A DNA stretch of 51,749 nucleotides, taken from the NCBI GenBank assembly GCA_017460515.1, contig JAFUAY010000016.1:1-51749 (forward strand), written 5' to 3'. The DNA comes from Prevotella sp. (GTDB lineage: Bacteria > Bacteroidota > Bacteroidia > Bacteroidales > Bacteroidaceae). The notes beneath the pieces were generated by a model, which saw only the letters and a list, made by a program, of their open reading frames with translations, ran no database searches and was not told the origin of the DNA. Below are positions 1 through 51,749 of the stretch, one piece after another (position 1 is the stretch's first letter; every line of letters starts with the position of its first letter). Made by a program: the position numbers and the translations under genes.

Positions 1-51
1 AGTCATAAGGGTATCGTTATCAAGAACGGTAAAAAATTATTTGTGAAGTAA
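1..51 (+). CDS. C-terminal end of a secreted protein (partial)
   Basis: Only the last 16 codons are in the window. The reading frame ends in KGIVIKNGKKLFVK and a TAA. This tail matches the end of two other large proteins here (ends at 3677 and 48051) and is the short C-terminal signal seen on many Prevotella exported proteins, probably for type IX secretion. The rest of the gene lies upstream of the window, so its function cannot be read. It is followed after 25 nt by a small peptide gene, the same arrangement as the other two. Confidence 0.7.
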   Translation, partial: SHKGIVIKNGKKLFVK

Positions 52-76
52 GCAACCCCAATAAAACGAAAGAACA

Positions 77-256
77 ATGAAAAAGATATATATGAAACCC
101 GTAGTAGAGTGCGTTAACATCAAACTCTCACATGTAATAGCTGGATCTCTAAGTGGTATGAGTTCAGGAGGTGGTGATATCGAAACCAGTAACACAGAAC
201 TGGGTAGCGGCATTGAGGCTGAATCACGCAGTTCTCTCTGGGACGATGAAGAATAA
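77..256 (+). CDS. small acidic peptide, copy 1 (59 aa)
   Basis: A complete 59-residue frame starts MKKIYMKPVVE and ends SRSSLWDDEE. It is close to the peptide encoded at 3422-3595, which starts MKKIYMIP and ends SRSTLWDDEE, and distantly like the one at 47909-48034. The middle has an IAGSLSG stretch and a Gly/Ser-rich segment. No classical signal peptide is visible. It follows a secreted-protein tail by 25 nt and a hairpin lies about 80 nt downstream, so the two are probably one transcript. Many short Prevotella proteins begin this way, but I know of no proven function; a precursor peptide or a partner of the upstream protein are both possible. Confidence 0.75.
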   Translation: MKKIYMKPVVECVNIKLSHVIAGSLSGMSSGGGDIETSNTELGSGIEAESRSSLWDDEE

Positions 257-335
257 TTGATAGAAATTATTTTAATTATAGTAATTTCTGTCCAAATAGA
301 AAGAATATGATAGAAATATCATGTTTTAGATTGGT

Positions 336-366
336 AACTGTTCCGTCTTTCATTGGGCGGACAGTT
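336..366 (+). terminator. hairpin after small peptide gene
   Basis: Arms at 336-347 (AACTGTTCCGTC) and 356-366 (GGCGGACAGTT) pair with one bulge around an 8-nt loop and are followed by a T-rich stretch. It sits about 80 nt past the peptide stop and is a plausible intrinsic terminator for that transcript. Confidence 0.5.
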
Positions 367-438
367 TCCTGTTAGTTATTTACTAAGGGGTTGGTGTACT
401 CCGTGAGGACAAAATGTCAACCCGAAAATTGTTGTAGA

Positions 439-470
439 ATGGCGGCTTATCCGTGAGGATGGGTCGCCAT
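439..470. other. second hairpin, terminator-like
   Basis: ATGGCG (439-444) pairs with CGCCAT (465-470), with an inner ATCC-GTGA-GGAT stem. It is followed by an A/T stretch and lies just upstream of the promoter of the next unit. The short word CCGTGAGGA occurs both here and around 401, so part of the region 256-490 may be repeat-derived. No gene is seen in it. Confidence 0.45.
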
Positions 471-492
471 TAATAATAAAAACACCTAAATA

Positions 493-524
493 TTTGGAAG
501 TTTCAGATTAAGTCTCTATCTTTG
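493..524 (+). promoter_or_regulatory. Bacteroidetes-type promoter
   Basis: TTTGG at 493-497 and TATCTTTG at 517-524, 19 nt apart, match the TTTG / TAnnTTTG promoter known from Bacteroides. It points at the gene starting at 541. Confidence 0.8.
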
Positions 525-540
525 CAAAAAAATAAAAGAT

Positions 541-714
541 ATGGAAACAAAAATGACATATAAACGCCGTTCTCGTGAAGAGGTGCTCTTATGGCTTAAA
601 CGTGCTAAGGAACGTAAACAAGCGTGGGAGGAACAGACAGAGTTAGAGTTGAAAATGATGGCTGATGAGGCACGCCGTGCCAAGGAATCACACTACTTTG
701 AATTTACAGTATAG
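541..714 (+). CDS. small charged helical protein (57 aa)
   Basis: A complete 57-residue frame directly behind a good promoter. It is very rich in Arg, Lys and Glu and should form one long helix (RSREEVLLWLKRAKERKQ...). It has no signal peptide or membrane segment. The next gene starts 2 nt after its stop, so the two are almost certainly co-translated. I do not recognise a family; the close coupling suggests that it acts with the following protein, perhaps as a small DNA- or protein-binding partner. Confidence 0.7.
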   Translation: METKMTYKRRSREEVLLWLKRAKERKQAWEEQTELELKMMADEARRAKESHYFEFTV

Positions 715-716
715 CA

Positions 717-1226
717 ATGAATGTACTGAATTTAGAGATTGTAAATGCTCATTCAGAGTATCAAGTATTCCTTAGCCAAACAGGAAAGTATATTTTCAGA
801 ACTGACTATGGCATACTTTATGCTATAGATTTTGAATTAGATAATAATCCATTCTTTACAGCCTATTGGTTTAATCTGACAAATCCAAAACACACAAAAT
901 CTCCAAATGATACAAAGATAGCGCAAACTGTTATTTGTATTATTGAGGAATTTTTCCGTCTGAATCCAGAGGTGCTGTTGTATATGTGTAGCACGGATAA
1001 TGGAAAGCAGGCTCAACGTGCACGGCTGTTCCTTCGATGGTTTAATGGATACGAACAACAGCAAAAGTATGTCATAAAGGCTACTGATGTTAAGGGAATA
1101 GGCGATGATGATAAGCCTTCAAAAGATTATGTAGCTCTAATAGTACAACGAACACATCCATATCTCAATGATATCCTCCAGTGCTTCGATGACGAGATAC
1201 AATTGTTTAACGATAATAAGCCATAA
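717..1226 (+). CDS. hypothetical protein, DUF6169-like (169 aa)
   Basis: The 169-residue product has an N-terminal beta-rich part (YQVFLSQTGKYIFRTDYGILYAIDF) and a middle LYMCSTDNGKQAQRARLFLRWF segment. This layout resembles the Bacteroidetes family DUF6169, which has no known function; the assignment is from memory of the pattern. It is soluble with no signal peptide. The gene is more AT-rich than the housekeeping genes here, which fits acquisition by transfer. It is preceded by a 57-aa protein gene (2-nt gap) and followed by a perfect hairpin at 1231-1258. Confidence 0.7.
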   Translation: MNVLNLEIVNAHSEYQVFLSQTGKYIFRTDYGILYAIDFELDNNPFFTAYWFNLTNPKHTKSPNDTKIAQTVICIIEEFFRLNPEVLLYMCSTDNGKQAQRARLFLRWFNGYEQQQKYVIKATDVKGIGDDDKPSKDYVALIVQRTHPYLNDILQCFDDEIQLFNDNKP

Positions 1227-1230
1227 TTAG

Positions 1231-1258
1231 CGTAAGCGTATCCGCTGTGACGCTTACG
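1231..1258 (+). terminator. perfect hairpin, also a dispersed repeat
   Basis: CGTAAGCG (1231-1238) and CGCTTACG (1251-1258) form an 8-bp perfect stem 5 nt after the upstream stop. The first 22 nt (1231-1252) recur exactly at 25851-25872, so this is a mobile or dispersed hairpin as well as a likely terminator. No strong T run follows. Confidence 0.55.
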
Positions 1259-1269
1259 TGCAAAAGCTT

Positions 1270-1335
1270 TGATACTACGCCCCAATTGCTTAGTAATTGA
1301 GACGTAATCACTAAGTAATTGCAGTCTAATCAAGA
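1270..1335. repeat. short word repeat, family TTAGTAATT, locus 1
   Basis: Variants of TTGCTTAGTAATTG and its complement are repeated three times in 66 nt between converging genes. Related copies lie at 25595-25676 and 25991-26040. It is non-coding. Confidence 0.6.
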
Positions 1336-1347
1336 TTTGCTAGGAGC

Positions 1348-1827
1348 TTAAAGTTCCACAGTGCCATCAAAGCTGATGGGATCACGGTGCAGCGAACGCA
1401 CATGGATATGGGCCTCGCCCGTATCATACAGTTCTATCTGGTAGTGATAGGTGTCCTCGTCAGTCTTTGCATCCAGCTCTATCCGCGTGAGGTTCGCCTT
1501 CGGACGACGTTCGGAGTAGTTCATCACGGGCTTCTCGAAGTTCAGTCCTGTCTGCGGATACATCATCGACGACTGGCGCGATTGTCCCAGGTAGGGCAGA
1601 TAGCTGCAGAGCGTGTCGCCTCGCAGGGCGAGGAAGAAATCGGGTGTCACCGTCTTTGAGCCGTAGCGCAGGGTGCTCATCGATTCGATGCCTATACGCA
1701 GTTGCTTATTGGCGAGCGCCATTGCCAATGCTACTCGCATCTGGTCCCGCTTTTCCGCCCGCTGCTGTTGTGTGGCGCAGCCCACAATCAGCAACAGTGC
1801 CATCAACGCGATTATGATTCTTCTCAT
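1348..1827 (-). CDS. DUF4251 lipoprotein (159 aa)
   Basis: The N-terminus is a lipoprotein signal peptide, with lipobox LIVGC and the lipidated Cys near residue 17. The mature part has the DUF4251 pattern: a DTLCSYLPYLGQS segment, a tyrosine-rich middle and a final HVRSLHRDPISFDGTVEL segment. DUF4251 proteins are common periplasmic or outer-membrane lipoproteins of Bacteroidales with no defined role. The start lies 2 nt after the stop of the Fic gene, so it is the last gene of the hicA-hicB-fic unit. The functional link to Fic is unclear; it may only share the transcript. Confidence 0.85.
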   Translation of the reverse strand: MRRIIIALMALLLIVGCATQQQRAEKRDQMRVALAMALANKQLRIGIESMSTLRYGSKTVTPDFFLALRGDTLCSYLPYLGQSRQSSMMYPQTGLNFEKPVMNYSERRPKANLTRIELDAKTDEDTYHYQIELYDTGEAHIHVRSLHRDPISFDGTVEL

Positions 1828-1829
1828 TG

Positions 1830-2570
1830 TTAGTATTTGATTCTGAAGTAGTCGAGTGCAGCCTTATATTGGTCTTGCGCCGTAAGACAAGTGTCGGTCA
1901 GGTAGCCGTCGATATGGCCCCATTCGCGAAGTCCTCTGTAATAGAACATTTTCAGCTCGTCGGTAATAATGAAGGGAACAATGTCGCTATGCAGGCACTC
2001 CTTAAACATGATGAGGCGCCCCACACGTCCATTGCCGTCCTGGAACGGATGAATCTTTTCAAAACGCACGTGCAGATCGAGGATGTCTTCCAGCGTATGT
2101 CGTTGCTTGGCGTTATACCATTGAAGGAGTCTCTGCATACTGTCTTGCACCAGTTCCGGTTCACACGTTCTTTCGCCTCCCACTTCATTGGGTACACGTT
2201 TGTAGTCTCCTACGGCAAACCAGTCTTTGCGGCTATCTGAAGTGCCAGTTTTCAGTATGCCGTGAAGTGTTTTTATCAGCTCTTCCGAGAGCGGTTCCTC
2301 GGCTTTGTCGATAATCAGGTCGATGCAGCGGAAGTGGTTCACTGTCTCAACAATGTCGTTCACGTTCACCGTCTCGTCGGCAGCCACCCCAATGGTGTTT
2401 GTCTCGAAGATATAGCGTGTCTGTTCGTGGGTCAGTCGGCTGCCCTCGATATGGTTCGAGTTGTAGGTCAGGTCTATCTGTGTTTTGTGATAGATGCCGC
2501 CTTTCATCTTCATCGCTTTCTGCTCACGTAGTATATCGAGCAGGCTCTGCTTATCTTGGTCGTTCGTCAT
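1830..2570 (-). CDS. Fic family protein, probable AMP transferase
   Basis: The 246-residue protein carries the complete Fic motif HPFQDGNGRVGR near residue 183. In this family the His is the catalytic base and the motif binds ATP-Mg for transfer of AMP to a hydroxyl of a target protein. An inhibitory helix motif S-x-x-x-E-G is present in NSNHIEGSRL near residue 38, that is N-terminal, as in class II self-inhibited Fic proteins. Nothing looks damaged. A TAACTTTG element overlaps the hicB stop just upstream, so it may have its own promoter as well as read-through from hicAB. The target cannot be predicted. Confidence 0.93.
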   Translation of the reverse strand: MTNDQDKQSLLDILREQKAMKMKGGIYHKTQIDLTYNSNHIEGSRLTHEQTRYIFETNTIGVAADETVNVNDIVETVNHFRCIDLIIDKAEEPLSEELIKTLHGILKTGTSDSRKDWFAVGDYKRVPNEVGGERTCEPELVQDSMQRLLQWYNAKQRHTLEDILDLHVRFEKIHPFQDGNGRVGRLIMFKECLHSDIVPFIITDELKMFYYRGLREWGHIDGYLTDTCLTAQDQYKAALDYFRIKY

Positions 2571-2589
2571 AAGATGATTGTTTCTTCTG

Positions 2590-2597
2590 CAAAGTTA
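2590..2597 (-). promoter_or_regulatory. possible -7 element for fic
   Basis: TAACTTTG on the minus strand matches TAnnTTTG and overlaps the hicB stop codon, about 20 nt before the fic start. There is no clear TTTG box 19 nt upstream, so this is weak. Confidence 0.4.
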
Positions 2598-2942
2598 CAA
2601 CGCCGCCACCTTCTTCAGCTCATCTGTAATAGCACGGTTGATGAAGTCGTTAATCGTAGTGCCGGTGGCAGCCACAAACGCGGCCACACGTGAATGCAGT
2701 TCCGACGACATTCTGAGGTTCAGTTTGCCACTATAAGGCTTTGCTGGTTCTGTGCCGTCAGCCTTACACCCTTCAATATAGCTGTCCACGCCATCCTCGA
2801 AATCCTTGCGCAGTTCGTCGAGCGTCTGACCCTCATATACTATCAGATCTCTGCTCATGCCCTGCACCTTACCAAACAGACAGTTGTCTTCCTTGCTATA
2901 CTCTACGCTACCCTTATAGCCTTTATATTCCAAATAATCCAT
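2595..2942 (-). CDS. hicB: HicB-family antitoxin (115 aa)
   Basis: The start chosen is ATG at 2942 (MDYLEYKGYKGSVEYSKED) because AAGGAGG lies just upstream, a rare strong Shine-Dalgarno for this phylum; the open frame extends further into hicA. The N-terminal half has the HicB partial RNase H-like fold (SVEYSKEDNCLFGKVQGMSRDLIVYEG...) and the C-terminus a ribbon-helix-helix (KLNLRMSSELHSRVAAFVAATGTTIN...), the DNA-binding form used for autoregulation. It lies 14 nt after hicA. In this family HicB binds and blocks the HicA mRNA interferase and represses the operon. Confidence 0.9.
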   Translation of the reverse strand: MDYLEYKGYKGSVEYSKEDNCLFGKVQGMSRDLIVYEGQTLDELRKDFEDGVDSYIEGCKADGTEPAKPYSGKLNLRMSSELHSRVAAFVAATGTTINDFINRAITDELKKVAAL

Positions 2943-2956
2943 GACAATGGTCCTCC

Positions 2957-3217
2957 TTATTTTATTAACTTTTGATTCTTCAAGTGTTGATAAATCGTTT
3001 TCACCATCCATTCCTTCATGATACTTCCTGGATGAGGTCGATGAATGTCAATATAAGCCCCAGTCGTTTCATTCTTGAATCTGACTCGCGACCCCGACGT
3101 ACTTCCTTTCGTATGTTCCATATAGCCGAAGTGTGCTAGAAGGCTCAACGTTTCCTCGTACGTGAAGTCCTTTGGTCGTTTCTTGAATCGCTCAACTAAT
3201 TTTTCCTTTGAACCCAT
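2957..3217 (-). CDS. hicA: HicA-family mRNA interferase toxin
   Basis: The 86-residue product has the HicA double-stranded RNA-binding-like fold: KLVERFKKRPKDFTYEETLSLLAHFGY, then a basic strand SGSRVRFKN and the active-site region IDIHRPHP with the conserved His. HicA toxins cut mRNA and stop translation until neutralised by HicB. It is longer than the smallest HicA proteins (about 60 aa) but typical of the Bacteroidetes type. The gene is first in a leftward unit with hicB and fic and has a strong promoter with a direct repeat just upstream. Confidence 0.9.
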   Translation of the reverse strand: MGSKEKLVERFKKRPKDFTYEETLSLLAHFGYMEHTKGSTSGSRVRFKNETTGAYIDIHRPHPGSIMKEWMVKTIYQHLKNQKLIK

Positions 3218-3238
3218 ATATGTATCTTATTTTGGGTA

Positions 3239-3270
3239 CAAAGGTACTAAGTCTGGTACTAATTTCCAAA
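3239..3270 (-). promoter_or_regulatory. hicAB promoter with direct-repeat operator
   Basis: On the minus strand TTTGG (3266-3270) and TACCTTTG (3239-3246) are about 19 nt apart. On the plus strand the 8-mer GGTACTAA occurs twice, at 3243-3250 and 3255-3262, a 12-bp period lying inside the promoter. That is the right place and spacing for two ribbon-helix-helix dimers of HicB. Confidence 0.7.
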
Positions 3271-3296
3271 TAATTTGCATAAAAAGTAATATAAAA

Positions 3297-3326
3297 GAGC
3301 CTGCTATCCTCGCGGACGGCAGGCTC
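3297..3326 (-). terminator. intrinsic terminator of the small-peptide transcript
   Basis: GAGCCTGC (3297-3304) pairs with GCAGGCTC (3319-3326). Read leftward the stem is followed by TTTTATATTACTTTTT. It lies about 95 nt past the stop of the peptide gene at 3422 and upstream of the hicA promoter. Confidence 0.75.
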
Positions 3327-3421
3327 ATCAAATCTATTTTATTATGTAACTAACGGTGCGACCACCGCCAGCGGGGAAACAGCACCCGCCCTTGATGAGG
3401 CAGGCGCCGTTGTATGGAGAA

Positions 3422-3595
3422 TTATTCTTCGTCGTCCCAGAGGGTACTGCGAGACATACCATCAGTGATGGCTTCTTCTGTCTGGGTCTCGATGGTTTCA
3501 CTTGTCGTATCAATACCCGCAGAAGAAAGAGTCATCAGGTTCTGCAACTCAATCTGTGTTGTAGTTGTTGTCGGAATCATATATATCTTTTTCAT
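3422..3595 (-). CDS. small acidic peptide, copy 2 (57 aa)
   Basis: A complete 57-residue frame starts MKKIYMIPTTTTTQIELQ and ends SRSTLWDDEE. The first six residues and the last ten are nearly the same as in the peptide at 77-256, while the middle differs, so the ends are what is conserved. It lies downstream of the secreted protein at 3677-5752 and upstream of a strong terminator, which makes a two-gene transcript likely. The spacer to the upstream gene is longer than in the other two pairs because a short repeat occupies it. No known family is recognised. Confidence 0.78.
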   Translation of the reverse strand: MKKIYMIPTTTTTQIELQNLMTLSSAGIDTTSETIETQTEEAITDGMSRSTLWDDEE

Positions 3596-3616
3596 TTCCT
3601 TTGCTTTTTTTATTCT

Positions 3617-3675
3617 CGCACAGAGTCACAGAGAAACACAGAGTTTAATCCGTTAAATCCGTGCAATCCGTGGTT
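3617..3675. repeat. word repeats CACAGAG and AATCCGT
   Basis: Two simple word families lie back to back: CACAGAG repeated three times with small changes, then TCCGTTAAATCCGTGCAATCCGTGG. They fill most of the spacer between a secreted-protein gene and its small-peptide gene. Repeats built from these words are known from many environmental and gut bacterial genomes. Confidence 0.65.
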
Positions 3676-3676
3676 G

Positions 3677-5752
3677 TTATTTTACAAATACTTTTTTGCC
3701 ATTCACAATGTAGAGGCCCTTCTTAGGAGCATTCACACGCTGGCCCTGGAGATTGTAGACAGTACCTTCGCTTTCAGAGAGGGCTGGTGTGAGGCTGATA
3801 CCCGTTGTTTCTTCATCCTCGAAGTTCAGGTTGATACGTGCAGCAGCAGTCTCTGTCTGCAGGTAAGCACGGTTCTTGGCAACAGTCTTGCCAGCAGCCT
3901 TGTAGAAGCCAATCTTATTGTCCACCACGTTCAGGATGTAGTTGTATTTAGGACCGCTTACTTCTGATGCCACAGCAGCATCGTTACCACGCTTGAAAAG
4001 GTTGCCAGTCGTAGTGCTCATTTCGCCCGTAGCGGTAGATACTGTATATGCCTTTCCACCTCCGTCAGTAGCACGGAGCAGTACGCCAGTCTCTTTGGGA
4101 ACCTTTGTTACTTCCACCATTTTGATACCGCTATCATCTTTGGCGATGTAAGCCTTCAGGTTGGCATTCGTTGAGAAGTCAAGGTCAAAGTTGCTTGCAT
4201 AGGTAGCAAAGCCAGCAGCGCTGACGTAGATGTCGATTGTGGAGGGGTTAGCTCCAGCTACGTATTTGTAGAGCTGAATCTTTGTCTGTGCAGACGTGTA
4301 ATTCAAGAAACGTGGACTGCTCGAATTATAATACAATTTACCAGGAGTACCAAAATCAATGACAACATTCTCATCTCCATCGAAGGTGATAGTTGCTTCT
4401 GTGCCTTCGTCGCCTTCTGACATGGATTTAGCAGCTGTCGTTGTGTAATAATCGGTTTCAGTCAATTTCAACTTCCAGTTATCATCTGACTTGACGAGCG
4501 TAATGATGGTAGCATCTCCACTATCTGTGATTCTGTCTCCAGTGAAGACGATATCTTCAGCAGATCTATAAACACCATTCTGAGCACCTAAAGCAACTTC
4601 GGCAGTTTTGTTAACAATCAAATACTGAGCCCCATCAACAAGACCTACTGTAGATGTCACTTTCTCGAAGTATCCCGTTGCACTAGGCTCTGGCGTTACG
4701 CCTGCGGGATTAACAATAATCTTGCAAGTTGCTTCGCCTGCTGCATAAACATCTGTTTGAGCGAAGGTTGCTTTAATGATGGCAGTGCCAGTGCTTGTAC
4801 CAAGAGAAATGACTCCCTCGTTGGAAACAGTAGCAACATCATTATATGAAGAAGAAAAAGTAATTGCGTTAAATGCTATACCTTCGTCTTTGGTAAAGGT
4901 GGGAGATGTAAAAGATTCACCAGCAGTGATTGCTACCGTTGTTGGATCAAAAGCCAAGCCAGATGATTTGCGTATAACAGTAGTTGAAAGAGTTACTTCT
5001 GTATCCTCAGTGAAATCGTCACCACTGATAGTAATCTTACCATCCATGTTGTCATTTATAGTTGTTGGATTGGCTATTACCGTGATTGTTTGCGCACCTG
5101 TTGCGTTTGACGCAATGCTAGTAGGCGATACTGTATACTTGTCATTGTTGCAAGATAAGGTCAGACCTGCAGTTAGGTTTGCAGGAGTAATACTAAATGT
5201 CATTGATTTGCTTCCTGTTGCTGCGACCTCTCCAAAAGCGAGAGAACTGCCACTAACGGTGATGTCCGGATCAGAGCTGGCGGGTGTACCAGTTACTGAG
5301 TAGTTGCGTAAACGAACTCCTTTCCCTGAAGGTCCGTACATTTGGATTTTAAATGGAACTGAAATGTCTCCTAGTGACAATGGGGAATTTGTTGAAATAT
5401 AAGAATTAGAAGATGGGGTCGCTGTGGTTTTCTCTACCAAAACCTCATCTGTTGAAGCGTCAAGAATACGAATGGTCAATGGATGATTCGTTCCACTGCC
5501 ATAGGTCGCAACAGAATATGCAAAAGACAATGAATTGTGTGCAGCAAATTGTGGTGAAGTTATGGTTCCTTCTTCAAATTTCAGATATGAACTGCCAACA
5601 ACAGAACCACTTTTTGTCCAACCTGTAGGAACTGCATAGTCACTTGTACCTGAACCTGATACTAATGTTACGGGATCTACAGCCCACGCACTCACTCCTA
5701 CCATCATACACAACAGTAGGAGAATAGATTTTAGATGTAAATGTTTAAGCAT
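3677..5752 (-). CDS. large secreted protein with Ig-like domains and C-terminal sorting tail
   Basis: The 691-residue product starts with a signal peptide (MLKHLHLKSILLLLCMMVGVSAWA). A beta-rich segment follows (GTNHPLTIRILDASTDEVLV), then an Ig-like ASPM/DUF1573-type domain near 165-260 (SSLAFGEVAATGSKSMTFSI), a Big_2-like domain near 270-345, and a Gly/Thr-rich C-terminal half. It ends VYNLQGQRVNAPKKG... and KKVFVK, the sorting tail shared with other proteins here. No catalytic motif is visible, so adhesion or surface binding is only a guess. A long structured leader and a good promoter lie upstream, and a small peptide gene follows. Confidence 0.88.
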   Translation of the reverse strand: MLKHLHLKSILLLLCMMVGVSAWAVDPVTLVSGSGTSDYAVPTGWTKSGSVVGSSYLKFEEGTITSPQFAAHNSLSFAYSVATYGSGTNHPLTIRILDASTDEVLVEKTTATPSSNSYISTNSPLSLGDISVPFKIQMYGPSGKGVRLRNYSVTGTPASSDPDITVSGSSLAFGEVAATGSKSMTFSITPANLTAGLTLSCNNDKYTVSPTSIASNATGAQTITVIANPTTINDNMDGKITISGDDFTEDTEVTLSTTVIRKSSGLAFDPTTVAITAGESFTSPTFTKDEGIAFNAITFSSSYNDVATVSNEGVISLGTSTGTAIIKATFAQTDVYAAGEATCKIIVNPAGVTPEPSATGYFEKVTSTVGLVDGAQYLIVNKTAEVALGAQNGVYRSAEDIVFTGDRITDSGDATIITLVKSDDNWKLKLTETDYYTTTAAKSMSEGDEGTEATITFDGDENVVIDFGTPGKLYYNSSSPRFLNYTSAQTKIQLYKYVAGANPSTIDIYVSAAGFATYASNFDLDFSTNANLKAYIAKDDSGIKMVEVTKVPKETGVLLRATDGGGKAYTVSTATGEMSTTTGNLFKRGNDAAVASEVSGPKYNYILNVVDNKIGFYKAAGKTVAKNRAYLQTETAAARINLNFEDEETTGISLTPALSESEGTVYNLQGQRVNAPKKGLYIVNGKKVFVK

Positions 5753-5845
5753 AATTATAAAGATTTGATGTTTAAGTTATTATTGCCTCTGCATTCGTGC
5801 GGGCGCGCCTAAGCCTTATACAAAAGAAAAAGCGCGAACCTATCC

Positions 5846-5969
5846 ATTCCTGACCAGGTTCACCACAAACCTAAACACTTCAATGGAAAGCCCACGCTAA
5901 ATTGCGCATGCTTCAACGAAGTGTTTTTTGCCCTTTGTCCTTTTACGAGGTGGTGATTCGGCCAGGAAT
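5846..5969 (-). ncRNA. rod-like structured RNA in the leader of the 5752 gene
   Basis: On the minus strand three nested helices stack: ATTCCTGGCC with GGTCAGGAAT (plus coordinates 5960-5969 and 5846-5855), TCACCAC with GTGGTGA (5950-5956 and 5860-5866) and a perfect 9-bp AAACACTTC/GAAGTGTTT pair (5918-5926 and 5873-5881), with a smaller AAGC..GCTT hairpin on top. The outer helix needs a G-U pair that exists only on the minus strand, which fixes the orientation. The shape, a long rod with an asymmetric bubble, recalls 6S RNA, but a cis-acting leader fits the position equally well. No known riboswitch core is recognised. Confidence 0.55.
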
Positions 5970-5977
5970 TGAGCATC

Positions 5978-6005
5978 AAAAAAGCGTGACTCGGAAGAAT
6001 CACGC
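5978..6005 (-). terminator. promoter-proximal hairpin with T6
   Basis: On the minus strand GCGTGA (6000-6005) pairs with TCACGC (5984-5989) around a short GA-TTCC loop region and is followed by TTTTTT (5978-5983). It begins only a few nt after the TAACTTTG element, so transcripts would meet a terminator-like hairpin almost at once. Confidence 0.6.
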
Positions 6006-6007
6006 TG

Positions 6008-6038
6008 CAAAGTTATACATTTCTTATGAACCGCCAAA
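6008..6038 (-). promoter_or_regulatory. promoter for the structured leader and 5752 gene
   Basis: Minus-strand TTTGG (6034-6038) and TAACTTTG (6008-6015) are 18 nt apart, a good Bacteroidetes promoter. The gene start is about 250 nt downstream. Confidence 0.75.
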
Positions 6039-6097
6039 GAAATAGTGACATTAATTTCTGTTTGTCACTCAAAAAGTAATGTTTGTAGAAGAATCAG

Positions 6098-8443
6098 CTA
6101 TTCTATGCGTATCAGGGAGGAACCGTTGATGCGGGGATCACCATCCAGCTGAACGGCGTAGAGGCCGGGGGACAGTGTAGAGTTTAGAGTGTAGAGTGTA
6201 GAGTTTCTTGCGTCCTGTTGGTAGCAAGCGTCCAAAGGCCGAGCGGATACCGCAATCTGTGATTGATGAACCAGGTGTCCGTTGAGACTGTAGATGCGGA
6301 GGCGGAGGGGGTGGGTGATGCCTTCGGGAAGGGTGATGCTGAGCTGGCGACCCTTGATGCTGAAGCGGGCAGGTGACTGCTGGTGGGAGATTGTCTCGAT
6401 ACCATCAAGGCCCAGCAGGTAGAGGAGTCCGCGGTAGGCATCAATCTCACCGTAACCATAGATGTTGTTTGGAGTGGTGAGAGTCGTAGGGTCATAGGTG
6501 GAAGCGGAGAGCGGACGACTGGTGTGGCGGATGACGTCAAGAGCCTCTTCGGGCGTAAGGTCGGGACGGGCCTGTAGCCACAGGGCGATAGTACCGGCAA
6601 CGGCAGGGCAAGCCATCGACGTGCCGGAATCGGCTATCCAGGAATAGACGCGCCCCATGAAATCGTAGCGGCCTACCTCGTAGTTGAAAAACACATCGTC
6701 GGGCTTCTCCTCACGGAAGAAACTGCTGAAGCTGGACACCACCATCGTGCCGGGAGCCATCACATCGGGCTTGGTGCGTCCGTCGGCAGTGGGGCCCATC
6801 GATGAGTAAGGGGCACGCTTGCCGTGTTCGCCCAGTATGCTGAACTTCTGCCATTCTCCTTTCGTATTGAACACGCTGTCGCGATAGTTGGTGGCTCCCA
6901 CACAGATGACGCGTGGCGCACTGGCTGGCGAGAAGATGCTATGGGTGGGCTCACCAGCACAGAGCTGTGGGTTCAGGTCGTTGGAGAGTAGCGTCATATT
7001 GCCTCGCCAGAATTCAACGGGGCTGTCGCAACTGGCCACCTCAATAGAGACAGGCACTTGTCCGCCAATGGTATGACGACTGTAGAGTATCAGGTCATAG
7101 CAGGTCTCGGTGGAGTCGTAGCAGGAGGGATAGGCGTCGACTTCGAGAGAATCGATGGAGAATTGAGTGTAGAGTGTAGAGTTTAGAGTGTAGAGTGAAG
7201 AATCGGGTGCGGCAAGGACGTCTGTAGTGGGGATGAGGAGCGTGTCGTTCTGCTCTTCGCCATAGGCAACGAGGCGGAGAAGGAAGTTGCCGGATGACTT
7301 GAACGTGCAGTAGAGATCGCGCCAGCCTTGGATGAAGGTGCCCTTCGAGGGCTCATCGGGCTCCTTGCGGAACCACGTCTTCTTATGTCCGTTGTTGCCA
7401 GCTGCGGAGACAATGATGCGTCCGGGGCCTTGCAGGGAGTCGAGCATCTCATAGTAGAGCTGGTCGTAGCCCAGGAAATCTTCGCTGCTGCCCTCGCTGA
7501 ACGAGATGACACAAGGGCGGTTGACGCTGCGGGCGTAGTCGAAGATGTACTTGAAGCCCAAGGCATCGGTGGCGAAGGTGAAACGGTCGTACAGGGCGGA
7601 GTCGATGTAGGCGGCATTATTGCTCGTAGCATTCGCCACCAGACAGATATCGCTCTCAGGAGCCAAGCCTTGGAATGCCTGTTCCCATCCGCTGCCAGCA
7701 GCAATGCCGAGCGTATGGGTGCCATGAGAATGACCCCGACCATCGCGGGTGCAACCCAGCGAAAGCAGCTCTTCAGTCGTGGTGTAGTCGCGCCCCACAT
7801 AGAGCTTACTGTTCAGCGTGTCGACAGAGAGCATATCCCAGACGCGCTGGATGCGATACTCGCTCTTGTCGGCATTATAGAAATTAGGGTGGGTGAGGTC
7901 GAATCCGATATCCATCACTCCCATCACGACGCCTTTGCCGGTGAATGCCTGGGGCAGTTGACGGCCCTCATGAACGGGAACGGCATTGATCTGACGAACT
8001 ACTGAATCGAGGAGGGCAGTGGCCATTGGCTTTGCCTCGATACGACTGACGCGAGCATCGCACGACAGTGCTGCCAGACTGCTCAGTGGGATGTCGGCAA
8101 TGTGAATGTTACCCACCTGTGCCAGAGAGCGACAGCGGTGGGCGGAAAGCACCTCGTCGGCATTGCTGGTGATGCGGAGGAAAGCGCAAATGGTGGGAGG
8201 AGTGTAGAGTTTAGAGTGTAGAGTGTATAGTTTCTTGCGTCCCGTTGGTAGCAAGCGTCCAAAGGCCGAGCGGCTACCGCCCTCCTGGTGATTCTGAGAT
8301 CTTTGCTGTTCTCTGACTGCTTGTCGGAGCATGGGGGAGAGCTTCTGCCACTGTGGATGCTGGGCAGAAGAGAAGAGAGGGAACAGTAGTAATAAGATGA
8401 AAGATGAAAGATGAAAAATGCGAGAGGATAGAGGACACTTCAT
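6098..8443 (-). CDS. secreted subtilisin-like serine protease (S8)
   Basis: The 781-residue product has a signal peptide (residues 1-28, ending FSSAQ). The S8 catalytic triad is intact: Asp in GVMDIGFDLTHP near 177, His in GHSHGTHTLG near 240 and Ser in GTSMACPAVAG near 607, with the oxyanion Asn in SAAGNNG. A C-terminal beta domain ends in LYAVQLDG..., like the tails of type IX exported proteins. Three stretches of STLYTLNSTLYT-type peptide come from short DNA repeats inserted in frame (6174-6253, 7165-7197, 8201-8280), and a fourth repeat forms part of the signal peptide. It is the last gene of the operon that starts with an alpha-2-macroglobulin. Confidence 0.93.
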   Translation of the reverse strand: MKCPLSSRIFHLSSFILLLLFPLFSSAQHPQWQKLSPMLRQAVREQQRSQNHQEGGSRSAFGRLLPTGRKKLYTLHSKLYTPPTICAFLRITSNADEVLSAHRCRSLAQVGNIHIADIPLSSLAALSCDARVSRIEAKPMATALLDSVVRQINAVPVHEGRQLPQAFTGKGVVMGVMDIGFDLTHPNFYNADKSEYRIQRVWDMLSVDTLNSKLYVGRDYTTTEELLSLGCTRDGRGHSHGTHTLGIAAGSGWEQAFQGLAPESDICLVANATSNNAAYIDSALYDRFTFATDALGFKYIFDYARSVNRPCVISFSEGSSEDFLGYDQLYYEMLDSLQGPGRIIVSAAGNNGHKKTWFRKEPDEPSKGTFIQGWRDLYCTFKSSGNFLLRLVAYGEEQNDTLLIPTTDVLAAPDSSLYTLNSTLYTQFSIDSLEVDAYPSCYDSTETCYDLILYSRHTIGGQVPVSIEVASCDSPVEFWRGNMTLLSNDLNPQLCAGEPTHSIFSPASAPRVICVGATNYRDSVFNTKGEWQKFSILGEHGKRAPYSSMGPTADGRTKPDVMAPGTMVVSSFSSFFREEKPDDVFFNYEVGRYDFMGRVYSWIADSGTSMACPAVAGTIALWLQARPDLTPEEALDVIRHTSRPLSASTYDPTTLTTPNNIYGYGEIDAYRGLLYLLGLDGIETISHQQSPARFSIKGRQLSITLPEGITHPLRLRIYSLNGHLVHQSQIAVSARPLDACYQQDARNSTLYTLNSTLSPGLYAVQLDGDPRINGSSLIRIE
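6174..6253. repeat. 80-bp interspersed repeat, copy B
   Basis: This 80-bp stretch is identical to 8201-8280 at 77 positions by eye. It joins a GTGTAGAGTTTAGAGT word array to a unique-looking half that carries a near inverted repeat. It lies inside the protease gene and is read in a different frame from the other copy. Confidence 0.88.
7165..7197. repeat. GTGTAGAGTTTAGAGT word array inside the protease gene
   Basis: About 33 nt of the same GAGTGTAGAGT words as in the 80-bp copies but without the second half. It encodes SLYTLNSTLYTQ in the protease. Confidence 0.8.
8201..8280. repeat. 80-bp interspersed repeat, copy A
   Basis: The partner of 6174-6253 with three differences. Its second half has inverted ends GGTAGC (8247-8252) and GCTACC (8273-8278). 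It encodes the segment running from GGSRSAFGRLL to KLYTLHSKLYT, between the signal peptide and the protease domain. Confidence 0.88.
8394..8420. repeat. AAGATGA word array in the signal-peptide region
   Basis: Three to four copies of AAGATGA in a row; on the coding strand they give FHLSSFI, part of the protease signal peptide. A related array is at 45761-45789. Confidence 0.7.
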
Positions 8444-8464
8444 AGGACTATGACATTGGGGCGT

Positions 8465-9334
8465 TTAGTGGTTGTGGACGAGGATGGCATCGCGGCATTG
8501 CTCCATGAGCCATTTGGGCGTGGAGGTGGCACCGCAGATGCCGATAGTGTTGATGTTCTGCAACCACTCAGACTGAATCTCGTCGGGGCCTTCGATAAGG
8601 TGGCTGTTGGCATTGACACGCAGACACTCATTGAAGAGCACCTTGCCATTCGAGCTCTTATGACCACAGACAAACAGGATCATGTCGTGACGGGCTGCAA
8701 ACTGTGAGATGTTAGGCATGCGGTTGGCTACCGAACGACAGATGGTGTCGAAGCTCTTAAAGGTGGCGTCGGGAGAGATATGGTCCTGAATGAAACTGAT
8801 GATGCGGTGGAACTCATCGAGCGACTTCGTGGTCTGACTATATAAATAGATGTCGCGCGTGAAGTCGAGCTGCTTCACCTCCTCGAAGTTCTCAATCACA
8901 ATCGCATTGCCATCAGTCTGACCTACCAGTCCCAGCACCTCAGCATGTCCTTTCTTACCGAAGATGACTATCTGAGAGGAGTTTGCAGAGGGGGCATTCT
9001 CGTACTGTTCTTTGATGCGCTTCTGTAGTTTCAGTACCACAGGACAGGTGGCATCGATGATCTCGATATTGTTCTTGCGGGCCAACTCATAGGTGGCGGG
9101 GGGCTCACCATGGGCGCGCAGCAGCACTTTGACATCGTGCAGTCGGGCCATATCATCATGATTGATGGTGATGAGGCCCATCTGACGGAGCCGTTCACAC
9201 TCCATTCCGTTATGAACGATATCCCCAAGACAATAGAGGGTGTTGCCTTTCGACAGCTCCTCCTCGGCTTTCTTGATGGCGGTGGTCACTCCGAAGCAGA
9301 AGCCACTGCCGTTGTCAATTTCGATGGTAAGCAT
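8465..9334 (-). CDS. ispH: 4-hydroxy-3-methylbut-2-enyl diphosphate reductase
   Basis: This iron-sulfur enzyme makes IPP and DMAPP in the last step of the non-mevalonate (MEP) isoprenoid pathway. The 289-residue protein has the three cluster cysteines in GFCFGV (Cys13), DATCPVV and DTICRSV, the substrate-binding HGEPPATYE segment and the closing GICGATSTPKWLMEQ. The length is standard. The start follows the meaB stop by 2 nt, so the two are coupled; the protease gene follows after 21 nt. Confidence 0.97.
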   Translation of the reverse strand: MLTIEIDNGSGFCFGVTTAIKKAEEELSKGNTLYCLGDIVHNGMECERLRQMGLITINHDDMARLHDVKVLLRAHGEPPATYELARKNNIEIIDATCPVVLKLQKRIKEQYENAPSANSSQIVIFGKKGHAEVLGLVGQTDGNAIVIENFEEVKQLDFTRDIYLYSQTTKSLDEFHRIISFIQDHISPDATFKSFDTICRSVANRMPNISQFAARHDMILFVCGHKSSNGKVLFNECLRVNANSHLIEGPDEIQSEWLQNINTIGICGATSTPKWLMEQCRDAILVHNH

Positions 9335-9336
9335 TG

Positions 9337-10431
9337 TTATAGGCTTTTATAATACAGATCCAGCAGTTCCTGGGCCGCGATGAAACTGGTCTCCTGACCT
9401 GCCAGCACCTTCTGTTCCGCCTGCTTCAGCTGTTGCTGGATGAGCTGGTTGTTGTAGAAGTTCATGCGCAGGTGTTCGTTGATGCTCTCATACATCCAGT
9501 ACTTCGCCTGTTCGTTGCGACGGAAGTCGAAATAGCCGTTCTGCTTGACGAAGTCGATATACTCATAGATCATGTCCCAGATCTCCTTCACGCCTGTGCC
9601 ATAGAACCCACTGTAACAGAGCACCTTCGGCATCCATCCGCTGTCGGGCTTTGGGAAGAAATGGAGCGCGTTGCGGAAGTTGGTGGCTGCCATCTGACAG
9701 CGGTCCACATTATCGCCATCACATTTGTTGATGACAATACCGTCGCTAATCTCCATGATGCCGCGCTTGATGCCCTGCAGCTCGTCGCCAGTTCCTGCCA
9801 CTTGGATGAGCAGGAAGAAGTCCACCATTGAGTGGCAGGCCGTCTCACTCTGACCTACGCCCACTGTCTCGACGAAGATCTTGTCGAAGCCTGCTGCCTC
9901 ACAAAGGATGATGGTCTCACGCGTCTTGCGGGCCACACCACCCAACGAACCTGCCGACGGGCTGGGACGTATGAATGAATCGGGATGCATGGCCAGTTTC
10001 TCCATGCGGGTCTTATCGCCAAGGATGCTGCCCTTGGTGCGCTCGCTGGAAGGGTCGATGGCCAGTACTGCCAGCTTGCCGCCTTTCTCCTTCAGCACAT
10101 GCATGCCAAACTCATCGATAGAGGTGGACTTGCCCGCGCCAGGCACGCCACTGATGCCTACGCGGATGCTGTTGCCGCTATAGGGCAGACACTTATTGAT
10201 GACCTCCTGCGCCTTCTGCTGATGCTCCGGATTCACACTCTCGATGAGGGTCACTGCCTGCGAGAGGATGGTGACATCGCCTTTCAGGATGCCCTCGACC
10301 ATCTCGCCAACGGAATACGTGCGACGCTTGAAACGCTGTCGTTGCAGGTAGGGGTTGATGATGGACTGCTGTTCTACGCCGCTGTTTACTTGCAGGCCTG
10401 CATATTCTGAACTGTTTTCTGGATGTTCCAT
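9337..10431 (-). CDS. meaB: MeaB-type GTPase for methylmalonyl-CoA mutase
   Basis: MeaB/ArgK G3E GTPases guard the loading and protect the adenosylcobalamin cofactor of methylmalonyl-CoA mutase, used in propionate metabolism. The 364-residue protein has Walker A GVPGAGKST near residue 95, the ETVGVGQSE switch region and the NKCDGDN base-specificity motif (G4). The C-terminal helical dimerisation part is complete. No mutase gene is nearby, which is common in Bacteroidales. It lies in the middle of the leftward operon, 41 nt after the DUF1573 gene. Confidence 0.95.
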   Translation of the reverse strand: MEHPENSSEYAGLQVNSGVEQQSIINPYLQRQRFKRRTYSVGEMVEGILKGDVTILSQAVTLIESVNPEHQQKAQEVINKCLPYSGNSIRVGISGVPGAGKSTSIDEFGMHVLKEKGGKLAVLAIDPSSERTKGSILGDKTRMEKLAMHPDSFIRPSPSAGSLGGVARKTRETIILCEAAGFDKIFVETVGVGQSETACHSMVDFFLLIQVAGTGDELQGIKRGIMEISDGIVINKCDGDNVDRCQMAATNFRNALHFFPKPDSGWMPKVLCYSGFYGTGVKEIWDMIYEYIDFVKQNGYFDFRRNEQAKYWMYESINEHLRMNFYNNQLIQQQLKQAEQKVLAGQETSFIAAQELLDLYYKSL

Positions 10432-10472
10432 GTGATTAAGGGAAAAGTGAATAATTGGTTTCCACCAAGGTT

Positions 10473-11555
10473 TTATTTAACGATGACTGGAATAATCAGT
10501 TTCGACTTGTCGGGGTCGTTAGTGATCATGAGGATACGGGGCTTCGTCTTCTGTTTCTTCAGCCACTCGATGTCGCCCACTATCTTCATCTTCGTCTGCT
10601 GTCCAGGCTGTAGCGTCTTCTGGTTGAGCGTCAGCTGGAGTCCACCCGTAAACATCTGGATAGACGAGATGTCCAATGGCATGCGTCCTTTGTTGGTGAT
10701 GATTAGCTCTGCCTTCTTGCGCTGCTTGCCGTCAATCTTGCCCAGTAGGATGCTACTTGCCGAGAGCTCCATCTTTGGTGCATACTGCTTATTCTTGCCT
10801 GCGAACGTAGTGAGGTCGGGCAGGAGAACAACCGAGACGGGCAACTCATTATCGGGTGATATCTTCTCACCCAGGTTGCTGGCCAGATAGACGGAGGCTT
10901 GTGAGAGTCCGAGGTCATGCACATCCTCTGAGTTCAGTGTGATCACAATCTTGCCTGCCTGTCCGGGCTTCAGCTGTTCAGGCGTCACTACGGCCGTCAT
11001 ATACGAGGGAAGATGCTGTATGTTGGGTGTCATCGTCTTCAGACTGTTGTTCAGGATATGTATCTCCTGTTCAGGATGATCGCCTTTGTTCACATCATCA
11101 AACTCCAGCACGTTCTGGTCAGCCAGCAGCTCGCCCATCGCATAAGGATAGATGCCGCTGTAGTCCTTGATTTCCGACAGTACGACTCCACGCATGGTCA
11201 GAAGGACTGGCACCTCACTCTGGTTCGGACTGTGTTTCAGGTGATGGGTCACCATCGCGTTCTTGGCGAAATGGCCCAACATGCGTCCGTCGTAGATGAC
11301 CTTGACGGTACACACATCGCCAGATGCCAGTTCGCGTTTCGATATCTCACCTTTCGTACAGCCACAGTCTGTCTTCACGTCCTCGATGACGAGAGGCTTC
11401 GACCCTTTGTTCTTCAGTTCGAACGTGGCTGTCACGGGTAGCTGATAGCCCGACTTTCCGCAGTCAACAGCCTGCTGGGTGGGCACTAATCGTTGCGCCT
11501 GGCTCGTCATTGCCATCACGACGAGCAATGCGGTGATGAGGAGTCTATTTTTCAT
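10473..11555 (-). CDS. DUF1573 exported protein
   Basis: The chosen start (ATG at 11555, MKNRLLITALLVVMAMTSQAQ) gives a clean signal peptide and overlaps the macroglobulin stop by 11 nt; a further ATG 12 nt upstream is less likely. The mature protein opens with the DUF1573 domain (ATFELKNKGSKPLVIEDVKTDCGCTKGEI), a periplasmic Ig-like fold with a conserved CGC pair. Later parts contain further beta-sandwich segments (LIITNKGRMPLDISSIQM). The function of the family is not established. It is co-transcribed with the alpha-2-macroglobulin. Confidence 0.9.
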   Translation of the reverse strand: MKNRLLITALLVVMAMTSQAQRLVPTQQAVDCGKSGYQLPVTATFELKNKGSKPLVIEDVKTDCGCTKGEISKRELASGDVCTVKVIYDGRMLGHFAKNAMVTHHLKHSPNQSEVPVLLTMRGVVLSEIKDYSGIYPYAMGELLADQNVLEFDDVNKGDHPEQEIHILNNSLKTMTPNIQHLPSYMTAVVTPEQLKPGQAGKIVITLNSEDVHDLGLSQASVYLASNLGEKISPDNELPVSVVLLPDLTTFAGKNKQYAPKMELSASSILLGKIDGKQRKKAELIITNKGRMPLDISSIQMFTGGLQLTLNQKTLQPGQQTKMKIVGDIEWLKKQKTKPRILMITNDPDKSKLIIPVIVK

Positions 11556-14500
11556 TGGGTAAAACATTGAATGTTAGTGAATGTGAGAGGGCTCTGAAGG
11601 CGGGGGCGTAGGCACACTCTACGACACAGGTTCCTGTCTCGTAGGTGCCAGCGCGATCGATGTAATACTCCGTCTCTATGACGTGTTTGCCTTTCGAGAG
11701 TCTGTCGAAGTAGTAGTTAGTGGTATAGTCCTTGGGCGTGCAGTAGGCTCCATCGCCTCCCAGTGCGTACTGGTAGCCACTGAGCTGACTGACAGGTTCC
11801 ATGCAGGCAGCCCTACGATCAATGACCTGAACGAAGTCGTAGTCGCGCTGGGCCTCGATGGTAATGCGAATCTTGATGCGGTCGCCGACCTTGAGTGGAG
11901 AGTGGAGTACCTCCCGCTTTACGCTGATGCCACTCTGTTGGTCGGTGATATCGCTGGTGGACTGCATGAACTGGGCATAGACAGCGCCCCATGAGGTGCC
12001 CTTGCTGGTCTTTTCAGCAGTAAAGGTGTGAGGAAGCTTGTCTGAAGTGACGGGCAGGGTGGTCTTTACATAGCCTAAGCCAGCGGTGGGAGTACTTGTA
12101 CCGATGGGTGAACCATCGATGGCGAGGACGGCAGGTGTGGCGGTAGTGAGCTTTCCGCTTTCTGTTGTTGCCTTGCCGCTTTCTGTTGCTTCCTTTTCGC
12201 TTCCCGCTGTTGCCTTTTCATTTAAGAACGCGTAGATGGCGTTGACGCTGTTGATGGGGGTGTCCCAAACCTGCGTGCGTTTCTCCTGCAACAGCCAGCG
12301 GCGCATCTCGTCGAGGGTCTGCGTGTCTTGTGGCGTCAGCAGTTGAATGGCTTCGATGGCTGCCACCTGGGTAGGAATACGGTAGTCGCGCCATGAGTAG
12401 GCGGCACGCTGGGTGTCGTAGTAGCGTCCCATCTCCTCACTATAGACTGTATATTCCTTCAGACTCTTGATATAGGTGGCTGAGTTCAGGATGATGGCAG
12501 AGAGTGCCTTGGCGTAAATACTCTGGTTGCGCGTCTGCTTCTTCAGGAGGTTCTTCAGGTAGGTCTGTGCAACCTTCGTCTTCGCGTCATGCTGACGACC
12601 ATCCAGCGTGGTGAGGTACAGATATTCCAGGGCGAATCCGCCTGGGAAAGTCTGTTGGTGTCCTTTCTTCTCTTCCTTTTTCATCTCGTCGACAATTCTC
12701 ACCATCTCGCTATCCATGAAGCGGAAGGCACGTGTCAGCATATCGGCAGTAGGCTGTTGCTTTCCTGCCATCTTGTTCAGACGTACCAACATCTCACTGA
12801 CGGAAATGGTGATCCATAGTGAACCGCGCATGCCAGGATACCAGCTCCAGGAGCCGTCACCGTTCTGCAACTGTCGCATGTTTTCGATGGCCGAGGCATT
12901 GCGCTGTTGCATCAGGTTCTCGTCGAAGAAATCAGCCAGACGGTTCATCTGTTCCGTCTCGCGGTCGGCATCCATCACCCAAGGAGTCTCGTTGAGAAGC
13001 AGGTCCTTGAGTTCTTCGTTCTTGCTGAGTGAAGAGAGAAGGGTAGCGTCTTCTGTCGCTGTTGTTTGTTCCCGTTTCCAGGATTCGAACACGTGCTTGG
13101 CCTGTGGCGCCTGATTGAGGATGTGCAGACCCAGGCTGTTGGCATAGAAAGCGGCTGCCTGACTGATAGCATTCTTGTAACAAGGCTGAGCCACGGTGGG
13201 TAGTGCCTGTACCATGAGCCAGGCAGGGTTGTTGGTGTACTCGATGGAGAGTTTAGAGTGTTGAGTGTAGAGTGTAGAGTTTGCTACCGCCGCAGGGTTT
13301 GCAACCGCTGTGGGGAACAGTTTGCTTAGGTCTATCTCCTTTGTTCCAGGCTCGTTCTGTGTGAAGGGTACGCTGACGGTGACGCGCTCCATGTTGGACA
13401 GTACGGGCAGATAGCTCTGTTCGCCATCGCTATGCGACTCCGTCTCTACTGTCATCGTGCAGACCAAGAGGGAACGCTGAGCCAGTTGACTGCCATCGAC
13501 AGGGAACGTGGTGGCGATCGACTGGTTTGCTGGGAGCGTTTCAGTCGAACGCTCTGAGTAAACCACTGCATTGCTCTCAGGATCGCTGAGCACCAGTCGG
13601 ACGGTAGCTGTCAGTGGCTTATCAGAGGTGTTGAAGACGCGTGCTGAGATAGTAGCCTTATCGCCCGTACGGATGAAGCGTGGCAGGTTGGGCTGTATCA
13701 TGACCTCCTTCTGTGCTACTGCCTCGCCACTCAGGAATCCGTGCATCATATCCTTGGTGTGGGCAATACCCATGAAGCGCCAGGTGGTCAGACTCTCAGG
13801 GAGTGTGAACTTCAGTGTGACGCTACCCGTGCTGTCAGCCATCAGCTGCGGATAGAAGAAAGCCGTCTCCTGCAGGTTCTGACGAAGTTCTACCTGTGGT
13901 GTCTCCTCTTTCCTCTCTCCTCTATCCTCTTTCATGGACAGTCCAGCAATGCGTCCGTTCAGCGCCAGGTCCATCTCGTCTGCGCTCAGTCCCGTAGACT
14001 GAGAGACAGCATCGGCAGTGGCCACCTCTTTGGCTTTCAGTACCTCACCCTCAGCCTCTTCTGTCATCACATTTGCTTTAGCAGCCATCGCCATGTTCTT
14101 GTGGAGAACGCCAACTCTCCTGAACATATAGCGTCCATAGAACATGTTAGGAAACAGACTGTCATCGAAACGACTGAACGACAGAGGTTCTGCATTCAGA
14201 TATTTCACGGGTCGATAGCCAGCGCGATGGAGTGCTGAAGGTTGTCCGTAGAACCATTGTACTGAAGGGATGGAGAGTTGAAGAGCAGGCGATAGTTCCC
14301 AGTTGTGTGCCAGAATCTGATCCAGGCTCTTGTCGAAGAGTGTAGCCATCAGCTGTGCAGCAACAGGCTTTCCCTCGACATCGGTTATAGAGAGAGTCCA
14401 CTCCTCCTGTTGTCCGGGTGTCAGTCGATCGCGGAAGGTCTCCCACTTCATGCGCAGCTCTTTATCGGGCAGTGGACGCTTGATCTGGGCTGTGTGGTTG

Positions 14501-17178
14501 TAGATTTTGCCATTGCGCACCCAGGCGAAGTTCAGAGCTATGCCATCACCATAGTCCTCGCGGTAAGTAAACTTCTTGTTGATGAGGTCGCCCGAACGTT
14601 CCATCGCTCCGTAATCCAGGATGGAGTTGCCTGCCACGATGGAGTAGAACACGTGCAGGTCACCATAAGACGAGCCTATCTGAACAGTGACAGGTGTTGT
14701 GCCGTCAGCAAACTGTCTGGCTGATATGTAGAACCAGTCTGTGGTGTCTGTCACCAGACTCTTGTCGTCGAGCGAGAAGACTACGAACGTTTGTTCCAGT
14801 TTCTCCTCGCCATATTCCGCCTTCAGCAGGTGCTTGCCACTCTTCAGCTTAGGAAGGGTGAGGGCTGTGTTTGACGTAGCGCTGATCCATTTCCCTCCGT
14901 CAATCTGGTAGCGAAGGCTCGTGCTGACGTCCTTTCCGCCAGCATTCAGTACATGAAGCTTCAGCGGTGGCATCTGCTCTTTCAGTATCATCTCAGGCAG
15001 GTCGGCAGTAATCGCCGTCTTTCTGTTGCCCAAAGGTACGGAGAGCACTCCCTGGTGGGTCTCGCCAGCGACATCCGTCACATCGGCAGTCACCACGAAA
15101 TTATAGAACAGCGGATAGCGACTCTCAGGTAGCACCAATGGCATCTTTACCTCGAAGTGGCCCTCGGCATCGGTAAGCGCTTCGCCACTCAGAATATTGT
15201 TGTCGCCCTCTTCCACATCGTCCATCCAGTAGCGGCGATAGTTGAACCACCAGTAGGCCCTGCGGCGCTCCACTGTGTATCGCACTTTTGCCCCTTGCAC
15301 AGGTACGCCAGCATAGCTCTTGGCAGTAGCCTGAACAGTGAGCGTGTCGCCTGCCTTGTAGTCTTGGGCCACGTCAGGCATCTCCACCTGGAACGTCGGA
15401 CGCTTGTATTCTTCCACCCTGATGGCTTTCGATGAGTTGTTGAAGCGTATCTGATAGCGTCCCGACAGTGCTTTCGTGGGCAGCAGGAACTCCGTGGAGG
15501 CAGTACCGTACGCGTCAGTGGTGAGCTTCTTGCTCTCCACCTCTTTATAATTAGCATCATAGAGGGTGGCTGTCACCTCTCTTCCTGCCTGCACCTCATT
15601 CTCAAATCCGTTCCTGTTGGTATAGAAGATGGCAGCCGCCTGAACCTTCTGTCCAGGACGATAGAGAGCGCGGTCAGTATAGATGGCTATGCGATTGAAC
15701 TCGTGATCGTTTTTGTAATAGCTGTAGTACCCGTAGATACCGCACATCGGACAAGCGCGGTCGGTAGTCGTCGACGCGTAGACCCACCCCTGACGGAAGT
15801 TCTTGTCTTTCAGGAAACATTCACCGTTCTTGGCTGTAGTGAGTGTTATCGTCTTCCCCGTTGACAGGTTAGGCGTGATGCGCACTTGAGCCCCAGCCAC
15901 AGGCTTACCCGTTGTGGCGTTCACCACTACGTAGCGCACCTGATGGTCGGGCAGGTGTTCCGACATGACTCGCAGGTTACTGACATAGTAGAGTGTACGT
16001 ACGGCCTCAGTCGTTGGGTCGCTCTTGAACTCCAGCATGTAGATACCGATAGGCAGCCCCTTCATGACGAGCGAGTCATCATACTGTTCATACTCTTCCT
16101 TCCCTGTATACGTGCGCTGTTGGGTCAGTTTGGGCAGTTGTTTCAGCAGTGGCTTCACCTTCTGGTATTCTTCTGGCGAGTCGACACTCATGCGTTTGCT
16201 GCCGTCAGCATTCACCTGATAGACGTTCATGGTCAGCTTGCTGATACCTCTCAACTGCTTCAGATAAATGGTCTGCTGAGCGTTCGGGATGATCAGTGAC
16301 TCGTGGGCAACGACCTGAAACTTCGCAAACGTCAGTTCGTTGCGGTAGTTGCGCAGCACGTTCATCCGCTTCCATCCGCCCCAATGCTTCAGTGCCTCGT
16401 CGATGAATGCTATCTTTTCTCTCTCATGATCAAATCTCTTTCCTCTCTCCTCGAAATCCCCTCTCTCATATCTCATAATCGCTGCTTCTCCACAGGCTTG
16501 CAGGTCGCCATAGAGGTTGATGAGTGAGTCGAGTCGATGTGACAGTATCTTGCTGCTTAGGCTCTGCACGCTCAGGTAGCTCAGTGCGGAGAGCAGTTGC
16601 GCCTCGCGGTTCTGTGTAGTGAGATAATAGCTGTGGAGCACGTCGAAGCGTTCTGTCTCGGTACAGATGATGCCCAGCAGCGTGTGGTCGTAGTAGCGAC
16701 TGTCGGTTCCTTTCTCAACGAATGGCTCATAGTCGGTTGTCTTCACGGCAGCCAACAGCTGGGGCTGAGCAACCGCCTTCTGCCAGTAGTCGGCAGCCAG
16801 TTGTTTCCAGTTGTCATCCAGTTGGGTGTTGTCGCGGTAGATGCGTCCCAGTACTGTCTCATAGATTGCTTTTAGGGCTACGTTTTGAGCCTGCTGTTCA
16901 CGCTTCTTCAGCCGTTCTACGGCAGGTGACAGTGAGTCGGGCGAGATATTGGTGACGAGTTGCGCCTCTTTCAGCTCCGCCTTCAGCAGTTGTCCGTAGG
17001 CTTTCTCTTTCTCCGCTTTGGCGGCAATCTTTCGGACTACCTCGCGCTCCGTCTGCGGCAGGTCCTTTTCAGCGGCATCGTTGGCCTGTTTCCATAGACT
17101 GGAATAGGTCTGGCCCTTGGCTGTGATAAAGGGAAGTATCGATAGTGCGATAAGTGCACAAAGAACGGTCTTTCTCAT
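11545..17178 (-). CDS. alpha-2-macroglobulin family protein, no thioester
   Basis: The start at 17178 (MRKTVLCALIALSILPF) gives a signal peptide; the longer frame to 17202 would begin upstream of the predicted transcription start. The 1877-residue product has helical repeats in the first 300 residues, a string of macroglobulin domains (DRALYRPGQKVQAAAIF near 505), the A2M domain (FYPQLMADSTGSVTLKFTLPE near 1105) and the alpha/alpha toroid (NGDGSWSWYPGMRGSLW near 1443). The usual CxEQ thioester is replaced by PCYKN near 1335, so it cannot trap proteases covalently. Two stretches (near 13246-13290 and 16418-16470) are repeat-derived. In this family it would sit in the envelope as a protease trap. 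Confidence 0.93.
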   Translation of the reverse strand: MRKTVLCALIALSILPFITAKGQTYSSLWKQANDAAEKDLPQTEREVVRKIAAKAEKEKAYGQLLKAELKEAQLVTNISPDSLSPAVERLKKREQQAQNVALKAIYETVLGRIYRDNTQLDDNWKQLAADYWQKAVAQPQLLAAVKTTDYEPFVEKGTDSRYYDHTLLGIICTETERFDVLHSYYLTTQNREAQLLSALSYLSVQSLSSKILSHRLDSLINLYGDLQACGEAAIMRYERGDFEERGKRFDHEREKIAFIDEALKHWGGWKRMNVLRNYRNELTFAKFQVVAHESLIIPNAQQTIYLKQLRGISKLTMNVYQVNADGSKRMSVDSPEEYQKVKPLLKQLPKLTQQRTYTGKEEYEQYDDSLVMKGLPIGIYMLEFKSDPTTEAVRTLYYVSNLRVMSEHLPDHQVRYVVVNATTGKPVAGAQVRITPNLSTGKTITLTTAKNGECFLKDKNFRQGWVYASTTTDRACPMCGIYGYYSYYKNDHEFNRIAIYTDRALYRPGQKVQAAAIFYTNRNGFENEVQAGREVTATLYDANYKEVESKKLTTDAYGTASTEFLLPTKALSGRYQIRFNNSSKAIRVEEYKRPTFQVEMPDVAQDYKAGDTLTVQATAKSYAGVPVQGAKVRYTVERRRAYWWFNYRRYWMDDVEEGDNNILSGEALTDAEGHFEVKMPLVLPESRYPLFYNFVVTADVTDVAGETHQGVLSVPLGNRKTAITADLPEMILKEQMPPLKLHVLNAGGKDVSTSLRYQIDGGKWISATSNTALTLPKLKSGKHLLKAEYGEEKLEQTFVVFSLDDKSLVTDTTDWFYISARQFADGTTPVTVQIGSSYGDLHVFYSIVAGNSILDYGAMERSGDLINKKFTYREDYGDGIALNFAWVRNGKIYNHTAQIKRPLPDKELRMKWETFRDRLTPGQQEEWTLSITDVEGKPVAAQLMATLFDKSLDQILAHNWELSPALQLSIPSVQWFYGQPSALHRAGYRPVKYLNAEPLSFSRFDDSLFPNMFYGRYMFRRVGVLHKNMAMAAKANVMTEEAEGEVLKAKEVATADAVSQSTGLSADEMDLALNGRIAGLSMKEDRGERKEETPQVELRQNLQETAFFYPQLMADSTGSVTLKFTLPESLTTWRFMGIAHTKDMMHGFLSGEAVAQKEVMIQPNLPRFIRTGDKATISARVFNTSDKPLTATVRLVLSDPESNAVVYSERSTETLPANQSIATTFPVDGSQLAQRSLLVCTMTVETESHSDGEQSYLPVLSNMERVTVSVPFTQNEPGTKEIDLSKLFPTAVANPAAVANSTLYTQHSKLSIEYTNNPAWLMVQALPTVAQPCYKNAISQAAAFYANSLGLHILNQAPQAKHVFESWKREQTTATEDATLLSSLSKNEELKDLLLNETPWVMDADRETEQMNRLADFFDENLMQQRNASAIENMRQLQNGDGSWSWYPGMRGSLWITISVSEMLVRLNKMAGKQQPTADMLTRAFRFMDSEMVRIVDEMKKEEKKGHQQTFPGGFALEYLYLTTLDGRQHDAKTKVAQTYLKNLLKKQTRNQSIYAKALSAIILNSATYIKSLKEYTVYSEEMGRYYDTQRAAYSWRDYRIPTQVAAIEAIQLLTPQDTQTLDEMRRWLLQEKRTQVWDTPINSVNAIYAFLNEKATAGSEKEATESGKATTESGKLTTATPAVLAIDGSPIGTSTPTAGLGYVKTTLPVTSDKLPHTFTAEKTSKGTSWGAVYAQFMQSTSDITDQQSGISVKREVLHSPLKVGDRIKIRITIEAQRDYDFVQVIDRRAACMEPVSQLSGYQYALGGDGAYCTPKDYTTNYYFDRLSKGKHVIETEYYIDRAGTYETGTCVVECAYAPAFRALSHSLTFNVLPNEK
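13246..13290. repeat. GTGTAGAGT word array inside the macroglobulin gene
   Basis: About 45 nt of the words found at 6174, 7165 and 8201, followed by TTGCTACCGC. It encodes NSTLYTQHSKLSIEYT, a peptide unlike its surroundings. Confidence 0.78.
13905..13936. repeat. CCTCT word array inside the macroglobulin gene
   Basis: Short C/T-rich words (TCCTCTTTCCTCTCTCC and variants) encode the charged stretch KEDRGERKEE on the minus strand. A similar array is at 16418-16470 in the same gene (GDFEERGKRFDHEREK). Confidence 0.5.
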
Positions 17179-17199
17179 AAGGAATTCAGTTATTTTTCG

Positions 17200-17207
17200 C
17201 AAAGATA
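17200..17207 (-). promoter_or_regulatory. -7 element of the macroglobulin operon
   Basis: Minus-strand TATCTTTG, 22 nt before the chosen start. The upstream box is weak (GGTTTA). It supports the start at 17178. Confidence 0.6.
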
Positions 17208-17261
17208 AAGAATAATTCTGACTTAAACCTATTGATTAAGGTGAAAAATGATTTTTTTTAC

Positions 17262-17269
17262 TATTTTTG
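17262..17269 (+). promoter_or_regulatory. -7 element of the helicase gene
   Basis: TATTTTTG on the plus strand, 23 nt before ATG 17293. It is divergent from the macroglobulin promoter and supports the internal start of the helicase. Confidence 0.6.
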
Positions 17270-17292
17270 CATGCGAAAAACGGAATGTAGGT

Positions 17293-19938
17293 ATGGAATT
17301 TAACAAAGAACAGCAGGCAGTGATTGAGGCAACGGGTGGACATCATCTGGTGCTTGCCCCTCCGGGATGCGGTAAGACGGCAGTACTCGCGGAGCGTATC
17401 GTATGGGCTCATCGCCAGGGCGTGGCGTTTAAGGATATGGCTTGTCTCACCTTTACCAACCGGGCCTCGCGAGGCATGCATGAGCGCATCTGTCAACGGA
17501 TGTCTGACCAGTCGGATATTGGTGACCTCTTCGTGGGCAATGTGCACCGTTTCTGTTCACAGTTCCTCTTCCAACAGGGACATGTGGCTGAGCATGCTGC
17601 CATCATCGATACTGACACCAGTATCAGCATTCTGGCTGATTACCTGGGTGAAGACGAGCTCACCGTATTGGGTGATGCCAAGCATCGTCAGCGCTATTCG
17701 CAGATCATCAACCTGCAGCACCTGATGTATCAGCATGCTCATCACTATCCTGAAGACCTGCTCGTCCATACAGAAGCGTTGAACACTGTGGCACTCAAGG
17801 AACTCTGTCAGTCTTTTAAGGTTGATGATGAGCAAGCAGCCGCCCAGGAGTTCTACCGCCATGCAGAGCATTACCGTGATGAGCATCATGCCCTGAGTCG
17901 TGAGGCCCAGTACTTGCTTACCTGTCTCTATGCAGCCCGGCGCTATGAGCAGTATAAGCAGCAAAACGATCTGCTCGACTTCGAAGACCTCCTTCTCTTT
18001 ACCTACGATACCCTTGACTCATCTCTCGACTCTCATCATTCGTCTGAGCAACGCTCTTTCATGCGGAGCTCTCTCCTCATCGATGAAGTCCAGGACTTGA
18101 ACCCTCTGCAGTTGGCTATCATTGATCAGTTTACTGCTCCCGATGCTACTACCATTTATCTGGGCGATGCCCAACAAGCTATTTTCTCTTTCATGGGCGC
18201 CAAGACTGATACGCTTCAGCTGCTTCACCAGCGGGCAGGCGCCAGCAGGTTCCATAATTTCTATCATAACTACCGTTCGCCTCAGTATCTGTTAGAGGTA
18301 TTTAACACCTATGCTGAGCAGCAGTTGGGAATAGCCCCTGAGCTGCTGCCTTCCACGCAAGACTTCACTCCCAAGCGTCAGGGCGACCTGTTGATAGCTG
18401 ATAGCGAGACCAATATTGACGAGGTGAACCTTGTGGCACGAATGGTGCGCCGTCTTTATGAGGGTTACCCCAACGAGACCACAGCGGTAGTAGTGGCATT
18501 CAACAGTGATGCTGATGAGATCAGTGCAGCCCTCTCACGCGTACCTCATTTTAAGGTATCGGGTACCGACCTGTTCTCAACACCAGAGGTGCGCCTGCTC
18601 CTGGCCCATCTCAGTGTGGTGGCAATGGAACAGAATTTCATTGCCTGGTCACAGCTGTTCACGGGCTTGAAGGTCTATCGTTCGCAGTCGGCAGCCCGTC
18701 AGTTCGTTCATTCGCTCAAGGAACTGTCCATCTCGCCAGTCGATTTCCTGCAGTACGATTGCGCTACCTATCTGTCGCAGTTTGTTGCCACTTACGAGCA
18801 ACAAGACCTTGTGGTCTTCGATACCGAGACAACGGGCTTGAGTGTCTTCGATGACGATGTGGTTCAGATAGCAGCCATCCGCGTCCGACAGGGTAGGGTG
18901 GTAGACCAATTAGATCTGTTTATCGATACTGATCGTGAGATTCCCGCCATGTTGGGTGATGTGGTCAACCCGTTGGTTGAGGAATATGCCCGTCAGCCCC
19001 ACGTGTCGCATCGTGAGGCTTTAGAACGCTTCGTGGCTTTTGCCAGTGACTGTGCCATTCTGGGCCATAACGCTACCTATGACTATCAGATTATCGAACA
19101 TAACATGCAGCGCTATGCCCCGGAGCTCTCCGTGCCTCAGCTCTGGCCTCAGTATTGGGACTCGTTGAAGCTTATCCGACTCTTGCGTCCCCGTCTGAAG
19201 AGCTATCGACTGAAGTCGCTCTTGGAGACGCTCCATTTAGAAGGTGAGAACTCCCATCTGGCCAGCGATGATATTATGGCTACGCTAAGTCTCGTGGACT
19301 ACTGTTATGCTGAGGCTCGTCAACTCATTCCCCATCAGATGGATTTCATCTCCCGTCATCAGCTGATTATTGAGCGTTTCCGCAATGTCTACCAGCCTCT
19401 CTATGCCCATTCTGTGGCCTTGCTCTACCAAAGGAAGTCGCAGTCGGTACTTTCTGATGAGCTGCTCTATGCCTACAACTATCTGCGTGAACAAGAGCGC
19501 ATCACCGATATACCCAAATTGAACTATATCCTCAACTATATCAACATCGACCTGTTGACACCTGATAGCGATACCTCGCTGTCAGAACAGCTGAGCCGAC
19601 ATCTGCAGGATCTCACTACGTTGAAGGAGGCCGACCTCTGTGGCTCGTCCAGTATGAAGGAGCGTGTGTTCATCTCTACTGTTCATAAGGCCAAGGGACT
19701 GGAGTTCGACAATGTTATCGTCTTCGATGCTGTTGAGGGTAAATATCCCAGTGCCTACGCCGACAGTTCACAGCAGAGCGCGGAAGAGGCTCGTAAGTTC
19801 TACGTCGCCATCTCCCGCGCCCGTCGTCGTTTGATTGTTACCTGGTGTCATCACAGCGTCACCCGCTACGGTCGCTGGTTCGAGAAGCAGCTCACTCCCT
19901 TCATGGACTCTATTCGTCACTTCTTCTCCGTGTTGTGA
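17293..19938 (+). CDS. UvrD/Rep helicase with a nested DnaQ-type exonuclease
   Basis: The start at 17293 (MEFNKEQQAVIEA) is just after the promoter; an upstream ATG at 17248 would precede it. The 881-residue protein has superfamily 1A helicase motifs: LAPPGCGKTAV (21-31), LLIDEVQDLNP near 261, GDAQQAIFSF, then STVHKAKGLEF near 794 and VAISRARRRL near 837. Between motifs IV and V lies a DEDD exonuclease: FDTETTG near 508, HNATYDYQII near 591 and HLASDDIM near 655. All catalytic residues seem present. It should unwind DNA 3' to 5' and degrade a 3' end. It stands alone as a single gene. Confidence 0.93.
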   Translation: MEFNKEQQAVIEATGGHHLVLAPPGCGKTAVLAERIVWAHRQGVAFKDMACLTFTNRASRGMHERICQRMSDQSDIGDLFVGNVHRFCSQFLFQQGHVAEHAAIIDTDTSISILADYLGEDELTVLGDAKHRQRYSQIINLQHLMYQHAHHYPEDLLVHTEALNTVALKELCQSFKVDDEQAAAQEFYRHAEHYRDEHHALSREAQYLLTCLYAARRYEQYKQQNDLLDFEDLLLFTYDTLDSSLDSHHSSEQRSFMRSSLLIDEVQDLNPLQLAIIDQFTAPDATTIYLGDAQQAIFSFMGAKTDTLQLLHQRAGASRFHNFYHNYRSPQYLLEVFNTYAEQQLGIAPELLPSTQDFTPKRQGDLLIADSETNIDEVNLVARMVRRLYEGYPNETTAVVVAFNSDADEISAALSRVPHFKVSGTDLFSTPEVRLLLAHLSVVAMEQNFIAWSQLFTGLKVYRSQSAARQFVHSLKELSISPVDFLQYDCATYLSQFVATYEQQDLVVFDTETTGLSVFDDDVVQIAAIRVRQGRVVDQLDLFIDTDREIPAMLGDVVNPLVEEYARQPHVSHREALERFVAFASDCAILGHNATYDYQIIEHNMQRYAPELSVPQLWPQYWDSLKLIRLLRPRLKSYRLKSLLETLHLEGENSHLASDDIMATLSLVDYCYAEARQLIPHQMDFISRHQLIIERFRNVYQPLYAHSVALLYQRKSQSVLSDELLYAYNYLREQERITDIPKLNYILNYINIDLLTPDSDTSLSEQLSRHLQDLTTLKEADLCGSSSMKERVFISTVHKAKGLEFDNVIVFDAVEGKYPSAYADSSQQSAEEARKFYVAISRARRRLIVTWCHHSVTRYGRWFEKQLTPFMDSIRHFFSVL

Positions 19939-19939
19939 C

Positions 19940-20860
19940 TTATAATTCTTCAATATTGATGCCTGTTGCCTTGATAATATCAGCAGCTGACATGCCCATT
20001 TGCTTCAAATTGCGAGCAATAGCAAGACTCTTCTCATGTTCGCCTTCTGCACGACCTTCTGCACGTCCTTCTGCACGACCTTCTGCACGTCCTTCCGCAC
20101 GACCTTCTTCACGACCTTCAAGACGTGCTTCCCCGCGGGCAGTGATAATCTGGTCGGCAAGTATTACACGGTTATCTATGTAACGGCGGTATTCTGCTTG
20201 CTCCTCACGGCTCATCTTCGTGAACTGCAATTTTTCGCGTGCCTCCTTCAGACCTGGGGCATCGGCATCGTCGGGTATCTCACTTGTTGAAAGGAAATAG
20301 GCCCACTGTTCCAAAGGCACCTTCGACCAGCGATTGAAGTCATTGACCTTCAAGATGAAATATTCCGGGTATAGCTTATAGACCTCTGAGACGCCAAACT
20401 TCTGCTGCTGGAATGTTGATAACTGTAGAACATCGTTATGATGAAGTCCGCGAAACTCCGTCTTTCCGTGATACACGAAGTCCTTGCCCTGCCCAAGGTC
20501 GAAATACACAATATTGATGGAATATACCTTCTTGACGTTGTCATAGTTCTTGCCACTGTCGATATACTCCGTTACGAGTTTTGATGCACCAAACAGAATG
20601 CGCTGGAAATATGCATACTCAGACTCCCCCTGCACCTCGATAAGCAACAGTTCGCCATTATTGTCTTCGGCCAGGATGTCCACACGGTTCATCTTGGAAT
20701 CGTCACGATCCTTGTTGCCTTCACTCTCCAGCAAACGACGTATTTTGATGCTTCGGCCAAGCATCGTCGAAACAAAGCCTTCAAGTACGCCGAAGTTTGC
20801 CTTGTCGCGTAGTAAGCGCTTCAGTGCCCAGTCAAAACTGATATATGTCTTGTCTCTCAT
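19940..20860 (-). CDS. Rpn/PD-(D/E)XK nuclease-family protein
   Basis: The start at 20860 (MRDKTYISFDWALKRLLRDK) follows a near-perfect promoter, which excludes the longer frame to 21016. The 306-residue product belongs to the transposase-like Rpn family: the nuclease core is RVDILAEDNNGELLLIEVQ with Asp and the E-x-Q motif, then QRILFGASKLVTEY and VYSINIVYFDL. The C-terminus holds four to five tandem RAEG repeats (20044-20115) before MGMSAADIIKATGI, typical for this family. It probably makes DNA breaks that promote recombination. It converges with the helicase gene, ending 1 nt away. Confidence 0.9.
   Translation of the reverse strand: MRDKTYISFDWALKRLLRDKANFGVLEGFVSTMLGRSIKIRRLLESEGNKDRDDSKMNRVDILAEDNNGELLLIEVQGESEYAYFQRILFGASKLVTEYIDSGKNYDNVKKVYSINIVYFDLGQGKDFVYHGKTEFRGLHHNDVLQLSTFQQQKFGVSEVYKLYPEYFILKVNDFNRWSKVPLEQWAYFLSTSEIPDDADAPGLKEAREKLQFTKMSREEQAEYRRYIDNRVILADQIITARGEARLEGREEGRAEGRAEGRAEGRAEGRAEGEHEKSLAIARNLKQMGMSAADIIKATGINIEEL
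20044..20115. repeat. 12-bp tandem repeat coding for RAEG
   Basis: About six copies of the 12-mer CCTTCTGCACGA with small changes, in frame inside the Rpn gene. Copy number can change without frame loss. Confidence 0.85.
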
Positions 20861-20888
20861 CTTACTGTCTGTTTTATCCTTACGACTG

Positions 20889-20920
20889 CAAAGATAAGGA
20901 TTCTTTTTGAACCAACCAAA
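20889..20920 (-). promoter_or_regulatory. promoter of the Rpn gene
   Basis: Minus-strand TTTGG (20916-20920), 19 nt, TATCTTTG (20889-20896). It decides the start at 20860. Confidence 0.8.
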
Positions 20921-20974
20921 TAATCTGATGAAAAACATAACAAACAGCTCCATCATAAGAAAAGCTGGTTTTTC

Positions 20975-21006
20975 TTTTGCCTTTTGCTTGCTTATTCGTA
21001 CCTTTG
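20975..21006 (+). promoter_or_regulatory. promoter of rmuC
   Basis: TTTTG (20975-20979), 19 nt, TACCTTTG (20999-21006). It decides the start at 21031. Confidence 0.78.
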
Positions 21007-21030
21007 TCCCTGACAAAACGAATTGACAGC

Positions 21031-22398
21031 ATGGAACTATATCTTATCATCGCCCTCGTAGGGATCATCATCATGGCATGGGTGGGCTACTTCTTAGGGA
21101 AGAGGAGCCAGCAGGAACGTATCGCAGACCTCAAATCACAATACGACTCGCAACTGGCGCAGACAAAGAGTGCCTACGACTCGCAGTTGGCACAGGTAAA
21201 GACTGCGTGTGAGTCACAGTTGGCGCAGGCCAGGGCATCGTATGATGAACGGTTGAAGGAGGTGAAGGCTTCTCAGGAGAAACAACTGGAAGCCCTGCGT
21301 GAGATGAACAAACGACAGGTGGAGGATCAGCTGACACTCATCAAGGAACAGATGCGCTCCACGTCAGAGACGGTGCTGAAAGCTCGTCAGCAGGAACTGG
21401 GCGAGGAGAATTTGGAACAGATGTCGAAAATCGTAGACCCTTTGCAGCAGAGCCTGAAGCTGATGCGCGAAGCACTGAATGACTCGAAAGAGAAACAGCA
21501 GGAGGCACTGCATAAACTGGATGCTACCATTCAGGCGAACATGAAGAACAGTGCCGACCTGGGTGAGACTGCCGCCCGACTGACCAGGGCGCTGACGGGT
21601 GAGGTGAAGGTTCAAGGCAATTTCGGCGAGCTGAAACTGAAGCAGCTCCTGGAAGATATGGGGCTCAAGGATGGTGAACAATATTCGTCACAAGAACATC
21701 TGCGCGACAAACTGGGCAATCAGATCAAGGATGATGAGGGACGCGGACTGATTCCTGACTTCATCCTCCACTTCCCCAACAATCGCGACGTGATCGTAGA
21801 CTCGAAGATGTCGTTCACTGCCTACGAGCGATACGTGAACAGCGAAGACCCCGCAGAACAGTCGCAGGCACTGAAAGAACATCTCATCAGCGTACGTGCA
21901 CAGGTGGACCGACTGGCTAAGAAGGACTATAGCCGCTATCTGAAAGAGGGATACAACAAACTGAACTTCGTCATCATGTACATCCATACCGAGGGGGCCC
22001 TCAATCTGGCACTGCTCAACGACAGCGCACTCTGGCGCGAATCCTACGACAAGGGTGTACTGATACTCGGACCGCAGACCATGTATATGAACCTGCGCAT
22101 ACTGGAACTGATGTGGACTCAGGTGAAGCAGCTGCAGAACCAGGAGGATATGATGCGTGCCGCCAGTCAGATTATCGACCGCACCCAGGACTTCGCCATC
22201 CGTTTTGCTGATGTGGAGTCACGGATGCGTGATACCGTCAATAGCATTAACAAACTGAAGATCACTACCGCAGAGAGCGGAGCCAGTATCATCACCGCTG
22301 CCAAGAACCTCCTCAAGGCAGGTGCCCGCGAGAACAAGAAGAAACGGAGCCTGAACGAGACCGATCCTACGTCCGACACACTCTTCCTGGAAGAATAG
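21031..22398 (+). CDS. rmuC: RmuC-family DNA recombination protein
   Basis: The start at 21031 (MELYLIIALVGIIIMAWVGYFLG) follows the promoter by 24 nt. The 455-residue protein has one N-terminal membrane segment, a long coiled coil (about 25-170) with degenerate repeats of the form SQLAQxKxxYD, and the RmuC domain (GNFGELKLKQLLEDMGL near 195 to the VLILGPQTMYMNLRILE part near 345), a nuclease-related fold. RmuC limits inversions at short inverted repeats in E. coli, so its presence beside repeat-rich DNA is notable. The tail is basic and probably flexible. Confidence 0.95.
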   Translation: MELYLIIALVGIIIMAWVGYFLGKRSQQERIADLKSQYDSQLAQTKSAYDSQLAQVKTACESQLAQARASYDERLKEVKASQEKQLEALREMNKRQVEDQLTLIKEQMRSTSETVLKARQQELGEENLEQMSKIVDPLQQSLKLMREALNDSKEKQQEALHKLDATIQANMKNSADLGETAARLTRALTGEVKVQGNFGELKLKQLLEDMGLKDGEQYSSQEHLRDKLGNQIKDDEGRGLIPDFILHFPNNRDVIVDSKMSFTAYERYVNSEDPAEQSQALKEHLISVRAQVDRLAKKDYSRYLKEGYNKLNFVIMYIHTEGALNLALLNDSALWRESYDKGVLILGPQTMYMNLRILELMWTQVKQLQNQEDMMRAASQIIDRTQDFAIRFADVESRMRDTVNSINKLKITTAESGASIITAAKNLLKAGARENKKKRSLNETDPTSDTLFLEE

Positions 22399-22441
22399 AG
22401 CCTAAGCTTTGCTATTTGCAAACACCATGTTTAGCCTTCGT

Positions 22442-22563
22442 AATCAATAGGATTACGAGTGCTAACTCTATTGATTACGAGTCACAATCAATAGGATTAC
22501 GAGTGCTAACTCTATGGATTTGCATGGTGGAGTGGTCACGGTCACAGCTGTGACCATGTGACC
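22442..22563. repeat. 44-bp tandem repeat followed by nested palindromes
   Basis: A 44-nt unit beginning AATCAATAGGATTACGAG occurs at 22442-22485 and again, in part, from 22486. The unit itself has inverted arms AATCAATAG and CTATTGATT. Next comes GGTCACAGCTGTGACC, a perfect 16-bp palindrome at 22540-22555, inside outer arms GGTCAC (22534-22539) and GTGACC (22558-22563). It is non-coding and just after rmuC; the palindrome may also end that transcript. Confidence 0.8.
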
Positions 22564-22625
22564 GAGTGACTGCGAGGATTGAAAAAATTCTCGCCTGATT
22601 TCTTGTCTGTTTCCAAATAATTGTC

Positions 22626-22633
22626 TAAATTTG
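22626..22633 (+). promoter_or_regulatory. -7 element before the structured RNA
   Basis: TAAATTTG matches TAnnTTTG. The upstream box is weak (TTG at 22603-22605). Transcription would start near 22640 and enter the structured region. Confidence 0.5.
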
Positions 22634-22639
22634 CACCTA

Positions 22640-22865
22640 ATCACTGGCAAATGACCTCAGCGGAGGCCGCCAGCGAGACTTTTGTGGAAATATAACAAGC
22701 GTTTGCTGTTATTCGGATTGTCCTAAGAATCTCGCAAATTCAATTAGCAAAACCGAAGAATAAGTCGCAAGCGCTCATGTGTTAAGCATGGGCGTGACTT
22801 ATCTGGTTTTGCAGGCATGCGAGAGCCTTTAGGACATAGATGGGAATACCGTCCATGTCTTTTTG
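22640..22865 (+). ncRNA. multi-hairpin structured RNA upstream of the RM-like pair
   Basis: Helices read directly: CTGGC/GCCAG with an inner CCTC/GGAG (about 22644-22673); P1 GTCCTAA (22720-22726) with TTAGGAC (22829-22835) and TCTCGCA (22730-22736) with TGCGAGA (22818-22824); P2 GCAAAACC (22747-22754) with GGTTTTGC (22805-22812); P3 ATAAGTC (22760-22766) with GACTTAT (22796-22802); P4 CGCTCATG (22772-22779) with CATGGGCG (22787-22794). A terminator-like hairpin ends at 22859 and is followed by TTTTTG. GCAGGCAT (22811-22818) can pair instead with ATGCCTGC (22873-22880). The methyltransferase starts at 22917. It may be a free RNA or a switchable leader; no known class is recognised. Confidence 0.65.
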
Positions 22866-22916
22866 TTCTCTAATGCCTGCTTCCGAAGATAAGCAATACG
22901 TACTAATGCATAGCGT

Positions 22917-24029
22917 ATGGCACAGAAAAATCTAAGCGCTGCAAAGACAGCTAAGAAGGATGAGTTTTATACTCAACTAACTGACATTGAAAGGGAATTG
23001 CAACACTACTGGCCTCATTTTCGTGATAAAGTGGTGCTGTGCAATTGTGATGACCCTTACGAAAGTAATTTCTTCAAGTATTTTGCCCTTCGTTTCAACC
23101 AATTAGGCATGAAGAAACTAATCTGCACCTGTTATAACGGTTCCCCAGTACAGGGCAATGAACTGATGATTGACTTTGGTGACTTTTCAAACGAGCCCAA
23201 GAAGATTGCCTACAAGGTGGAAATTACAGAAGTGAAAGACCTGAATGGTGATGGTGCTGTTGACCTTTCGGATGTTCAATACCTACTTCAGAACGATAAG
23301 AACGTTTGTTCTATTTTGAAGACTGGCGACTTCCGTGATCCTGAATGTATCGAACTGCTAAAACAAGCAGACATTGTTGTCACCAATCCACCATTCTCAT
23401 TATTTAGAGAGTATATCGGACAACTTATGAAGTATGAAAAGAAGTTCTTGATAGTAGGGCATCAAAATTCGATTACCTACAGAGAAGTCTTTCCATTGAT
23501 TAAACAAAACAAGGTGTGGCTTGGATATGGATTTAAAGGTGGTGCCGCACATTTCTACTCTCCGTATGAAGATACAGCGACAGCAGGTGACCACAAAAAA
23601 GACATGATTCGAGTATCAGGTGTGAATTGGTTTACTAACCTTGAAATACCCAAGCGTAATGAAGATTTAGATTTAGTCTGTCAATATTCTCAAGAGGAAT
23701 ATCCTACCTATCATAATTATGATGCAATTAATGTGAATAAAACGTCAGATATACCATGCAATTATAAAGGTATTATAGGAGTTCCTATTACATTCTTAGA
23801 GAAATACAATCCTGAACAATTTGAAATAATCTGGCGTGGTGGAGATATTGAATGGGCAGAGAATGAATGCCCTTTCTATACTCCGCCTTCAAATGAGGAA
23901 GCTGAAAAATTCAAGAAACAAGACAAAACATGGAGGATACAGAATCCATATCTAATAGATAAGTTAGGTAATGCAAAAGTTGTATACCAAAGAATATTTA
24001 TCCGTAACAAACATCCTCAAAAGCTATGA
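22917..24029 (+). CDS. EcoRI-family adenine-specific DNA methyltransferase
   Basis: The 370-residue protein has the layout of the EcoRI-type adenine methyltransferase family: AKKDEFYTQLTDIE near 12-25, DDPYESNFFKYF near 45-56, and the catalytic NPPF at 157-160 in ADIVVTNPPFSLF. It should transfer a methyl group from S-adenosylmethionine to an adenine N6. A DLNGDGAVDLSD stretch at 108-119 looks like an EF-hand or dockerin calcium loop, unusual for such an enzyme. The gene is clearly AT-rich. Its stop overlaps the start of the next gene (ATGATGA), so the two proteins are translationally coupled. Confidence 0.9.
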   Translation: MAQKNLSAAKTAKKDEFYTQLTDIERELQHYWPHFRDKVVLCNCDDPYESNFFKYFALRFNQLGMKKLICTCYNGSPVQGNELMIDFGDFSNEPKKIAYKVEITEVKDLNGDGAVDLSDVQYLLQNDKNVCSILKTGDFRDPECIELLKQADIVVTNPPFSLFREYIGQLMKYEKKFLIVGHQNSITYREVFPLIKQNKVWLGYGFKGGAAHFYSPYEDTATAGDHKKDMIRVSGVNWFTNLEIPKRNEDLDLVCQYSQEEYPTYHNYDAINVNKTSDIPCNYKGIIGVPITFLEKYNPEQFEIIWRGGDIEWAENECPFYTPPSNEEAEKFKKQDKTWRIQNPYLIDKLGNAKVVYQRIFIRNKHPQKL

Positions 24030-25150
24030 TGACAATAAGACAAATCAAAGTAACCGTTGGCGATATCACCAAAGGTTATGTAAATAACGACGAACAAGGA
24101 GTTCGCGGTTATGATGGTCAGCTGGACATTCGCCCACCTTATCAGCGTGAGTTTATCTATAATGAGAAGGAACAGCAGGCCGTAATACATACCGTATTGC
24201 AAGGCTATCCACTGAACGTGATGTATTGGGTAAAACGCTCAGAGGATGCTGATTGTCCTTATGAGGTTATGGACGGACAGCAGCGAACACTTTCGCTCTG
24301 TGAATATGTGGATGGCAAGTTCTCGTATGAGTTTAAGAACTTTTTCAATCAGCCTGAGGATATTCAGAAGCGCATCCTCAACTATCCGCTGACTATCTAT
24401 GTCTGTGAGGGTGAGGCATCGGAGAAGCTGGAGTGGTTCAAGACCATCAACATAGCAGGTAAGCCGCTAAACGAACAGGAAATCAATAATGCAATCTATG
24501 CAGGTCCTTTTGTCTCAGATGCCAAGCGTCATTTCTCGAAGTCGAATAGTGGCGCGGCTCGTTTGGGTAAAGACCTCGTAAATGGTACGCCCATCCGTCA
24601 GGACTTTTTGAAAGTAGCTTTGGAATGGATAGCTGACCATGAAACTCGTGGCGGTCATCGACAGACGGTAGTAGGCTATATGGCTGCCCATCAGCATGAC
24701 CCCAACGCCAATAACCTATGGTCTTATTTCCAGACAGTGCTGAACTGGGCTATCACCAACTTCGACATGAAGAAGTTTAAGAAGATAATGAAGGGATTGG
24801 ATTGGGCTTGGCTCTACGACAAGTATGGCTCAGAGACGCTCGATACTGCCGCTCTTGGCAAACGAATCTCTGAATTGATGCGCGATAGCGAGATTCAGAA
24901 ACAGTCGGGCATTATTCCGTTTGTGCTGACTGGCGATGAACACTATCTGGACCTTCGTGCCTTCCCTGAAGATATCAAACTTGCCGTTTGGGAAAAGCAG
25001 AACCACATCTGTCCCATCTGCGGCAAGGAGTTCGACTACGAATTCATGGAGGGCGACCACATCGCCCCTTGGCGCGAGGGCGGCCGAACCGTCATTGAGA
25101 ACTGCCAGATGCTGTGCAGGGAGTGTAATAGGAGAAAGGGAGCGAAATAA
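24026..25150 (+). CDS. DUF262-HNH nuclease (GmrSD-like)
   Basis: The 374-residue protein begins with a ParB-like DUF262 domain: RPPYQREF (36-43) and the nucleotide-binding DGQQRTLSL (83-91). The C-terminus is an HNH nuclease with zinc cysteines: CPIC (329-332), DHI (344-346), N359 and CREC (364-367). All key residues are present. Related proteins (GmrSD, BrxU) cut modified phage DNA using nucleotide hydrolysis. Here it is coupled to a methyltransferase, which suggests a restriction-type pair. It carries MMTIRQ as start; the second Met is equally possible. Confidence 0.9.
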   Translation: MMTIRQIKVTVGDITKGYVNNDEQGVRGYDGQLDIRPPYQREFIYNEKEQQAVIHTVLQGYPLNVMYWVKRSEDADCPYEVMDGQQRTLSLCEYVDGKFSYEFKNFFNQPEDIQKRILNYPLTIYVCEGEASEKLEWFKTINIAGKPLNEQEINNAIYAGPFVSDAKRHFSKSNSGAARLGKDLVNGTPIRQDFLKVALEWIADHETRGGHRQTVVGYMAAHQHDPNANNLWSYFQTVLNWAITNFDMKKFKKIMKGLDWAWLYDKYGSETLDTAALGKRISELMRDSEIQKQSGIIPFVLTGDEHYLDLRAFPEDIKLAVWEKQNHICPICGKEFDYEFMEGDHIAPWREGGRTVIENCQMLCRECNRRKGAK

Positions 25151-25165
25151 AAAACTTACCTTTAT

Positions 25166-25197
25166 TTTGGAATAATCTTAAATAATTTGTAGCTTTG
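25166..25197 (+). promoter_or_regulatory. promoter of the small membrane-protein pair
   Basis: TTTGG (25166-25170), 19 nt, TAGCTTTG (25190-25197). It begins just after the nuclease stop. Confidence 0.78.
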
Positions 25198-25217
25198 CAG
25201 AAAAATAGAAGATCCGA

Positions 25218-25403
25218 ATGATGCTGTTAGTAATATACTTGTTTGTGTCGTTGGCTTATGCATGCTTATCCGAGGAATTGAGACCGTCGACATTTATAGG
25301 ATGGGGACTGTATGCTTTCCTGACAGTGTGTTTCACGCCGATAGTTTCTATACCAATTACTACTGCAGCATGTTATTTTTTGGGGTCGATATACGGGGAG
25401 TAG
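25218..25403 (+). CDS. small membrane protein (61 aa)
   Basis: The product is almost entirely hydrophobic, with two likely membrane spans (about 2-18 and 28-56) separated by the polar EELRPSTF turn. It sits 20 nt behind a good promoter, which argues that it is real despite its size. A second tiny frame follows after 14 nt. No family is recognised. Being next to an RM-like pair, it might be part of the same defence island, but that is inference. Confidence 0.6.
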   Translation: MMLLVIYLFVSLAYACLSEELRPSTFIGWGLYAFLTVCFTPIVSIPITTAACYFLGSIYGE

Positions 25404-25417
25404 AAAACATTCTTTAA

Positions 25418-25549
25418 ATGGATACCATCGTCTATATCATAGGAGTCGTCTGTACTTGTTTGGTAAGCATTGCCGCGTTGATTTGTCCGTTTTGGATAAT
25501 ATGGGCAATTTACAAGATGAGCAAGGAATGGTGGTATTATAATCACTAA
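25418..25549 (+). CDS. very small membrane protein (43 aa)
   Basis: A complete frame of 43 codons starts MDTIVYIIGVVCTCLV and ends KEWWYYNH. It has one long hydrophobic span (about 4-31) and a basic, aromatic tail, a layout seen in small toxins and in inner-membrane regulators. It shares the promoter with the 61-aa gene. The evidence is only composition and position. Confidence 0.45.
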   Translation: MDTIVYIIGVVCTCLVSIAALICPFWIIWAIYKMSKEWWYYNH

Positions 25550-25594
25550 CGAATGCGATACTACACGTCAATGGTCATCGCCGCAGTCAAAAGC

Positions 25595-25676
25595 TTAGAT
25601 ATCAGACCGCAGTTGCTTAGTTATTAGACTGCAATTGCTTAGTGATTGCGTTTCAATTATTAAGTAATTAGACATT
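25595..25676. repeat. short word repeat, family TTAGTAATT, locus 2
   Basis: Four to five variants of GCAATTGCTTAGTTATTAG are strung together. It matches the family at 1270-1335. No gene is seen in 25550-26050. Confidence 0.65.
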
Positions 25677-25850
25677 AAAAGCCTTGTAACTGGATCGTTA
25701 TTACTTTGTGACTGGAAAACATGAATTTCAATAAAACCTCATAACATCATCAAACAGCCTTGAAATGCCGATGTACAAAGGGATTGAGAGCCATGATGTT
25801 TTCCGAAAACCTCATACAAAAGTCATCAAACCTCATGGATGATAACCTGT

Positions 25851-25988
25851 CGTAAGCGTATCCGCTGTGACGTCTTGCGGGCTATGAGTGAAACGTAGTT
25901 TCGCCAAGGGCAAAGCCTAGTTTCTCAACGAGTAAAACGTAGTTTCGCTATGAGTAAAACGTAGTTTCGCTATGAGCGTTCCTTGGCG
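25851..25988. repeat. dispersed hairpin plus 22-bp tandem repeat
   Basis: The first 22 nt (25851-25872) are identical to 1231-1252. Then a 22-bp unit GAGTAAAACGTAGTTTCGCT is repeated: exact copies at 25929-25950 and 25951-25972 and a weaker one near 25886-25905, each with a GAAAC-GTA-GTTTC type palindrome. CGCCAAGG (25902-25909) and CCTTGGCG (25981-25988) flank the array in inverted order. It is non-coding. Confidence 0.8.
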
Positions 25989-25990
25989 TT

Positions 25991-26040
25991 GTTATTCCGC
26001 AGTTACTTAGTTATTAGGACGTAATTACTTAGTAACTTTC
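25991..26040. repeat. short word repeat, family TTAGTAATT, locus 3
   Basis: TTACTTAGTTATTAG and TTACTTAGTAAC variants lie just upstream of the M6 protease promoter. Confidence 0.55.
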
Positions 26041-26049
26041 TGAAAAAAG

Positions 26050-26081
26050 TTTGGTGGATTCCGTAAAAAGCGTTACCTTTG
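26050..26081 (+). promoter_or_regulatory. promoter of the M6 protease gene
   Basis: TTTGG (26050-26054), 19 nt, TACCTTTG (26074-26081), 27 nt before the start. Confidence 0.8.
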
Positions 26082-26107
26082 GAGGCTGAAAAAGTAAAAA
26101 ATACGGA

Positions 26108-27580
26108 ATGATGATCAATAGAAAGCTGATGACAGGTTTGCTGCTGTGGCTGGTGGCGCTGACTGCAATTGCACAAGAAAGCTTATCGCCGCAAGGGTGT
26201 AGGCGTGGTACACCGCGTTCTGTTCAGCTACGTCGCGGAGCCAGTGAGGGCAGCACACCTGGTGGCGACTTCTATCATGGTGAGCGCCATCAACTGACCG
26301 TTCTGGTGGCGTTCAACGACCGCTCGTTCGTTGGCGATGAAGCTGCCACCATGGAACAATGGAACAAGATATTCAATGTAGAGAACCTGACGGAGGACCC
26401 TTTCAAGGGCTCTGTTCGTGACTACTTCCTTGCCCAAAGCTATGGCGAGTTCCGTATTGTCTTCGATTTGGTATATGTGCAGGTCAGCGGTAATGCCAGG
26501 AAGTATGCCAGCAATGCTGTGGATGATGAGAACTCGCAGTATCTGGTAGAAGATGTCATGGATGTACTCAAGCAGAATCCTGACATAGACTGGAGCCGAT
26601 ACGACTGGAATGGCAACGGCTACGTCAACCAACTGCTCATCATTTATGCGGGTCACGGCATGAACGATTTTTCCGGTTCTGACCTGATATGGCCTCACCA
26701 GTGGTGGATGAGCGAACACTTGAAGGATGGCCAAGAGGGCGTCTATTGCGAACCTATTCCCGTTTCTGCGGGAGAGAAGAACTACTTCGTTGACTGCTAT
26801 TGCGCTTTGTCTGAACTGAAGAGTGATAACAGCTATGGTACTTTCGGTACCATCTGTCACGAATATTCCCATTGCTTCGGATTCCCTGATTTCTACTATA
26901 ACGGTAGTGTCAAGACGGTGGGAGAATGGGATATCATGGATCTTGGTAACTATAACGGTGATGGTTACCTGCCTGTTGGCTACTCAGCTCACGAACGCTG
27001 GCTCATGGGGTGGCTCACGCCCATAGAACTGAAGGAAACGACATCGATTGTCAATATGCCGGCTTTGGCAAACGAGGGAGTGGCCTATCTGATTCGCAAC
27101 GATGGATGGGAGAATGAGTATTACATCGTGGAGAACCGCCAGCCGTCGGGGTGGGACGCCAGTATTCCCGGTAGTGGCATCACCATTTTCCATATTGACT
27201 ATGACCCCTCTGTATGGACAAGTACAACTGTTTCTACCAACTCTTCTACCCGTAAGCGTTATGTAATCTTCCCCGCCAATAACTTCAGCCAGTTAAAAAT
27301 GGATGGCTGGGCTTATCCTTATCGGGACAACAACTCGCTGACGAACACGTCGAGCCCCGCTGCCATCCTGTTTAATGAGAACAGCGACGGTACAAAATAC
27401 ATGTCAAAGCCGATTACGAATATGACGGTCAGTGGAGGGTTGGCATCGTTTGATTTCACTGTCTCAACTGCGGGAATGAAGGAACTGACAACGGGCGCTG
27501 AACAGTTGCTCTACCACTTTGGCGTGATTGACATTGTGCGTGATGCCAAAGGAAACATCCGAAAGGTAATCAGAAAATAA
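26108..27580 (+). CDS. M6-family secreted metalloprotease
   Basis: A signal peptide (MMINRKLMTGLLLWLVALTAIAQ) leads a 490-residue protein. The zinc site HEYSHCFGFPD near 256 follows the HExxHxxGxxD pattern of metzincin-like M6 peptidases (immune inhibitor A relatives), and WDIMDLGNYNG supplies the Met-turn-like segment. The central part (GHGMNDFSGSDLIWPHQW) is typical for Bacteroidales members. The C-terminus ends GNIRKVIRK and may be a shortened sorting tail. It probably degrades host or dietary protein outside the cell. It overlaps the 3' end of the lacI-type gene on the other strand by 11 nt. Confidence 0.92.
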   Translation: MMINRKLMTGLLLWLVALTAIAQESLSPQGCRRGTPRSVQLRRGASEGSTPGGDFYHGERHQLTVLVAFNDRSFVGDEAATMEQWNKIFNVENLTEDPFKGSVRDYFLAQSYGEFRIVFDLVYVQVSGNARKYASNAVDDENSQYLVEDVMDVLKQNPDIDWSRYDWNGNGYVNQLLIIYAGHGMNDFSGSDLIWPHQWWMSEHLKDGQEGVYCEPIPVSAGEKNYFVDCYCALSELKSDNSYGTFGTICHEYSHCFGFPDFYYNGSVKTVGEWDIMDLGNYNGDGYLPVGYSAHERWLMGWLTPIELKETTSIVNMPALANEGVAYLIRNDGWENEYYIVENRQPSGWDASIPGSGITIFHIDYDPSVWTSTTVSTNSSTRKRYVIFPANNFSQLKMDGWAYPYRDNNSLTNTSSPAAILFNENSDGTKYMSKPITNMTVSGGLASFDFTVSTAGMKELTTGAEQLLYHFGVIDIVRDAKGNIRKVIRK

Positions 27581-28601
27581 GCTTATGACTGCTCTCGCGG
27601 ATTTTCTGGATGGTGGGAATGATGCGATGAATGGGTAGCTGCTGACCGCGGATATGGTCGAGCAGCAGCTGACAGGCGGTCTGCCCCATCAGGTGACTCT
27701 GGTCTTCGATGGTGGAAAGGGTAGGGGTGACGTCCTCAACATACTCTACATCGCTGAAACCAATGAGGGCCACATCGTCAGGAATGCGCAGTCCGCTGAG
27801 CTTAATGGCTTTCATGGCTGCAAAGAGCAGCGTGTCGTTGAGGGCAATAATGCCATCGGGACGTTCGGGAAGATCGAGAAGCGCGTTGGTGGCATCGATG
27901 GCTGAGGCTACGTCGATATCGCTATAGGCCACATATTCAGGACGAACGAGCAGACGATTGTCGTGAAGGGCCTCGATATAACCGTGCTTGCGCTCCTGCA
28001 CCATCTTCAGACGTGAGGGACCACATAGGATAGCTATGTTTCTGCAACCTTGTTCGATGAGATGACGCGTGGCCCGATGGGCTGCCTCTACACTATCGGC
28101 AGTCACTGAGGAATAGACAGGGGTATTGGCATTGCCGTCAGGAATGTCGCGGGCTACGAAGACAACGGGAATGGAATCATCGGCGAGGGCTGCAAAATGA
28201 TCGAAGGACTCTGTCTCTTGTGTCACGCTGGCAATGATGCCTGCCACATGGAGTTGTCTGAGACTGTCGACATTATGGCGCTCGTCAGCGAAACTCTCAT
28301 GGGAATTCATGCTAATCACGGCGTAACCCGCTTTGGATGCTTCCTGCTCGATACCATCGAGGACGGAAGAATAGAACAGGGTTACGCCGTGAGGCACGAT
28401 GACGCCAATGACTGGCAACTGTCCGCTGCGCAGGGAATTGGCAATGAAATTCTTGGAATAGTGCATCTCGCGTGCCGTCTGCATGACCAGCTGACGGGTC
28501 TGCAGGCTAATGGCAGGATTATCCTGAAGGGCACGTGACACTGTGGCAACGCTCAGACCGAGCTTTGCCGCAATGTCTTTCAGAGATGCTGGCTTATTCA
28601 T
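27570..28601 (-). CDS. LacI-family transcriptional regulator
   Basis: The N-terminal LacI helix-turn-helix is clear (SLKDIAAKLGLSVATVSRALQ, residues 5-25), with a hinge SKNFIANSLRS and a periplasmic-binding-protein-like sensor domain (VIGVIVPHG from about 65, GIIALNDTLLFAAMKAIKLSG near 243). Such proteins bind a sugar or other metabolite and repress or activate genes. The target is not evident: neighbours are housekeeping genes. Its ATG overlaps the TAA of the DUF5606 gene by one base, so it is the last gene of the nusB unit. Confidence 0.93.
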   Translation of the reverse strand: MNKPASLKDIAAKLGLSVATVSRALQDNPAISLQTRQLVMQTAREMHYSKNFIANSLRSGQLPVIGVIVPHGVTLFYSSVLDGIEQEASKAGYAVISMNSHESFADERHNVDSLRQLHVAGIIASVTQETESFDHFAALADDSIPVVFVARDIPDGNANTPVYSSVTADSVEAAHRATRHLIEQGCRNIAILCGPSRLKMVQERKHGYIEALHDNRLLVRPEYVAYSDIDVASAIDATNALLDLPERPDGIIALNDTLLFAAMKAIKLSGLRIPDDVALIGFSDVEYVEDVTPTLSTIEDQSHLMGQTACQLLLDHIRGQQLPIHRIIPTIQKIRESSHKLIF

Positions 28602-29074
28602 TAGGCCTTCTTGCTTTTCTTGCTCTCAGCCTTGGGCTCTTCCTCAGTTTTCTCCTCGGCCTTCTCCTCAGCCTTTTCCTCTTCTTTGAAGTCGGTAATG
28701 CCGTTCTCAATGAGGATGTTGTACCACTGGATGAGCTTCTTGATATCGCTGCTGTGAACACGCTCGCGGTCGAAGTTGGGCAGCACCTTTGAGAAATACT
28801 CGCGCAGTTCGTCGCCACAGGCTTTCTTGAAATCGACAGACGATTTCTTGCCCTGCTCCAGTTGCTTCAGGTTCTCCAGTACGTCCATCAGGGGCACATC
28901 GTCAGTATCGGTGAACATGGCGATATCAGAGAGTGAAGTGATACGGTCGGTGCCAAAGGCGGGCATACGACGATGGGTAGCATCGAGAATCTCGACAATC
29001 AGGTTGCCGTTGCCGCGTGAAACGAGTTTGTAAAGTCCGGGCTTACCGGAAATAGCTAAAATAGTCTGTTGCAT
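28601..29074 (-). CDS. DUF5606 protein
   Basis: The 157-residue protein has the conserved Bacteroidetes DUF5606 body (ILAISGKPGLYKLVSRGNGNLIVEILD, then RMPAFGTDRITSLSDIAMFT) with an SH3-like beta start, and a low-complexity acidic/basic tail of EEKAEEK repeats from about residue 130. The function is unknown; the family is near universal in Bacteroidetes. It is soluble. It lies 50 nt after coaE and overlaps the next gene by one base. Confidence 0.9.
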   Translation of the reverse strand: MQQTILAISGKPGLYKLVSRGNGNLIVEILDATHRRMPAFGTDRITSLSDIAMFTDTDDVPLMDVLENLKQLEQGKKSSVDFKKACGDELREYFSKVLPNFDRERVHSSDIKKLIQWYNILIENGITDFKEEEKAEEKAEEKTEEEPKAESKKSKKA

Positions 29075-29124
29075 TGTTTTCTGTATTTTATAAAGTTGTT
29101 AATAATCGGGGTGCGGGGTCAGAC

Positions 29125-29709
29125 TCATCCGTTGAGTTCAGAGAGCAACTGCTCTATCTGTGGCTGTAGGGGCTGCTGACCGTCGTTGATAATCTCGAAG
29201 TGGGCCAACTGGCGGAGCTTTTCCTGGGGCCACTGGTGCGAGATCCACTCACGGGCTTTCTCAGAACTGATGGCGTCGCGCTGGGTGATGCGCTGGATGC
29301 GTACTGCCTCTGGAGCGGTGACCACCACCACGCGGTCAACGATATGGGAGATGCCTGATTCATAGAGAATGGCGCTCTCCATCCACTGCATGCCACTGGT
29401 CTCAAAGTCGTGTATGACGGCAGGATGGACGATGGCGTTGATGGCCTGGGTGTTCGACTGTGAGGCCAGCAGAAACGAGGCAACGGCTTTTTTGTTCAGC
29501 TGCCATGTCGTATGGCCTTCGGCATCCGTCAGCCGCAAGTAGGTATCAGGTCCGATGAGGGACGTGAGTTGTGTTCTCAGAGAAGCATCCTCACGCATGA
29601 GACGCTTGGCGGCGCTATCGCAATCGTAGACTGTGATGCCGCGTTCGGCCAACAGCCTGCATACGTAGCTCTTGCCACTACCGATGCCACCTGTAATGCC
29701 TATCTTCAT
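29125..29709 (-). CDS. coaE: dephospho-CoA kinase
   Basis: The enzyme phosphorylates dephospho-CoA in the last step of coenzyme A synthesis. The 194-residue protein has the P-loop GGIGSGKS at 6-13, DCDSAAKRLM, and the lid and base-binding region QRITQRDAISSEKAREWISHQWP. The length is normal. Its ATG overlaps the TGA of the upstream YbbR gene by one base (TGATG). Confidence 0.96.
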   Translation of the reverse strand: MKIGITGGIGSGKSYVCRLLAERGITVYDCDSAAKRLMREDASLRTQLTSLIGPDTYLRLTDAEGHTTWQLNKKAVASFLLASQSNTQAINAIVHPAVIHDFETSGMQWMESAILYESGISHIVDRVVVVTAPEAVRIQRITQRDAISSEKAREWISHQWPQEKLRQLAHFEIINDGQQPLQPQIEQLLSELNG

Positions 29710-30692
29710 CAGTTCTGTTCTTCTATCAGGTAGTCTACCTGTTTCTGAGTGAGTTTGATGCGAGATACGTTGGCTGGAGCCTGCTTCAGGTAGATATTAC
29801 ACTTCGGAGTGGGGTTCGACTCAATCTCGGCATAGTCGGCGATGATACGGAAATCGGAAGCCGACAACTTCTGATAGGTCTTCACACCCGTGACGAAACG
29901 TACTCCTACCTTAGCAGGGAAGGTGCGCAACACTTTGCCTTCAGGCATATTGATGCCCTCGATGGGTATGTCGTCGATGCTCTCCTCAGTGAGGATATCG
30001 GTCATGAAGTGCATGGTCACGATGTCGGGCACCATTTTTACACCAGGAATATGCTGTAGGTGCGAGTTCACGACGAGCGTATCGTGGAAATTGGTCTGGT
30101 TGAGCATGGTGGTATAGACCACGTTGATACTGTCCAACTTCTCGCGTGAGGCAAAGATGGTGATACTGTCCGGATCGTATGTCACGTCGGAAATGAAATA
30201 GAGATCATCGGGTGTTACCGTACCGCGCCATTTGACAGGCACCTGTTTCTTTTCACCATAATTATAATAAAAGGTGAGGTGGTCGGGCTTGATACTGATC
30301 AGCTTTGAAGAGGCATTCAGTTTCTGTGTCACTTCCTTGGTGAGCTCAGCATTCTGGACTTCGCCCTTGCCACGACTGCGGCTGTGGGTACTGAAGTCAA
30401 TGTCGATACCACGCAGTGCGTCGCCAAAGAGATAGGTGAGCAGGATGATGCCCTTATCGCTGACGGTGACTCGGATGGTGTCGTCTTCAGGCGATGTCAT
30501 TACCGCGTTCTTTGGCACGTCGACATAGTGGACGGGCACGCGCACTTCCTGTTCGTAGGTATCGTTGAGTGCCGTGAGCAGCCAGAATATTCCGGCCATG
30601 AAAAAGAAGGATAAAAAAGTCAGGAATTCCTTGTTAGCCTTGCTGAACAAGAAATTACTGACTGACTTGAAGATCTCTTTTGAGTTCACCAC
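29709..30692 (-). CDS. YbbR-like membrane-anchored protein
   Basis: One N-terminal membrane segment (about 22-42, FLTFLSFFFMAGIFWLLTAL) is followed by repeated YbbR-type beta domains (VRVPVHYVDVP and later KKQVPVKWRGTVTPDD), exposed to the periplasm. In Firmicutes YbbR (CdaR) regulates the cyclic-di-AMP synthase CdaA; in Bacteroidetes the gene lies, as here, between yajC and coaE and its role is unclear. The downstream gene overlaps by one base. Confidence 0.88.
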   Translation of the reverse strand: MVNSKEIFKSVSNFLFSKANKEFLTFLSFFFMAGIFWLLTALNDTYEQEVRVPVHYVDVPKNAVMTSPEDDTIRVTVSDKGIILLTYLFGDALRGIDIDFSTHSRSRGKGEVQNAELTKEVTQKLNASSKLISIKPDHLTFYYNYGEKKQVPVKWRGTVTPDDLYFISDVTYDPDSITIFASREKLDSINVVYTTMLNQTNFHDTLVVNSHLQHIPGVKMVPDIVTMHFMTDILTEESIDDIPIEGINMPEGKVLRTFPAKVGVRFVTGVKTYQKLSASDFRIIADYAEIESNPTPKCNIYLKQAPANVSRIKLTQKQVDYLIEEQN

Positions 30693-30707
30693 TCTGTTAG
30701 CGTGTTA

Positions 30708-31025
30708 TCACTTTTGAAGCGGAGTGTTGGCCATGTCCTTGAAGACGGAACCCTTGTCGACGGTGATGACCACATCGGATGCAATCTTCACCTCAACAAC
30801 GTTGCGAACCAGGTCGACTTTCTTCACGGTGCCATAGATGCCACCACCCGTAACAACGGGTGTGCCCTCCTTTAATTCGTTCTGGAACTTCTGAATCTCT
30901 TTCTGACGCTTCTGCTGAGGACGTATCATAAAGAAATACATAATGGCGAAGATGGCTACGAACATCAGAATCATGCTCATACCACCGCCTTGTGCAGCTT
31001 GGGCTGCGAGTACTACATTTGTCAT
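30708..31025 (-). CDS. yajC: preprotein translocase subunit YajC
   Basis: The 105-residue protein has a single membrane span (about 15-33, GMSMILMFVAIFAIMYFFMI), the family signature RPQQKRQKE and the soluble domain VVTGGGIYGTVKKVD. YajC assists the SecDF complex in protein export. It is 2 nt after nusB and 15 nt before the YbbR gene. Confidence 0.96.
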   Translation of the reverse strand: MTNVVLAAQAAQGGGMSMILMFVAIFAIMYFFMIRPQQKRQKEIQKFQNELKEGTPVVTGGGIYGTVKKVDLVRNVVEVKIASDVVITVDKGSVFKDMANTPLQK

Positions 31026-31027
31026 TG

Positions 31028-31984
31028 TTATTTATTAGTTGTTTTGTTTTCTTTGTTTTCAATCTGCTTGAAAAGCTTACCTGTGGCAATCAGGTGACGG
31101 GCAATACCATCCAGCATGCCGTTGATATAGCCTGCACTGCGCGGGGTGGAGTAGAACTTGGCCAGCTCTACATATTCGTTGATGGTGACGTTCAGCGGAA
31201 TGCTGGGGAACGTGAGCATCTCGGCAATGGCTATCTGCATGATGATGACATCCATATAGGCCAGACGGCTGAAGTCCCAGTTGCGTGAGGCTTCGCTCAT
31301 ATAGCGCTGGTACTCATCGGCATTCAGGATAGTGGCACGGAACAGCTTGCGGGCATAGTCTTTCTCCTCTTCACTGTCGTACTCAGGCAGCAGGTCTTGC
31401 TTGGCACCATTCTTCTCATCGAAGCGCTTGATGGTCTTCAGCACGAACGTGTCTACTACCTCCTTGTCATCATTCCAATAGAGGCTCTGCTCCTCCAACA
31501 GGGAATCCAGGTCCTCATTATCCTCAATCAGGGCACGATAGATGCGGCGCCATACTTCACGATCGTTGGCATAGTTGTCATCATCACTGGCCAGATAGTC
31601 CTTGTAGACCTGGCTCTGCTCAATCTGCTCGAACAGTCTGCCTACAAACTCAGGGGTGTCAGCCCACGAACGGTTCTGCGTCTCAACGAAGTCCTGCAAC
31701 TGCTTGTTGTTCTCCAACTGCAGTGCAAAGCGGTTGAATGCAAACTTCTGCGAAGGTTCCTTCGTTCCCTCACGCTTTGCTTTTGCCATCGAAATCTCCA
31801 GGCGGCGACGGGCCTCCTTTGTGATAGCGATGATCAGCATCAACAGATGGTTGTAAAGGTCGTAAGCCTTTGACAGACTAAAGAATAGCTCTTTTTCTGC
31901 CGTGTCGATGTTCTTGTTTCCGTTTTGATAGTAAGCGTAGGTTAACTGAACAATCTTGATACGTATGATTTCTCGATTAATCAT
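31028..31984 (-). CDS. nusB: transcription antitermination protein NusB
   Basis: The start at 31984 (MINREIIRIKIVQLTYAYYQ) is chosen because TACTTTTG at 32012-32019 puts the transcription start after the longer frame's ATG at 32014. The 318-residue protein is twice the length of E. coli NusB, as usual in Bacteroidetes; the NusB fold is the last third (RKLFRATILNADEYQRYM through SIPLNVTINEYVELAKFYSTPRS). It helps antitermination in rRNA operons. It leads the nusB-yajC-ybbR-coaE-DUF5606-lacI unit. Confidence 0.94.
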   Translation of the reverse strand: MINREIIRIKIVQLTYAYYQNGNKNIDTAEKELFFSLSKAYDLYNHLLMLIIAITKEARRRLEISMAKAKREGTKEPSQKFAFNRFALQLENNKQLQDFVETQNRSWADTPEFVGRLFEQIEQSQVYKDYLASDDDNYANDREVWRRIYRALIEDNEDLDSLLEEQSLYWNDDKEVVDTFVLKTIKRFDEKNGAKQDLLPEYDSEEEKDYARKLFRATILNADEYQRYMSEASRNWDFSRLAYMDVIIMQIAIAEMLTFPSIPLNVTINEYVELAKFYSTPRSAGYINGMLDGIARHLIATGKLFKQIENKENKTTNK

Positions 31985-32011
31985 GTGGCTCTTTTTTGTT
32001 GATATCGGATG

Positions 32012-32019
32012 CAAAAGTA
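32012..32019 (-). promoter_or_regulatory. -7 element of the nusB operon
   Basis: Minus-strand TACTTTTG; a weak TTG box lies about 20 nt upstream. It sets the nusB start. Confidence 0.6.
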
Positions 32020-32080
32020 GCTATTTTTCACCGATTATACAAGAAAATATACTTTTTTTTGATGAAAATATACGAAATCG

Positions 32081-32111
32081 TTTCGTAATTCAATAGAAAT
32101 TAGTAACTTTG
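32081..32111 (+). promoter_or_regulatory. promoter of rplY
   Basis: TTTCG (32081-32085) and TAACTTTG (32104-32111), 18 nt apart. The start codon is about 110 nt downstream, so the mRNA has a long AT-rich leader. Confidence 0.65.
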
Positions 32112-32221
32112 CAGCCGCTTTTCGCGAAAGCACATCGAGAAATGTAAAAAATAATCGTGTGATGGTGAATTAAGCAAGTAACATTTTTATTAACAACTTA
32201 ATTTAGAGTAACACAAACGTT

Positions 32222-32815
32222 ATGAAAGAAATTGCAATCAATGGTCAGAAGCGTGAGGCTATCGGCAAGAAGGCTTCTAAGTTGCAGCGTAAGGAGGGAT
32301 TGATTCCCTGCAATCTGTATGGTGAGACAAAGGGTGCCAACGGTCTGCCCGAGGCTCTCGCATTCTCAGCTCCTATGACGGAGCTGCGTAAGGCTATCTA
32401 CAGCCCCCACGTATTCGTTGTAAACCTGAATATCGACGGCAAGGTGCGCAAGGCTATCATCAAGGAACTCCAGTTCCACCCCACAACTGACGCTCTGCTG
32501 CATGCCGACTTCTATGAGGTGAACGAGCAGAAGCCCATCACCGTGGGTATCCCCGTTAAGCTGAACGGTCTGGCTCAGGGTGTTCGTGAAGGTGGTAAGC
32601 TGAACCTCTCAATCCGTAAGATTGACGTTACCGCTCCCTACAAGCAGATTCCTGAGATTCTGGAGGTTGACGTTACCAACCTGGGTCTGGGTAAGGCTAT
32701 CAAGGTGGGTCAGCTGAGCTTCGAGGGTCTGACACTGGCTACTCCTGCACAGGTTGTAGTATGCTCTGTTAAGGAGACTCGTGCATCAAAGGCTGCTGCC
32801 GCTGCCGCTGAGTAA
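32222..32815 (+). CDS. rplY: 50S ribosomal protein L25/Ctc
   Basis: L25 binds 5S rRNA. The 197-residue form has the 5S-binding domain (GQKREAIGKKASKLQRKEGLIPCNLYG) and the C-terminal TL5/Ctc beta domain (FYEVNEQKPITVGIPVKLNG), ending in an Ala-rich tail. The codon use is strongly biased, as expected for a highly expressed gene. It heads rplY-pth-S4. Confidence 0.97.
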   Translation: MKEIAINGQKREAIGKKASKLQRKEGLIPCNLYGETKGANGLPEALAFSAPMTELRKAIYSPHVFVVNLNIDGKVRKAIIKELQFHPTTDALLHADFYEVNEQKPITVGIPVKLNGLAQGVREGGKLNLSIRKIDVTAPYKQIPEILEVDVTNLGLGKAIKVGQLSFEGLTLATPAQVVVCSVKETRASKAAAAAAE

Positions 32816-32830
32816 TCTCATACGGAATAG

Positions 32831-33436
32831 ATGGACAAGTACTTGATTGTAGGATTGGGAAATGTGGGCGATGAGTACCAGATGACCCGCCACAATACAG
32901 GATTTATGGTATTGGATGCTTTTGCAAAGGCATCCAATATCGTTTTCCAGGATAAGCGCTACGGATTCGTGGCTGAGACCTCGCTAAAGGGAAGAAAGCT
33001 CATTCTCCTGAAGCCCTCAACCTATATGAACCTGAGCGGCAATGCCGTTCGCTATTGGTTGAACCAAGAGAATATTGACCAAAGCCGACTGCTCGTCATC
33101 AGTGACGATGTGGCACTGCCTCTAGGAGCCTTCCGCCTGAAGGCCAACGGTTCGAATGGCGGCCATAACGGATTGGGACATATTCAGCAACTCATCGGTC
33201 AGCAGTACGCACGTCTGCGCATGGGAATAGGTAATGAATATGCCCGCGGACAGCAGATTGACTGGGTGCTGGGGCGCTATGATGAGGAAGAGCTTAAGAC
33301 GCTGCAGCCAGCAATCGACAAGGCAGTGGAAATCATTAAAAGCTTTGTGCTGGCAGGTATCGATATCACGATGAACCAGTTTAATAAACAGGGAAAGAAG
33401 CCCGCAGCTAATCCCTCCCTGAAAGCAGTGGAGTAA
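32831..33436 (+). CDS. pth: peptidyl-tRNA hydrolase
   Basis: The enzyme frees tRNA from prematurely released peptidyl-tRNA. The 201-residue protein has [19 protein letters not shown] with catalytic His20 of the family, [19 protein letters not shown] and [10 protein letters not shown]. The length is standard. It starts 15 nt after rplY; that pair is conserved in many bacteria. Confidence 0.97.
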
Positions 33437-33442
33437 AGACCT

Positions 33443-33874
33443 ATGAATGAAGCGAGGATTGACAAATGGCTGTGGGCTGCCCGCATCTTCAAGACGCGCA
33501 GCATTGCTGCCGATGCCTGTAAGAACGGACGCGTGATGGTGGGCGGAACAACGGTGAAGCCCTCACGAAACGTGAAAGTGGGGGAGACTGTCAACGTGCG
33601 CAAGCCGCCTGTCACCTACTCGTTCAAGATTCTGAAGACCATCGAACAGCGTGTCGGCGCTAAGCTCTTACCGGAGATATACGAAAACGTCACCACCCCC
33701 GACCAGTATGAGCTGTTGGAGATGAACCGTATCAGTGGATTCGTTGACAGAGCCCGTGGCACGGGTCGTCCCACAAAGAAAGACCGCAGGGCGATGGATG
33801 CATTCGTCGGACCTTCGCTGGAGGGTTATGGCGACTTTGACTTTGACGCCGACTGGGACGACGAAGAAGAATAG
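33443..33874 (+). CDS. S4-domain RNA-binding protein, HslR-like
   Basis: The S4 domain is N-terminal (RIDKWLWAARIFKTRSIAADACKNGRVMVGGTTVKPSRNVK, residues 4-44), as in Hsp15 (HslR), which binds stalled 50S subunits that carry a nascent chain. The tail is acidic. It begins 6 nt after the pth stop and belongs to that translation-quality unit. A role in ribosome rescue is inferred from the family. Confidence 0.92.
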   Translation: MNEARIDKWLWAARIFKTRSIAADACKNGRVMVGGTTVKPSRNVKVGETVNVRKPPVTYSFKILKTIEQRVGAKLLPEIYENVTTPDQYELLEMNRISGFVDRARGTGRPTKKDRRAMDAFVGPSLEGYGDFDFDADWDDEEE

Positions 33875-33885
33875 TTTTTTAATCG

Positions 33886-33942
33886 AAAGGGGTACTTGCT
33901 CAACCCCCTCACGCTTGAAAGAGCGTAAAACAAAACAAGAAT
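33886..33942 (+). promoter_or_regulatory. candidate preQ1 riboswitch (class I-like with extra hairpin)
   Basis: P1 is AGGGG (33888-33892) with CCCCT (33905-33909). The loop TACTTGCTCAAC resembles the preQ1-I loop, and its CTTG (33895-33898) can pair with CAAG (33936-33939) in an A-rich tail ACAAAACAAG next to the start codon of the transporter, forming the pseudoknot. An extra hairpin ACGCT/AGCGT (33911-33926) sits between, unlike the compact class I form. The downstream genes (yhhQ type, queF) fit queuosine control. Ligand binding is inferred. Confidence 0.6.
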
Positions 33943-34632
33943 ATGCAAACAGACAAACAGAAAGTCAGTGTGCTCTTTATGCTTTTTGGTACACTGTTTT
34001 GCGTCTGCCTGATTACGGCAAACGTATTGGAAACAAAGCAAATCTCGTTTGGACCTATTAATGTGACAGCAGGACTGATTGTCTTCCCCGTCAGCTATAT
34101 CATCAATGATGTGGTATGCGAGGTGTGGGGCTATCAGCGTACGCGTATGCTCATCTGGATGGGCTTTGCCATGAACTTCATGTTTGTGGTCTTCGGCGGC
34201 ATTGCCGACCTCATCCCAGGTGCTCCCTATTGGCACGGTGAGGAGGGGTTCCATCAAGTATTCGGACTGGCTCCGCGTATTGCAGCTGCCTCGTTCCTGG
34301 CATTCATCGCTGGTTCATTCATGAATGCCTATGTGATGAGTCGCATGAAGCTCACATCAGAAGGTGCTCACTTCTCGAAACGCGCCATTCTGAGCACGGT
34401 GTTTGGCGAGTCGGTTGATAGCGTCATCTTCTTTCCTCTGGCACTGGGTGGCGTCATTCCTTGGGAGGAGATGCCCTCGCTGATGCTGTCGCAGGTAACG
34501 CTGAAAACGCTCTATGAGATTCTGGTACTGCCTGTCACCGTCCGTGTGGTAGCATTCACCAAGAAGCACGACCATGAGGATGTGTTCGATCACGACATCA
34601 ACTATAATATTTTCAATATTCTGAAGTTTTAG
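33943..34632 (+). CDS. yhhQ: queuosine precursor transporter, YhhQ family
   Basis: The 229-residue protein has about six membrane spans and the VUT/YhhQ signature (ITANVLETKQISFGPINVTAGLIVFPVSYIINDVVCEVWGY, residues 23-63; later KRAILSTVFGESVDSVIFFPLA). YhhQ imports preQ0 or preQ1, precursors of the tRNA base queuosine. The start codon lies within reach of the candidate riboswitch. queF follows 86 nt downstream; queC, usually near, is missing here. Confidence 0.94.
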   Translation: MQTDKQKVSVLFMLFGTLFCVCLITANVLETKQISFGPINVTAGLIVFPVSYIINDVVCEVWGYQRTRMLIWMGFAMNFMFVVFGGIADLIPGAPYWHGEEGFHQVFGLAPRIAAASFLAFIAGSFMNAYVMSRMKLTSEGAHFSKRAILSTVFGESVDSVIFFPLALGGVIPWEEMPSLMLSQVTLKTLYEILVLPVTVRVVAFTKKHDHEDVFDHDINYNIFNILKF

Positions 34633-34653
34633 GATTGAGCGTAATCACGTAAG

Positions 34654-34697
34654 AACGAAATATCGGAAAAACGAAATATCGTTATATCGTCATAACG
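34654..34697. repeat. AACGAAATATCG word repeat
   Basis: AACGAAATATCG occurs twice, followed by GTTATATCGTCATAACG with inverted ends. It lies between yhhQ and queF and is non-coding. Confidence 0.55.
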
Positions 34698-34718
34698 CCC
34701 GAAAAATAAATAAGAACT

Positions 34719-35180
34719 ATGAACAGAGAAAAAGAAGGCCTGCAGCAGTTGGGCCGTAAGACGGAATATAAGATGACGTATGCTCCTGAAGTGTTGGAGA
34801 CCTTTCAGAACCGTCATCCGGATAATGACTACTGGGTACAGTTCAACTGTCCGGAGTTTACATCACTTTGTCCTATCACGGGTCAGCCCGACTTTGCTGA
34901 GATCAAGATTCTGTATATCCCCGGTGAGCGCATGGTGGAGTCGAAGAGCCTGAAGCTCTACCTCTTCTCCTTCCGTAATCATGGCGATTTTCATGAGGAT
35001 TGTGTCAATACCATCATGAAGGATCTGGTCAAACTGATGAATCCAAAGTATATTGAGGTGGTGGGACTGTTCACACCCCGTGGCGGCATCAGCATCTATC
35101 CGTATGCCAACTACGGACAGCCCGGCACGAAGTATGAGCAATTAGCAGAACAGCGCCTGATGAATCATCAGACGCTGTAG
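34719..35180 (+). CDS. queF: preQ0 reductase (7-cyano-7-deazaguanine reductase)
   Basis: QueF reduces preQ0 to preQ1 with NADPH. The 153-residue unimodular form has the catalytic Cys in [15 protein letters not shown] near 50, the [21 protein letters not shown] motif near 73 and [18 protein letters not shown] near 110. All key residues are present. With the transporter upstream it forms a short queuosine salvage unit; without queC it would depend on imported preQ0 or on genes elsewhere. Confidence 0.96.
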
Positions 35181-35212
35181 AGCAAATATTTATATCTCGA
35201 ACGTTTTACTTC

Positions 35213-35231
35213 CTCATCTTGCTGAGATGAG
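35213..35231. terminator. hairpin between convergent genes
   Basis: CTCATCT (35213-35219) pairs with AGATGAG (35225-35231) around a 5-nt loop. There is no strong T run on either side, so terminator function is uncertain. Confidence 0.4.
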
Positions 35232-35248
35232 AGGTAAGTGGTAAGAGG

Positions 35249-37579
35249 TTACTTGATGACGACCTTCTTTCCGTCGATGATGTAAAGTCCGGAACGTAGT
35301 GAGACATTCGGTGACAACTGGCGACCGTCTATCGTAAAGATCTTGCGTGGACGGTCGTTATTGTTGGCTGTTATTGCATCAACACCCAGAATCTCCTCTT
35401 CTGTCACCTTACCATAGAAGTACAGACGGAAATTGTCGAAGATGACCCAATAATTGCTTGGCATCGATGTGGAACGCAGTCCTACCGTCAGTGTCCCCTC
35501 TTCGCTAAGTGCACCATACACTTGGTTATCATACAGGTTCTTCTTGAAATAGAGACTGGCAGCCTCCATATTGTTGGGGATATAGACGGAACCAATTTTT
35601 GCCTCTGTGCCACCACCGATTGATGAGGTGCGGGCTCCTTTGGCAATATGGGCAATCTTTTCCGCTTTCTCGCCTGCATAAAGCTCTGCGTTCACATCGT
35701 TCTTACCACTGATATAATTATTGTATGAATCAGTGGATGAACCAGGACGCTGGAAGCCCTGCATGTTCAGACGGTAGGTACCAGCGGGAAGTCCGCTAAT
35801 CTCCTGCTTGAAGTCAAACGTGGCCTGATAGAACTCTGCACAGCTGTAGTTGACGGTGGCTGAAGGTGTCCAGCCCTCTGTATTATTATCAATCGATGGG
35901 TTCACCATCAGGTAAGTGAGGTTGAAGGGGGTTGCAGGGTTCGTGACCGTCACTTTTGCCAGGAACTGCAAGCCGGCTTTCTTGGCTTCCTCTGTGATGG
36001 CCAGCAATACGGTGGGTGAAGCAGCCTGTTCAGCACGCGCCTCGATATTGCTGAGCAGTGTCTCGAAGTCGGTATCAGCACCTTCCACATCTTCCTTATG
36101 GGGAACATTCATGAGATCCTTAGCCTGTTTCAGCAGCGAGGCAATGTCCGTCTTCATCTTCTCAACGGCAATAGTCTCAATATCCTTTATCTGGTCGGCG
36201 GTGAGGATGAGCCAGCGCTGGCTCTCCGCATCGTTAGAGATATTAAACGTCTGTGCATTCACATTGCCATTGGGGAAAGCATTGATACACTTCGGTTCCC
36301 AGTTGGCGGCAGGCTGAATGATCCAGTAGCCACGCTGTCCGTCAACATCTACGCGACCTTTCATCAGTTGCAGGTTCTCATTGGCAGAAATGCTGGTGCG
36401 TTTTGTTGTTGTAAATGCAGAACCGGTGAAAGTGATGTACTGTCCTGTGGCAACGTTACGTATCTGATAGAACTGGTTGCTGGGCGTAAAGGTGGTGGTC
36501 CATGCGGCACTGTCGTTCTTCAGCGCATCTTCACTGCTCATCTCTACCAGTCGGAGTCCTCCTTCTGCCTTAGGCATGAGGAAAGTGGTGTAACGACCAC
36601 GATCCTGTGACTCGTTCTTGATGTAGAACTTTGTGTCGTCTTCCTGATTCAAAGCGTAGTAGGGCTGTGCAAAACAAGTACTGGTGTGCTGCAGACCATC
36701 CTCGCCCAGCGCCTGACATACCAGTGAGTTGCCGATATAGAGCAAGTCACTGCCATTATCCTCGCTGGCACCATTGATGCCATAGGGCCACATGTGCTGA
36801 TAGTCGCCATTCAGGTGGGTCTCTGTATTCTCTAGGAAAGTAAGGACTTCCGTCACGCGGTCGCCCAACCACTGGCCTGTGCCATAGCCATCGCCATTGA
36901 CACCACTGCGCAGACGGCCCGTGCGACTCCATTCGGTATTTGCCCAGGGAATGACGCCTACACCATGCAACCACTCATGCATGATGGTTCCGCAACGCTG
37001 ATAGCTTTGGTTAGAACCCACACGGACCCAGCCGCCGTAAGAGCAGTCGGCTGTTGGAGTGCCATCAACAAATCCAACACTGGGATGGAAATCTTTCATT
37101 TCTGTCAGGTTGTTCCACCAGTAAAGAGCTGTCTCAGAAGCTGTCTTGATGCGGTTGTAGGTTGCTGCGTCGCCACCTTCTCTGACAGTCAGGTTGATTT
37201 GTCCCATGGGTAGTGTATAGAACTTCATCGGTTCACCGTAGACCGTCTTTCCGTCTTGCGTGATGACGAAGCCTCGCATGTAGTATTTCGTGCCTGGCTT
37301 CAGGTCTTTCAGCCAGTAGATAGGGCCTTTGTTGGTCAACTGTGTCGACTGGTTGGCTTTGATGTCTTCTACAGTGGGCATCTCAGCCTCGCTGCAACAT
37401 ACGCCACGCTCAGTGACGGTGGCATTATTGCTCTTGTAGACCATGCGTACGAAGTTCATCGTAGCGCCACGTACATAGCGGTAGTTTGAGTCTATGACAG
37501 GCGTCTGTGCTGTTGCGCTCAGGGCTGTCATCATTAAAAATGCAGAAACTGCGAAATGTCTTAGGTAATAATGTTTCAT
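35249..37579 (-). CDS. large secreted protein with zinc-site-like HEWLH and sorting tail
   Basis: A signal peptide (to ATAQ, residue 24) leads a fibronectin-like N-terminal part (YYMRGFVITQDGKTVYGE). HEWLHGVGV near 200 in TIMHEWLHGVGVIPW resembles the HExxH site of metallopeptidases, with a downstream GDGYGTGQWLGDRVTEVL segment. A ricin-like beta-trefoil region (about 300-440) and a carbohydrate-binding-like module (about 560-740, FDNFRLYFYG) follow. It ends GLYIIDGKKVVIK. It is likely surface or secreted and acts on polymer or glycoprotein, but proteolysis is unproven. Confidence 0.85.
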   Translation of the reverse strand: MKHYYLRHFAVSAFLMMTALSATAQTPVIDSNYRYVRGATMNFVRMVYKSNNATVTERGVCCSEAEMPTVEDIKANQSTQLTNKGPIYWLKDLKPGTKYYMRGFVITQDGKTVYGEPMKFYTLPMGQINLTVREGGDAATYNRIKTASETALYWWNNLTEMKDFHPSVGFVDGTPTADCSYGGWVRVGSNQSYQRCGTIMHEWLHGVGVIPWANTEWSRTGRLRSGVNGDGYGTGQWLGDRVTEVLTFLENTETHLNGDYQHMWPYGINGASEDNGSDLLYIGNSLVCQALGEDGLQHTSTCFAQPYYALNQEDDTKFYIKNESQDRGRYTTFLMPKAEGGLRLVEMSSEDALKNDSAAWTTTFTPSNQFYQIRNVATGQYITFTGSAFTTTKRTSISANENLQLMKGRVDVDGQRGYWIIQPAANWEPKCINAFPNGNVNAQTFNISNDAESQRWLILTADQIKDIETIAVEKMKTDIASLLKQAKDLMNVPHKEDVEGADTDFETLLSNIEARAEQAASPTVLLAITEEAKKAGLQFLAKVTVTNPATPFNLTYLMVNPSIDNNTEGWTPSATVNYSCAEFYQATFDFKQEISGLPAGTYRLNMQGFQRPGSSTDSYNNYISGKNDVNAELYAGEKAEKIAHIAKGARTSSIGGGTEAKIGSVYIPNNMEAASLYFKKNLYDNQVYGALSEEGTLTVGLRSTSMPSNYWVIFDNFRLYFYGKVTEEEILGVDAITANNNDRPRKIFTIDGRQLSPNVSLRSGLYIIDGKKVVIK

Positions 37580-37613
37580 CGTAATGAATCGTTTTAGATT
37601 AATAATCTGTCGG

Positions 37614-37645
37614 CAAAGATACGCAAAGAATTTGAATCTTGCAAA
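37614..37645 (-). promoter_or_regulatory. promoter of the 37579 gene
   Basis: Minus-strand TTTGC (37641-37645), 19 nt, TATCTTTG (37614-37621). Confidence 0.75.
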
Positions 37646-37669
37646 TAATGTGAATGAATTCTGATGCAG

Positions 37670-38761
37670 TTATTTCTCAGTCAGGTTCAGCACGACATAC
37701 TCTGACTGCGTTCCAATGCGATATTTTCCTCCCCAGATGCCAATACCGGAACTGATATAATACTGGGTGTTGCCTCGCTGATGTTCACCATAGGCACACT
37801 CATAGACACTACGTGTAATCCACGAGATGGGCCATACCTGACCATAGTGGGTGTGACCACTGAACTGGAAGTCAATGCCATTCTGTTCGGCTTCCTCCAG
37901 ATGATAGGGCTGATGATCGAGCAGAATGGTATAGTGACGGCCTATGAATGTCTGTCCTACAGCCAAAATATCCTTGAGTTGTTTGCGATACATGTTGGTG
38001 CGGTCATCACGTCCGATGATGGTCAGGCTACCCAGGGATGTCATTGAATCCTGAAGCAAGCGGATGCCGGCTTCACGATAGAAGCGCTGTGCTGCGGGTT
38101 CGCTGCTATAGTATTCATGATTGCCCAGACAGGCATAGACGGGTGCTTTCAGGCGTTTGAACTCCTCGTGCATCTGTTCTTCATCCAGCGGACGTATGCT
38201 CATGTCGATGATATCGCCGGCAATGAGCACCAAGTCGGGATTCTCTGCATTGAACAGGTCTATCCATCGGTGCAGTTCTTTCCTCGGATTATGATAGCCC
38301 AGATGGAGATCGCTGATGAGGATGAGTTTCATGGGCTTTGGAAGAGCCTTCTCCGTTGTCAGCGACAGCTCTACACGTTGCTTGTGGTGGTATTGGATGT
38401 TGCCCCAAAGGAATATGACGAAGAGGGAGATAAGCAGTACGGTGGAGGTGTAGAAATTATGGTAGAGTATCTGTTTGGGCACGATGCCGCAGAGTCGCCC
38501 GAGGTCGAGTACCAGAAAGATAATGACCAGATAGAGCAAGATGAATATGGATGATGAACCTATGTCATAGCTCAGACGTGCCAACCACATGGGCAGTCCG
38601 TCAATGAAGCGGCTGATGTTCAGAAACAGTAGTCCGAATGAGGCTGTCAGACAGGTAATCAGCAGCATGCGGAACAGACCTGAAAGGGGAATCAGGCACC
38701 AAAGGTGCCAACAGACATAGGCGATGCCAAAAAGGGGCAATAATAAGAAGAAAATCAACAT
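37670..38761 (-). CDS. membrane-anchored metallophosphoesterase
   Basis: The first 130 residues hold four membrane spans; the rest is a calcineurin-like phosphoesterase with ISDLHLG near 150, AGDIID, GNHEYY and SGHTHYGQ, all metal-binding motifs. Similar YkuE/YaeI-type proteins act on lipids or nucleotides at the membrane; the substrate is unknown. TACCTTTG at 38783-38790 lies just upstream of its start. It is divergent from the histidine phosphatase gene. Confidence 0.92.
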   Translation of the reverse strand: MLIFFLLLPLFGIAYVCWHLWCLIPLSGLFRMLLITCLTASFGLLFLNISRFIDGLPMWLARLSYDIGSSSIFILLYLVIIFLVLDLGRLCGIVPKQILYHNFYTSTVLLISLFVIFLWGNIQYHHKQRVELSLTTEKALPKPMKLILISDLHLGYHNPRKELHRWIDLFNAENPDLVLIAGDIIDMSIRPLDEEQMHEEFKRLKAPVYACLGNHEYYSSEPAAQRFYREAGIRLLQDSMTSLGSLTIIGRDDRTNMYRKQLKDILAVGQTFIGRHYTILLDHQPYHLEEAEQNGIDFQFSGHTHYGQVWPISWITRSVYECAYGEHQRGNTQYYISSGIGIWGGKYRIGTQSEYVVLNLTEK

Positions 38762-38782
38762 TGTTTATATCGTTTTTGTGTG

Positions 38783-38790
38783 CAAAGGTA
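38783..38790 (-). promoter_or_regulatory. -7 element of the metallophosphoesterase gene
   Basis: Minus-strand TACCTTTG, 22 nt before the start; no clear upstream box. Confidence 0.55.
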
Positions 38791-38829
38791 ATACTTTTTT
38801 CGTGTTTCAGTACCTTTTCTGTTTCAAAA

Positions 38830-38861
38830 TTTGGCTGTTCTATAGAAAAGTTGTATTTTTG
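38830..38861 (+). promoter_or_regulatory. promoter of the histidine phosphatase gene
   Basis: TTTGG (38830-38834), 19 nt, TATTTTTG (38854-38861). The start codon at 38866 is only 5 nt after it, so the mRNA has a very short leader or none. Confidence 0.78.
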
Positions 38862-38865
38862 CAGA

Positions 38866-40185
38866 ATGAAAAAGACAATCATCCTACTACTGTTAGGCGT
38901 GCTCTGCCTGAGTGTTCAGGCACAGAAGACTGCACGCGAGGAGATTGCTGCCAATCCTTACTTAAGTGGCAGTAACTACTTGGATTACGACCGTTATCCG
39001 GCTACGAAACCATTGACAGAATCTCCTAAAGGTTACGAACCGTTCTATATGAGTCATTATGGTCGTCACGGTTCCCGCTGGCTCATTGGCAAGCGCGACT
39101 ATACGCGTGTGGCCGATGTGTTGCAGAAAGCTGCCAGTGACGGAAAACTGACGGCTAAGGGATGTGAGACTCTGGAGCAACTGGAGCGCTTCATCCCTTG
39201 TACCATCAAGCGTCATGGCGACCTGACTACGGTAGGCGAGCGCCAGCATCATGGCATCGGTAAACGGATGGCTGAACATTTCCCTGAGATTTTCAAACAC
39301 AAGAGCGTGGCTATCGATGCCCGTTCAACGGTGGTTCCCCGCTGTATCCTGTCGATGATGGCAGAGTGTGAGGAACTGATGGCTGCCAACCCTACTGCTC
39401 GCATTCATAACGATGTCAGCGAGTCGCTGCAATACTATTTGAACCAGCCCTGGGATGGACTCGTCAAGGAACAGAGCAAGAAAGTGGACCGCAAGGCAAA
39501 GCGTGCCTATCAGGAACGAGTCACCAAGCCTGAGCGCCTGATGAATGTGCTGTTCAATGATCTTCAGTGGGTGAAGGACAGCGTGAACACGGTGAACCTG
39601 ATGTATGACCTGTTTGAGGTGGCTTCTAATATGCAGAGCCACGATACGGATATTGATCTCTTGCAGCTATATACGGCCGACGAGATGTACAGTCAGTGGC
39701 TCATCCGCAACTGGGGATGGTATCTTGACTATGGTGCAGCTCCGCAGACGGGCGGTCTTATGCCGTTCAGCCAGCGTAACCTGCTGAAGAATATCATTGA
39801 GACTACAGATACCGTCATTGGCAAATCGGCAGCAAAAGCCCGTGTTCAGGCCACGCTGCGTTTTGGCCATGAGGTATGCGTCATGCCCTTGGCTTGTTTG
39901 CTGGAACTCGACTCCTGTGGCATCAGTGTGGAGAATCCGGACGAGTTGGATCGCTATTGGCGAAATTATAACATCTTCCCTATGGCATGTAATGTACAGC
40001 TCATTTTCTATCGTCCTGTGAAGGGAAAGAAAGGTGATGTGCTGGTGAAAGCCCTGTTGAATGAGCGCGAGGCCCATCTGCCCGTGTCGACCACGCAATG
40101 GCCTTACTACAAATGGAACGACCTGCGCGCCTATTATGTTGCTAAACTGGAGAAGTTTGAAGATCTGTCTTCTGCTTCCCGCTAA
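38866..40185 (+). CDS. secreted histidine phosphatase (acid phosphatase/phytase type)
   Basis: The start at 38866 (MKKTIILLLLGVLCLSVQAQ) gives a signal peptide. The longer frame to 38761 starts before the promoter. The 439-residue protein has the catalytic SHYGRHGSRWLI near 60, RSTVVPRCILSM, and the second half with FGHEVCVMPLACLLEL, where the usual HD proton donor of the histidine acid phosphatases is HE, as in MINPP-type enzymes. It probably releases phosphate from inositol phosphates in the periplasm or outside. The next gene begins 21 nt after. Confidence 0.9.
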   Translation: MKKTIILLLLGVLCLSVQAQKTAREEIAANPYLSGSNYLDYDRYPATKPLTESPKGYEPFYMSHYGRHGSRWLIGKRDYTRVADVLQKAASDGKLTAKGCETLEQLERFIPCTIKRHGDLTTVGERQHHGIGKRMAEHFPEIFKHKSVAIDARSTVVPRCILSMMAECEELMAANPTARIHNDVSESLQYYLNQPWDGLVKEQSKKVDRKAKRAYQERVTKPERLMNVLFNDLQWVKDSVNTVNLMYDLFEVASNMQSHDTDIDLLQLYTADEMYSQWLIRNWGWYLDYGAAPQTGGLMPFSQRNLLKNIIETTDTVIGKSAAKARVQATLRFGHEVCVMPLACLLELDSCGISVENPDELDRYWRNYNIFPMACNVQLIFYRPVKGKKGDVLVKALLNEREAHLPVSTTQWPYYKWNDLRAYYVAKLEKFEDLSSASR

Positions 40186-40206
40186 AAATCATAAGAAATA
40201 CACGGT

Positions 40207-42870
40207 ATGAGGAAACTGTCATTGGTATGGTTGCTTTTGTTGGTGGTGGGCTTGCTCGTTCAATCCTGCAATCCTGAAGTGTCTTATCCTTCACCATTGG
40301 AAGGGGTCGTCATACAAGATCAGGTGTTTGAAGACGATGAGACCACTCGCACGATTGAGGTGAACACCAGGCTCGACAATATTGCAGCCGTCACAAACAT
40401 TCCAGAAGAGAACAAACCAGCCGACTGGCTCTCTGTGAAGGTAGGAAAGACAACCCTTACGCTCAATCTGCTGGAGAATATCACCATAGCGAACCGAAAG
40501 GCTGAGGTGCGTCTTTTTCATGATGCTGAGCGTACTGACATGCCCAACAAGGAACTGTCGGTGACGTTCTTTGTTGAGCAGAAACGTAACAAGATGTTCG
40601 ACAGCCTGAATGTTGAAGAGGTAAAGATGAAACATCTGTCCTCTGATACGATGGTGTCAGCAGGTACGGTGCTGAGAAACGTGAAGATTGCCATTCTCGA
40701 TAAGGAGGGTAAGGAAATCAACTGGTGTACAGCGAAGGTCGTAGAAAAGAACCTGTTCATCAAGGTTGGTGAGAATAAGGACAAAAAGGAGCGCCAGGCT
40801 TTCATACGTCTCTATTTCACCCCTCAGAGCTTCGTGGCAGACTCCATGATTTCGAAACGTATGATTGTGGTCACCCAAGCCCATAATCCCGTATTGGACA
40901 GCCTGGTCATTAATACGCAGACATTCAACTATGAGGAAGACGTGAAGGTCATCAAGACCAACAGACTTCTGACGGGTATCAAGCCCCGTGTTCTTGATGA
41001 CGACACAAAGGTCAATTGCACGTGGCTCACAGCTATCGTGGCAGGCGATTCCGTCACGTTGAAAACCAAGAAACTGAGAACCAAAATGGATCGCTCAGCC
41101 AATGTCACCCTCTACCTGCCCAATAAGGGTGAACAGATTGACTCTACAACCATTGCATATTCCTTCTCTGTGCTACAGTTGCATAATGATGCTGTCGACA
41201 GTGCCAAGTTCGAGAACCGCATCATCAGATATGACCAGGCGGTGGACACGATGAAGGTGGCATTCAATCTTACTGGCTTCAAGGCCAAACTTGTAGACAG
41301 CAGCACGAATGCTGTTCCGAAATGGCTGACAGCATCAGTCAGCGACCATTCCGTCATCTTCAAAGCCTCTACGCTGACATCCAATAAAGACCGCTCTGCC
41401 ACCGTCACGCTCTATCAGCCCACGAATGGCGAGGTTATTGACTCTACAACGATTTCCCATTCATTCGTCCTGATCCAGCAGCATAATACCGCTACTGACA
41501 CACTGATAATTCCCGACCAGACGGTAGAGTACAACGAGACGCAGCACGTCATCAATGTAGGTTGTAGTCTGAAAGGCTTCAAGGCAGTGATGGTAGATTT
41601 GGAGACGGAACTGGCTCCGAAGTGGCTATCGGCTCAGATCACTGAACACCAGATATCGTTTAAGCTCCCTGCCTATGATGGACTTACAGACCGCAGGGCG
41701 CGCGTAACCATCTACCAGCCTAACGGAAGTACTATCGATGAGAATACTATTCAGCATAGCTTTGTGCTCACCCATCGTGCCAAGCGCCATCTGACGCCCG
41801 AAGTGAGTGCTATGGAGGTAGACTATACCAATCATCTGTTCTATACCACTGTCACCAGTAATGTGAAATACCAGATTGAACGGGGTGCTGAATGGATCAA
41901 GGACTGTCAGATGACACCTATCGACGATGTTCATGAGAAACTGACCATTGAGGTGGATGAGAACAAAACCACCAGTCGACGTACGGGTGAACTGACCCTG
42001 CGGAGCGGTAGCCTCGTAGCTACTATCTCAATCACTCAGCAGACTAACCCCAACATTGTGCTGATGGATGGCAACTACAGTGAGTTGGTGTTTGGCAAGA
42101 CGGGAGGCGAGTTCTACCTCAACGTGGCTACGCTCACACCAGAGTATCAGGTGACGAAGGGACAGTATTGGTTCACAGTGGGAGCAAAGGAGCAGATGAG
42201 TGCGTCTACCTATCGCCACAAGGTCACTATTCCCGCCTTTAAGTTGGGCCCCATTCGTCGTGACACCATCAGAGTGAAGAACTTCGGACGGTCCAAGTGG
42301 CTCAGCGTGGTGCAGCACAACTACCTCTATTTCGAGAAGAACTCGGTAGAGGTTGAGGAAGGCTTCACCACCAATTTGCAGATGACGAACCATACCACGA
42401 AATCTGTCGCATGGTCAAGCAAGAACACCAAGACTGCCACTGTCGACGGAAACGGAAAGGTCACTGCCATTGCTTCAGGTCAGGCAGAGATCTACATCTC
42501 CATAGGTCCCTATTTCGGACTGAATGACTATAATGATATGTGTAAGGTCACCGTGTTCAATGCTGGCGATAAGCTCTCCATGAGTAGGGCTGAGGGTAAG
42601 TATATCCGCAATGGTGATTATGTGACAGCCAACTGTGACCTGATCCTGACCAACAACTACCGTCTGTCGGTTACCATCAAGGAGGTACGGTTGTTGGGCA
42701 ATGGCGGTAGCTATGATGTTGTGCTCTTCCAAAATGAGTTCGGACAGCCCCTATCCCCCGGTTCTAGCACAACGATCAGGGTCGCCGAGTTCCAAAATGT
42801 ACTCAAACCCTCTGTCAGCATCAAGATGACATGCAATGGCAAGGACTATGAGCGCGTCCTAACCTATTAA
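40207..42870 (+). CDS. repeat-domain surface lipoprotein
   Basis: The lipobox LLVQSC puts the lipid-anchored Cys at residue 21. The 887-residue protein is built of about six BACON-like beta units of 95-105 residues; three adjacent ones (from about 230, 330 and 430) share patterns such as KWLTA, DRSATVTLYQPTNGE and IDSTTISHSFVL. A Big_2-like unit (KSVAWSSKNTKTATVDGNG) lies near 740. Such lipoproteins are usually surface exposed and bind glycans or mucin; no enzyme motif is seen. It is probably co-transcribed with the phosphatase gene. Confidence 0.88.
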   Translation: MRKLSLVWLLLLVVGLLVQSCNPEVSYPSPLEGVVIQDQVFEDDETTRTIEVNTRLDNIAAVTNIPEENKPADWLSVKVGKTTLTLNLLENITIANRKAEVRLFHDAERTDMPNKELSVTFFVEQKRNKMFDSLNVEEVKMKHLSSDTMVSAGTVLRNVKIAILDKEGKEINWCTAKVVEKNLFIKVGENKDKKERQAFIRLYFTPQSFVADSMISKRMIVVTQAHNPVLDSLVINTQTFNYEEDVKVIKTNRLLTGIKPRVLDDDTKVNCTWLTAIVAGDSVTLKTKKLRTKMDRSANVTLYLPNKGEQIDSTTIAYSFSVLQLHNDAVDSAKFENRIIRYDQAVDTMKVAFNLTGFKAKLVDSSTNAVPKWLTASVSDHSVIFKASTLTSNKDRSATVTLYQPTNGEVIDSTTISHSFVLIQQHNTATDTLIIPDQTVEYNETQHVINVGCSLKGFKAVMVDLETELAPKWLSAQITEHQISFKLPAYDGLTDRRARVTIYQPNGSTIDENTIQHSFVLTHRAKRHLTPEVSAMEVDYTNHLFYTTVTSNVKYQIERGAEWIKDCQMTPIDDVHEKLTIEVDENKTTSRRTGELTLRSGSLVATISITQQTNPNIVLMDGNYSELVFGKTGGEFYLNVATLTPEYQVTKGQYWFTVGAKEQMSASTYRHKVTIPAFKLGPIRRDTIRVKNFGRSKWLSVVQHNYLYFEKNSVEVEEGFTTNLQMTNHTTKSVAWSSKNTKTATVDGNGKVTAIASGQAEIYISIGPYFGLNDYNDMCKVTVFNAGDKLSMSRAEGKYIRNGDYVTANCDLILTNNYRLSVTIKEVRLLGNGGSYDVVLFQNEFGQPLSPGSSTTIRVAEFQNVLKPSVSIKMTCNGKDYERVLTY

Positions 42871-42915
42871 TAATTCCCTCGAAACAATAATAACTATATA
42901 AAATAATACAACGAA

Positions 42916-44154
42916 ATGAGTAGAGTACTGATGATTGGCGCCGGAGGCGTCGCAACGGTAGCAGCATTCAAGATTGCGCAGAATGCTGATGTGTTCACAG
43001 AGTTCATGATCGCAAGCCGCAGAAAGGCTAAGTGCGACAAGATTGTGGAGGATATCCATAAGGCAGGTCTGAAGCTGGATATCAAGACCGCCCAGGTCGA
43101 TGCTGACGATGTGGAGCAGCTGAAGGCGCTGTTCAATGACTTCAAGCCCGAACTGGTCATCAACCTCGCCCTGCCTTATCAGGACCTGACCATTATGGAC
43201 GCTTGTCTGGCATGCGGCTGTAACTATCTCGACACTGCCAACTACGAGCCCAAGGATGAGGCACACTTCGAGTACTCCTGGCAGTGGGCTTATCGTGATC
43301 GTTTCCGTGAGGCTGGTCTCACCGCTATCTTAGGCTGTGGCTTCGATCCGGGTGTCACCTCTATTTATACGGCTTATGCTGCCAAGCATCACTTCAAGGA
43401 GATTCAGTATCTGGATATCGTAGACTGCAACGCTGGCGATCACCACAAGGCTTTCGCTACCAACTTCAATCCTGAGATCAATATCCGTGAGATTACCCAG
43501 AAGGGTCTCTATTGGGAGAATGGGCAGTGGGTTGAGACAGAGCCGCTGGAAATCCATAAGGACCTGAACTATCCGAATATCGGTCCGCGTGACAGCTACC
43601 TGCTCCACCATGAGGAGATAGAGTCGTTGGTTATCAACTATCCTACGATCAAGCGTGCACGCTTCTGGATGACTTTCGGACAGCAGTATCTGAAACACCT
43701 CGAAGTGATTCAGAACATTGGCATGAGTCGTATCGACGAGGTGGAGTACGAGGCTCCTCTGGCCGATGGTACTGGCACCGCTAAGGTTAAGATTGTTCCG
43801 CTGCAGTTCCTGAAAGCCGTATTGCCTAACCCGCAGGATCTGGGCGAGAACTACGAGGGCGAGACATCTATTGGCTGTCGCATCCGTGGTATTGGCAACG
43901 ACGGTAAGGAGCACACCTATTATATCTATAATAACTGCTCGCACCGTGCTGCCTACGAGGAGACAGGTATGCAGGGTGTCTCTTATACCACTGGCGTACC
44001 AGCCATGATTGGTGCCATGATGTTCTGCAAGGGACTGTGGAAGAAGCCCGGTGTATTCAATGTTGAGGAGTTCGATCCCGATCCCTTCATGGAACAGCTC
44101 AACAAGCAGGGACTGCCCTGGCATGAAATCCATGACGGCGATTTAGAGCTCTGA
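42916..44154 (+). CDS. carboxynorspermidine dehydrogenase family
   Basis: The NADPH-binding GAGGVATVAAFK (8-19) and the saccharopine-dehydrogenase fold are clear; CGFDPGVTSIYTAYAAKHHF, GPRDSYLLHHEE and TTGVPAMIGAMMF are typical of carboxyspermidine/carboxynorspermidine dehydrogenase. This makes the polyamine precursor from aspartate semialdehyde and a diamine. The partner decarboxylase is not in the window. 412 residues is the usual length. Confidence 0.92.
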   Translation: MSRVLMIGAGGVATVAAFKIAQNADVFTEFMIASRRKAKCDKIVEDIHKAGLKLDIKTAQVDADDVEQLKALFNDFKPELVINLALPYQDLTIMDACLACGCNYLDTANYEPKDEAHFEYSWQWAYRDRFREAGLTAILGCGFDPGVTSIYTAYAAKHHFKEIQYLDIVDCNAGDHHKAFATNFNPEINIREITQKGLYWENGQWVETEPLEIHKDLNYPNIGPRDSYLLHHEEIESLVINYPTIKRARFWMTFGQQYLKHLEVIQNIGMSRIDEVEYEAPLADGTGTAKVKIVPLQFLKAVLPNPQDLGENYEGETSIGCRIRGIGNDGKEHTYYIYNNCSHRAAYEETGMQGVSYTTGVPAMIGAMMFCKGLWKKPGVFNVEEFDPDPFMEQLNKQGLPWHEIHDGDLEL

Positions 44155-44187
44155 CAATGAGGTGGTAGCACGCTATAAACTCTGCTG

Positions 44188-44979
44188 ATGAACACTTCAA
44201 TCGTATTACAGAATCTCTCCATTGGCTACAGACTACGTCATTCGGCAAAAACTGTAGCCAATGGCATTTGTGCATCCATCCGTGCTGGCGAACTGACTTG
44301 TCTGCTCGGGCCGAATGGAGTGGGTAAGTCTACCCTCCTGCGTACGTTGGCAGCTTTTCAGCCTAAGCTGGAGGGAACGATTACCTTTTGTATTGACGAA
44401 AAGGAAGTCGAGGTGGAATCGCTCTCCGATCGTCAGCTCAGCAAGTTGATAGGCGTTGTGCTCACTGAGAAACCCGATGTCAGGAATACCACTGTTCGAG
44501 AGATTGTCTCTTTGGGGCGTTCGCCCTATACAGGCTTCTGGGGGCGTCTGTCGAAAGAAGATGAACTTATTGTCGACGAGAGTATCCGTCAGGTGGGTAT
44601 CACTCCACTGGCCAGTCGTTTGGTCGATACACTCAGCGATGGAGAACGACAGAAGGTAATGGTGGCTAAGGCATTGGCCCAGCAGACCCCTATCATCTTC
44701 CTTGATGAGCCCACCGCCTTCCTTGATTTTCCCAGTAAGGTAGAGATGATGCAGTTGCTCCGCAGACTGGCACGCAGCATGCAGAAGACGGTGTTTATGT
44801 CTACCCATGATTTGGAACTTGCCCTTCAGGTGGCCGATACCGTCTGGCTGATGGCGTCGTCAGCCCTGCATATAGGCAGTCCGCAGCAATTGGCAGAAAA
44901 CGATACCCTCACGCGTTTTGTTGAACGTGAGGGTATCGTCTTTGACCGTCAGTCACTGAGTGTGAGGGTCACTGGTTAG
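44188..44979 (+). CDS. ABC transporter ATP-binding protein, iron/cobalamin type
   Basis: The 263-residue ATPase has Walker A GPNGVGKST (near 44), signature LSDGERQKVMVAKA, Walker B PIIFLDEPTAFLD and the H-loop STHDLELA. It resembles FecE/BtuD-type subunits for heme, iron-siderophore or cobalamin uptake. No permease or binding protein is next to it, so the partner is elsewhere. A perfect 14-bp inverted repeat (44900-44939) lies within its last 27 codons. Confidence 0.9.
   Translation: MNTSIVLQNLSIGYRLRHSAKTVANGICASIRAGELTCLLGPNGVGKSTLLRTLAAFQPKLEGTITFCIDEKEVEVESLSDRQLSKLIGVVLTEKPDVRNTTVREIVSLGRSPYTGFWGRLSKEDELIVDESIRQVGITPLASRLVDTLSDGERQKVMVAKALAQQTPIIFLDEPTAFLDFPSKVEMMQLLRRLARSMQKTVFMSTHDLELALQVADTVWLMASSALHIGSPQQLAENDTLTRFVEREGIVFDRQSLSVRVTG
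44900..44939. repeat. perfect 14-bp inverted repeat inside the ABC gene
   Basis: ACGATACCCTCACG (44900-44913) and CGTGAGGGTATCGT (44926-44939) are exact reverse complements around a 12-nt loop, 38 nt before the stop codon. It is translated (ENDTLTRFVEREGIVFD). There is no T run, so it is not a standard terminator. Confidence 0.85.
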
Positions 44980-45019
44980 AGCTGATGCTCTATCCAGACC
45001 TCGACTCAGGTGCCATTTC

Positions 45020-45709
45020 CTATTCTGTAGCTTTTTTGAATTGTTCCATCAGCCATGCCTTCTGTTCGGCAATGGTCAGATGACTGTTGTCTAAAAGGAT
45101 TGCATCGTCAGCCTGACGCAGGGGCGACACCTCACGATGAGAGTCAATATAGTCGCGCTCCTGCACATTCTTCAGGATATCATCATAGTCGGCAGGCATG
45201 CCCTTGGCCTGCAATTCGTCGAAACGGCGCAGGGCGCGCACCTCTGCAGAGGCTGTCACAAACACTTTCAGCTCAGCATCGGGGAAGACCACCGTGCCAA
45301 TATCGCGTCCGTCCATCACTACGCCTTTGTCGCGTCCCATCTGTTGTTGTTGGGCAACCATTGCTTCGCGAACAAACGGTACTGCCGCAATCGGACTTAC
45401 ATGGTTCGATACCTCCAGCGAACGAATCTCGTCCTCCACACGCTCGCCGTTCAGATAAGTGTCAGGTCTGCCAGTTGTAGCATTCACCTTGAACGATATC
45501 TGTATGTTGGGCATCTCTGCTTTCAGTGCTTCTGTCTTCACCGTTCCGTCACTCTCAAACATGTTGTGACGAAGGGCATAGAGCGTTACGCTGCGATACA
45601 TCGCACCTGTGTCTACATAGATATATCCCACTTCGCGGGCCAGGTCCTTGGCCATCGTGCTCTTTCCGCATGAAGAATGGCCGTCAATTGCAATTGTTAT
45701 CTTTTTCAT
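45020..45709 (-). CDS. cmk: cytidylate kinase
   Basis: The 229-residue enzyme phosphorylates CMP and dCMP. It has the P-loop [13 protein letters not shown] (near 9), [39 protein letters not shown] and the lid [20 protein letters not shown]. The length is normal. A good promoter (45726-45757) is upstream. It is transcribed separately from the phosphatase gene behind it. Confidence 0.97.
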
Positions 45710-45725
45710 TCCTTCAAATTTTTGG

Positions 45726-45757
45726 CAAAATTACGAAAAAAAGAGAGCAATGCCAAA
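45726..45757 (-). promoter_or_regulatory. promoter of cmk
   Basis: Minus-strand TTTGG (45753-45757), 19 nt, TAATTTTG (45726-45733). Confidence 0.75.
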
Positions 45758-45760
45758 TTT

Positions 45761-45789
45761 TTCATCTCTCTTCTTTCATCTTTCATCTG
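45761..45789. repeat. TTTCATC word array
   Basis: TTCATCTCTCTTCTTTCATCT and TTCATCTGA form an array like the one at 8394-8420 (same words, opposite strand). It lies between cmk and the next gene and reaches its stop. Confidence 0.6.
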
Positions 45790-46562
45790 AGCATAGCTCT
45801 TAACAGTCTTTCCAGGTTTGTTGCATTGTTGGCAGCAATCACCCCTGATGGCTTTGTGGGGTCAAGTGGCTTTCCTTCGCGATCACAGAGCGTGCCTCCT
45901 GCCTCTTCTACAATCAGTGAGGCAGCAGCGAAATCCCAGGGAGATAGCAGGTATTCGAGGTACAGCTCTATGCGCCCCATGGCGAGATAGCAGAGCTCTG
46001 GTGCTGCCGCCCCGAATCGACGTATATCGTTACACTCCATGAATACCTCCTGGATGATGCGTGAGCACACCTCTGCATATTCCTTATGGTAAACGGGTAG
46101 GGCAGTACACAGGATGCTGTTCTCGAACGGGCGCCCACTGACGTGGAGCTGTTCTTTTGCTTGTCCCGTCTTCGGGTGCTGTAGGAAAGCCCCTTTCCCT
46201 CGCTGTGCGGTGAAGAGCTCATCCGTACGGGGCAGGTAGACAGCGCCTAATTCCATCGAGCCGCTGTGCCAAAGACCTACGCAGATGGCGCATTCGCGAA
46301 TGCCTCGGCTATAGTTGGCCGTTCCGTCGATGGGGTCAATGATCCACAGGTACTCATGCTTTACGTCGTGAATATCTTCTTCCTCGCAGATGAACCCGCT
46401 GCCAGGAAGTAGCTCGCTGAGCTTTTGGCACAGGTATTCCTGTACGGCAATGTCTGACGTTGTCACGATATTCGCAGCTCCGTCTTTCTGTGAGATACTG
46501 AACTCTTCTGTCTGCATCAGTCGTGATGCCTCTATGACGATATTGATAAGTGATGATAGCAT
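45783..46562 (-). CDS. inositol monophosphatase-family protein
   Basis: The 259-residue protein has the metal-binding sites CEEEDIHDV, IDPIDGTANYSRG (near 83) and SPWDFAAASLIVEEAGG (near 205). Members are inositol-1-phosphatases (SuhB) or 3'(2'),5'-bisphosphate nucleotidases (CysQ); the sequence alone does not separate these. Its start follows a TACCTTTG element (46580-46587). Confidence 0.92.
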   Translation of the reverse strand: MLSSLINIVIEASRLMQTEEFSISQKDGAANIVTTSDIAVQEYLCQKLSELLPGSGFICEEEDIHDVKHEYLWIIDPIDGTANYSRGIRECAICVGLWHSGSMELGAVYLPRTDELFTAQRGKGAFLQHPKTGQAKEQLHVSGRPFENSILCTALPVYHKEYAEVCSRIIQEVFMECNDIRRFGAAAPELCYLAMGRIELYLEYLLSPWDFAAASLIVEEAGGTLCDREGKPLDPTKPSGVIAANNATNLERLLRAMLR

Positions 46563-46579
46563 GGCTATAAACTTTTGTG

Positions 46580-46587
46580 CAAAGGTA
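46580..46587 (-). promoter_or_regulatory. -7 element of the phosphatase gene
   Basis: Minus-strand TACCTTTG with TTTG about 19 nt upstream (46607-46610). Confidence 0.7.
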
Positions 46588-46637
46588 GCATAAATCGGAT
46601 AAAAAACAAAATAATCCAGCGTTTGTTTATATTATTA

Positions 46638-46669
46638 TTTGGATTCCTCGGAATAAATTGATAACTTTG
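46638..46669 (+). promoter_or_regulatory. promoter of the RAYT gene
   Basis: TTTGG (46638-46642), 19 nt, TAACTTTG (46662-46669). Confidence 0.8.
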
Positions 46670-46695
46670 CCCAATAACTATGAATTGTTGAGCAG

Positions 46696-47901
46696 ATGAC
46701 TGAAGAAAAAGATTATCATCGTATGGGCAGGCGGAACATGCGCAAAGACTACAGCTTGCCAGGCATTTACCATATTACCATCAGTGTAAACCATGAATTA
46801 CGACAGCCTTTGGGTAGGGTAGTGGGTGATGCTAATGAGCCTGATGGCAGTGCTAATGCTCCCAGAGTAGAACTTTCAGCGGTAGGACTTATGGTTGAAC
46901 GAGAACTGAAAGAGAGCATCAGTAAGTATTATTGGATGATAGAAGTGCAGGATTATGTGGTAATGCCTGAGCACCTGCATGCAATCATCGTTGTAAAAAA
47001 TACCATTGTCAGTGCTAATGGGCGCCAGACCCATTTGGGGCAAGTGATAGCAGGATTTAAAAAAGGCTGCAACCGCAGATATTGGGACATAATAGGATTG
47101 CGGGGTGAACCCGTTGACGCAGGAAGCCAGCGCCCTGCCGCCCTCCCCGATAACCTGCGTTCTGCGGTTCACCCGCAAGAACCAAAACGTACGCCCAGCA
47201 ACGGCACAACAGGGCGCCCACCCCTATTCTCACAAGGCTATGTTGATGTTATGCCCGTAAAGGAAGGACAACTTGAACAGCAGCGGCAGTATATTCATGA
47301 CAACCCAAGGAGCCGCCTATTGCGAACGGCAAATCGCGCACAACTCCAACCGCGACGTTTTAGCATCAAAACAGCTCTTTCAGTAAAAGCCTTATGGAAA
47401 TATCTCCAACAGGAATGCCATCCTTCACAGATTGGTGAACAGCAGTGGCAAGATATCCAAGAACGACTTCTGACGGAGGATGGGATGATCGTCTGCGATA
47501 GTTATGGTAGTTTGGAAATTATGCAACAGCCTATGCTGCCAGTGGTGTGCCATCGTAAGGATAGCGGTTCGTTTATTCGTCAGAAAGAAGCCATTATGAC
47601 CGTTGCGGATAGTGGCGTTTCACTTGTGTCACCACGTATTGCCAAAGGCGAGCAGACAATCATGGATGAGGTTGCAGCTAAGGGCTATCCAGTGATTCTT
47701 ATTGTGGATAATGGCTTTCCAGAGATCTATCATCCATCGAAAGAGAAGATAGAGCTTTGTCTTGAAAAGCGCCTGTTGTTACTCAGTCCGTGGAAGTACA
47801 GATACCGTTTGGCTGAAAACGTCATCAGCGTAGCGGAATGTAAGACCATGAACTGCGTAGCACAGGCGCTTTGCAGGAAAAGGGATGATTGGTGGAAGTG
47901 A
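46696..47901 (+). CDS. REP-associated (RAYT/Y1) transposase-like protein with extra C-terminal domain
   Basis: The first 235 residues form an HUH single-strand DNA endonuclease of the RAYT group: PGIYHITISVNHELR, the HUH motif MPEHLHAIIV (His-Leu-His near 97-99) and the catalytic Tyr in QRQYIHDNPRS. The region 135-180 is Pro/Gly rich and holds a DNA hairpin. From about 250 a second domain follows (GSFIRQKEAIMTVADSGVSLVSPRIAKGE, ILIVDNGFPEIYHP, CLEKRLLLLSPWKY), Rossmann-like and reminiscent of SLOG/DprA folds; this is by eye only. RAYT proteins move REP hairpins. The gene has its own promoter. Confidence 0.85.
   Translation: MTEEKDYHRMGRRNMRKDYSLPGIYHITISVNHELRQPLGRVVGDANEPDGSANAPRVELSAVGLMVERELKESISKYYWMIEVQDYVVMPEHLHAIIVVKNTIVSANGRQTHLGQVIAGFKKGCNRRYWDIIGLRGEPVDAGSQRPAALPDNLRSAVHPQEPKRTPSNGTTGRPPLFSQGYVDVMPVKEGQLEQQRQYIHDNPRSRLLRTANRAQLQPRRFSIKTALSVKALWKYLQQECHPSQIGEQQWQDIQERLLTEDGMIVCDSYGSLEIMQQPMLPVVCHRKDSGSFIRQKEAIMTVADSGVSLVSPRIAKGEQTIMDEVAAKGYPVILIVDNGFPEIYHPSKEKIELCLEKRLLLLSPWKYRYRLAENVISVAECKTMNCVAQALCRKRDDWWK
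47098..47178 (+). repeat. 81-bp hairpin inside the RAYT gene
   Basis: Left arm 47098-47112 and right arm 47166-47178 pair (GTGAACC with GGTTCAC, core bases), with a second 7-bp helix ACGCAGG (47117-47123) with CCTGCGT (47154-47160). One G is bulged. It has the build of a REP palindrome and is translated as a Pro/Gly-rich insert. Confidence 0.75.
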
Positions 47902-47908
47902 TTAACGG

Positions 47909-48034
47909 CTACCAGGCATCCTCTACCTCTTCTGCTTGTAGCGTTGATTTTACTTCGCTACCAGAAAGCAAGTGGTAGCATGTTTTCAGTTCTACTACCT
48001 TTATCGTAGGCTGATCGTATAATGTCTTTTTCAT
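47909..48034 (-). CDS. small acidic peptide, copy 3 (41 aa)
   Basis: A complete frame of 41 codons starts MKKTLYDQPTIKVVELK and ends AEEVEDAW. It is shorter than the other two but keeps MKK, a Tyr/Pro pair, a beta-like hydrophobic stretch, an LLSGS centre and an acidic end with Trp. It starts 16 nt after the stop of the leucine-rich repeat remnant, the same order as for copies 1 and 2. Nothing else is known. Confidence 0.6.
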   Translation of the reverse strand: MKKTLYDQPTIKVVELKTCYHLLSGSEVKSTLQAEEVEDAW

Positions 48035-48050
48035 AATTAATCCTCTTCCT

Positions 48051-49043
48051 TTACTTGTTGAAAATTTTCTTTCCACCAATAATCACAAGTCCCTTGCGGT
48101 TGGCTTTCACACGTTGTCCCTGGAGGTTATATACAGGAGCGCTAGCAGAGTCTTCACTCTCCACTCTACACCCTTCATTGATTCCTGTGGTCTCCTCCTC
48201 AAAGTTGAAGAACTCGCGAGCCAATGCACCGCTATAGGTCAGGTAGGCCTTGCCCACACCGATTGTTCCTGTGTTGCTGAGTTTGTAGAAGCCTACGCCC
48301 GTAGCGGCTTTATAGTTCAGCACATAGGCATTGCCTGGGTTTGTGATGCTTGTCATCGTACCTTCAAGATCGTTATCCGAGTAGCTGGTTGCGCTGCCCG
48401 ATGCAGAATAGGCGGGTATTATGCTGGCAGATGTTGTCTTCAGTACAACGCCCTCACCCTTAGTAATGATTCGGTCGTCAATCTCCGTGAGCGTCAAATC
48501 CTCGCCCTCAAGTCCCACCTTGAACACCTGCGTACCGCTAGGTATAGACACATTTGAAAGGTTGTTGTAATATGTCGTCCAATACTCGCCAGAGGAAGCC
48601 TCTCTTGCAGGAATGGTGATAGCCTCAATTTTACTTGCATAAGTGCTCCAAAATTCTGCTGTCTTATAAGTATTGACGTATTCGTTAAACACGTAAATCT
48701 TAAGACTTGCATTTGTATCATAGAAAGCTGTCGTGTATTTTTCACCCCATTCATCTTCTCCTCCTAAAGCACAAGATGGTGCATAGAGGGTAACTGATCT
48801 TAAGGCACTGCAGGAAGAGAAGGCACCGTTGCCAATGCTCGTCACACCGTCGGGGATGCTGATTGACGTCAGACCGGTTTCTTCGAAAGCACATCTTCCG
48901 ATGGTTTCTAACGCAGAACCCTCAGCAAAGGTAACTGTCGCTAGATTAGTACAATTCCAGAAGGAACCATTACCTATAGTCCTCAGACTGGCAGGGATAT
49001 TTATTGAAGTTAAGCCTGTGCAAATGAGGTATTTGTATGTTGT
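48051..49043 (-). pseudogene. BspA-like leucine-rich repeat protein, 5'-truncated
   Basis: The open frame runs without an upstream start codon from a stop at 49044-49046; the first ATG (48845) lies inside a repeat (PDGVTSIGNGAFSSCSAL), so it is not a natural start. The readable part holds BspA-type (LRR_5) repeats, for example GLTSINIPASLRTIGNGSF and ALETIGRCAFEETGL, then a C-terminal beta domain and the KGLVIIGGKKIFNK tail. No signal peptide remains. The 5' end was probably lost by deletion or insertion. If expressed at all it would not be exported. It is followed by a small-peptide gene. Confidence 0.8.
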
Positions 49044-49265
49044 TTAGTATCAGTAATTTGTGCTTTAAACGGTAGAAAAGTGACGGTGTAAATTCTGAGC
49101 AGAGCGAAAAAGAATAATATTTAACGTTTTTAACTTTCTTAAGCCGATCGCGATAACGAAAAGGGATTGTTTCCAAGTAAAGAATGCAAAAGTCAAGCAG
49201 AATAGTGGCCATATCCCTTAATAGGTTTTTGTGGCAACCGTTTTTTTAGATTCATTGGGTTGTGA
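49044..49265. other. AT-rich gap at the pseudogene's broken end
   Basis: The 222 nt contain no convincing gene. A minus-strand frame from 49212 (MATILLDFCILYLETIPF) might be the worn end of a transposase, which would explain the truncation next door, but I could not match it to a family. Confidence 0.3.
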
Positions 49266-49973
49266 TTACATTGTCTGGAGTTTTACGCCTAACGACAGAC
49301 CGATGATGTCTTTCAGCGGAATGCTGCTGTCCTGGAATTTGGCACGGATATAGAGGTCGCAGGAACTGACTTCGTAGAACAGACTGATGCTCTTGGCATA
49401 CTTTCGGCGGTTGCGGGGGATCTCCCATGTGATGCGTTGGCCGAAGGCTACATTCAGGCGGAACTTGGTGGACATGAATTCGTAATATTTGGCGGGATAA
49501 CGGCCTGGCTGCGACTTCCAGAACTCGTGACCATAGACGGTGTTCACATAGATGCTGGCAGTGAGCGGGTTCAGCGTCCAGCCTCGCTTTAGGAAATCAT
49601 CCGATTCGTTCTGTGGCGCTGACAGCAGAAGATTCCAGGGAATGTAGTTTTCCTTTAGTGTCATCGTCAGTTTGCCGCGCGTGCTCTGACGCTTAGGAAT
49701 GTAGCCGAAGAGCAGATGCGTCTCCCAGTGCCCGTGGCCATAGCCCCAACCAGTACCCACTGACAAAACACCCATGTTGCCGGCATTCTGAATGACAAAC
49801 TGATTAGGAATGAGCGAGGCCCAACGGTTTTGAAGCCGCTCGACGCGATGGCGATACACCTCGCTGTCCTGATGTTCTGCCTCCCGCTTCACACCGATGC
49901 TGTCCTGCGCCAAAACGGCTGCTGCCATATTGAAGGATAGCACGATACTAATAACGAATCTGCTCCATCTCAT
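49266..49973 (-). CDS. hypothetical exported barrel-like protein
   Basis: A signal peptide (to VLAQ, about residue 23) is followed by amphipathic beta strands (GNMGVLSVGTGWGYGHGHWETHLLFGYIP, FRLNVAFGQRITWEI, SISLFYEVSSCDLYIRAKF), which suggests a small outer-membrane beta barrel. The family is not recognised. The gene starts inside the end of the upstream phosphoesterase gene (26-nt overlap), so the two are translated together. Confidence 0.8.
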   Translation of the reverse strand: MRWSRFVISIVLSFNMAAAVLAQDSIGVKREAEHQDSEVYRHRVERLQNRWASLIPNQFVIQNAGNMGVLSVGTGWGYGHGHWETHLLFGYIPKRQSTRGKLTMTLKENYIPWNLLLSAPQNESDDFLKRGWTLNPLTASIYVNTVYGHEFWKSQPGRYPAKYYEFMSTKFRLNVAFGQRITWEIPRNRRKYAKSISLFYEVSSCDLYIRAKFQDSSIPLKDIIGLSLGVKLQTM

Positions 49974-50763
49974 AGCCGTCAGGGGTTATTGTCATGATAC
50001 GATAGTTGCGATGCTGGGCACAGTCAATGCCATAGAAGAGAAGTCCGTCGCCATAGATTTCATCTACTTTGTCGCTGTGGTTATGCCCGTACACGCAGCA
50101 CATCAAGCCAGGAAAGAAGTCGAGGTAGCGCCGGAAGGCCTTGCACACATTATTATTAAACTGGTCGCTGTAGGGCGGGGCATGCATCACGATGACAGTG
50201 CGGTCGAAACGGGCAGAGTCTTTGGTAAACTCCTCCTCCATGAAGTCGAAGTTAGGCACGGCAGCCATATAGTCATACTCCGTAGCGTTGGTGTTCAGGC
50301 AGACGAACTTCACCCGTGCCGCTATGAAACTGAAGTCCATAGCGCCGTACATGACGTTATATGCTTGGTCGCCGGTGCCCAAAAAGTCGTGGTTTCCGAC
50401 AAGTGCCACAAACGGATAGCGCAAACCGCCGAGGATGTCGCGGCTCCACTCATACTCCTTGGTTGTACCCGTATCTGTCAGGTCGCCACAGTGGATGACG
50501 AAATCTATGTCTGCTCTGTGGTTGATGTCGGCCACCTCGTCACGTGCGTCAGACATCCACAGGTGGGTATCGCTTATAAAAGCTATGCGCAGCGTGTCCC
50601 TATCGGCAAAGCGGCGCTCAATCTCAGCCATCTGCCTGTTGTTTATGCCTGTCTCGCCCTTGAAATTCACGTCGTAGGGGTGGGTGTCAAACATGTCTGA
50701 GCATGCCGACAATGTGACCGCCAACAAGATGCAAAGCCATAGACAATTCTTCCGCCACTTCAT
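49948..50763 (-). CDS. lipoprotein metallophosphoesterase
   Basis: Lipobox LSACS puts the lipidated Cys at residue 21. The calcineurin-like motifs are ISDTHLW, HCGDLTDTG, VGNHDFLG, VMHAPPYSD and YGHNHSDK, all intact. The 271-residue product should be an envelope phosphodiesterase or phosphatase of unknown substrate. Its ATG overlaps the stop of the AraC regulator gene by 4 nt. Confidence 0.92.
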   Translation of the reverse strand: MKWRKNCLWLCILLAVTLSACSDMFDTHPYDVNFKGETGINNRQMAEIERRFADRDTLRIAFISDTHLWMSDARDEVADINHRADIDFVIHCGDLTDTGTTKEYEWSRDILGGLRYPFVALVGNHDFLGTGDQAYNVMYGAMDFSFIAARVKFVCLNTNATEYDYMAAVPNFDFMEEEFTKDSARFDRTVIVMHAPPYSDQFNNNVCKAFRRYLDFFPGLMCCVYGHNHSDKVDEIYGDGLLFYGIDCAQHRNYRIMTITPDGYEMEQIRY

Positions 50764-51689
50764 TTATTTCGTCCGCTTATGTCCTGTTGATCCTTCCTGT
50801 ATTCATTGGGTGACATGCCCAAATGTTCTCGGACGTATTTACCGAAGAACGAAGCATTGGGGAATCCCAGTTCGATGCCTATTTGTGAGGCCGTCAGTTC
50901 GGTATTCTTCAGATAGTGGGTGATGTCCTCAATGACATATTCCGAGATCCATTCCGTTGGCGACTTCCCACTGACCGTTCGGCACACCGTGGAAAGGTAT
51001 TTAGGCGTGATGCAGAGTTCCTCGGCATACTCACTGACGCTAAGTTTCTTGATGCGTCGGCAGGCAACATTTTTCAGGAACTGATGGAAGAGTGTCTCCA
51101 TGCGCGAATGGCCTTTCTGTGGCAACTCATCCTCCGCTTTCTGATTATTGCTCATCAACTGATGACACAATTCCAGCAATGCCACACGCAGCAGGCTGAC
51201 CAATATCTCACGTTTGAAGGGATTGTCCTCGTTGAGCCATTGGTAGCGCAGTTCGTTAAAGAGCCCGAAACGGTCTGCAGGAATGTCGATGATGTTGTAG
51301 TGCTGTTTATAGAGCATATTGTTCCATATCAGCATCTGCGACTGCAGGATACTGCGTAGCAGTCGGTCACTGAGACACATTACCTTGCACTCGAAATCAG
51401 GACTCATCATGATGTTTGAGAGAACGACATGTGAGGTACACACAAATATCTGCTGCGCGTTGACCGTAGTGGATTGCCCGGACACTTCCAACAGCATCCG
51501 ACCAGTAATGCATGCCGCCACCACGTTAAAGTCTATTTTCCCACTTCCTAATTGGGGAATCTCCCGAAGGTTGTCAACAATAACTAGTTCGTCATCATTG
51601 TACCTAATCAGTTCCTCGTTGACAGACATCGCCGTGACATCCATCAGTTTCACGTTCTGTATGACTTGTTCCTTTCGCTGATAGTCCAT
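50760..51689 (-). CDS. AraC-family transcriptional regulator
   Basis: The C-terminal 100 residues have two helix-turn-helix units: VSEYAEELCITPKYLSTVCRTVSG and ASQIGIELGFPNASFFGKYVREHLGMSPNEYR. The N-terminal 180 residues form a cupin-like sensor region. It leads a regulator-phosphoesterase-barrel operon and probably controls it. TACCTTTG at 51709-51716 is its likely -7 box. Confidence 0.93.
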   Translation of the reverse strand: MDYQRKEQVIQNVKLMDVTAMSVNEELIRYNDDELVIVDNLREIPQLGSGKIDFNVVAACITGRMLLEVSGQSTTVNAQQIFVCTSHVVLSNIMMSPDFECKVMCLSDRLLRSILQSQMLIWNNMLYKQHYNIIDIPADRFGLFNELRYQWLNEDNPFKREILVSLLRVALLELCHQLMSNNQKAEDELPQKGHSRMETLFHQFLKNVACRRIKKLSVSEYAEELCITPKYLSTVCRTVSGKSPTEWISEYVIEDITHYLKNTELTASQIGIELGFPNASFFGKYVREHLGMSPNEYRKDQQDISGRNK

Positions 51690-51708
51690 ATTTGTGCATT
51701 TGATGTGG

Positions 51709-51716
51709 CAAAGGTA
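51709..51716 (-). promoter_or_regulatory. -7 element of the AraC gene
   Basis: Minus-strand TACCTTTG about 20 nt before the start codon. The upstream box is T-rich but imperfect. Confidence 0.6.
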
Positions 51717-51749
51717 GTTTATTTATTTGAAAAAACCACCATATTGGAT

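Follow-up and report, generated by a model that had tools for sequence, protein, structure and literature searches.

The gene pair

The window, i.e. the whole stretch of DNA that was analysed (51,749 nucleotides of Prevotella sp., contig JAFUAY010000016.1), contains two overlapping genes on the + strand. The first (positions 22917–24029) encodes an EcoRI-type adenine methylase of 370 aa, which carries the motif NPPF and matches PF13651 at residues 5–365 (E-value = 3.7e-145) and the PADLOC model MTase_II (PDLC03297) at residues 3–305 (E-value = 1.3e-110). The second (positions 24026–25150) encodes a DUF262-HNH nuclease of 374 aa. The TGA stop codon of the methylase gene overlaps the ATG of the nuclease gene at positions 24026–24029. 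The nuclease sequence displays complete DGQQR and HNH residues, with Pfam matches to GmrSD_N (1.4e-17) and HNH (1.4e-15); its C-terminus matches PF01844 (HNH) and PF14279 (HNH_5), and PADLOC REase_II (PDLC03418) spans its whole length (1.7e-127). DUF1524 is absent from the Pfam families listed for the nuclease up to an E-value of 0.1, and the Pfam scan shows no helicase domain in the pair. Among the matches listed, IscB, Cas9 and TasH have HNH domains similar to that of the nuclease, a likeness limited to about residues 310–374; two NCBIfam matches of this domain fall far below their cut-offs.

An earlier note, made from the letters of this DNA, had described the overlapping methylase and nuclease genes, the intact DGQQR and HNH residues and the absence of an EcoRI nuclease as partner, all of which are borne out here. 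The AT-rich base use that it reported applies to the methylase gene (GC 0.375) and to two small open reading frames 3′ of the nuclease gene (0.395), but hardly to the nuclease gene itself (0.476; window 0.493). These small open reading frames (positions 25218–25403 and 25418–25549) are present as described, but they do not travel with the pair: tblastn finds them at none of the 83 other loci of the system, and they were rejected as part of a module.

Spread of the pair

By tblastn, the methylase lies in the same locus as the nuclease in 78 of 80 cases from Bacteroidetes and at each of the four loci in the organism's own genome; at one locus (L048) the methylase lies about 1 kb away from the nuclease. 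At least 80% of the nuclease is found in 43 plasmid records, and the annotations of a Mammaliicoccus plasmid, an Aeromonas plasmid and a Flavobacterium phage show the overlapping pair. The sequence comparisons thus support a real, conserved and widespread pair. Confinement of the pair to this genome, or a DUF262 gene that is a chance neighbour, would have spoken against the proposal of a defence module; since the pair is conserved in other genomes, on plasmids and in a phage, neither applies. The proposal stands as to conservation, but not as to novelty: PADLOC holds Type II models for both proteins, so the pair itself is not undescribed.

Structure of the leader RNA

A promoter -7 box, TAAATTTG, is found at positions 22626–22633 (+ strand). 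It follows the pattern TAnnTTTG, the consensus of the Bacteroidetes-type -7 box. Of 55 RNA homologues, 43 have such a box in the 100 nt upstream; in control stretches the counts are 7 of 52 and 2 of 54. The box is followed by a structured leader RNA that begins at about position 22640 and reaches the methylase start codon. Its core (22693–22919, + strand) is of the class termed type A and scores 230.6 bits with covariance model R1, which was built in part from the window sequence. The fold of positions 22640–22916 has a z-score of −5.6, and none of 200 shuffled sequences folds as well; together with covariation across loci, this agrees with the structured RNA that the earlier note had placed just upstream of the methylase.

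The helices, all on the + strand, are described with reference to A1, an alignment of 31 of the 34 type A leaders (L024, L032 and L033 were omitted as divergent). The closing helix P1 has its 5′ strand at 22699–22710 and its partner at about 22890–22902 (A1 columns 7–18 with 217–231); it is 98.7%–99.2% paired and none of its pairs changes on both sides. The antiterminator helix P2a has its 5′ strand, UGUCCU, at 22719–22724 (columns 28–33 with 151–156). All six of its pairs change on both sides, with 97.3% of cells paired in the 31 type A sequences, and it is the best helix in a scan over all column pairs. A central hairpin, P3, occupies 22759–22804 (columns 74–94 with 101–117, 98.6%–98.7% paired). 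The terminator-like hairpin (22831–22861; arms 22831–22841 and 22851–22861; columns 151–161 with 171–181) is followed by a U-run from 22860; it is 98.8% paired and 5 of its 11 pairs change on both sides. A start-codon hairpin at 22897–22917 (columns 227–231 with 249–253), exclusive with P1, is 91% paired and shows both-side changes in just one of five pairs.

Positions 22831–22836 (columns 151–156) are common to P2a and the terminator-like hairpin, i.e. the two helices are mutually exclusive. Covariation supports both: none of 500 shuffles reaches the score of either. Further pair types in the ON structure (P1 with P2) are no more frequent than in shuffles, 131 of 500 being as high. A U-run of at least four follows the hairpin in 24 of 31 type A leaders, window included, and is missing in seven. 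Over all helices, 248 cells are G-U and 25 are A-C, therefore it is the + strand RNA that folds. An alignment-free test (p of 0.05 or less, 300 mononucleotide shuffles) gives a significant antiterminator in 20 of 36 loci, and in just 10 of 25 family-level loci. A second class, type B (alignment A2, 31 of 44 leaders), also displays exclusive pairing, of columns 155–164 with 238–247 versus 146–150 with 156–160. From these features the leader appears to be an antiterminator/terminator switch.

Distribution and novelty of the leader RNA

The models find a leader at 79 of the 84 loci of the system, 35 of type A and 44 of type B. Sixty-two of these loci were used for model building, and models necessarily match their own building sequences; the remaining 17 were found independently. 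A search by pattern and by eye shows a leader at 78 of the 79 loci where the methylase start is in view. The five loci without a leader by model are L007, L063 and L082, whose contigs stop short of the methylase start, L037, where the methylase was not found, and L048, where it is detached.

Relatives of the leader are also found upstream of Type I, IIG, III, C5 and D12 methylases, ZorA (ZorA2), a DISARM-like (DrmD-like) helicase and surface genes, in 55 of 101 genomes of the organism's taxonomic family. By these model searches, an RNA confined to this one pair is rejected. Nor is it intrinsic to the pair in every lineage: four distant copies of the pair, from outside Bacteroidales, give just two matches to the RNA (E-values 0.6 and 0.76), neither of which is taken as real. 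Within the 101 genomes, 10 of 34 full-length EcoRI-type methylases have no leader at the thresholds used, and of 141 places with N6_Mtase just 10 are preceded by the RNA at a distance of up to about 1.3 kb. Because the covariance models also give weak matches on the wrong strand (E-values 0.0006 to 0.05), genome matches near 0.001 are doubtful. Model R3 was built from 40 R1 matches. At the order level, 60 matches were picked for their downstream genes, those too near contig ends to show one being omitted, and the downstream proteins scanned are 51 of 87, picked because their start codon lies near the RNA; one locus (L109) is termed Type III-like by its likeness to L106 alone. Support for the leader family outside EcoRI-type loci is partial. 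In some type B-like copies the 3′ end is a hairpin with U residues, and there is no adjoining start codon.

The type of RNA equals that of the nearest nuclease neighbour in 58 of 74 cases (37.2 by chance). RNA type, methylase module and nuclease recombine, e.g. near-identical pairs carry type A in one and type B in the other (L015/L077 and L011/L014).

Rfam 15 gives no match in the window at the gathering threshold, and in eight loci of the system just one tRNA. Permissive scans yield three weak, unrelated matches below threshold (mir-1329, CsrC and MIR172), which are taken as chance; none falls on 22610–22930. A literature search, which included passages of PMC12707154, PMC9723704 and PMC12121620, gave no earlier description; a large motif screen of 2017 lies outside this comparison and an earlier name is possible. 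The words "leader RNA" and "attenuation" are absent from the main text of PMC12707154, and the terms restriction, Bacteroid, Prevotella, DNA methyl and defense are all absent from PMC11109978 and PMC8632094. The leader is apparently a member of an undescribed family of RNA switches that is absent from Rfam 15. This family, and the relation of the methylase module to a uniform nuclease described below, look new; the module proposed in the earlier note is partly right, with the RNA as the larger find.

The exchangeable module of the methylase

Positions 23838–23969 (+ strand; about residues 308–351 of the methylase) form a hypervariable, exchangeable segment that is read here as a target-recognition module. 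Column conservation is 0.18–0.29 at residues 311–350, as against 0.50–0.99 in the remaining ten-residue blocks. The modules are discrete with conserved flanks, and 31 classes are found among 75 loci. The four copies of the system in the organism's own genome have four different modules. In one assembly two nucleases are 99.7% identical (one residue differs) and their methylase modules are 6% identical. Conversely, the same module occurs in methylases just 39%–44% identical outside the C-terminal part (L003 with L022 and L027; L004 with L021 and L055). In 13 of 75 cases the methylase beside the nearest-neighbour nuclease has the same module; shuffling gives 7.9 on average, and 100 of 2000 shuffles give at least 13. 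The nuclease is uniform and nearly independent of the methylase module. This near-independence argues against recognition of the site by both enzymes independently, without being a measure of specificity, and the methylase may supply the nuclease with its target. The methylase may also, as the earlier note proposed, protect or mark DNA that the nuclease reads.

Placement of the hypervariable segment on the methylase structure was dropped: AlphaFold confidence is low there (pLDDT block means 50–62 at residues 311–360), and among the Foldseek matches listed for the model most are generic methylases and other Rossmann-like proteins (best E-value 3.1e-3). Solved structures give no convincing sequence match to the methylase (best E-value 0.35). 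By eye, and without a statistic, no clear link is seen between the variable stem of the RNA and the methylase module.

Comparison with known systems

The pair is closest to Type II systems: both proteins match the Type II models strongly, the nuclease at full length, the genes adjoin, and the overlapping pair is on plasmids and in a phage. It differs in that the nuclease barely tracks the variable module of the methylase. It differs from the EcoRI system in its partner, which is a DUF262-HNH protein instead of an EcoRI-fold nuclease. The DUF262 domain is shared with GmrSD and other Type IV enzymes, but the nuclease is shorter than GmrSD, BrxU and SspE (374 aa versus chains of 557–771), has a Pfam HNH domain in place of DUF1524, and is paired with its own DNA methylase. 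Type III systems, in which Mod guides Res, likewise have a near-uniform nuclease whose methylase partner carries the variable recognition module; the present pair differs in having a DUF262-HNH nuclease and no detectable helicase domain.

As in attenuating leaders and riboswitches, a promoter is followed by a structured leader with exclusive antiterminator and terminator-like helices, the latter with a U-run, and a gene at its 3′ end. Unlike these, the RNA family is absent from Rfam 15, and the genes behind it, many of them defence and surface genes, have no obvious common metabolite. Restriction systems are controlled by C proteins, methylase repressors and antisense RNAs, the last in EcoRI and Eco29kI, according to the parts of PMC12707154 available. 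Those RNAs also tune a restriction operon, but they are antisense and belong to one system (PMC12707154, same parts), whereas the RNA described here is a sense leader common to many.

Proposed mechanism and alternatives

The most probable interpretation, held with reasonable though not high confidence, is a two-gene restriction-modification operon behind a cis-acting attenuator leader, in which the methylase module sets the target and the nuclease follows the methylase. A probable role of the leader in expression of the pair is supported by its position, promoter and switch architecture. One promoter would give the leader RNA and then both genes. In the predicted ON fold P1 and P2 form; the terminator hairpin loses one of its strands to P2a, the start codon stays accessible owing to P1, and the operon would be read. 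In the OFF fold the terminator-like hairpin with its U-run and the start-codon hairpin would form and the operon would be shut, from which we infer termination in the cell. OFF is the predicted ground state; for 30 of the 31 sequences the energy model places it below ON, and in the window the difference is 8.0 kcal/mol. For the proteins, the likeliest reading is that the swapped methylase module would set the target sequence and the near-invariant nuclease would follow the methylase, somewhat as Res is guided by Mod in Type III systems.

Three other roles for the element were considered. It may be a passive cassette of promoter and untranslated region that travels with mobile genes, its stable fold merely protecting the messenger. 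The moderate tie of RNA type to nuclease descent (58 of 74) fits this, and no signal is known for the leader, but a passive cassette has no need of two mutually exclusive helices that both covary, nor of the exclusive pairing seen again in type B, and we regard it as unlikely. Recombination of RNA type, module and nuclease, with the A/B switches in L015/L077 and L011/L014, would also suit an element that works as DNA, i.e. a folded attC-like recombination or insertion site that swaps gene cassettes behind a promoter and has the RNA fold as a by-product; like repeats, a good number (uncounted) of order-level matches are situated no more than about 550 nt from a contig end. The excess of G-U over A-C cells is specific to the + RNA strand, though, and the upstream promoter box in 43 of 55 homologues, the U residues after the hairpin in 24 of 31 and the inclusion of the start codon in the structure make a DNA site improbable. 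Least credible is an RNA that works in trans, binding the nuclease or the methylase as their guide or cofactor. The IscB-, Cas9- and TasH-like HNH domain, an RNA size like that of known guide RNAs, the variable paired stem and the type B-like copies that end in a hairpin and U away from a start codon might suggest it. Against this, the HNH likeness covers only the last part of the protein, the four pair copies outside Bacteroidales have no good RNA match, the same RNA lies upstream of unrelated enzymes, and the variable stem pairs with itself, so that there is no free guide.

The attenuator operon proposed above has a second part, the guidance of the nuclease, for which an ordinary Type II system is the alternative: the nuclease would have a fixed site of its own, with the hypervariable segment serving another purpose, e.g. 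escape from phage inhibitors. We consider this quite possible, although short of an even chance. It accords with the PADLOC classification, with the pair's presence on plasmids and in a phage, and with module sharing among nuclease neighbours slightly above chance (13 versus 7.9). The discrete modules with conserved flanks, some common to methylases otherwise 39%–44% identical, look rather like target-recognition swaps, and four own-genome copies with four modules point the same way.

A broader form of the attenuator reading is offered tentatively, as somewhat doubtful. One RNA class might be the shared switch of phage-facing genes in Bacteroidota (restriction of nearly every type, Zorya, DISARM-like systems and surface-modifying enzymes), responding to one cue shared by them all, which could be attack by phage or the state of growth, for example; the methylase module alone would set the target, and a ParB-like DUF262-HNH nuclease would be loaded onto unmethylated sites by the methylase.

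If a sense leader is common to unrelated systems, a single RNA logic would govern some surface genes and part of the phage defence in Bacteroidota, a dominant gut phylum, and when and why these bacteria turn on their defences would become testable. The exchangeable methylase module would account for the many specificities that one nuclease can serve.

Gene pair and its spread

The EcoRI-type methylase gene (22917–24029) gives a Pfam match over residues 5–365, and the nuclease gene (24026–25150), which overlaps it by four bases, encodes Pfam DUF262 and HNH domains. The earlier note had proposed the pair as possibly undescribed; PADLOC already models both proteins as Type II, the methylase model covering residues 3–305 and the nuclease model spanning the entire DUF262-HNH protein. 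The two small open reading frames downstream, suggested as companions of the pair, gave no tblastn match at the other 83 of the 84 loci compared (80 fetched loci and four from the window's own genome). The suggestion that methylase and nuclease form a conserved pair was borne out: in tblastn searches the methylase shares the locus with the nuclease at 78 of the 80 fetched loci and at each of the four own-genome copies. The fetched loci are the 80 top-ranking ones among at least 524 nuclease relatives; they are labelled Bacteroidales or Bacteroidetes, display 70%–97% identity, and many come from gut or rumen.

The nuclease is also present in 190 plasmid records (43 with cover of at least 80%) and, at cover of at least 80%, in four phage records, two of which are one and the same phage. 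A Mammaliicoccus plasmid, an Aeromonas plasmid and a Flavobacterium phage have the overlapping pair in their annotation. A Chryseobacterium plasmid has the nuclease alone annotated, and tblastn reveals a preceding methylase in two pieces in different frames. A good RNA match was sought at four distant copies of the pair and none was found; Flavobacterium phage vB_FspS_laban6-1 has the overlapping EcoRI-type methylase/DUF262-HNH pair but gave no good match to the RNA.

The surroundings of the window locus display short repeats and palindromes (attaggattacgagtgctaactctat-like, ggtcacggtcacagctgtgaccatgtgacc) at 22440–22570, between an rmuC-like gene and the promoter, and multiple near-repeats of gtaaaacgtagtttcgctatgag and cttagttattag past the locus at 25880–26040. 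A 358-aa open reading frame on the minus strand (19940–21016) has a GRAE repeat run close to its end.

Methylase module and nuclease

Residues 311–350 of the methylase are hypervariable in sequence and length, with a block conservation of 0.18–0.29 among 77 methylases, versus 0.50–0.99 in the remaining blocks; every block of the nuclease shows at least 0.69 (82 nucleases). The hypervariable segment falls into 31 classes over 75 loci, and 11 classes recur. Methylases that are just 39%–44% identical elsewhere can have the same module, the window's own genome has four copies, each with a different module, and at two loci of the metagenome assembly UBA4332 the nucleases are one residue apart and the modules 6% identical. 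The nearest neighbour of a nuclease has the same module in its methylase in 13 of 75 cases; 7.9 are expected by chance, and 100 of 2000 shuffles reached 13. The protein pair belongs to a known kind and is unusual in combining a swappable methylase module with a uniform nuclease. If, as we infer, the module sets the target, the nuclease would have no fixed site of its own and would have to follow the methylase. The DUF262 part of the nuclease resembles BrxU, SspE, ParB-type and sulfiredoxin folds, all Foldseek matches being weaker than E 0.001, and from this likeness NTP-dependent loading would be a fair guess, no more.

Leader RNA and its predicted switch

A fold test on the window sequence confirmed the structured RNA that had been noticed upstream of the pair (core 22693–22919, type A), and Rfam 15 gave no match to it. 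Covariance models detect a leader at 79 of the 84 loci, 35 of type A and 44 of type B (the latter at 52 bits or more); 62 of the 79 served in model building and 17 are independent. By pattern and by eye, a leader is present at 78 of 79 loci with a visible methylase start. The leader 3′ ends lie at the start codon or near it. Both RNA types occur with eight of the 11 recurrent module classes, the other three having two members each. In a sample of 101 genomes from the window's family, 34 full-length EcoRI-type methylases were matched, and 24 of them directly follow a type A or B leader.

All column pairs of 31 type A leaders were scanned for helices without a model. The top-ranked helix, 28–33:151–156, has six of six pairs changed on both sides, and the second-ranked, hairpin 151–161:171–181, also occupies columns 151–156; it is followed by a run of at least four U in 24 of the 31. 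Helix 227–231:249–253, which would form over the start codon and excludes the P1 helix, is 91% paired with little covariation. Two helix sets were compared, ON (P1 plus an antiterminator helix, P2a) and OFF (a terminator-like hairpin plus the start-codon hairpin). Each set scores higher for covariation than any of 500 shuffles or any slid control; further pair types in the ON set are not above shuffles (131 of 500 as high). In forced folds, using helices chosen by the analyst, the terminated state is lower in 30 of 31 leaders, by a mean of 9.9 kcal/mol. G-U pairs outnumber A-C pairs 248 to 25, so selection acts on the RNA strand. In type B this logic recurs at another location in the RNA: helix 155–164:238–247 has three double-change pairs and is mutually exclusive with the apical hairpin. 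However, an alignment-free test was significant at p 0.05 in no more than 20 of 36 loci (10 of 25 family-level loci), which counts against the switch reading. The leader RNA is the main finding: it is predicted to have a transcription-switch architecture, and its family appears undescribed, to the extent of Rfam 15 and the literature searched.

Distribution of the RNA family

In the 101 family genomes, the type A model (R1) matches 38 places in 24 genomes and the type B model (R2) 35 places in 25; both match one single place. R2 matches four type A leaders weakly, no better than wrong-strand sequence, so the putative kinship of the two types rests on shared architecture. A broader model (R3), built from 40 R1 matches, finds the RNA in 55 of 101 family genomes (E 0.001), 82 of 295 order genomes (E 1e-4) and 11 of 198 genomes of a phylum sample, the window's own among them, matches close to the E limits being doubtful. 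Of 55 RNA copies, 43 have a promoter box upstream. A good number of order-level copies (e.g. L168, L181) lie no more than about 550 nt from a contig end, as is usual for repeated sequences. Just 10 of 141 N6_Mtase places have the RNA within about 1.3 kb, and the tie to DNA methylases is not universal.

Genes behind the RNA

Of 30 R1 loci, six precede EcoRI-type methylases, 13 other DNA methylases (Type I, Eco57I-like, Type III-like N6_N4 and D12; L109 assigned by likeness to L106), one a Snf2/PLD protein, and 10 other genes, including MBOAT and acyltransferases, a TPR protein and familyless small proteins. Of 30 R2 loci, 18 are before EcoRI-type methylases, one before a Type IIG and one before a Type III enzyme; the remaining 10 include stand-alone copies. 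Six type B-like copies (L136, L138, L141, L150, L151, L152) end in a hairpin plus U, with no start codon right at the RNA end, and may be free-standing RNAs. L161 and L198 have similar-looking uncharacterised proteins (171 and 174 aa) starting right at the RNA; that of L161 has no PADLOC match.

The window's own genome has six RNA copies, four at EcoRI-type systems. The fifth (C47:85909–86144) precedes by 59 nt a gene for a DrmD-like helicase (E 5.1e-123 with the PADLOC DrmD model), a hint that this genome holds a DISARM-like locus, and the sixth precedes a protein with a secretion-type N-terminus. At order level, C5, Type III and Type I methylases are found downstream, as are MmeI-like and Type IIG enzymes, an HKD-Snf2 protein, a ZorA2 (E 1e-163) and a helicase near Type IV enzymes. 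Secreted or lipoprotein-like genes often lie downstream of environmental order-level forms. Of 51 order-level downstream proteins scanned, seven are of the BspA-type leucine-rich-repeat kind, and further secreted proteins occur among them. The RNA family is found to precede many defence and surface genes.
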